34,007 nt of DNA, taken from contig JABLUY010000321.1 of the NCBI GenBank assembly GCA_013306675.1, forward strand, positions 1 through 34,007, given 5' to 3'. Position numbers and translations under genes: made by a program. This document shows positions 1 to 34,007 of the stretch, one piece after another (position 1 is the stretch's first letter; every line of letters starts with the position of its first letter). The notes beneath the pieces were generated by a model. That model was given only the letters and a program-made list of their open reading frames with translations, was not told the origin of the DNA and did not search any database. The DNA comes from Thraustochytrium sp. TN22. Lineage: Eukaryota > Sar > Bigyra > Thraustochytrida > Thraustochytriidae.

Positions 1-1718
1 ATCTGCCTGCTCTGCTCTGCCGGGCTAGCCCGCTCGCTCGCTCGGCTGCCTCGCCCCGCGCCGCGCTGCCTGCCCTCCGCGCGCGCGCGCCTGCCTGCCG
101 CGCGCCGCGCCGCGCCGGCGCCCGCGAGCGCGCCGCCGCCCATCGCTGCGACAGCGGCCAATCCCCGGCCCTCCGGCGGACGCCTGCCCATTTTGCCCCA
201 TCTTGCGGGTGTGTACTCGCGCGAACCTGCCCCGCCTCGCAGAACGTGTGTCAGTTTCACGTAACGTAACGTAACGTAATGCAATAACGTCTGGGCTCAG
301 AACGCAAGCCGCACTGGCAACTTCCGAGTCAAGCTCGCGAACCGTCGCGCCGCCGCGCCGTTGATCTACCATGGCTACAAAGTTGAACTTGAAGTGCCTT
401 GAAGTTGAAAAGTAGTCACAGCACGAGGCACTGGCAGCTGGTTGACTGTGAGGACAAGTTGAAACCGCGCCGTGGTGCGCGAGACCTCTACTGGCAGGCC
501 GCGACGAGCCCCTCCAAGTCCGGACCCTGCCGGGGCGGCGGCGTGGCGTGCCACGAACCACCAGTGGGTCCGGGCAGGCTGGCCGGCTGACGAGCACTGG
601 CACTTGCGACGGCCCGGGCCTTCCTTGTGTACGTCTTCGGCTACCAGGCTCTTTCCGTGGCTTGGATTGCCTCGCGTCGGATTGCGCCGGCGTGGACAGC
701 GCGGCATCGCGCGGCATCTGAGATCAGTGAGATGTGACAGTAACCTGGCTGCGGGAGCTGCGACGCTGCGCGACGCTGCGCACAGTGCGCGGTGCGTGGA
801 GCACGTGCGGAACCTGCGGCCAATGGCGACCTTGCGCGACCTTTCTGCTGGCTGACCTTTCTGACCCGACCTTTCCGATGACATCTCGCGGCCCTCCTCC
901 GAGTCAGGCTCTCCACCTGGCTGGTCATGATATGATGGCTGGCGGCCACAGCGACCACTGGCGACAGCGCGCGACAGCGCGAAGCAGCGGCGCTGCCAAG
1001 TGCGCAACGGGGGGGCGCAAGTGGGGCGGGCGCGCGAGCAAGTCGCCGATCACAGCCTGGCCTGTGGCCATTTCATTTGGAGGCAGGCAGGCACTGGCAG
1101 TGCAGCAGTGGCCGCCCTCGCTGGCTACTACGGAGCAGTCGGAGCCTCGGCAGCGCGCGGCAGACCTTGACCCCCGCTCGCGGCGCGCGGCCCAAGCGCG
1201 CGCGTGCGGCGGCGGCGGCGGCGGCGGCGGCGCGGCGCGGCACGGGCGGCGCGCGGCCGCGGGGGCTGCCGGCAGGCCTGGCCGTCCCGCCTCGCGCGGC
1301 GCGGCGCGGCGCGGCGCGCGGCGCGGCACTGTGCTCGCGCGGAGGATCCATTTTGAAAAGGAGACAGGGCAAAAGAGAGCACGCAGGACAGCGGGCAGCA
1401 CTGCGCGCGGCGGACCTGCGCAGCAGCGCAGCGCAGCGCAGAGCAGCGCAGCGCAGCGCAGCGCAGCGCAGCAGCGCGGGGCCGGGCCGGCCAGACGCCG
1501 CCGTCAGACGCGTAGCGTGCGATCGAGGTGGAGCGTGGAGCGCGTGGCGTGAGGGAGGGTTGCGCGTCAGCGCGCTCTTTGCGCGTTGTCGCGCGGTCAG
1601 GGGCAGTGCCGCAGGGCCTGCGCGGGCCCCTGCGGCTCGCGAGGCCCGCGGCGGCGCGCCCAGGGGCACCATAGAGCCCCTGGACCCCGCGCGCGCTTCT
1701 AGGGGCATCAAGCGTAGG
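1..1718. other. G+C-rich upstream region of the kinase gene, no supported gene
   Basis: No convincing coding region is seen. Long open frames occur on both strands, but they are rich in Arg, Ala, Gly and Pro, show no recognisable domain and overlap each other, as expected in stop-poor G+C-rich DNA. The interval holds simple repeats: CTCG-type repeats near 28-45, four CGTAA-type units at about 258-279, a GGC run near 1206-1235, and a dense GCGCA/GCAGC array at about 1418-1480. Two exact copies of AGGCACTGGCAG lie at 426-437 and 1089-1100. The frame of the kinase is open upstream of 1719 but contains no ATG there, so this is treated as leader and promoter DNA. Confidence 0.6.
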
Positions 1719-3502
1719 ATGGGCTGTGCCTCCTCGGCGGACATCGAGAGTCACCCGAGCGAGCTGCACGAGGATCTCTTGGCCAAGGCCAAGACGGCAC
1801 AGTCCCAGGCTGTGAACAGCAGCAGTTACAGCACCAAGTCCGAAACACCAACCGAAACCACCCCGACCGCAAGCAGCTCGATCGCCAGCGTCAAAGCCAC
1901 CGTCGGCGGCAGCTGCGACCCAGACGCGCAGAGCGTTGCCAGCGGCGTGACCGGCAGGTCACGCATCTCCGGAAGCGAGCCGGCGAGCGCCGCCTCTGTG
2001 CTTGCGGGCGTGCCGCAGACGGCCGCATCGACGCCGCGCGCCGCGGACGCGGACGCCGCCGAGGCCGCCGAGGCCGCTGAGCCCGGCGAAGCCGGCGCTC
2101 CCGTCAGCGCCGAGACAATGTCGCACTCCGGCCAGGACGGCCTGGAGGTTGCAGCGGCGCCGCCGGTCCAGCCGCAGGGCCGCCCACCGGCGCTCTCAGA
2201 TGTCATGGACCTGGACCTACATGGGCCGTCTGCCGAGCTCGCACTCGAACGCGCCGGCCTGCGGCCCGAGCTGGTCCGCGTCGCGCAGATGCTGCGCATG
2301 GCCACCTTCTTCAAGCCGCACTCGTGGCGGCAAATTATCAGCGTCGTGAATCACATGGAGGAGATCGCCGTGCCGGCTGGCACCGAGCTGTGCCAGATGG
2401 GCGCCCCACAGAGCGCATTCTTCGTGCTGCGCGCCGCCGAGGACGCCGGCGCGCTCGAGGTCGAGCCACCCATTGATGCGCTGCCGCACATGTTTGGCGA
2501 AACGGGCCTTCGCTACGACGACGCCAAGTGGCCCTTTTCGCTCCGCGCGCGGGCGCCGCTCACCGTCTTCCGTATCGTGCCCGAGGTCTACCGGCGACTG
2601 ATCGTTCGTGAGGCCAAGGAGGAGGAGATGCACCAGCTGCAGTTCCTTTCCAAGGTACCTCTGCTGCGAAAGCTCACCGAGGAACAGCTCGAGCTGCTCA
2701 GCAAGGCGCTTCACAATGCGTACTTTGCGGACGGCGAGCGCATCATCGAGCAAGGCACCTATGGGTCGAACTTCTTCTTCATCGAGTCTGGCACCGTCAA
2801 GTGCATGACTCGCACGCGCAAGGGCCCGCGCGAGATCTCGACGGAGGTCAATCGCTACTCGGCCGGCGACTACTTCGGCGAGGGCTCTCTTCTCAAGGAC
2901 GCCCCGCGGAACGCCGACGTCATTGCGGTCGGCGACGTCAGCTGCCTCACGCTCAGCCGCGAAGACTTTAGCGACCTCCTCGGCCCCGTGCAGCTCCTCT
3001 TGGACCACAACTTTCGCGCGCGCGTACTCAAGGGCGTCGAAATTCTCTCCAAGCTCACCGACGCCGAGCGCGCGCAGCTCGCAGACATGCTTGTGGAGGA
3101 GGTCTTTGAGCCCGGCCAGCAGATCATTCGCCAGGGTGATGAGGGTGACCGCTTCTACATCATCAAGGATGGTGAGGTGTGCTTCCGCCGCGTTCCGGAT
3201 AACTCGCGTTCGCCGCAGTCGCCGCCCCTCTCGGCCGCCGCGCAGATTCCCTTCGCGGACGTCGGAGCCTTCGCGGCCGCCGCAGCTGCGGCCGCCGCGG
3301 CCTCTGGCGGCCAGGGCATGTCTCAGAGTGAGACCAATAGCGCGGCGGCTGCCATGGCTGCCGCTGCGGCCGCCGCTGCGGTGGCTGGTTCGCCCATGCC
3401 CAACCTCCCCTCATCGGCACCGCTCTCCAGTATCCCGCCGCCCCTGCCACCTGCGGCCATGGTACCCCCGCCACCCCCGCCTCCCGCTGCAGCGATGCCC
3501 AT

Positions 3503-3534
<32 letters not shown>

Positions 3535-5006
3535 CGCCGGACGCTGCGGCCATGGCCGCCGCTGCGGCGGCTGCGGCCGCGGCGGCCGGCACTCACCAGC
3601 ACGGCATCCCCGCGCTGGCCGTGGCACCACCCGTGCCGCCACACCTCAGCGAGCCGCCGTCGTGGGCCGCCGGCGCGCAGGCCCCGCAGGGGCTCCCGCC
3701 GCCCGGGTCGCCTCCGCCTTATGGGCAGCCGCCGCCGCTGGAGATCCCGCCGCAGCACCTGCAGGCCCAGCTCTCGGCACCATTCTCCGCCCCCGAGCCC
3801 AAGGAGGAGGAGATTGGCCGGCTCTTCTCCGGGGCGTACTTTGGTGAAGGTGCCCTTCTTACGGCCGCACCGCGCCGCGCGAGCGCGTACGCAGTGGGCC
3901 CGGTGACCCTGTTAAGCCTGGAGCGCAGCGAGTTCAATCAGTTCTTCGACGAGTCCCTGCAGGATTTGCTCAACAGGGACTTTGAGAAACGCAAAACCGA
4001 GGAGACGGAGACGAACGTGGCCTTTTCGGACCTCGAGCAACTCTCCGTGCTCGGCGCCGGCAGCTACGGCCAGGTCCTCCTCGTCAACAACAAGGTCACT
4101 GGCCGCACCTATGCGCTCAAGTGCATGTCCAAGGCGCGGATCGTGCAGTTGCGACAGCAAAAGCACGTACTCAACGAGCGCGAGATCCTTGAGGCAACCA
4201 GCCACCCCTTCATCGTCAGCCTCAAGCAGTCCTACGTGAGCCCGGACCATGTCTTTGTGCTGCTCGAGGCTGTGCTCGGCGGTGAGCTCTTCGCCTACAT
4301 GCGCAGCGCAGGTCGCCTGCGCTTGCGCGACGCTGTCTTTTACCTTGCGCAGGTCATCCTCATCTTTGAGTACCTGCACTCCAAGCACATCATCTACCGC
4401 GACCTCAAGCCGGAAAACCTTCTCGTGTCCGCAAATGGCTACCTCAAGCTCACCGACTTTGGGCTCGCCAAGGTCTTGCACAACGACCGCAAGACCTACA
4501 CGCTCTGCGGCACGCCCGCTTACGCCTCGCCCGAGGTCTACTCGCTCGCGGGGCACGGCAAACCCGCCGACTGGTGGACACTCGGCGTGCTTACCCACGA
4601 GATGCTCTCGGCCACCACGCCCTTTGACGGCGACGCCGAGCAGATCTTTGCCAGCCTCGAGGAGTACTCCCGCGCTTACCCGAACATTCGCCTCCCGCGT
4701 GGCCTTTCGGGCGACTCGGCCGACTTTACGCTGCGCCTGCTCAACCCAAGTCCCGCCAAGCGCCTCGGCTCCGTCTCCCGCGGCAACGGCGCGCAGGCCG
4801 TCAAGTCGCACCCGCTCTTTCGCAACTACAGCTTCTCGCGCCTGCTCCGCGGCGAGGTGAAGCCGCCCTTCGAGCCGAAGATCCTCTCCAGCTACGATAC
4901 CAAGAACTTTTACGCCCCTTCGCTCAAGGCCAAGCCCATCAAGCTCGACAATGTCGATCCAGCCTCGGTCCAGATTGGCGAGTGGGATTTTGGCCAGATG
5001 AGCTGA
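1719..5006 (+). CDS. PKG: Membrane-anchored cyclic-nucleotide-dependent protein kinase (PKG-like)
   Basis: A 1095-residue Ser/Thr kinase of the AGC class with N-terminal cyclic-nucleotide-binding (CNB) modules. The start is the first ATG in frame, giving MGCASS, a textbook N-myristoylation (Gly2) and palmitoylation (Cys3) signal. Three CNB modules follow. CNB-A (about 185-298) is degenerate. CNB-B (about 306-430) has the phosphate cassette FGEGSLLKDAPRNADVIA. CNB-C starts near 439 and its cassette FGEGALLTAAPRRAS is at about 708. Between these two parts lies about 200 residues of Ala/Pro/Gln-rich sequence with 10 Gln. The kinase domain (about 769-1040) shows GAGSYGQV, YALK, YRDLKPEN (Asp 895), DFG (Asp 913) and TLCGTPAYASPE, then an AGC-type tail. 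By family knowledge, ligand binding relieves autoinhibition. The cassette residue after the invariant Arg is Asn or Arg, so cGMP versus cAMP choice cannot be read. No intron is needed. Confidence 0.93.
3504..3533 (+). repeat. (CAG)10 tract coding polyglutamine in the kinase
   Basis: Ten uninterrupted CAG codons lie inside the low-complexity insert of the third CNB module. Ala-rich GCN runs and a Pro run flank them. A pure trinucleotide run is likely to vary in length between alleles. Confidence 0.95.
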
Positions 5007-5401
5007 CCGACTCACCCACTTTGACGACAGGCACGCGCCGTGCCTGCCTGAAGCCTTCCTTCTTTTTCCTTTCTTTCCCCCCTCTCTCATCCCCTCACCT
5101 CACCATTCATCTGTCCATCCTGTTTTTGCATGTCGCACACGGCATCTTCTTGCCTTGTCGAGGGTCTTGAGCTGCAGGTGGTGGTACGCGGATTTTTTGG
5201 CGCCAATGGAATTTACAGAGAGCATGATTCCGGGCATTCAGGAAACAAGCCACCTAAGAGACGCCACAGCAGGTGCCACCGCCGCGCTGCGGCATGGCGA
5301 ACCGACTCGTTTGCACACATCGGTATTTCAACAAATCTATCTCGGGTCAAGGGCGCCCGTGATCGCCATGCACCCGACCGGTCAGGTCTGTGCATTCGCA
5401 C
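5007..5401. other. Convergent intergenic region (kinase / OFD1-like)
   Basis: A 395-bp interval between two stop codons facing each other. It holds pyrimidine-rich stretches at about 5055-5130 and is less G+C-rich than the flanking genes. It should contain both 3' untranslated regions. No canonical polyadenylation signal stands out and no gene is supported. Confidence 0.6.
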
Positions 5402-8400
5402 TCAGAACCCAAAGCCACCTGACGACGAGGTGCCGCCACCGCTCTGGCTTGGCACGGAGATGTCCTCGCTCTCCGCCTGTGAGGACAGTGCCGAACCAGC
5501 GGACATCGGCGACACCGCGGCGCCGGCGCCCGCCGACGATGGCGCCGGTTCTGGCGCGGACGTTACGGCAACCAATGTGGCGCTCGGCGCCGCGTCCGTT
5601 TCTTGCACCAGCTGCTCCTGCTGCTGCTGCTGCTGCTGCTGCTCCTGCAGCCGCTCCTTGGCCCGCTGCCGATACCGCTCGATAATGGCGTCGTCCTCTC
5701 GCTGTTTGGCGCGCGCCTCGGCCTCCTGCTCGGCGCGCTCCGCGTCCTCCCTCGCACGGGTTTCGGCCGCAGCTCGCTCCCTCGCTTCGCGACGGGCCTC
5801 CTCGCGCCGCCGCTCATCTTCCTCAAGCTGCCGCTGCGCCTCCTCAGCCCGCCGCTTGCGCTCCTGCTTGCGCTCCTCCTGCAAACGCCGCTGACGCTCT
5901 TGCGTCTCGCGAATCGCGCGCATCTCATCCTCCTCGCTCAGCTGCACAACCTTGGCCTGGTCGTCTTCATCCTCGTCTTGCTCGTGCCCACGGCCTGGAG
6001 ATGAGGGCGCTGCGGAGGCCCGCGACACAGTGTTTGCGCCGCTCGTGCTACCCAAGTCCCGCAGCTGCAGAGGCGAGTCCCGTCGCTGAGATTGTCCAGA
6101 CCGGTTTGACCTTGCCGAGGTTGTAGATCTCGTCGTTGTCGGCGTCCGCGGGATCCCTGGCGACCGGGCCGACCGGGCCGACCGCGGTGATGCAGTGCTC
6201 GTCCGAGGAGGGACCGCGACCTGCAAACGCGCCGAGGACGCTGGCGACGCCACGCGCGGGCTTTGCAGCTTGCTCTCACGTGCCGCCTCGCCAAGCTTGC
6301 TCTCGTAGGACCGGCGCTGTGGTGTTCGAGGAGTCCCGCTTCGCGGCGACCGCGACTGTGATACGGACGACGGTGCAGGGGCAGGCGTAGGTGCAGGCGA
6401 TGGCGTAGGTAGTGTCGCTGTCGCTGTCGCTGTCGCGTGCGTTGGCTCGGGCGCGCCATCGCCTTTTCCCACGGCAGTCGTCGGCTTCGCTGCCTCCTCC
6501 TTCGGCGCGCCCACCTCGCTCACGCTCACAGGCGGGTCCGCCCGTCGCAGACCGGCAAGCTGCTCCTGGAGCTTGGCCACCTGGGCCGCGAGGTCGGCTG
6601 GGGCTGGCGAGGCCGCGGACATGTAGGGCAGGAAGGGAAGCGGAAAGGGGTTATACGCGTGCATGGGCGGCGGCGGCGGCGCCGCCGGAGCTGGTGCGGG
6701 CGGCGGAGCCGGCGGCTCCTCGTAGCGCGCCGGATTGGCGATCTCCTCGTCGAGTGCTTGGCGCGCCTGCGCCAGAAGCCCGCGAAGATCTGCATTTTCG
6801 GTTTCGAGAGTGCGCAGCGAGGCCTGGGCGGACTCTGCCTTGGCCCGGTATTGCTCTGCGTCGTCGCGAGCCTCGAGCAGGGCGTCGTGTAGATCGGCGA
6901 GCTGCTGGCGATGCGCCGCATCGGAGCGCGAGGTGAACGTATGCAGCTCGCGTTCGAGGCGGTCGCGCTCCACAGCGAGCGTGCGGTTCTCGTCCTCGAG
7001 CTGGTGCAGGCGGGCACCGGACTCCTCCCGGGCATGGTGAAGCTGCGCGCGCAGGTCGTCAATGAGGCGCTGCTTCTCCTTGATCAGATCAGCGCCCTCC
7101 ATGAGCTCCATGCGCGAGCGGAGCGCCTCCAGGTCGCGCGCTTGCTCGACGCTCGCTGCGTGCACGCGGTCGTGACGCTCACGCTCCGAGGCCGCCGTCT
7201 CCTTCATGAACGCAAGCTGGTCCTTCAGCGCGCGCGCCTCCACGAGTGCATCATCTCGCGCCTTGGTCACAGTCTCGAGAGCCTGGCGCGCCTGACGCAG
7301 GTCCTCAAAGACCGTCGAGGCGGCTTGCACCTCGCCCGCGTGCTTGTCCTTGGCGCGCGCCAGAGCCTCGGTCTCCTCGCGCACGCGGAGCTCCGCGCGC
7401 TGCACCTGGCGCTCACGCTCCTCGTAGTCTGCTAGCACGGACTGACGGTAGGTGCGCACGTCATCCTCATAGCGGCGCTTGAGGTCCAGTTCCACGGTGC
7501 GAGTTTCCAGCAATTTGCGCTCCAGCTCGTCGCGCAGCCTCGCGGCATCTGCATCGGCCTGCTTGACCGCCTTGCGCTCAAGCTCCACCTCGCGCCGCAG
7601 TTGCGCCGTCTTTGCGTCCTCGGATGCGAAGCGAGCGAGCAGCTTCTGGCGCTCCGCAAACAGCTCGGCCTCCATGTCGGCGTGCTGTCGCGCCAAGGCC
7701 TCCTCGAGGGCGCGCTCACGCTCCGCTAGCTGCGCAAGACGCGCCTGAAGCTCCTTTCGCGCGGCGTCGCGCTCCCTCGAGAGCTCCAGCCTCATGGCGG
7801 CACGCTCCTGCAGGCGCATTGCCGCAATTTCCCCGTCGCGGAGCCGCGCGATCTCGCTATTGATGTGCTCCTCGGCACGCTTGTCGCAGTCGCGCTGGTA
7901 GCGGAGCATGCGCTCCTCCTCCGACCGTCTCGGCGCCAGCGCCTCGCGCTCGAGCTGGAGCGCGTAGCGCTCGTTGACGCGGCTGAGTTTGCGGTCCAGC
8001 ACGCTCACGGCCGTGTCGCCCTCGAAACGCTCCCCGTCTGCAGTTTGCGTGCCACTATCCTTGAACCGGGTGGCGCCGGCGCCGCCCGCGCGCCCGCGCC
8101 CGCCGCGGCCCGACCCCCAAGAGTCCGCCAGTAGTCCTCCGCCGTCGGCGCGCGCGAGCAAGTCACGCAGGAGCGGAGCTTGGCCTGCAGCCTCGCCGAG
8201 GTCCTCGGACCGCAGGATTCGCTGCAGCTCGCCGCGGGAAAGGGGCACGCGCTCGCCCAGGCCGTCCTCCGGTACGAAGACCGACAGCGTATACACGCAG
8301 CCCCTGGCTTCTAGGTAGTCCGCCACCAGGCTCTGCAGCACGTGCTCCTCCAGCTCGTCCTCAGGCCGCGGCGAGCCCCCATCTTGCGGTGTCGCGCGCC

Positions 8401-8671
8401 TCAGCAAGCCGGCGTCCTCGCCCTGCAGCTTGTCCACGACTTGCGCGCGCAGCTGCGCCTTGAGCGCCTCCACCGTCCCCGCCTTCCTCAGGCTCTCGAA
8501 GAGGCGATTCCTCAGCCTCTCCGCGCTCCACGCCGCCTCGTCCGCGCCGCGCGCCTCGTCGCCCGTTTGAAGCGCGCGCGCGCCGCGTCCATCCGCAGCC
8601 CGCGCCGCGCCCGCCGCGGCCCCGCCGCCGCGCGCGCCGCCGCCGTCGTCCGCGCGCGCCCGCCGCCGCAT
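5402..8671 (-). CDS. OFD1: OFD1-like LisH and coiled-coil centriolar/basal body protein
   Basis: A 1089-residue protein. Residues about 49-81 (an RLRNRLFESLRKAG segment, then a KAQLRAQVVDKL helix) and a LisH-type segment at about 104-140 (SLVADYLEARGCVYTLSVF, then PEDGL) match in order and spacing what I remember of the OFD1 N terminus. A long coiled coil follows, including an RYQRDCDKRAEEH stretch and an ERQKLLARF stretch as in OFD1. Next come a Pro/Ala-rich linker with Ser/Thr/Pro-rich sequence, a highly charged Glu/Arg helix, a polyGln tract and a Gly/Ser tail. OFD1 caps centriole distal ends and is needed for distal appendages and ciliogenesis, so a basal-body role is inferred. The chosen ATG (8671) has G at -3; an in-frame ATG at 8791 would add 40 basic, Gly/Ser-rich residues but has T at -3. 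The gene is divergent from the ORC5 fusion gene. Confidence 0.85.
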   Translation of the reverse strand: MRRRARADDGGGARGGGAAAGAARAADGRGARALQTGDEARGADEAAWSAERLRNRLFESLRKAGTVEALKAQLRAQVVDKLQGEDAGLLRRATPQDGGSPRPEDELEEHVLQSLVADYLEARGCVYTLSVFVPEDGLGERVPLSRGELQRILRSEDLGEAAGQAPLLRDLLARADGGGLLADSWGSGRGGRGRAGGAGATRFKDSGTQTADGERFEGDTAVSVLDRKLSRVNERYALQLEREALAPRRSEEERMLRYQRDCDKRAEEHINSEIARLRDGEIAAMRLQERAAMRLELSRERDAARKELQARLAQLAERERALEEALARQHADMEAELFAERQKLLARFASEDAKTAQLRREVELERKAVKQADADAARLRDELERKLLETRTVELDLKRRYEDDVRTYRQSVLADYEERERQVQRAELRVREETEALARAKDKHAGEVQAASTVFEDLRQARQALETVTKARDDALVEARALKDQLAFMKETAASERERHDRVHAASVEQARDLEALRSRMELMEGADLIKEKQRLIDDLRAQLHHAREESGARLHQLEDENRTLAVERDRLERELHTFTSRSDAAHRQQLADLHDALLEARDDAEQYRAKAESAQASLRTLETENADLRGLLAQARQALDEEIANPARYEEPPAPPPAPAPAAPPPPPMHAYNPFPLPFLPYMSAASPAPADLAAQVAKLQEQLAGLRRADPPVSVSEVGAPKEEAAKPTTAVGKGDGAPEPTHATATATATLPTPSPAPTPAPAPSSVSQSRSPRSGTPRTPQRRSYESKLGEAARESKLQSPRVASPASSARLQVAVPPRTSTASPRSARSARSPGIPRTPTTTRSTTSARSNRSGQSQRRDSPLQLRDLGSTSGANTVSRASAAPSSPGRGHEQDEDEDDQAKVVQLSEEDEMRAIRETQERQRRLQEERKQERKRRAEEAQRQLEEDERRREEARREARERAAAETRAREDAERAEQEAEARAKQREDDAIIERYRQRAKERLQEQQQQQQQQEQLVQETDAAPSATLVAVTSAPEPAPSSAGAGAAVSPMSAGSALSSQAESEDISVPSQSGGGTSSSGGFGF
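5618..5641 (-). repeat. (CTG)8 tract, polyglutamine in the OFD1-like protein
   Basis: Eight CTG units on the plus strand read as CAG (Gln) on the coding minus strand, near the C terminus after the charged helix. Interrupted Gln/Glu codons continue on both sides. Confidence 0.9.
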
Positions 8672-9212
8672 CGCGCCGCGCGCGCGCGCGCGTGCGCCGG
8701 GCCCGCCGGGCTCGCTTCGTTTCGACTTTGATTGCTCTCCGCCGCTTGATCCTCCTCTCTCATGTGTTGTGTGTAGTGTGACTAAGAGCATGGATGGAAA
8801 AACCGAGAAGGGGCCTAATTTCGAACAAGCGGACCAACGTGCCGCGTGGCAGGAAGCGGCCCAAGCGCCAGTTGGGCCGATTCGCCTAACCGCGACTCAA
8901 CCATCATCGAGTCGCGGCGGGCCGGGCGATCAATCAATCTATCAAAGGCGGCTCGGCCTGCGGCGCCGCGCGGCGCGAGGGCGCGGCGTGTCGGCGGCGG
9001 CGGCCCCTGCGCGCGGCTGCCTGCGGCGCTGGCGCTCCGATCAGGCCGGGCGCGGCGGGGGAGTTTCGAACGCGCGTTAGCGGGACGCGGCGACGACGGC
9101 GCTGGTGCTGGCGCTGGTGCTGCTCGTGCTGCTGGACGAGGACGAGGAGAAGGAGAGCCGAGAGAGAGAGAGGAGAGGGACTGGGAGAAAGATAGCGAAG
9201 ACGCGAAACAGC
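8672..9212. promoter_or_regulatory. Divergent promoter region (OFD1-like / ORC5 fusion)
   Basis: A 541-bp interval separates the chosen start codons of two genes transcribed away from each other, so it must hold both promoters and leaders. It contains G+C-rich microsatellite-like sequence at about 8680-8700 and 8990-9060, a GCTGGTGCTGGCG-type repeat near 9100-9125, and purine-rich sequence at 9140-9200. No specific core promoter element is recognised. Confidence 0.5.
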
Positions 9213-9961
9213 ATGCCGAGGTCGCCGAGGCGCGCGCTGGCGCCTGTGACGCCGCGAGAGCAGATGCGACGAGACTCCGGCGCGCCGAGGAGCAAGCGCG
9301 AGCGCGCCCAGGAGGCGCAGGCGCAGGCGCAGGCGCAGGCGCAGGCGCAGGGCGGCGACAAGGCCACCTCGATGCAGACGCCCACGCAGCAGCGGCGCAA
9401 TGAAAGGCCCGCGTCGGGAAAGCAGGGCAAGAAGACCAAGCAGGCGGAAGCGGCGGTGCTGCCCAGTAGCGCAAGGCGGCCTGTCATGCTGCCCGCTGGC
9501 GACGAGCGCTCACCGGCGTCCGTGGACCTGCGCGAGTTGTACAAAGGCAAGTCGAAGGGGCCTCTGCAGAGTGTCAAGCACCTGCAGTTCGACGGCTCGC
9601 GCATGCCGTCCAAGGTGCGGGTCAGGGATCTCCGCTCTCAGTTCAGCAAGATGTGGCAGTTGCTGAGCAAGAGAGGCTGGAAATACGCCAAGCGTACAGA
9701 CAAGACCAAGACCATCGACAAGAACTTCTACATGAAGCCGCACGTTAAGCAGCCCAAGAACGGCGCGCTTGGCGTGGACATGTGGCAGAATGCGGACGAC
9801 CTTCTGGAGCACCTGGTCAAGAACAGGCGGAGCACCTACTACGACCTGTTTGAGGAGTTTTACACCCGATACCCGTCTGCAGTGCCTGCGCTTTCGGAGT
9901 CTGACTCCGAGGACGGTATTATGGCTCACATTGATGATGCGATTCTGCAGAGTCAGGCCGC

Positions 9962-10013
<52 letters not shown>

Positions 10014-13000
10014 CAGCATCCTCGCCGGCGCCGGCAGCGGCAGGATAGCGAGGCTGGTTTGGATCATCCAGGCGACGAAGACGAGAACGAGGCCGGCTTT
10101 GGAACTTCAAGGCAGCAACGCCGCAAGTCCCGCCAAGGTGGCGGCCCGAGCGCGGCGCACGCCGCAAAGCGGCGGCGGCGGTCTAGCGGCGGAGGGTGGG
10201 CTGTGGCAGGCGGCGATCTCGACGATCTGCAAGGACAGGATCGACGGCGGCCGCGGCGATCCCTTCAGGAGCAGGCGCAGGCTCGGAGCCCCGGTGCTGT
10301 GGAACGCCACCTGGGCGAGTTCGGATACGCGCACCTGCAAAAGGAGGGCTGGACGCATCGCGGCGGTAACAACCTGCACGCCTTCTGCTACCTCATGCCG
10401 GAGGTGCAAAAGAAGACGGATGGCGAGATCGGCAAGGACATGTTCATGGGCGAGGCTATGCTGGGCCGGTACATTTTGGAGCACCGGCCAGATCTGGTCC
10501 AGCTGCATGAGATCGAGCGCCGCGAGACCAAGAACGCTAGGCGCGCCGACGCGAGGCGCGCCGACGCGAGGCGGGAGCGCAAGCGCAAGCGACAGCAGCA
10601 AATGAAACAGAAGCGAGCGCGCTTTGTGCTGGAACGCGACCTGACCTTTGCCATGCTTTGGCCCAACGTGTTGCAGAGCCACCTGGGCTGGCGCTACTTT
10701 CCATACCGCGGACTGGAGGGAGCCTGGGTGTACGCGCTGCCGGAGGTGACGCTGATGAGCCACGGCGAAATGGGCGTCAACATGTGGTGCAAGGAGCAGG
10801 ACGTGGTCGACTACGTCAAGGGCGACCCGGAGCTGGCCGCGCGCGTCGAGTCCATCCTCAGGGACGACCTCGAGGACTTTCAGTATGAGGAGGCGGTGTC
10901 GAGCGCCTCGGCACCCGAGGACGACGGTGTGGCGGTCGCCACGGCTGCGCGCGGGAAGCGGCGCGTGTCCGGCGGCGCCGGCGGCCGCGCCACAGCACCG
11001 GCGCTGGCGCAAGATGAGCAGCAAGCTTCGCAGCCGCGGCCGCGGGCGGCAACGGCGAGCAGCCCGCCGGCCGCGGACGAGGCGCGCGACGGGCAGAAAC
11101 TGCCCGTGGAGAAAGCGACCAAGCGCTTCCCGCTCACGGCCAAGGCGGGCTTCCAGGAGGTCTGGCGCGTGCTCAACAAGACCATGGGCTGGGGCTACTT
11201 TCCCTACTCGGGCATTGAGGGCAGCTGGCTGTACCATCCGCCCGAGGTGAAGAGGCTATCCGAGGGCAAGCTGCACGTGAACATGTGGTGCGTCGAGCAC
11301 GAAATGCTGGAGCACGTACTCTGCACGCCGGCGCTGGCCAAGGAGGTGGAGCAGCACTTCGAGGAGGAGATCCGCGAGGCCGCCATGGAGGAGGAGTGGC
11401 GACAGGAACAGGAGAAGGAGCGTCAGCGTGTCGCGCAAAAGCAGCAAATGGTACGCCAGCGTCGAAAGGCCGAGCGCGACCGCCAGCAGCAGCTCGCGGC
11501 GGCGCGGCGGCGCAAGTCGGCGCAGCAGCTCGAGGTCCAGCGCCGCGAGCGCGAGCGCTTACGCCAGGAGCTGGCTGCCAAGCTGAGCAGCAACCTTTTG
11601 GAGCGCGCCAAGTTTCAGGATCTTTGGAACTTCTTGCGCTTCGAGCAGCACTGGAAGTACTTTCCATGGAGCGGCCTGGAGGGCAGCTTCGCGTACGCGC
11701 TGCCGCACGTGGCCAAGGCATCCGAGGGCACGGTCGGCAAGGACATGTGGTGCCGCGAGGAGGAGGTCGTGCACTTTGTACGCTCCGACCCGACCTGGTC
11801 CCGCCTCTGTGAGAGAAAGCTGCGGGAGCGCGTCTGCGAGGACTTCGCGCTGCGCATGGACGTCAGTCTGGACAGTCTGCTTCACGAGTATGGCTTGCTC
11901 CGAGATGGTGCTCCAAGCCCGGTGGCTCCCTCGGCACCCTCGGCGCAGCTTGACGCCTCCGCCTCCGCCTCCGCCTCCGCCTCTGCTAATGATGCACTCG
12001 CGGCGGAGGATTCCGTGAGTCGCGGTGCGCCAGAGGACGATGAGGCCGGTCTGGAGGTGGACGACAACGCGGATGAAGAAGCCTCCGAGCTGCACGTGCC
12101 CCAGGAGCTGGACGACGAAGCAGAGGAGGACGACCACAACGTCTCCCACACGTCACACGATGGCCACCTCGATGGGCTTGAGGACGAGGCCGACGAGGAT
12201 GATGAAGACGAGGAGGACGACGAGGAGGACGACGAGGATGAGGACGACGATGAGAATATGGACCCGGCAGAGCGCGCGCGCAGGATCGTGGACGGGGCGA
12301 CCAACCTGAACCACGTCTTCGACAGCCTGCAGAAGCTCGGGTGGAAGCAGCAGCCAAATTACGATGGCAAGGGCTCGCGGCGGTATCTGCTGCCGAACGT
12401 GACGGTGCAAACTGGAACCCTCGGGCAAGACATGTGGGCCGACCCGCAGGAGGCGCTCGAGTTTGTGCAGACTGACCCGACGTGGCGGCGCAAGCTGGAG
12501 CAGCAGCTCGTGGATGGCGGCTTCGCGGACGCGAGCCAGTCGCCTGCGCGAAGCGAAGAAGCGCGTCGCGACGACCCGCGACTGCGGGAGCGCGCACACA
12601 ACGTCTTGATGACATCCAAGTTTAGCGCCATCTGGGACATCCTCAAGTCATGCCGTTGGCGGTACTTTAGCAACAAGCGCAGCCTGGAGCACGACTGGCT
12701 GTATGCCATGCCCACGGTTCGCACCAAGGGCGCCGGCACGCTAGGGGTGGACATGTTCGACTCGGAGGAGGCGCTCGTCAGCTTCGCCAGGACCGACCCG
12801 ACCACGCGGCAGCTCTGCGAGGACTTTCTCTACGACGTGCTTCATCAGAAGGAGCTTCTGGACCAGGATCGTGAGGCGGCGCTCTCCATCGAGGACGGCG
12901 AGAGTGATGGCGAGGTCGGCCATGCTGCTGCTGATGATGATGACGACGATGACGACGATGACGACGACGAGAACGACCTGCATGCGTCCAAATACGCGCA

Positions 13001-15899
13001 GGTCATCGACCGCGCCGACCAGGGTGAGCTTTGGGAGGTGCTGCAGGACGGCTTCGGCTGGGAGCGCGTGGAGGACGCGTCGAGCGAGACGAACCTATGC
13101 TTCGTCAAGCCTGCCGACAAGTACAGCGCCACGCAGTCCTTTCCGTTCTTTTGTGACGCCAAGGACGCCGTCATCAACAACTGGTGGGAGTTGCGCCGCG
13201 ACGTGGCCAAGGTGCTCGTGTCGCGCTGGCAAGACCGCAACGACCCCAAGCTCAAACATGTGCGCGGTTGGGAAGACATCATGGCCTCGGCATTGCAGGA
13301 GGACCGTCGCGCCCAGGCTCGCCGGCCGTCGCGGCGCCGCGCGGACTCGCAACGCTCTGCGCCGCCGCATGCTGAGAACAACCCGCCCGCCGAGGTTGAC
13401 CATTTCATCGACGAGGACGAGGACGACATGGAGAGCCACGACGCGAAGGACGTGCTGGAGGCTGCTAGCTTCAATGACGTCTGGCCCATCTTGCGCAACC
13501 TCGGCTGGAACTGGTTCAGGAACTCGGGGCTAGAGGGGGCCTTTCGCTACGCGCTTCCGGAGGTGAAGAAGACCTCACACTGCAAGCTGGGCGTAAATGC
13601 ATGGGTGCGCGAGGAAGATATCCTCGAGTACGTGCGCAGGACGCCACGTTTTGCTGACGGCGTGCGGCGCGCGCTGCAAGCGGCGCGCGCTGCTGAAACG
13701 CTGGAGACCGTCAGCTCCGCTTCTGATGAGCTTGAGCGGGATGAGGATGCCAACGTGTACGATGACGAGGAGGGCGAGGAGGACGATCACGATGGCGTGT
13801 CGGAGGAAGAGGAAGAGGATGATGATGATGACGACGACGACGACGACGAGGAGGAGGAGGAGGCAAACGACGAGAACGCGACCGGCGCCGTTGTCTCCTA
13901 CGCCAAGATGCCCATGGGTCAGCTTTGGAAGCGCCTAAAGGCGCAGGGGTGGCACTACAAGCGTGGGCGCGGCCTTGTCTCGCACTACTACCTTGCGCCG
14001 CATGTGCGTACGGTGGAAGAGGGCCTTTTGGGCAAGGACATGTTCGACTCGGAGGAGGCGCTGCACGCGTACTTTCGGAAGCGCGAGTCGCGCGGGCTTG
14101 TGGACATCATCTCGCCTGCGCGGGACGACACCGAGTCAATCTGGCGCACCATGCAGGCTCAAGGCTGGCGGCAGGTCGGTGCGTGGTTCGTGAGCAGGGA
14201 AGCTGTGCCGCGCGAGGGCGACGACGAAGAGTCTTACGACGAAGACTTTTGCACGGCGTTCCGGTCCAAGAAGCGCGCCGTGGCGTCGTTTATCGTGCAG
14301 CAGCAGACTACGAGCCCGGCCATGGCGCCCCTGCGCGGGAAGAAACGGCGGCGCTCCGAGGCACTCCGCGAGGAAGAGGAGGAAGAGGCGGGGGCGGAGG
14401 CTCGGCGCCGCAACGAGGATGATGACCACGACGGCGACCGCCAGCGCAAGGCGCCGGCCAAGACGGAGAGCCCGGTGATCGAGGTGGTGGAGGCTGATGA
14501 GAACGAGGAGGAGCACCTTCCGGAGGAAATTACCGAGGAGGACTTCTGGGACGACGTTTGGCCGGTTCTGGCCAAGATGGGATGGGTGCGCACGCGGCGC
14601 AAGAGCCGCAGCGGCCGCGTTACGCGCGGCTTTCGCGGCCCGGTCGGCGAGGGTGGCAAGCCGGTGGACTTCGCGCGTGTCTCAAACGTGTGCTCCTTTC
14701 TGCGCGAGCATCAGGCCACGCATGGTGGCGAGCGCGCCGAGGAGGAGGACGAGGGCGACGAGGAGTCCTCGGACGGCGAGGACTCGGAGGCGACGCGCCA
14801 GTTTAACGAGTACGTGCAGACGCTGCGCGACGTGCAGCCGCGCCCGGAGAACTTCTTTAAGGTGTTCTACCCGATCCTGCGCGAGGCCGGCTGGCGGTAC
14901 AAGTACGGGACCGGAATCGCTCGTGAGCTGTTCTTTGCGCCCGGCGTGACGCGCGCCAAGGACGCCATCAAGGGCGAAACGCTAATCGAGTCGCGTGAGG
15001 CCATGTGTGACTGGATCAAGGTGAACCGTGGCGCCATCTGCGAGAGTCTACGGGAGGCCCTTATGCCGGCGCCGGAGCACGAGAGCGACAACGAAAGTGT
15101 GCCCGAGGACGAAGACGAGGAAGACCAGGATCGAGAGAACGAGGGCCCTGGCGGCTCTCGCCAGGCTTCCCACGAAGTGAACGAGAACGAGAACGAGGAT
15201 GACGAGGATGATCAGCATCACGCCGTCGCCATGGACGTGGACGAGGATGACGAGCTCAGCCACAACATTGTGATGCGGAACGAAGACAGTCGCGCGAGCG
15301 CCGGGGCTCCGGGCGAGTCGCATGACGAGCATGACGAACTGGAAGACGACGACCACCACGAAATGCGAGAGGACGACGGAGCGCCTCGGCTCAGCAAGCG
15401 CCACGACCGCACGGCCGCGGCTATGCGGTACGAACATCCATCTGGGATGGCGCTCGCTGAGGAGTTTGCGGGTGTACGGCACGCCACGACGGAACTCAAG
15501 CAGGCATGGCCGGGTCGTGAAGAGCAAATCGACCTTTTGGCGGGCCTCATGGGCCCGCGGCACCTGCTCACTGGCCACCTGCTTCTGCACGGTGACACGG
15601 CGACCGGCAAGACGGGCGTCATCCGCGCACTGCTGGAAGCGCTCGAGTACCCTTTCGCCGCCGTAGACTGCAACGAGTGCTACGCGCCCAGCATCCTCTT
15701 CCAGCGTCTGCTCTCGCAGATGCCGGAGCCCGTGTCGTCAGCTTTGGGCAGGGAGCACATGGATGCCGAGGACGCAATTGTGGCCTCGGACGATGAAGAC
15801 GTGGAGCCGGACGAAGACTCGTACCTGCAGCGCAAAAACCGCAACATCGAGGAGAATCGCGCTGTGCTGGAGAGTCTCGGCATTGTGGTCTCCCCGGGT

Positions 15900-15933
<34 letters not shown>

Positions 15934-17120
15934 AGCCGCGGGCGGCGTTGGCAGCGCCGGCCGGCGGATATGACGAGGGCGCACCGGAGGGCGCCGAGGG
16001 CGAGGAGGCACCGGTCGAATCGCGCAAGCTGGGCCAATTGGCCGCGCGCTGCAGCACGATGCGCGAGTTCGCGCTAAAGCTCGCTCAGCGGCTCGGGCCC
16101 GCGCGCGAGGCCAAGCAGACCTTCTACTTGTTGCTGGAGAACGCAGCGGCGCTCGAGGATCTTGGCGCCAAGCTCCTGCCAGCCCTTCTCAAGCTGGAAC
16201 GATCGACCGGCTGCAACGTCAGCGTCATCCTGACGTCGACCGACCTGCCGGACTCGATGGGCCTTGTGCTGCGCAGTGCGCCTGTGTGCTTCGTGGAGTT
16301 CCCGGCGTACTCGCAGATGGAGCAGCGCAAGATTCTGTCGTTGCAACTGGCGCAGCGCGCCGCCTCGCAGGCGGGCGGCAGCAAGTACTCGGAGGCGGAT
16401 CTGCGCGCCTTCGTATCGACCGTGCTGCAGACGTTCTCTGCGCAAGTGCGCGACCTGCGCGAGGTCTCGCGCATCTGCATGGACCTTTGGGACGCGCTCA
16501 TGCGCAAGCCCGAGCTTGCGGGCAAGCCGCACACGGCGCTGCGCGTTGCGTTGGAAGGTCGCATCGGGCTCACCTTCAAAATGCTGTACCACCACGACTT
16601 TGAGCTCGAGGCGCGCGCCGAGAACCCAACCGCTGGTATGCTGGACCGCTGGGAGAGGGATGAAATTAAGCGTGCGGCGGACCTGCCTTACGACGCCAAG
16701 GTCGTCCTGCTGGCCGCCTTTCTCGGATCATACAACAGTGCCGAGCATGACCGCGCTATCTTCGGCACCGCTCGCAAGCTGTCGAATCGCCAGAAGCAAC
16801 ACAATGCCGCCGCGACCCGCAAGGCTGCCGCCTCAAACGCAGGCCAGCTGCTCCTGGGCCCCAAGGTCTTCAGCCTCGAGCGCCTCGTCGGTCTGTATCG
16901 CTCGCTTACCGACATGGTGGGCGGCTTTGACTCGGGTCGCCCCGCCAACCATGTAGTGCACAAGCAGGTGGCCTCGCTCACGAGTGCCGGGCTTTTGACT
17001 CGCACCTCGCGCCCCGATGAGCTGGACGTTGTCAAGCTCAAGTGCAATGTGCCGTTGGAGTTTGCTCAGGCCCTCGCGGAGACCGTCAAGGTCGATCTGC
17101 CCAATCTTCTCGAGGCCTAA
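9213..17120 (+). CDS. ORC5: Origin recognition complex subunit 5 fused to an N-terminal array of 13 Trp-rich repeats
   Basis: A single 2635-residue frame. Start: first ATG in frame, A at -3. Residues 1-140 are basic. About 144-1942 carry 13 copies of a roughly 60-residue unit: F..[VI]W..L, GW.YF, YxxPxV, then LGVDMW..EE and a short helix. Copies are joined by polyGln, basic coiled-coil and polyAsp/Glu linkers. The last 540 residues are ORC5: Walker A GDTATGKT (2127-2134), YLLLEN at the Walker B position (Glu 2309), and a C-terminal region with LLAAFLGSYN, LLGPKVFSLERL and KCNVPLEFAQALAETV, as in ORC5 winged-helix sequence. The ATPase core has an insert of about 100 residues with acidic and polyGly runs. 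ORC5 is normally 400-500 residues and binds origins as part of ORC. The repeats probably add DNA or chromatin contacts (inference). No stop, frameshift or splice consensus separates the two halves. Confidence 0.92.
9963..10016 (+). repeat. CAG/CAA tract coding 18 glutamines
   Basis: Thirteen CAG codons, three CAA and a final CAG surround the 3' end of a tract between repeat copies 1 and 2 of the ORC5 fusion. By base position the run is 54 nt, or 18 Gln. Most of it is pure CAG and so is a probable length polymorphism. Confidence 0.9.
12937..12972 (+). repeat. GAT/GAC tract coding polyaspartate
   Basis: A run of Asp codons lies in the linker between repeat copies 7 and 8. A second Asp-then-Glu run lies at about 13815-13864, between copies 9 and 10. 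Further Asp/Glu-rich linkers are at about 12170-12255 and 15090-15380. Such tracts are common in histone- and chromatin-binding proteins. Confidence 0.85.
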
Positions 17121-17758
17121 ACTTACCAGCGCACGCGCTCGTGCGCTTGTGCCTGAGAACCTGACGATAACAACCCGACGACAACCTGACCACAACCCTG
17201 ACAACAACCCCCCTCCCCCCCCCTGAGCCCTTCTTTAGAAGCTTTGGTGGCCGAGACGGCAGGGCAGTCGCTTTCGACATTTCCAAGTCAAGTGATCAAT
17301 TTGAAGTCGACTCATATATACTTTCGCGAGGTTTGTACTGTCCACGTCGCCACTTGGTCAACTGTCCCTGTCATGCTCCGGTGTGAAATAGGATATTTTG
17401 GCGTTGCCTCAGCGTGTCTCTCAAAAGGCTTGGCTCGACACCCTCTTGCGAGTCATGTTCCCGCCAGCGATCCCGAAATGAAGGCACACGCCGCGAACGC
17501 AGCACTCACGTTGCCTGCGACCAACCTGGGCTGCTCGTACACAACTAAACCACCCTCTGACCATGGATCAAGTCATGCTGCGACCCTCCCTCGAGAGAGA
17601 GACGAAGCGAACCTCTTTGAAGGACTTCCTGCCTCGAGCACGACGCTGCTCGCCGTCACCGTGTGATCAGTGCGATTAGTAGCATGTTCCCACATCCAGG
17701 GCCTCCACGCAGCCGTACCCGGGACTCTTCGGACCCTTTCGGGCCCTTTCGGGCCCTT
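17121..17758. other. Convergent intergenic region (ORC5 fusion / CFAP97-like)
   Basis: A 638-bp interval between facing stop codons. It holds a CAACCTGAC/ACAACC-rich stretch at about 17160-17205, a C-run interrupted by one T at about 17206-17222, and three tandem units of CCCTTTCGGG at about 17734-17760 abutting the stop of the downstream minus-strand gene. Base composition is more balanced than in the genes. No coding region is supported. Confidence 0.6.
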
Positions 17759-19876
17759 TCACTCTAGAACATTCTCATACCAGAGTGTGGAGCCGTCACT
17801 CTGATTGTACACGGCCTCAACACGCCTCCTCGGGTCCGTCTCTACAGCGTACTCACGAACCAAGAGCGGCTGGCGGCGCGCGCGGTTCATGGTCGCATAG
17901 CGTCGCACGAGCACGAGCTGTCCGTGCGCCTGAGGCTTTGGCTGCACGCGAATGCGAGGATGCGCCACTGCGTAGAGGCGAGCGACGCTCTCAAGGTTCC
18001 CCTCCCGGTGGCGCACCACGTGGTCGCCAAAGAGCATGTCGAAGAGTGCCTCGGGCGCGACGAGCCGATCGCTGGCTTGGACGGGCTCCACGTAGAACTG
18101 CTCGCTGCCTACCTCCAGCAGGACGCGGCGGTGCGTGAGCGCGCGCAAGGACGCGTGGAAGGTCGTCGTGCCTAGGACAACCTCCTTCTCGGCCAATGGC
18201 TGGCGCGCCTGGAAGCCACGGAATGCGCTCTGCAGCCTGGTCGCACTTTGCTCCTCCTGGCGCTGTTGTTGTTGCTGCTTCTCCCTTTTGCCCGCGTTGT
18301 ACTTGCGGAATTGCCCCTGCAGCACGCTCGCGGCCTGCTGCTGCTGCTCCTCCTCGACCGCCGCGAGGCGCGCCGTTTCTGTCTTCTTCTTGGCGTTGAA
18401 CTGGCGAAAGTTGCTTTGAAGAACGGAAGCAGCCTGCTGCTTCTCCTGGGCGATTAGAAGACGCTGCTGCTCCTGCTGCAGCTGCTTCTTGGAAGCCGCG
18501 TATTCGCGAAAGCGGCCCTGGAGCTTGCTAGCAGCTACCTGCTCCTCGCGTTGGGCCGCGCGAGCCTGCTTGCCACGAATATTGGCCTGGAGCTTGGCAA
18601 CTTTGGCGTCAACGTCAGGCGCCCAGTCTCCTTCGCCCAGCAGTGTCGCGTTCTCTGCAGCCTGGTCCGGCAGAATGGCCGCGATGCAGCTGGGCAGCTG
18701 CGAGCTGAGCATGAGGCGCGCGTTGCGGAACCAGAGTTTCTTCGCTACATGCTCATAGGTGTCGCGCGTGTTGCCGCCCACAAGGCTGAAGATGTCGCTG
18801 TACGCGATGATGAGATCGTGCTGCTCCTCAGGGCGCTTCGAGACCTCGCCGGACCGTAACCGGCACGCTCGGATTTCCAGGGCACGGTAGGCCTCATCAA
18901 TGGTCATGCTGACCGCCACGAGTGCGTAACACACGGTCTCCAGGTATGCGCCGTTGTGATATTCGGTCATGGGCAGACTCCGCACCTCGGAGAAGACGGA
19001 GAGCCGTCCTGGTCGCTCGTCTCCAGCCAGCGCGGTGGGAGGCGCCGAGCCGCCCTCCCACTTCGTGGCGGACCTGCTCTCCACGAATCCAAAGGGCCCG
19101 AGCAGGGCGTCCTCTACCTTGGGGGAGAGCGCGCGGCCAAGCGGCATGCCTTTCGACCTAGAAGGAAAGATGCGAAGGTCCTTCGGAAGGGCCGGCGAGC
19201 ATGAGAGCTGCTGCTGCTGCTGCTGCTGCGGCCTGCCACCGGCCCTTGACTTGATCGGACGGTGCGGCTCCGCGATGATGAGTGGGTAGGCGCACATTGT
19301 GGCCATCTTCTTCTTGGTTTTCTTCCAGTCCTTGCGGAGCTCTTGATTCTTCAAAAACGGCGGAACACGCTCCAGGCGCTCTGCGAGCTTGCGATTTTCC
19401 TGCTCAATGCGACGAAACTCCCACAGGCGCTGGCGCTCATGGCGACCGCGCGGCCCATGATGGGTCGCCTCAGTGTACTCGCTCTTGCGGTGCATGACTG
19501 CCGTCATGCGTTGCACGAGGAGCTGGTTCTCGTGCTCGATGCGGAGACGGCGCCCGATGCTGTCCTGCGTGGACTTGAGCCGCGACTTGAGGTGCCGCAT
19601 CGTCGCCGTCTTGGGCGGTCCGTTGTCAAGTCGGGGCTGTGCCTTGCGCAGACGGTCCCGGTGCTCTTTGAGCAGCCGCTCCTGCTTGATGACGTGCAGC
19701 TTCTGTCCTCTCGGCCGCACAGGTGGCCGCAGCTGGACCCTTTTGTCCGTCGCCCTGAGCCGGCGGCCTCCCCGGGGCGGGCCCTGCGCGCTGCCGTCTT
19801 TGGCCTCCTCTAGCAGCAAGTTCCTCAGCAGCGCCTCCTGCACGGCGCTCTTCGGCCGCGGCTCCTGCTCCGCCAT
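17759..19876 (-). CDS. CFAP97-like domain protein with IQ motifs
   Basis: A 705-residue protein. The ATG (MAEQEPRP) is the first in frame and has A at -3 and G at +4. Residues about 85-195 look like the CFAP97/hemingway domain: a basic helical pair with IEHENQLLVQRM, a short loop, then LWEFRRIEQENRKLAERL. A polyGln stretch (about 216-222) and a globular middle (about 295-420) follow. Five IQ-like helices at about 425-560 carry the LQxxFRxxxA pattern (for example KLQGRFREY, VLQSNFRQF, VLQGQFRKY, RLQSAFRGF) with Gln-rich spacers. The C-terminal 145 residues are not recognised. CFAP97 proteins are linked to motile cilia, and IQ motifs bind calmodulin or EF-hand light chains, so a calcium-responsive axonemal or basal-body role is plausible. 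The CFAP97 assignment is from remembered motif shape; the IQ array is clear. Confidence 0.78.
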   Translation of the reverse strand: MAEQEPRPKSAVQEALLRNLLLEEAKDGSAQGPPRGGRRLRATDKRVQLRPPVRPRGQKLHVIKQERLLKEHRDRLRKAQPRLDNGPPKTATMRHLKSRLKSTQDSIGRRLRIEHENQLLVQRMTAVMHRKSEYTEATHHGPRGRHERQRLWEFRRIEQENRKLAERLERVPPFLKNQELRKDWKKTKKKMATMCAYPLIIAEPHRPIKSRAGGRPQQQQQQQLSCSPALPKDLRIFPSRSKGMPLGRALSPKVEDALLGPFGFVESRSATKWEGGSAPPTALAGDERPGRLSVFSEVRSLPMTEYHNGAYLETVCYALVAVSMTIDEAYRALEIRACRLRSGEVSKRPEEQHDLIIAYSDIFSLVGGNTRDTYEHVAKKLWFRNARLMLSSQLPSCIAAILPDQAAENATLLGEGDWAPDVDAKVAKLQANIRGKQARAAQREEQVAASKLQGRFREYAASKKQLQQEQQRLLIAQEKQQAASVLQSNFRQFNAKKKTETARLAAVEEEQQQQAASVLQGQFRKYNAGKREKQQQQQRQEEQSATRLQSAFRGFQARQPLAEKEVVLGTTTFHASLRALTHRRVLLEVGSEQFYVEPVQASDRLVAPEALFDMLFGDHVVRHREGNLESVARLYAVAHPRIRVQPKPQAHGQLVLVRRYATMNRARRQPLLVREYAVETDPRRRVEAVYNQSDGSTLWYENVLE

Positions 19877-20429
19877 CGTGTGATGGGGCGCGATGTGACC
19901 TACCGGCGCCAAGTGCAGCAGTGCAGCGCGCGGTGCAAGGGCGGCGGCCACCTCAGATGGATCCTCCGCCGGCTTGCCGCCGCGCTAGGACCGGCGCCCG
20001 CGCCAGCGCGCGGTCGCACGAGCCGCGCGCAAGCTGCGCGCGAGCTTTGCGAGAGCCTCGCGCGAGCCGCGCCGCCGCCTCGATTTAATTGCGCTTGATA
20101 ATCATCACTCACTGTCACTCACTGCGAACGCAAGACACAGGTTCTCCAGGGGAACGAGCACACTGTGGTGGTGATGCCATTTTGCCTGCGGGTGTGCGCG
20201 ACCGAACGGATCATTGACCATCGACGTTGATGCGTCAAATTTTTTCCAAGTTGCGTGCCCTCACCTCACGCGCTCCGGGGCCCTCCATCCTCTCAAAGTC
20301 GAGCACGGCGAAGCCTCTCCTTCTCACTCGCGCGCAACTTGCGCGTGCGCAACTTGCGCGCGCTTGCGCGCGGTCGCTCGCTCGCGGTCGCTCGCTCGGT
20401 CTCGCTCGCCTCGGTCTCGAAGGGCGAGC
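19877..20429. promoter_or_regulatory. Divergent promoter region (CFAP97-like / formin)
   Basis: A 553-bp interval between two outward-facing start codons. It contains a less G+C-rich centre (about 20085-20240, with an ATAATCATCACTCACTGTCAC segment and T-runs) and, from about 20328 to 20420, an array of GCGCAACTTGCGCG and GGTCGCTCGCTCG units directly before the formin ATG. The array contains inverted GCGC-rich arms that could fold in the formin leader. Confidence 0.5.
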
Positions 20430-23400
20430 ATGACGGCCGCAGAGCGCTCCGAGGCAAGCGGGGCGAGGGCGCCCACGACGCCCGCCATGGGCAAGCAAGT
20501 GAGCATGGAGGACCGGCCGCCCGATGAGGAGCTGGATCGCATGTATCGACGGCTGCTGGACGAGCTTGGCATCCCGGAGAGCAAGCGCGCGCGTATGATG
20601 GCGCAGCCCATGCACATGAAGTGGAAGCTGCTCTCCAAGCACCAGCGATACGTGCGCGTCCAGACCAGTGCATACGAGGGCCACGGCGCTGCGCTGCGAT
20701 GCGTAGAGCTCCTGGACAAGCTGCTGCTGGCCGCGGACAGGCTCTGCGCGGAGGACGTGGTCGATCTTCGCATGGACATCAAAGGGGAGGCAGGCTGGGT
20801 GCAAGCTTTTCTCGAGCTGGGCGGTTTGCACAAGCTCATGCGCTTACTGGACGTTGTGACGAGCGCGTCGCTGCAAACAGAGCTACTGGAGGCGCTGGCA
20901 GAGCTCACGCATACAAGCGCGCATGCGTGCAGCGTCCTTGTCGCGGATGGGACCGCGGCAGGCACTATTGTGCGCTGCTTTGCGTGCGATCCGCGACGAC
21001 CCAGGCGCGCGACGGTGGTGCTGGATATCCTCGGCCGATTCGCTTTGCACGGCGCAGAAGGCCACGAGCTGGTGCGATCTGCTTTCGAGCTTTACCGCGT
21101 AGAGCAGACCGAGGATCTGCGCTATGCCACGCTCGTACACTGCCTGACCTTTGAGCACGAGGCCTTTGACCTCGACTTTAAGACGCAGGTATTGCGTTTC
21201 ATCAATTTGCTCGTGTCCGGGCTCCCAACGCTCCAAGATCGCGTCGCTCTGCGAGCAGACTTTGCCTACCTGGGTATCATGCGGGTCTTGGACGATCTGG
21301 ACAACGTTGTGGACCTTTTCCGCGAGGAAGATGACCCTGAAGGCGATCGCCGCGCTCTCTCTGCGGAGAGCGCAAGGTACCGGGCCTTTGCGGATGCAGA
21401 CATTGAGCGGGTGCTGCGTGAGGCGCCCACGAGCGGGGCATGGCTTACCGATGCGGAGATTCTCTTCGAGCGGGTTCACTACACAGCGCAGGGGTCGGGC
21501 GCCGGCCACCACTTCTTGGACCTCATGTATGCGCTGCTCGTCGTCCCGACCGACAGCTACCTGGCGCCGCGCGTGTGGGGCCTTTTGGCTGAGGTGTGCC
21601 AGCAGATTGTGGCGGGCCAGTACGGGTCGCTGTCCTTTGCAGACATCGAGCGGCTTCATCTGGCCGGAGACGAGCGCTTCAACGAGCTGAGCAAGGCGCA
21701 GCAGCGCATGCAGCAGCTCGAGCTGGAGTTGCAACGCGCCGAGGATGAGATTACGAGCCTGCGGACCGCCGCAAGCGCGGCTGCATCAGCGCCACCGGCC
21801 TTGGCGGCGGCCGCTGCGGTCGACCCCAGGTTTGTCAAGTACAGCAAGATGCGCAAGGCAGGGTTGCCAGACGGCGCCATTGAGAACTGCATGTCCAAGG
21901 ACGGCTTAAGCGAGGACGAGCGGCGTGCCTTCTTCGCAGGTCCCACGGTCGCGCCGCCCAGCGGAGAGAGTGGGACACCAGCGGCGCCCGCGCGGGACCC
22001 AAAGTTTGAAAAGTATGCCAAAATGGAGCGCGCGGGTCTTCCCCGTGGCGCCATTGAGAACTGCATGGCGCGCGACGGCGTGCCCGAAGAGGACCGCGCG
22101 GCGTTCTTTTCTTCAGACGGCTCATCCGGACCGTTGAGCGAGGCCGCCAAGACGGAAGCGCCCTCGGCGGCCTCGGACCCGGCTCTGGCCAAGTACGCCA
22201 AGATGCGCAAGGCAGGCTTGCCAGAGGGCGCCATTCGCAATGCCATGGCCCGGGACGAGGTCGCTCCGGACAAGGTCGCCGAGTTTTTTGGGAACGGCCA
22301 GACTGAGCAGCCGGCAACGACACCGCAGATCGCGGCTGCAGACCCGAAGTTTGCAAAGTACGTCAAGATGCAGCAAGCCAAGATCCCCGAGGGCGCCATT
22401 CGCCACAAAATGGCGCGTGACGGGGTTTCTGCGGAGGACCAGGCGTTATTCTTTGGCTCTTTGGTGGCGGTGACAGGGGGCGAGAGCGCGCAGGCGCAGG
22501 CGGAGTCGAAGCCGGCGGTCCCAGAGAAGGCCAAGGTGACGCCACGCAAGCCGATGCGCGCCTTGTTCTGGTCCAAAATCCCCGCAGAGCGCGTGGCCGG
22601 CTCGCTCTGGGAGACCTTGGAGGACCGCGACGTGGACATTAGCCTGGACGCGCTGGAGGACCACTTTGGGCAGCCCACGGCGGCGGAGCCCAAGACGGAG
22701 GTGGAGGAGACGAAGGATGCGGGTGGCGCTGCAGAGGTGAAGAAGGCGGTGGAGCTGCTGGACCCGAAGCGGCAGCAGAATGTAGGGATTGCGTTCGCGC
22801 GGCTGCGCATGGCGCCCGAGGTGCTTCGGCAGTGCATTGAGGAACTCGATCTGAAGCGCCTTGGGGGCGGAGCGGACCGGGTCGGCATGCTGGCGAACGT
22901 GCTGCCGACGGCGGAGGAGGTGCGCACGGTACAGGCTTACGAGGGCGACCGGGCTGACCTAGGCAAGATCGAGCTGCTCTTTTTGGAGTTGGCGCCGGTC
23001 AAGGAGGTTCAGCAGCGCATCAAGGCGTGGTCGATCCAGCTCCGCTTTCGCGTCCAGGTCGCGGAGGCACAAGAGCAGGTGCAGGTCGTGCTAAAGGCGT
23101 GCGAGGAGGTGCGGCAGTCGAGCGCCTTGCAGCAGACGCTACGTGTGGTGCTCGCGGTGGGCAACTACCTGAACGGAACGAGCGCGCGAGGCGGGGCGTT
23201 CGGCTTCAAGCTGGACTTGCTCGCGAAGATTGACAACCTCAAGGCGGCAGATCACAAGACTACGCTCTTACAGTTCATCGTGCGGGACATCGCGCTAAAG
23301 AGGTATCCCGTCATGCTGAAGCTTGGCAAGGACCTGCAGCACGTGGGCGAGGCCGCGCGGCTTTCGGTGAGCTCGCTGGCAGGGACTGCGCGCGGCCTCG

Positions 23401-23681
23401 GTGGCGACGTGAAGTTCGTCGAGTCGCTCGTGGGCCGCTTGGAGAAGGACGAGGCTTCCTCAGCCTTTTGCGAGAAGATGGGTGCCTTTCTCACCACTGC
23501 GCGTCGTTCGCACGAGTGCCTGCGAGCTTCTGTGGAAAAGCTGGAGCAAACGTATGCAGACCTGCTGCGCGTCTTTGTGGCAGAGGATGAGGACCTCAAG
23601 GCGGACTCCGAGCGATTCTTCAGCGTCTTTCATGAGTTTGTTCAGGCCTTTACGCGTGAGCAGGCTCGCTCGCAGCGGTAA
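20430..23681 (+). CDS. Formin (GBD/FH3-FH2) with four KYxKM repeats and no FH1
   Basis: A 1083-residue actin-nucleation protein. Start: first ATG in frame, A at -3; the open frame extends 72 codons upstream without another ATG. Residues about 30-430 form an all-helical GBD/FH3-like region, beginning with an LDELGIPESKRARMM segment and KWKLLSKHQ as in diaphanous-type GBDs. A short coiled coil sits near 415-450. Four 38-residue repeats start at about 465, 523, 583 and 638. The FH2 domain (about 700-1075) shows MRALFWSKIP, LDPKRQQNVGIAF, an LPTAEEV segment and VLAVGNYLNG followed by GGAFGFKLDLL, all FH2 landmarks. FH2 dimers nucleate filaments and ride barbed ends. The usual polyproline FH1, which recruits profilin-actin, is absent. 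No DAD tail is obvious. Confidence 0.95.
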   Translation: MTAAERSEASGARAPTTPAMGKQVSMEDRPPDEELDRMYRRLLDELGIPESKRARMMAQPMHMKWKLLSKHQRYVRVQTSAYEGHGAALRCVELLDKLLLAADRLCAEDVVDLRMDIKGEAGWVQAFLELGGLHKLMRLLDVVTSASLQTELLEALAELTHTSAHACSVLVADGTAAGTIVRCFACDPRRPRRATVVLDILGRFALHGAEGHELVRSAFELYRVEQTEDLRYATLVHCLTFEHEAFDLDFKTQVLRFINLLVSGLPTLQDRVALRADFAYLGIMRVLDDLDNVVDLFREEDDPEGDRRALSAESARYRAFADADIERVLREAPTSGAWLTDAEILFERVHYTAQGSGAGHHFLDLMYALLVVPTDSYLAPRVWGLLAEVCQQIVAGQYGSLSFADIERLHLAGDERFNELSKAQQRMQQLELELQRAEDEITSLRTAASAAASAPPALAAAAAVDPRFVKYSKMRKAGLPDGAIENCMSKDGLSEDERRAFFAGPTVAPPSGESGTPAAPARDPKFEKYAKMERAGLPRGAIENCMARDGVPEEDRAAFFSSDGSSGPLSEAAKTEAPSAASDPALAKYAKMRKAGLPEGAIRNAMARDEVAPDKVAEFFGNGQTEQPATTPQIAAADPKFAKYVKMQQAKIPEGAIRHKMARDGVSAEDQALFFGSLVAVTGGESAQAQAESKPAVPEKAKVTPRKPMRALFWSKIPAERVAGSLWETLEDRDVDISLDALEDHFGQPTAAEPKTEVEETKDAGGAAEVKKAVELLDPKRQQNVGIAFARLRMAPEVLRQCIEELDLKRLGGGADRVGMLANVLPTAEEVRTVQAYEGDRADLGKIELLFLELAPVKEVQQRIKAWSIQLRFRVQVAEAQEQVQVVLKACEEVRQSSALQQTLRVVLAVGNYLNGTSARGGAFGFKLDLLAKIDNLKAADHKTTLLQFIVRDIALKRYPVMLKLGKDLQHVGEAARLSVSSLAGTARGLGGDVKFVESLVGRLEKDEASSAFCEKMGAFLTTARRSHECLRASVEKLEQTYADLLRVFVAEDEDLKADSERFFSVFHEFVQAFTREQARSQR
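21822..22454 (+). repeat. Four tandem 38-residue KYxKM repeats in the formin
   Basis: Units at 21822-21935, 21996-22109, 22176-22289 and 22341-22454 share DPxFxKYxKM, then AGLPxGAIxNxM, then xxDGxxxxxxxxFF. Spacers of about 17-22 residues are Ala/Pro/Ser-rich. The KM...GxP...V/I...M...DG pattern resembles a short segment I associate with WASH-complex subunit 3 (CCDC53)-type proteins. That link is from memory and tentative. They occupy the place where FH1 normally lies. Confidence 0.9.
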
Positions 23682-23876
23682 GCCACGTCACTGATTTGGT
23701 GGTTGTGGTGGCTGGGGGAGGGAGGAGGAGGAGGTGGCGGTTACCGGGGTGTGCGGCACACACTAGCTAGCACCCTCAGGGTACATTTCGGCGGACGATG
23801 TGATGTCAGTTGGCAGGTCCAGTCTGCTCTCAGGTCACAGCACAGCTCAGGTCATGTCAGGTCATGTCAGGTCAAC
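23682..23876. other. Short convergent intergenic region (formin / VTT protein)
   Basis: 195 bp between facing stop codons. It contains a GGGAGGAGGAGG purine run near 23715-23735 and a tandem GTCATGTCAG unit repeated about two and a half times at 23848-23874, abutting the stop of the minus-strand gene. Confidence 0.6.
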
Positions 23877-25332
23877 TCAACCAGAAGACTTGCCGAGAAG
23901 GCGGTCCTGTTCCCACTGGCCTGCGACGGCGCCATTCATTAGCTCGAGGCCACCTTCATCGTCCGCAAGATCGTCCTCGTCAGGGTTTTCGCCCTCCTCC
24001 CCGAAGGAGTCGACACCCTTATTGGAGCGCTTGTACGAAGGGCGGCGCCAATTGCGCCCCGAAACCGGCGATCTGGACGCAGAAGAGGAGCCCCATTCCG
24101 CAGACGAAGAGCGCCCGCTGCGTCTGCTGCGTGTTCTACCAGCCTCCTCGGTCTTGAGCTCGGCGAGCACGCGCATGTAGGAGCGGCGAGCCACGATGGA
24201 AGCGACGGTGGTCATAGCAAGCGCCAGCAGGAGACTAACCATGGGCATCCAATTTGCCGGGTCCCAGGCGCTGGCGTCAAGGGAGCCGTCTCCGACGCGG
24301 CCGCGGCCGGCGTCGAGGAGAGTGTGCGAGACGGATCCCAAATACGTGGAAAAGATCGTGCTCTGAAAGTCGCCCAAAAGTGCCATGAAGAAAAAGCAAC
24401 GGAAAGTGACCGGGAGCACGCCAAAAAGGTAGTTCCTGCGCGAGCGAGCGGATTGTGAGACATTGAAGGGAAAAAGAAGAGAAACATGTGAAGGACGCAA
24501 CGTACTTGATCTGCACCGGCATGACGATGAAGCGCGAGAGGAAGGTGACCCTCCACTGCTCCTTGCGCGCCGCGGCCGACATCGTGCGCAGGGTGGGGCG
24601 CGTGAGCAGGAGCTTCTCGAAGCGGGTTCGACACAAGAGGCGCGCCATGAGGAAGGCGCTGCAGGCGCCGATGTGATGTGCCAGGACAGCCACGAGCACA
24701 GCCTTGTCGAGTGCGAAGACCGCGCCGCAGCTGAAGCAGAGAAGCGAGCCCGGCACGCCCGGCACGAGCAGGAGCGCGGCGGCCAGCAGGCAAAAGGCCA
24801 CCATGCCCTTCCAGCCCATGTCGTTGGCCCAGGTGGCCCAGAGCTTGAGCTCCTGGTCCACGTCAGGAAACATTTGCTGCAGCAGGTAGAGCGCAGATGC
24901 GGCAATCGAGATCACTACGAAGGCCTGCGCCACGGTCGACAGCACCCGAAACCAGGTGGTGGGCCGCGCAGCGTCCTCCTGGAAGGTCTCGGCGAGGATC
25001 TCGTCCGCCGCGGAGCTCAGTCTTGACCGCAGCGTGGGCCGTCCCCACTCGTCCACGCTGTCCGCGTCGCTGTCGCCGTCCTCCTCGCCCTCGGACACGA
25101 CCCAGTCGGCGCCGCGTTCCAGGTCGTCCGCCAGCACGCGCAGCGCCGCCTCGGTCACGGACACGCCCTCGTGCCTCTCCGCGCCATACTTGCCGCCGCC
25201 TCCTGCCGCGCCGCCTCCTGCCGCGCCGCCTCCTGCCGCGCCTCCGCCTCCGCCTCCGCCTCCGCCTCCCGCGCCGCTCAGCCCGCGCTCGCCGCCGCTC
25301 GCGCGCGCCTCGCCCGCGGCGCCCGCCTCGAG

Positions 25333-25363
<31 letters not shown>

Positions 25364-25431
25364 TCATCGCCGCCATCCAGGTCGCCGCCGCCGTGCCGCC
25401 GCACCAGCCACCGCCCGCTGCCCGCGCTCAT
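23877..25431 (-). CDS. VTT (TVP38/TMEM64/DedA-type) membrane protein, two exons
   Basis: Two exons, 25431-24506 and 24435-23877, join in phase 2 (AA|G, Lys) to give 494 residues. The ATG (MSAGSGRW) is the first in frame, with G at -3. Residues 1-120 are Gly/Ala-rich with GGGAA repeats, followed by an acidic cytosolic segment. A first membrane helix lies near 165-185. The VTT core follows: PGVPGSLLCFSCGAVFALDK, a helix ending in FLMARLLCR, a loop, then RFIVMPVQIKNYLFGVLPVT with the splice junction inside, and LLGDFQSTIF. The last helix is MVSLLLALAMTTVASIVA. The Ser/Arg-rich and acidic tail is cytosolic. VTT proteins are re-entrant-loop proteins of Golgi/ER membranes, several of which are lipid scramblases (family knowledge). 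Without splicing the frame runs out of the family in mid-domain. Confidence 0.87.
24436..24505 (-). other. 70-nt spliceosomal intron in the VTT gene
   Basis: On the minus strand the exon ends ATCAA and the intron begins GTACGTTGCG. It has a pyrimidine-rich TTTCTCTTC and TTTTTCCC tract and ends GCTCGCGCAG before GAACTAC. Removal joins two reading frames and restores the IKNYLFG segment of the VTT domain. This is the only intron in the window supported by protein continuity. Confidence 0.88.
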
Positions 25432-26110
25432 GCCGCCGCGCCGCGCCGCGCCGCGCCGCGCCGCGCCGCCGCGCCGCCGCCGCGCGCGAACGGGCTCTGC
25501 CGGCTCCGGGTTCGTGCTCGCGCTCGTGACGCGTGGCGAGGCGGAGACAGGCACCAGCTACGAGCTAGCTACTAGCTAACTTACGAAGAGACAGGCAGCG
25601 AGCTCTAGACAGGCACTGGCAGGCAGGCAGGCCAGGCACTGCAGGCCGGCGCTCGCTGCGCTGCGCTGGTGCCCGGCCAGGGTCTTCTCGGCTCGGCTCG
25701 GCCGCGACTCCAGCTGGCTCGCTGTGCTCTGGCTCACTCACAGTCAGACTTGCTGACTTTGCTGGGCTTGCTGCTCTCGAGGGACCATTCGCGCGTGCTC
25801 GAGGGGAGTGCTCGAAGTGCTCATCACAGAAAAGCGCTACTGCTGGTGCTGCTGGTCTCCGGTCGTCGTTGCGGGCAAATTTGGTGATGGTTCGCAGCGT
25901 TGGCCCATTCTTGATGAGTCGTGAGGCTGGCTGCCGGGAGAAAATGCTCGTGCAAGGTTGTCGCACACTCATGCTTGACCTTTGCATGCTCACGCTTGGT
26001 CGACGCACCTTTGCTGACGCACGCTTGCGCTTGAACACAGAGTCGCGCTTCTTTGTTGAAGCATTCACACGAAGCAATGAATTGGCTCATTGGGTCAAGG
26101 TTGAAACAAG
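25432..26110. other. Intergenic region upstream of the VTT gene
   Basis: 679 bp between two minus-strand genes, so it holds the 5' end of the VTT gene and the 3' end of the EGF-7TM gene. Next to the VTT start is a CGCCGCGC repeat (about 25436-25475). At 25611-25622 there is an exact AGGCACTGGCAG copy inside GGCA repeats. From 25860 to 26100 composition is more balanced. No gene is supported. Confidence 0.55.
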
Positions 26111-27739
26111 CTAGATGAACGAGTCGATGCGCTCAGGGATGACTGGAGGCCGGTGTGCGGGAGGACGGGCCTTGTGGGAGCCGGATGAGGGCTCAGAGGT
26201 TTGGTCTTCGTTCTGCTGGTGTGGGTCTCGTGGGCGGTGCTGCGGGTTGTCGGTGCCGAGATTCTGCGCCAGGCGCTTGGTTCCTGCGGCGCGTCGAGCG
26301 TCGGCCTGCGAAAGCGCCGCAAAGGAAGGCTTCGTGGAGCGGCTGGGAACCTGTGGCATTTCATTGTGCTCCGCCATGACAACGACAGGAAGGTCAGCCG
26401 GGTGATTGAAGGAGCCACCCGAGCCCGCCCGTTTGCCGGATGCTCTGCCCGAGCCGAAGCGCTGCAGCACGGGCTTTGCTTTGGCGAGCGGGTGGGTGAA
26501 GCGCGTAGAGCCGATGGAGGCGGTGGTGAAGCGAGAGGTGCGCGTGGTGGAGGGCTGGCCTGTGAGGCGGAAGTCGTCCTGCCCGAGGTCACTGGAGGAG
26601 CTGGATGTGCTTGTGTGGCCGTGCTTGCGGCTGTGCTCGCTGACGGCAGTCTGTGCGATGGAGCGCGCCACGACGACGTAGGAAAGCCAGCCGATCGGGT
26701 TGAAGTAGTCGTGCTTGTTGTAAAGCATGGGCACGACAGCGAACATGAGGTAGATGGCGACCTGGACGACGGACTGTAGAATGCCGCGGGTCTCGCCCGA
26801 GACCATGTGCCGGCGCGTCCGGCGCATGGCAGCGTTGGCGCCGTAGGCATCATTCGTGACGACAATAGCCTTGGCGCGGCTGCGCACCATGCCAGCCTGC
26901 ACAGCGTGGAGGATGATGGTGATCACTTGCGCGTAGATGAAGACGATGAAGATGTTGACGGCGGGTGCGGATGCCTCGCCCCCGTCGATGAGCGTGATAA
27001 AGGGCATGAGGCTAGAGAAGACTGCACAGCAAAGGTTGACGGTCGCCAAGACGCGCGTGAGGCGCACGAGCAGGCGCACCTTGTTGCGGTGCCGGTATGT
27101 TCCGCGCAGAAAGGTGGTGAGCAGCGCGGGCTGGTACAGGTAGAGCATGAAATAGAACGACACGCGCACGAGAGCAAAGAGAAGCGTGAGCGGCATGGAG
27201 ACGCCCACGCGAGCCGCTGGTACGAAAAATTTGAACATCCCCGTGGCCAGAATGGAGGGGAAGCAGATGTACGAGTAGGTGAGGACGGCCAGGAGGCCAG
27301 GGTTGGCGCTGATGCGGTGACTTCGGCCGGCCTCGCGGCGCGTCTTGCGGATGGCCTTGAACTTCTCCCAGCGAGTCTGGATCTGGTCCCACATGGAGAT
27401 TTGGCTCCAGACCGCAACGAAGAGGAGGACGCCCCAGAGCGCGTGCACGGCGGTCTCGTTGATCTGGCAGTCCATGTGCTCGGTGTTGACGAAGTCGCTA
27501 AGCCCGGTCCAACCTGGGTTGCATGTGCACGTCCCATTCGCCTCGCATACGCCGTGCCCGCTGCACTCGAAGTCGTCTGAGAGGTCTGACCAGAGCTGTC
27601 GCTGCTGGCAGCTAAAGGGCACCACGACGCTCACGTTGTTTCCCGCTGCACTGTACGTGCTCGCTGCCCGCGCCGGCTGCACGTGGCTGGCCGCCGCCAC
27701 GCACGCCGCCACGGCCACCAGCACAGGCCCCGCCTTCAT
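26111..27739 (-). CDS. EGF-like seven-transmembrane receptor-like protein
   Basis: A 542-residue membrane protein. The ATG at 27739 is the first in frame, with A at -3. Residues 1-26 form a signal peptide (hydrophobic VLVAVAACVAAA, then QPARA). A short ectodomain ends in an EGF-like module at about 58-77 (ECSGHGVCEANGTCTCNPGW). Seven hydrophobic segments follow at about 98-114, 148-172, 180-202, 229-251, 260-283, 320-340 and 348-365. A cleaved signal, an outside EGF and seven helices give an outside-N, inside-C topology like a GPCR, but I see no signature of a named GPCR class. The Ser/Thr/Arg-rich tail of about 175 residues could be phosphorylated. Function is not assigned; a receptor or adhesion role is inferred from layout only. 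Confidence 0.8.
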   Translation of the reverse strand: MKAGPVLVAVAACVAAASHVQPARAASTYSAAGNNVSVVVPFSCQQRQLWSDLSDDFECSGHGVCEANGTCTCNPGWTGLSDFVNTEHMDCQINETAVHALWGVLLFVAVWSQISMWDQIQTRWEKFKAIRKTRREAGRSHRISANPGLLAVLTYSYICFPSILATGMFKFFVPAARVGVSMPLTLLFALVRVSFYFMLYLYQPALLTTFLRGTYRHRNKVRLLVRLTRVLATVNLCCAVFSSLMPFITLIDGGEASAPAVNIFIVFIYAQVITIILHAVQAGMVRSRAKAIVVTNDAYGANAAMRRTRRHMVSGETRGILQSVVQVAIYLMFAVVPMLYNKHDYFNPIGWLSYVVVARSIAQTAVSEHSRKHGHTSTSSSSSDLGQDDFRLTGQPSTTRTSRFTTASIGSTRFTHPLAKAKPVLQRFGSGRASGKRAGSGGSFNHPADLPVVVMAEHNEMPQVPSRSTKPSFAALSQADARRAAGTKRLAQNLGTDNPQHRPRDPHQQNEDQTSEPSSGSHKARPPAHRPPVIPERIDSFI

Positions 27740-28524
27740 CCTCGCTCGCCCGCTCACTCGCCCGCCCGCTCGCCCGCACGCCCGCTCGCCCGCCCGCTCG
27801 CTCGCTCGAGCGTGCGACCTCAGGTGGCTGGCTGGCTGCCTGCCCGCGCGCGCGTGCAGCCCGCGCCGGCGTCACGATCGCCGCGGTGCCGTGCTCGGCA
27901 GCGTTGCCGCCGCCGCAGCCACCACCGCGACCGCGCTTCGCGTATTGCCGGAGCGCGCGCACGTGGGTGCAAGCGATTCACCACCGCCTGCTCCTCGCTC
28001 GCCGTGGGATCCACTGCGCGGTGTCGTCGTGCCGGCGCCGAGTACAGACAGTCCCGCCGCTGGAGTCCAAGTGCGTCAACCCACCGTTTCTCGCAGTGTG
28101 CGCCGATTTTTCCCTCGCTGCCAAGGTTCGGTTCTCTCGTTCGCGCCCCCCATGAGCCCGGCCGCCCGCGTCTCGCACACCCAGTCCCCGGAGTTTCCGT
28201 CATGATCAGTCCCGCCGCCTGGCCAGGCCTTGGCACTGGCAGTGGCCGGGCCAGTGCTTGCTTGCTTGTAGTGGCCGCCAGTGCAGGCAGAGTGACCATG
28301 ATGGCCAAGCCGTGTTGCCATTGTCATTGCGATTGCCATCGCTCGTCTAGCTCTGGGCACGCCGCTTCGGTGCCATCCCGGGCCGCCTCAACGCCACAGT
28401 TTCGACCAGATCGTCCCTGGCGTCTTGCCTATGACGGAGGCTGCGCCTGTTCCTTTGCAGCTGTTGCTCGAGTGTCACCACGTAATGGAAGGATCGGTAA
28501 AGTGGAGCTCTTCAAATGATGTCC
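27740..28524. other. Repeat-rich region upstream of the EGF-7TM gene
   Basis: From 27741 to about 27815 an imperfect CGCC/GCTC tetranucleotide array sits directly before the EGF-7TM start, so it belongs to its leader or promoter. A near copy of the dispersed 12-mer, TGGCACTGGCAG, lies at 28231-28242. Open frames on the plus strand here are Arg/Ala/Pro-rich without domains. No gene is supported. Confidence 0.5.
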
Positions 28525-28827
28525 TTAGTGGCAAACGAAAAAGAAAAGCCCCGCCCCTCCACCGCTGACGCGGCAGAGAGGTAGGGGCGGGAAAGGTTGT
28601 GTTTGAGCGCGCGCTGCTACTCGGCGCTCTTCTGCTTCCCGCTTGCTGAGATCCTCGCTCTCCGGCGATTCAGATCTGCTCGCGGTCGGCATTGGTTGCT
28701 CTGCGAGCTTGGATGCCTGGAGTCCGTCCAACACCACGACAGCGCGAGCGGCCTCCAGCTCCGCGTCGGGATCCTTCATGGCGAATTCTTCGAGATTCAA
28801 TTCCTCGTGCGCCCGCAGCGCACCCAT
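28525..28827 (-). CDS. Small hypothetical protein (weak candidate)
   Basis: A 100-residue frame with a strong start context (AGCATGG) and a TAG in frame seven codons upstream of the ATG. The first 70 residues are acidic and helix-like (EELNLEEFAMKDPDAELEAA, then EDLSKREAEERR) and use G/C-ending codons like the neighbouring genes. The last 30 residues (TQPFPPLPL, then GGGAGLFFF) look non-coding. It could be a true small protein, or an exon whose real 3' junction lies before the odd tail. I do not recognise a family. Confidence 0.28.
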   Translation of the reverse strand: MGALRAHEELNLEEFAMKDPDAELEAARAVVVLDGLQASKLAEQPMPTASRSESPESEDLSKREAEERRVAARAQTQPFPPLPLCRVSGGGAGLFFFVCH

Positions 28828-29369
28828 GCTTCCTTCGCACTAGCACGACTCTCCAAGGTAAAGCGCGCAAAGGCGCAGAAACATCGCGCGTTGTGACTTG
28901 ACTGGATCTCGCCACGTTCCAAGCTCGCCGCGCTCCCCACCCAGCTCACCAAACGCTCACCACACCGCCCCGATCTGACGGAGACCGAGATTTGTCACGG
29001 GTTGTGTTCTTTCGCGTTCAAAAGAAGAGCCCTTCGAGACCAGGCCACGAAGAGGAGTAGCGTGGAGCCACCGCCGGATGAAGGACGCTTTCTAGCTTAA
29101 CTTTCAAGCCAAGCGCGAGAGCCAGCTCGCTCTGGCACAAACCGTTTTGGTTACGGAACGCGCAGAATGGCGTGCACACGCCCCGCGCTGGCAGGCAGGC
29201 AGGCTGCAGGCAGGCAGGCAGGCGGGCGGGCGGGCGGGCAGGCAGATGCTCTTTTTGAGAAGGACCAGTCAGCGTTCTCCGTGCCAAAGTCACGAAATGA
29301 GCCGGGAAAACAAAAGAAGTCGGCTTGCGCTTGCCTGCAATCCAAGCCCTGCCCGCTACACGCCCCGCG
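28828..29369. other. Intergenic, with a GGCA/GGCG microsatellite
   Basis: No gene is supported. A (GGCA)n/(GGCG)n tetranucleotide array occupies about 29189-29245. The rest is of mixed composition with A-rich patches near 29300-29320. Confidence 0.5.
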
Positions 29370-29744
29370 ATGGCGGCGACCAGCGTGGCGAAGACGCTGA
29401 AGGTACCTTTGTAGGCCGAGGACGTCCTACTACCGCTCGTGGATCAGCTTCTCCTGAGCGCCGAGGACGTGTGTAACCTGAGCGCCGACGTACGAGTAGG
29501 GCAAGACCGTCGTGGCGGCCTCTCCTACATCCTAGAGACGGCCACGCATTTCGTGCGCGTTCACGCGACGCCCGAGGAGGTGACGCGCCTCAGGCCGGTC
29601 TTCTCGATCGAGGCGAAGAGCTCGCCGCCGCCCGCGCCCGCGCCCTTGCAGGCCTTGTTTGGTCAAAGCGCAGGAGCAGGCCGAGGCAGGCTCAGGCAGC
29701 GTCCTCGCCACCTTGAAGACTCCGATGCTGCGCGCACATGACAA
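29370..29744 (+). CDS. Possible small gene interrupted by a TAG inside a 12-nt GT...AG segment
   Basis: An ATG in good context (G at -3, G at +4) opens MAATSVAKTLK, followed in frame by GTACCTTTGTAG (29403-29414). The same frame then stays open for 109 codons, beginning AEDVLLPLVDQLLLSAEDV, to TGA at 29742-29744. The downstream part has G/C-ending codons and a credible helical sequence up to FSIEAKS, but no Met of its own. CTTTGTAG is also a good 3' splice site, so the region may be the last exon of a spliced gene, or a gene broken by a stop. A donor at 29385 would give a 30-nt in-frame intron. Product unknown. Confidence 0.35.
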
Positions 29745-29828
29745 GTTCTACCAAGCGCGCTGCTGGTCCACCGCACCTTTCCCGGCATTGGCTGGCAACT
29801 CCCTCACCAGAGAGAGCTGACCGAGAGA

Positions 29829-29888
29829 GAGCTGCTCCGAGAGCTGCTCCGCGAGCTGCTCCGAGAGCTGCTCCGCGAGCTGCTCCGC
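29829..29888. repeat. Five tandem copies of a 12-bp unit
   Basis: Units read GAGCTGCTCCGA or GAGCTGCTCCGC, mostly alternating. Each unit contains the near-palindrome GAGCTGCTC, so the array could form hairpins. Confidence 0.9.
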
Positions 29889-30396
29889 GCGCTGTCCGCG
29901 AGCTCCGGGTCCTTCCACCCGTCCTCCTCCAAGTTTCTTTTTGGCCCCGGCTGGCTCTGGCTCCGCGCGCGCCGAGCTGCGCGCCGCAGAGCGCAGACCG
30001 GGCGGGCGGGCAGGCAGCGCGGCGGGCGTCGGGTGGCCGGCCGGCCGGGCAGGGCGGGCCGAGGCGGCGCGGCGGGGGCGAGGAAGGAGCCGTCCGAGTC
30101 CGGTCGTTCGTTCTCCCTGCCTGCCTGCCTGCCAGGCAGCGTCTCCGCGCAAAATCATTGCGCCCCTTGGGCCCCGAGGAGCCCGCTCCTAGCCGCCGCC
30201 TCGCGCGAACCCCCCCCGCGCCTGGCCGCCGGCCCGGCCGACGGGCACCTGCGCGGCGGGCTGCTCGCGGCGCGGCAGAGCGAGCGAGCGAGCGAGCGAG
30301 CTCTTCTCTGGCCAGCAAGGGCCGAGCGTGGCGAGCGTGCCGTGGCCGGGCTCGAGGCTCGCGAGCGACGAGCCTGTCGGGTCGCCCCGCGCCGGC

Positions 30397-30397
<1 letters not shown>

Positions 30398-30433
<36 letters not shown>

Positions 30434-30441
30434 GGCCAGCC
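30398..30441. repeat. (CCAG)n tetranucleotide array
   Basis: About eight CCAG units flanked by GCCGG variants, roughly 100 bp before the GPCR start codon. Confidence 0.9.
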
Positions 30442-30538
30442 GGCGCGCCGGCCTGCTGCGAGCGCGCGGGCCAGACCGGCGTGAAGCAGCGCCCGCGGCG
30501 CCTCGCGGCGGCGCGACTCGGCTCTCGTGGCGGCCGGG

Positions 30539-31729
30539 ATGACCTTCTGCGAGACGGTGGTGTACGAGGGGCGCGAGGACCCCCGCGAGGCAGACGTGGC
30601 GGCGTGCAGGAACTTCTCGCAGCCGGATGGGAGCTTCGAGGTGACGGACGAGTTCTTCGAGGAGGTGACGCCGTACGGCACCATGTCGGAGCGCGCCTTC
30701 CTCGTGGTGGGCCTGCTCACGTCGGCGCTCATCGTCGCGCTCATGATGTTCTTGAATCGCCACCAGGGCACGCGCGTGATGCGTACGACGGGGTCCTTCT
30801 GCGCCGCCGTGCTGGGCGGCATGCTGTGTCTGCTGGTGGGCATGTTCCTGTGGCCGCTCGAGTCGAGCACGGGGCTGTGCTTCGCCAAACCGTGGTTTCT
30901 GGCGCTCGGGTTCGGCCTTGTGGGCGGCGCGCTCCTGTCCAAGGTCTTTCATCTCTATCACTTTTTCGCGTTGTCTAACAATCCGACCAGGCCGCTCGGG
31001 AAGCTGCGCGAGTACCAGACGCCGGAGAAGGCGCGCGAGCGCGACCAACGCCTGCGCATCTACTTCATGGGCATCATCCTACTCGAGCTCATGCTCATCC
31101 TCATCATGACGAGCGTGCGCACGACTCGCCCCGTCATCCGCTACGAGTGCTGCCAAAGCGACGAGCTCATCTACACAGTATGCGCCTTTAGCGACGCCTT
31201 CGGCTGGTCTGCCTTCGTCGTCAACCTGGCGCCGGTCCTGCTCGGGAGCTTCTACCTCTTTCGCACGCACCAAGTCTACCGGCGCATTTGCGCGCAGGTC
31301 GCGGCGCACGAGGCCGAAGCGGGCGTCGCTTCCTTCGGCGGCGCGCTCACCGCAGATCAGCAAATCAAGGCTGCGCTGCAGCACCAGCTGCGCCTCTTCC
31401 AGCCCGTGGAGATCATGATTTGCTTCATCGCTTTCTGCGGCGTCATCATCACTGTCGTCGGCTACACGGGCATTCCCCTCGAGACCGCGCAGGGCCGTCT
31501 CGGCTACTACTGCATGCGCAGCGTCCTGTTTCTGCTCGTCGTCTACATGAGCCTCTTGCTCATCTTTCGCCCAATCGTCGAGGAGATCAAGGGCGAGACT
31601 GCACCCGAGGTCCTCAAAAAGGACCATCATGCGGACAACAACGTCACTGCCATGGCGTCCTCTGCAGCGACCCCCGCTTCCGCGCCGCCCGGTGCGCAGG
31701 CCGACGTCGACACCGTTGCTGTGATTTGA
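30539..31729 (+). CDS. Class C (GABA-B/mGlu-type) GPCR seven-helix domain with minimal ectodomain
   Basis: A 396-residue membrane protein; the ATG (MTFCETVV) is the first in frame with G at -3. About 47 residues precede the first helix. Helices lie at about 53-72, 86-107, 112-138, 174-192, 222-242, 289-308 and 323-345. The TM3 segment LALGFGLVGGALLSKVFHLY is the class C hallmark. A Cys at the top of TM3 (about 114) can pair with Cys 204/205 in loop 2 (YECCQ), the conserved disulfide. The tail is short and Ala/Pro-rich. Class C receptors normally carry a 400-500-residue Venus-flytrap domain. None is present here and there is no signal peptide, so this is an orphan-like core receptor, or the ectodomain lies on exons outside the window. 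The gene is head-to-head with the EGF-7TM gene, 2.8 kb apart. Confidence 0.85.
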   Translation: MTFCETVVYEGREDPREADVAACRNFSQPDGSFEVTDEFFEEVTPYGTMSERAFLVVGLLTSALIVALMMFLNRHQGTRVMRTTGSFCAAVLGGMLCLLVGMFLWPLESSTGLCFAKPWFLALGFGLVGGALLSKVFHLYHFFALSNNPTRPLGKLREYQTPEKARERDQRLRIYFMGIILLELMLILIMTSVRTTRPVIRYECCQSDELIYTVCAFSDAFGWSAFVVNLAPVLLGSFYLFRTHQVYRRICAQVAAHEAEAGVASFGGALTADQQIKAALQHQLRLFQPVEIMICFIAFCGVIITVVGYTGIPLETAQGRLGYYCMRSVLFLLVVYMSLLLIFRPIVEEIKGETAPEVLKKDHHADNNVTAMASSAATPASAPPGAQADVDTVAVI

Positions 31730-32421
31730 GGAGGACGAGGACGAGGAGGACGACGGCTCGCCAGCTAGCTTGCCTCTGACAGTGAGACTTTTATTCCTCA
31801 GCCCGACCCAGCGCTGCACTGATTAGCACAGCGTGGGCGCAAAGCACTCCTAGCTAGGCGAGGCGAAGGAGGAGAGTTCTCGTTCGAGCTTTCTTGAAAC
31901 TAAGACTTGATGATGACTTGACGTTCTACGTTTTACAACAAGTTCTCCTTGTCACCGGAAGGATGGCCTCTTCCGCCACTGTGAGCTGTGGGCAAGGACG
32001 AATCTTCCGTCTCGTCATCGTCGTCGCTTTCAGCATACTGCCAGTGACAGCCTGAGCGAGCTTGGCGCGCAACGCTTTGTGCTCGTCCATTTCTCGTCTA
32101 CATTCTTGTCCTCATCGTGACTTTCCTCGACGTCCTTCTCCTTCTCGTCCTCGCTCGTCATGACCCTTGTCCCCTCTCTCGTGGTGCTTGAATTGATACT
32201 GGTCCCAGTAGTACCCGTACGACCACCACCCCACCACCACCACACGAGCACCACGACCCGGTGGTCGATGAGCTTGACCAACCCTGCCAAGGCGGCATCC
32301 GCACAAGCTTGGGCACGGCAGTCACGCGCGGGCGGGCGCGGCGGCGCGGGCGGAGCGGCGTCACCTGCGGCCTCGCCGCAGCACTCGTCGCACCAGCTGG
32401 GTGGCTTGGCGCACCCGGGCC
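31730..32421. other. Intergenic region between GPCR and exonuclease genes
   Basis: 692 bp holding the GPCR 3' end and the exonuclease promoter. It starts with a GAGGAC-type repeat (31728-31755), becomes less G+C-rich (about 31880-32030), and has CACCAC-rich sequence near 32222-32262. Open frames on the minus strand translate simple repeats. No gene is supported, although an upstream exon of the exonuclease cannot be excluded. Confidence 0.5.
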
Positions 32422-33759
32422 ATGCTGGTTGCGCGCAAGGAGGTGGAGGCCTGCGCGGAGCGCTGGCGCGCCAGCGTGCAGGCAAGGTTGCACGCCGAGG
32501 CAGAGCTAGCGCTCTGCGACCCACGTGACGTGCTACGCCAGCGCCTGGTGGCCAGGTGCCATGGCCACCCGGCGTGGAAGGACAAGTACGAGGTGCAGCT
32601 AGCCCGACTGACAGAGCTGCAGCTGCACGAGTACTGCCGCAAGCCGGCTGCAGATGGTTCGCTGCCGCGAGGGACACACCTGGCACTGGCGCTGGACTGC
32701 GAAATGATCGAGACGACCGGCGACGACATGGCGCTGGCGCGCGTCAGCGTCGTGGACGTCGAGGGCCGCTGCGTGTTGGACATCTTCGTGCTGCCGTGCG
32801 AGCCAACCTATATCGTTGACTGCAGGACGCGCATTACGGGGCCGACCAAAACTGACCTCGTGCAAAACGGCGTCTCGCTGCGCGAGGCGCAACGCCGCTT
32901 CGCCGGCCTCTGCTGCGCGCAGACCGTGCTCATGGGCCATGCGCTGGACCACGACCTCTTGGCGCTCGGACTGCGCCACAACCTTGTCATCGACACCAGC
33001 ATGCTCTATCCGGTGCTCGACACCACGCTCGCGGGTCCGCGCTTCGACCGCCTGCATAGCTTGGCCTACCTCTCGGACGCCATTTTGCGTCGCGACATGG
33101 ACCGCGCAGCGCGCGGCGGCGTGCACGACTCCCTCGAGGATGCCGCCAACTCCCTGGACCTCGTCAAGTACCAGGTCTGCGCGCTGCGGCGCTCGTCGCT
33201 ACGCTCTGCGCCGCCTGTGCCCATGCGCGGCCGCCAGTACCACCGCCGCAACGCCCCCAGCGCGGGCTTCGCCGAGGCGCTGCGCGCTCGCCAGGCCTTT
33301 GCCAGCGAGGCCATCGCCGTCATGTCCTGGGCCAAGGAAGAGACGGCCAAGGTCCACGTTCGCGAATTCTACAGCCTGCACCTGGAGGCCAGCGTCAGCG
33401 TCCACGGCCACTCCAACGCGACCGCCGCGGTGGCCATCGTGTCGACTTCGTCGTCTCAGCCTTCAAGCTCCGCTCGTGCTCCTGCTCCCGTTTCTGCGCC
33501 TTTTGCAGGTGCTCCTAGGAGGCCGCCAAGCACGACTCCCAGTGCCGCGGCCTCCAATGCCGGCATGGCGCGCATCGTCGTCGGCAGCACCCGCGACGGC
33601 GAGCGCGTGCACCGCGAGGTCGCCCAGAGCGACTTGCACCGCGCCCTCGCCCCGGATCGCGACCGCATGAAGCGCAAGCACGCCGGCGACGCCCGCCTCG
33701 CCCGCCTCATGGGCTCCAAGTCTTCCAAGCGCGCCCGGCCGTCCCTCTTCCGCCGTTGA
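32422..33759 (+). CDS. DEDDh RNA exonuclease of the REX/SDN type
   Basis: A 445-residue protein; the ATG is the first in frame with G at -3. A helical N-terminal segment (1-80) includes RLVARCHGHPAWKDKYEVQL, reminiscent of the region before the nuclease in plant SDN and related proteins. The exonuclease domain (about 88-255) has all motifs: Exo I LDCEM (Asp 92, Glu 94), Exo II GHALDHDLLAL (Asp 178) and Exo III HDSLEDA (His 235, Asp 240), so it is predicted to be an active two-metal 3'-5' exonuclease. REX enzymes trim rRNA, tRNA and snRNA ends, and SDN enzymes degrade small RNAs; the sequence alone does not choose between them. A Ser/Ala/Pro-rich linker and a basic tail (MKRKH, then KSSKRARPSLFRR) suggest nuclear import. 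Confidence 0.9.
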   Translation: MLVARKEVEACAERWRASVQARLHAEAELALCDPRDVLRQRLVARCHGHPAWKDKYEVQLARLTELQLHEYCRKPAADGSLPRGTHLALALDCEMIETTGDDMALARVSVVDVEGRCVLDIFVLPCEPTYIVDCRTRITGPTKTDLVQNGVSLREAQRRFAGLCCAQTVLMGHALDHDLLALGLRHNLVIDTSMLYPVLDTTLAGPRFDRLHSLAYLSDAILRRDMDRAARGGVHDSLEDAANSLDLVKYQVCALRRSSLRSAPPVPMRGRQYHRRNAPSAGFAEALRARQAFASEAIAVMSWAKEETAKVHVREFYSLHLEASVSVHGHSNATAAVAIVSTSSSQPSSSARAPAPVSAPFAGAPRRPPSTTPSAAASNAGMARIVVGSTRDGERVHREVAQSDLHRALAPDRDRMKRKHAGDARLARLMGSKSSKRARPSLFRR

Positions 33760-33920
33760 CGCGACGCAAGGCTTTTGAGGTCTTCGCCGGCCCTCTCCTC
33801 CGGGTTCTTGCCCCAGTTCCGCAGCCAGCGGGCGTCCGAGGACAAGGGCTCTGGGCCGTCGCGACCCCGGCGGCTCCAGCTCCGAGTGGTGCTCGTGGCT
33901 TGGAGCTCTCTCCTGCGGTT
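33760..33920. other. 3' flank of the exonuclease gene with a possible minus-strand exon
   Basis: The minus strand at about 33855-33765 reads PEPLSSDARWLRNWGKNPEE and then RAGEDLKSLA with almost all codons ending in G or C, as in the real genes of this window. The frame then runs antisense into the exonuclease and upstream meets TAG in the hexamer array. It may be the end of a neighbouring gene with unseen exons, or chance. Confidence 0.25.
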
Positions 33921-34007
33921 CCAGCTCCAGCTCCAGCTCCAGCTCTAGCTCTAGCTCCAGCTCCAGCTCCAGCTCCAGCTCCAGCTCCAGCTCCAGCTCC
34001 AGCTCCA
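33921..34007. repeat. AGCTCC hexanucleotide array, truncated by the window edge
   Basis: About fourteen and a half CCAGCT units; two units near 33943-33955 carry a C-to-T change (CTAGCT). Each unit contains AGCT, so both strands are similar. The array continues to the last base, so its full length is unknown. It is not a TTAGGG-type telomere repeat. Confidence 0.95.

Follow-up and report, generated by a model that had tools for sequence, protein, structure and literature searches.

An array of repeated domains in one open frame with ORC5 of a thraustochytrid, a candidate chromatin tether for ORC

How ORC finds chromatin in eukaryotes that lack sequence-specific origins is an open question. 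Tethering through N-terminal parts of subunits other than ORC5 is established, and the tethers described in one source sit on Orc1 and Orc4 (PMC11077064). According to that text, N-terminal AT-hooks of Schizosaccharomyces pombe Orc4 tether ORC to chromatin without ATP, and metazoan Orc1 carries an N-terminal chromatin tether made of an intrinsically disordered region and a BAH domain (PMC11077064). A long N-terminal extension on ORC5 itself is described for Plasmodium falciparum, where PfORC5 has 899 amino acids, a homology domain that starts at residue 484, and an extension rich in asparagine/aspartate/lysine repeats (PMC2610387). An ORC subunit can also gain an extra domain in one lineage, as in the PHD domain inserted into Chloroplastida ORC1 (PMC7058166).

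We analyzed a stretch of 34,007 nucleotides of Thraustochytrium sp. TN22 DNA (hereafter the window; coordinates refer to its first letter). On the plus strand, positions 9213 to 17120 form a single open frame whose earliest in-frame ATG is at 9213. Its predicted product, at 2,635 residues and about 298 kDa, comprises a repeat array followed by ORC5. The main parts of the frame are as follows.

9213..17120, + strand: whole frame, array plus ORC5 (ORF and translation)
15063..15422, + strand: acidic linker between array and ORC5, in which only the coding frame is open (stops, codon-position GC)
15423..17120, + strand: ORC5 core, running to the stop from an in-frame Met shortly before the homology (homology; AAA_16 and ORC5_C)
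15591..15614, + strand: Walker A motif GDTATGKT (aligned with human ORC5)

The original prediction of an uninterrupted frame ending in a complete ORC5 is confirmed by the 2,635 open codons and by matches in Pfam and the PDB. The Pfam profile ORC5_C (PF14630) is matched at 93 bits (cut-off 28.2) by positions 16683 to 17105, covering profile positions 1 to 153 of 155, and AAA_16 at 56.3 bits (cut-off 32.6) by positions 15507 to 16229. A sequence search of the PDB recovered human ORC5 (E = 1.9e-34), and the PDB sequences with E ≤ 0.01, six in total, all belong to ORC5. The Walker A motif pairs with GHTASGKT of the human protein. Judged by these matches, the last 565 residues make up an ordinary ORC5, and we infer that this core joins the ORC ring. 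It is the sole ORC5 of the genome, with PF14630 matched just once across the assembly of 37.9 Mb; ORC2 and ORC4 were likewise found. The N-terminal part amounts to 2,070 residues, in agreement with the roughly 2000 extra residues first proposed.

The region between the array and the core bears on whether this frame represents one gene or two. Codon-position GC in the linker (GC1/GC2/GC3 of 0.71/0.39/0.75 and 0.78/0.41/0.75) is of coding type throughout, compared with 0.68/0.76/0.68 and 0.54/0.58/0.56 in the flanks, and the three frames between 14700 and 15600 contain 0, 5, and 13 stops. Two transcription units, an array gene and an ORC5 of normal size driven by a promoter in the linker, would fit the in-frame ATGs at 15423 and 15447, which lie close to the start of the ORC5 homology, and shuffling the linker at its own base composition leaves one frame open by chance in 476 of 10,000 trials. 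An assembly error might also mask a stop, and the junction DNA is single-copy in the assembly, which leaves no second junction for a cross-check. However, there is no stop from the array to ORC5, the codon-position signature is continuous, the other frames are closed, and the junction linker is acidic, resembling several linkers within the array. Because the linker keeps its coding signature and a sole open frame, two genes are unlikely, and we regard this explanation, in either of its forms, as improbable. Of the original interpretation, the fusion of array and ORC5 in one frame has support at the DNA level from the open frame, the coding signature, the closed alternative linker frames, and the single ORC5_C match; the part that invoked binding to modified DNA is unsupported, as described below. 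An internal start at ATG 15423 or 15447 could additionally yield a short ORC5.

Upstream of the complete ORC5, 13 units of about 70 amino acids each span residues 143 to 1950, an array of about 1,800 residues rather than the “1.8-kb-residue” size first given. Bit scores in the following list are from leave-one-out HMMs.

9639..9863, + strand: unit 1, canonical, basic (pI 9.7), 47.6 bits
10317..10520, + strand: unit 2, canonical, 37.5 bits
10644..10859, + strand: unit 3, canonical, 77.0 bits, structure predicted (AF2 pLDDT 93.6 / 94.4)
11148..11360, + strand: unit 4, canonical, 67.8 bits
11607..11822, + strand: unit 5, canonical, 85.9 bits
12192..12254, + strand: polyacidic run of 21 D/E, within the linker that follows unit 5 and precedes unit 6 (composition)
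12303..12509, + strand: unit 6, canonical, 49.0 bits
12618..12830, + strand: unit 7, canonical, with a paralogue on contig C11, 65.5 bits
12933..12971, + strand: polyacidic run of 13 D/E (composition)
13017..13286, + strand: unit 8, degenerate, C-terminal part extended, C11 paralogue 51% identical, 10.9 bits
13467..13676, + strand: unit 9, canonical, 73.8 bits
13803..13862, + strand: polyacidic run of 20 D/E (composition)
13914..14120, + strand: unit 10, canonical, weak DUF7650 match, 56.0 bits
14127..14309, + strand: unit 11, degenerate, 7.8 bits, above 999 shuffles
14541..14708, + strand: unit 12, degenerate, 11.7 bits, weakly matching DUF7650 (17.6 bits)
14853..15062, + strand: unit 13, canonical but divergent, 24.2 bits

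All 13 units outscore every one of their own 999 shuffles, as the predicted count of 13 repeats would have it. Only the 10 canonical units (24.2 to 85.9 bits) are clear, however. Units 8, 11, and 12 score weakly, and a profile built without these three gives them 0.8, 0.6, and 5.2 bits within the whole protein, so the array is better described as 10 clear and three degenerate units. Four residues (L11, W17, P34, and V36 in unit 3 numbering) are invariant across the alignment of all 13. The canonical units carry net charges from −4 to +6, and with this mixture they do not resemble uniform DNA binders. Polyacidic linkers, also predicted, are real but confined to the region after unit 5; linkers upstream of that unit are neutral or basic. 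The N-terminal part contains three CDK-type sites, a number whose enrichment is not clear (at least three in 249 of 2000 shuffles).

Structure prediction of the repeats, suggested as a check when the array was first noted, returned a confident, compact domain with AlphaFold, in which the predicted order of elements is helix, two strands, helix, helix. Comparison of two predicted models with the PDB gave no convincing fold match of any kind, no Pfam family scored above its cut-off in a scan of the units, and a PDB sequence search with the units found nothing below E 0.4. By sequence, the domain is apparently undescribed so far. A sub-threshold lead in Pfam is DUF7650 (PF24662), a family of unknown function, which is matched by unit 12 at 17.6 bits (E 0.0038; cut-off 27 bits), by unit 10 at 13.3 bits, and by the first unit of the C438 protein discussed below at 13.9 bits. 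Three of 10 scanned units share one DUF7650 register (profile positions 23 to 68), all weakly and below the cut-off, and the three matches place two conserved tryptophans at identical profile positions. The matches cover just the first half of the unit, and DUF7650 is absent from seven of 10 units in one Pfam scan and from 11 of 13 in each of two others. We treat the relation to DUF7650 as a lead suggested by sequence, not as an assignment.

A relationship to MBD domains, which read methylated DNA, was considered but found no support in sequence comparisons. By eye alone, the units show the same sequence of elements (GW, hairpin, Y..P, helix), but they are predicted to open with a helix, and to our knowledge the MBD core has no such initial helix. 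None of the 13 units lists PF01429 at E ≤ 10, and aligning the unit profile to five MBDs with hhalign gave a probability of 0.4%.

The unit recurs in two other nuclear-type proteins of this genome. The C438 protein has two units, which score 33.9 and 42.3 bits with a profile built from the ORC5 units only (reached by 0 of 999 shuffles each), and a weak BRCT_2 match of 18.3 bits relative to a curated cut-off of 27.3; its BRCT-like region matches nothing in the PDB at E ≤ 1. The C11 protein combines one canonical unit (55.5 bits), the unit-8 paralogue, and an AP2 domain. Taken alone, that paralogue scores 3.4 bits against the canonical profile, a value reached by 19 of 999 shuffles. With unit 3 as the query, no copy was found outside the ORC5 gene at E ≤ 0.1. 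AP2 is a DNA-binding domain, and BRCT domains often serve protein–protein contact. The recurrence of the unit beside an AP2 domain and a weak BRCT-like match points to a nuclear binding module.

This recurrence, together with the N-terminal tethers known on other ORC subunits, makes a tether role plausible, and we give about even chances to the reading that the array is a multivalent chromatin tether for ORC within one 2,635-residue protein. In this mechanism, the 10 clear and three degenerate folded domains would be joined by flexible linkers, which are strongly acidic in the later part of the array. Each unit would most likely be a weak binder of chromatin (DNA or histones), and many copies per subunit would give ORC a high-avidity, ATP-independent grip that precedes DNA encirclement. 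The frame, the repeats, the identity of ORC5, and the presence of the domain in two further genes are observed, while we infer chromatin binding, avidity, and any part in origin choice. Against a tether stands the finding that the unit has neither a match to a known reader over the cut-off nor a convincing fold match.

The proposed tether would resemble that of S. pombe Orc4 in being a repeated N-terminal element on an ORC subunit, although there the subunit is Orc4 and the elements are AT-hook motifs, whereas here they are folded domains on ORC5. A search for the AT-hook GRP core found none in the N-terminal array; the protein's single GRP, at residue 2575, falls within the ORC5 core. Metazoan Orc1 likewise offers an analogy as an N-terminal chromatin tether, but as described in the source text it combines disordered basic sequence with one BAH domain, in contrast to about 13 folded units and acidic later linkers on ORC5 (PMC11077064). 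The Chloroplastida ORC1 shares the lineage-specific gain of a domain by an ORC subunit, but involves one PHD domain on ORC1 and neither an array nor ORC5 (PMC7058166). Should the thraustochytrid ORC5 be expressed in the form read from the DNA, a further subunit would have become an anchor, by way of an array of folded modules that could be used, unit by unit, as an experimental handle on origin use. More tentatively, ORC5 may be a dedicated anchor of ORC on chromatin, in which a multivalent array of an undescribed chromatin-reader domain common to other nuclear proteins of the lineage positions or clusters origins via histones or DNA; origin specification by such a route is not known for ORC5.

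The mixed charge of the units and the length of the acidic linkers would also suit a protein–protein scaffold that gathers replication factors through units binding, for example, helicase loaders, checkpoint proteins, or one another, without direct chromatin contact. The weak BRCT-like match in the C438 protein is in keeping with such a scaffold, but the AP2 domain of the C11 protein fits chromatin equally well, and we consider the scaffold a somewhat doubtful alternative to the tether.

Finally, the array might be a lineage-specific expansion of little function. The ORC4 of the same genome has a long low-complexity stretch before its AAA domain in one frame (1,238 codons in total), and the repeat-rich extension of PfORC5 offers a precedent on the same subunit (PMC2610387), although the extension here is about 2,070 residues long and contains folded repeated domains in place of the repeat-rich sequence described there. 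This explanation appears quite improbable, as a fold is predicted for the canonical units, which also retain the four invariant residues, features that are unexpected for neutral low-complexity sequence.

The original prediction of a single uninterrupted frame encoding 13 Trp-rich repeat units followed by a complete ORC5 is borne out by our analysis. The frame spanning 9213 to 17120 on the forward strand is open for 2,635 codons, and its ORC5 portion, complete from approximately residue 2071 onward, matches both the AAA_16 and ORC5_C models over their cut-offs. All six matches recovered at E ≤ 0.01 in a search of PDB sequences are ORC5 proteins (best E = 1.9e-34), and the Walker A motif is intact. 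The AAA part carries an insert of about 100 residues (15741 to 16046 of the window) that is acidic and then glycine-rich, including 12 consecutive glycines. The sole ORC5_C match in the genome lies in this gene, and ORC2 and ORC4 are also encoded.

The region that bears on whether the array and ORC5 belong to one gene is the following.

15063 to 15422, forward strand: 120-residue linker joining unit 13 to the ORC5 core

Between 14700 and 15600, stop codons are absent from the coding frame and number 5 and 13 in the other two frames. Because 476 of 10,000 shuffles of the linker composition are also open in one frame by chance, the openness of the linker alone is modest evidence for one gene. 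Greater weight comes from its codon signature and its likeness to other linkers of the array. G+C content by codon position across the linker (0.71/0.39/0.75 and 0.78/0.41/0.75) has coding values, and that of the flanks (8795 to 9080 and 17123 to 17700) is unlike the linker. An internal start within the frame from 9213 to 17120 is conceivable. No second copy of the array/ORC5 junction was found in the assembly, which comprises 37.9 Mb in 453 contigs.

The 13 units were aligned, and each was scored with a profile of the other canonical units against 999 of its own shuffles. Every unit scores above all of its shuffles, with the ten canonical units reaching 24.2 to 85.9 bits and the degenerate units 8, 11, and 12 reaching 10.9, 7.8, and 11.7 bits, respectively. 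This test is somewhat generous for the latter three because they were chosen by eye along the protein; in a whole-protein scan with a profile lacking them, they score 0.8, 0.6, and 5.2 bits. Unit 8 has a paralogue on contig C11 that is 51% identical, which marks it as a separate, conserved type of unit. Since this paralogue does not stand out against the canonical profile (3.4 bits, a value reached by 19 of 999 shuffles), it is unit 8's own score that ties this type to the rest of the array.

No unit has a Pfam match over cut-off, and profile searches of PDB sequences with the units yielded nothing below E = 0.4. The only Pfam model matched by more than one unit is DUF7650, in each case below its 27-bit cut-off.

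Window 14541 to 14708, forward strand: unit 12, weak DUF7650 match of 17.6 bits
Window 13914 to 14120, forward strand: unit 10, weak DUF7650 match of 13.3 bits
L021 (a locus on contig C438), 2611 to 2850: first C438 unit, weak DUF7650 match of 13.9 bits

Such matches occurred in 3 of 10 units in one scan and in 2 of 13 units in each of two others. As derived from the match limits, both conserved tryptophans (W..L...GW) fall at the same profile positions in all three matching units. The first half of the unit may be distantly related to DUF7650, a domain known from plant proteins.

The genome was also searched with five single-unit queries, for which match counts are lower bounds. Among the matches listed, those outside the array-ORC5 gene are confined to contigs C11 and C438; for the query with unit 3, none beyond this gene was listed.

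L021, 1849 to 5787, forward strand: C438 protein, an open reading frame of 1,312 amino acids
L019/L020 (contig C11), approximately 127969 to 138000, reverse strand: C11 frame, very long and open for 3,580 codons by the software's count

Scored with a profile made of ORC5 units only, the two units of the C438 protein reach 33.9 and 42.3 bits. The C11 frame carries one canonical unit at 55.5 bits, and none of 999 shuffles equals any of these three scores. Across an alignment of ten ORC5 units, the two from C438, and the one from C11, residues L11, W17, P34, and V36 (unit 3 numbering) are invariant. The C11 frame also encodes an AP2 domain (51.5 bits) and polyQ stretches, and its unit-8 paralogue precedes its unit-7 paralogue, whereas in ORC5 unit 7 comes first. 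The C438 protein has a weak BRCT_2 match (18.3 bits, under the cut-off of 27.3), and its C-terminal part has no PDB relative at E ≤ 1; it is possibly a chromatin or DNA-damage protein. Because it is present in these two proteins as well, the unit looks like a module common to nuclear-type proteins rather than a private decoration of ORC5.

The linkers had been predicted to be polyacidic, which holds for several of those after unit 5 (net charges of −51, −21, −36, and −37, with D/E runs of 21, 13, and 20), whereas those ahead of unit 5 are neutral or basic. The canonical units carry net charges of −4 to +6. These values do not favor the idea that every unit binds DNA simply by electrostatic attraction. 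Most likely, by analogy, the array would hold ORC on chromatin through folded modules and avidity, with DNA, a histone, or another protein as candidate ligand; the main rival is that it serves as a protein scaffold. The N-terminal AT-hooks of fission yeast Orc4 give ORC its first hold on chromatin, and a disordered region of fly Orc1 is required for recruitment (PMC11077064). The proposed job is the same, whereas the array of ORC5 would perform it with folded modules.

Long extensions of ORC subunits are of a known kind, since published reports describe an 899-amino acid PfORC5 with a repeat-rich N-terminal extension (PMC2610387) and domain gain by PHD insertion in Chloroplastida ORC1 (PMC7058166). 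Among the listings and excerpts covered by the literature search, none describes an ORC5 with an array of folded domains. In the ORC4 of this genome (L030, contig C448, 67407 to 71121, reverse strand; 1,238 codons in total), the AAA domain is preceded, within one frame, by a long low-complexity part that includes KEEQER-type repeats; a scan of this locus with the unit HMM listed no array-type unit.

The window comprises positions 1 to 34007 of contig C246. Its G+C content is 0.585 to 0.738 per kb, and the genes adjoining the array-ORC5 gene, which encode a cyclic-nucleotide-binding kinase, a LisH protein, a CFAP97/IQ protein, and a formin, are all eukaryotic in type. A PfaA-type PUFA synthase is encoded in the genome (TIGR02813, 2539.7 bits including neighbors in frame), which together with the high G+C suggests a thraustochytrid. 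A 5,691-codon open frame on contig C410 (approximately 25857 to 39995, reverse strand) contains several partial matches to the PfaA polyketide-type model, suggesting a giant polyketide-type synthase. Elsewhere, four domain models score over cut-off in a single protein (L002, contig C237, around 10710 to 10844, reverse strand): bromodomain, FYRN, MBD, and RAMA (restriction enzyme adenine methylase associated). This combination suggests a protein that reads chromatin and modified DNA.
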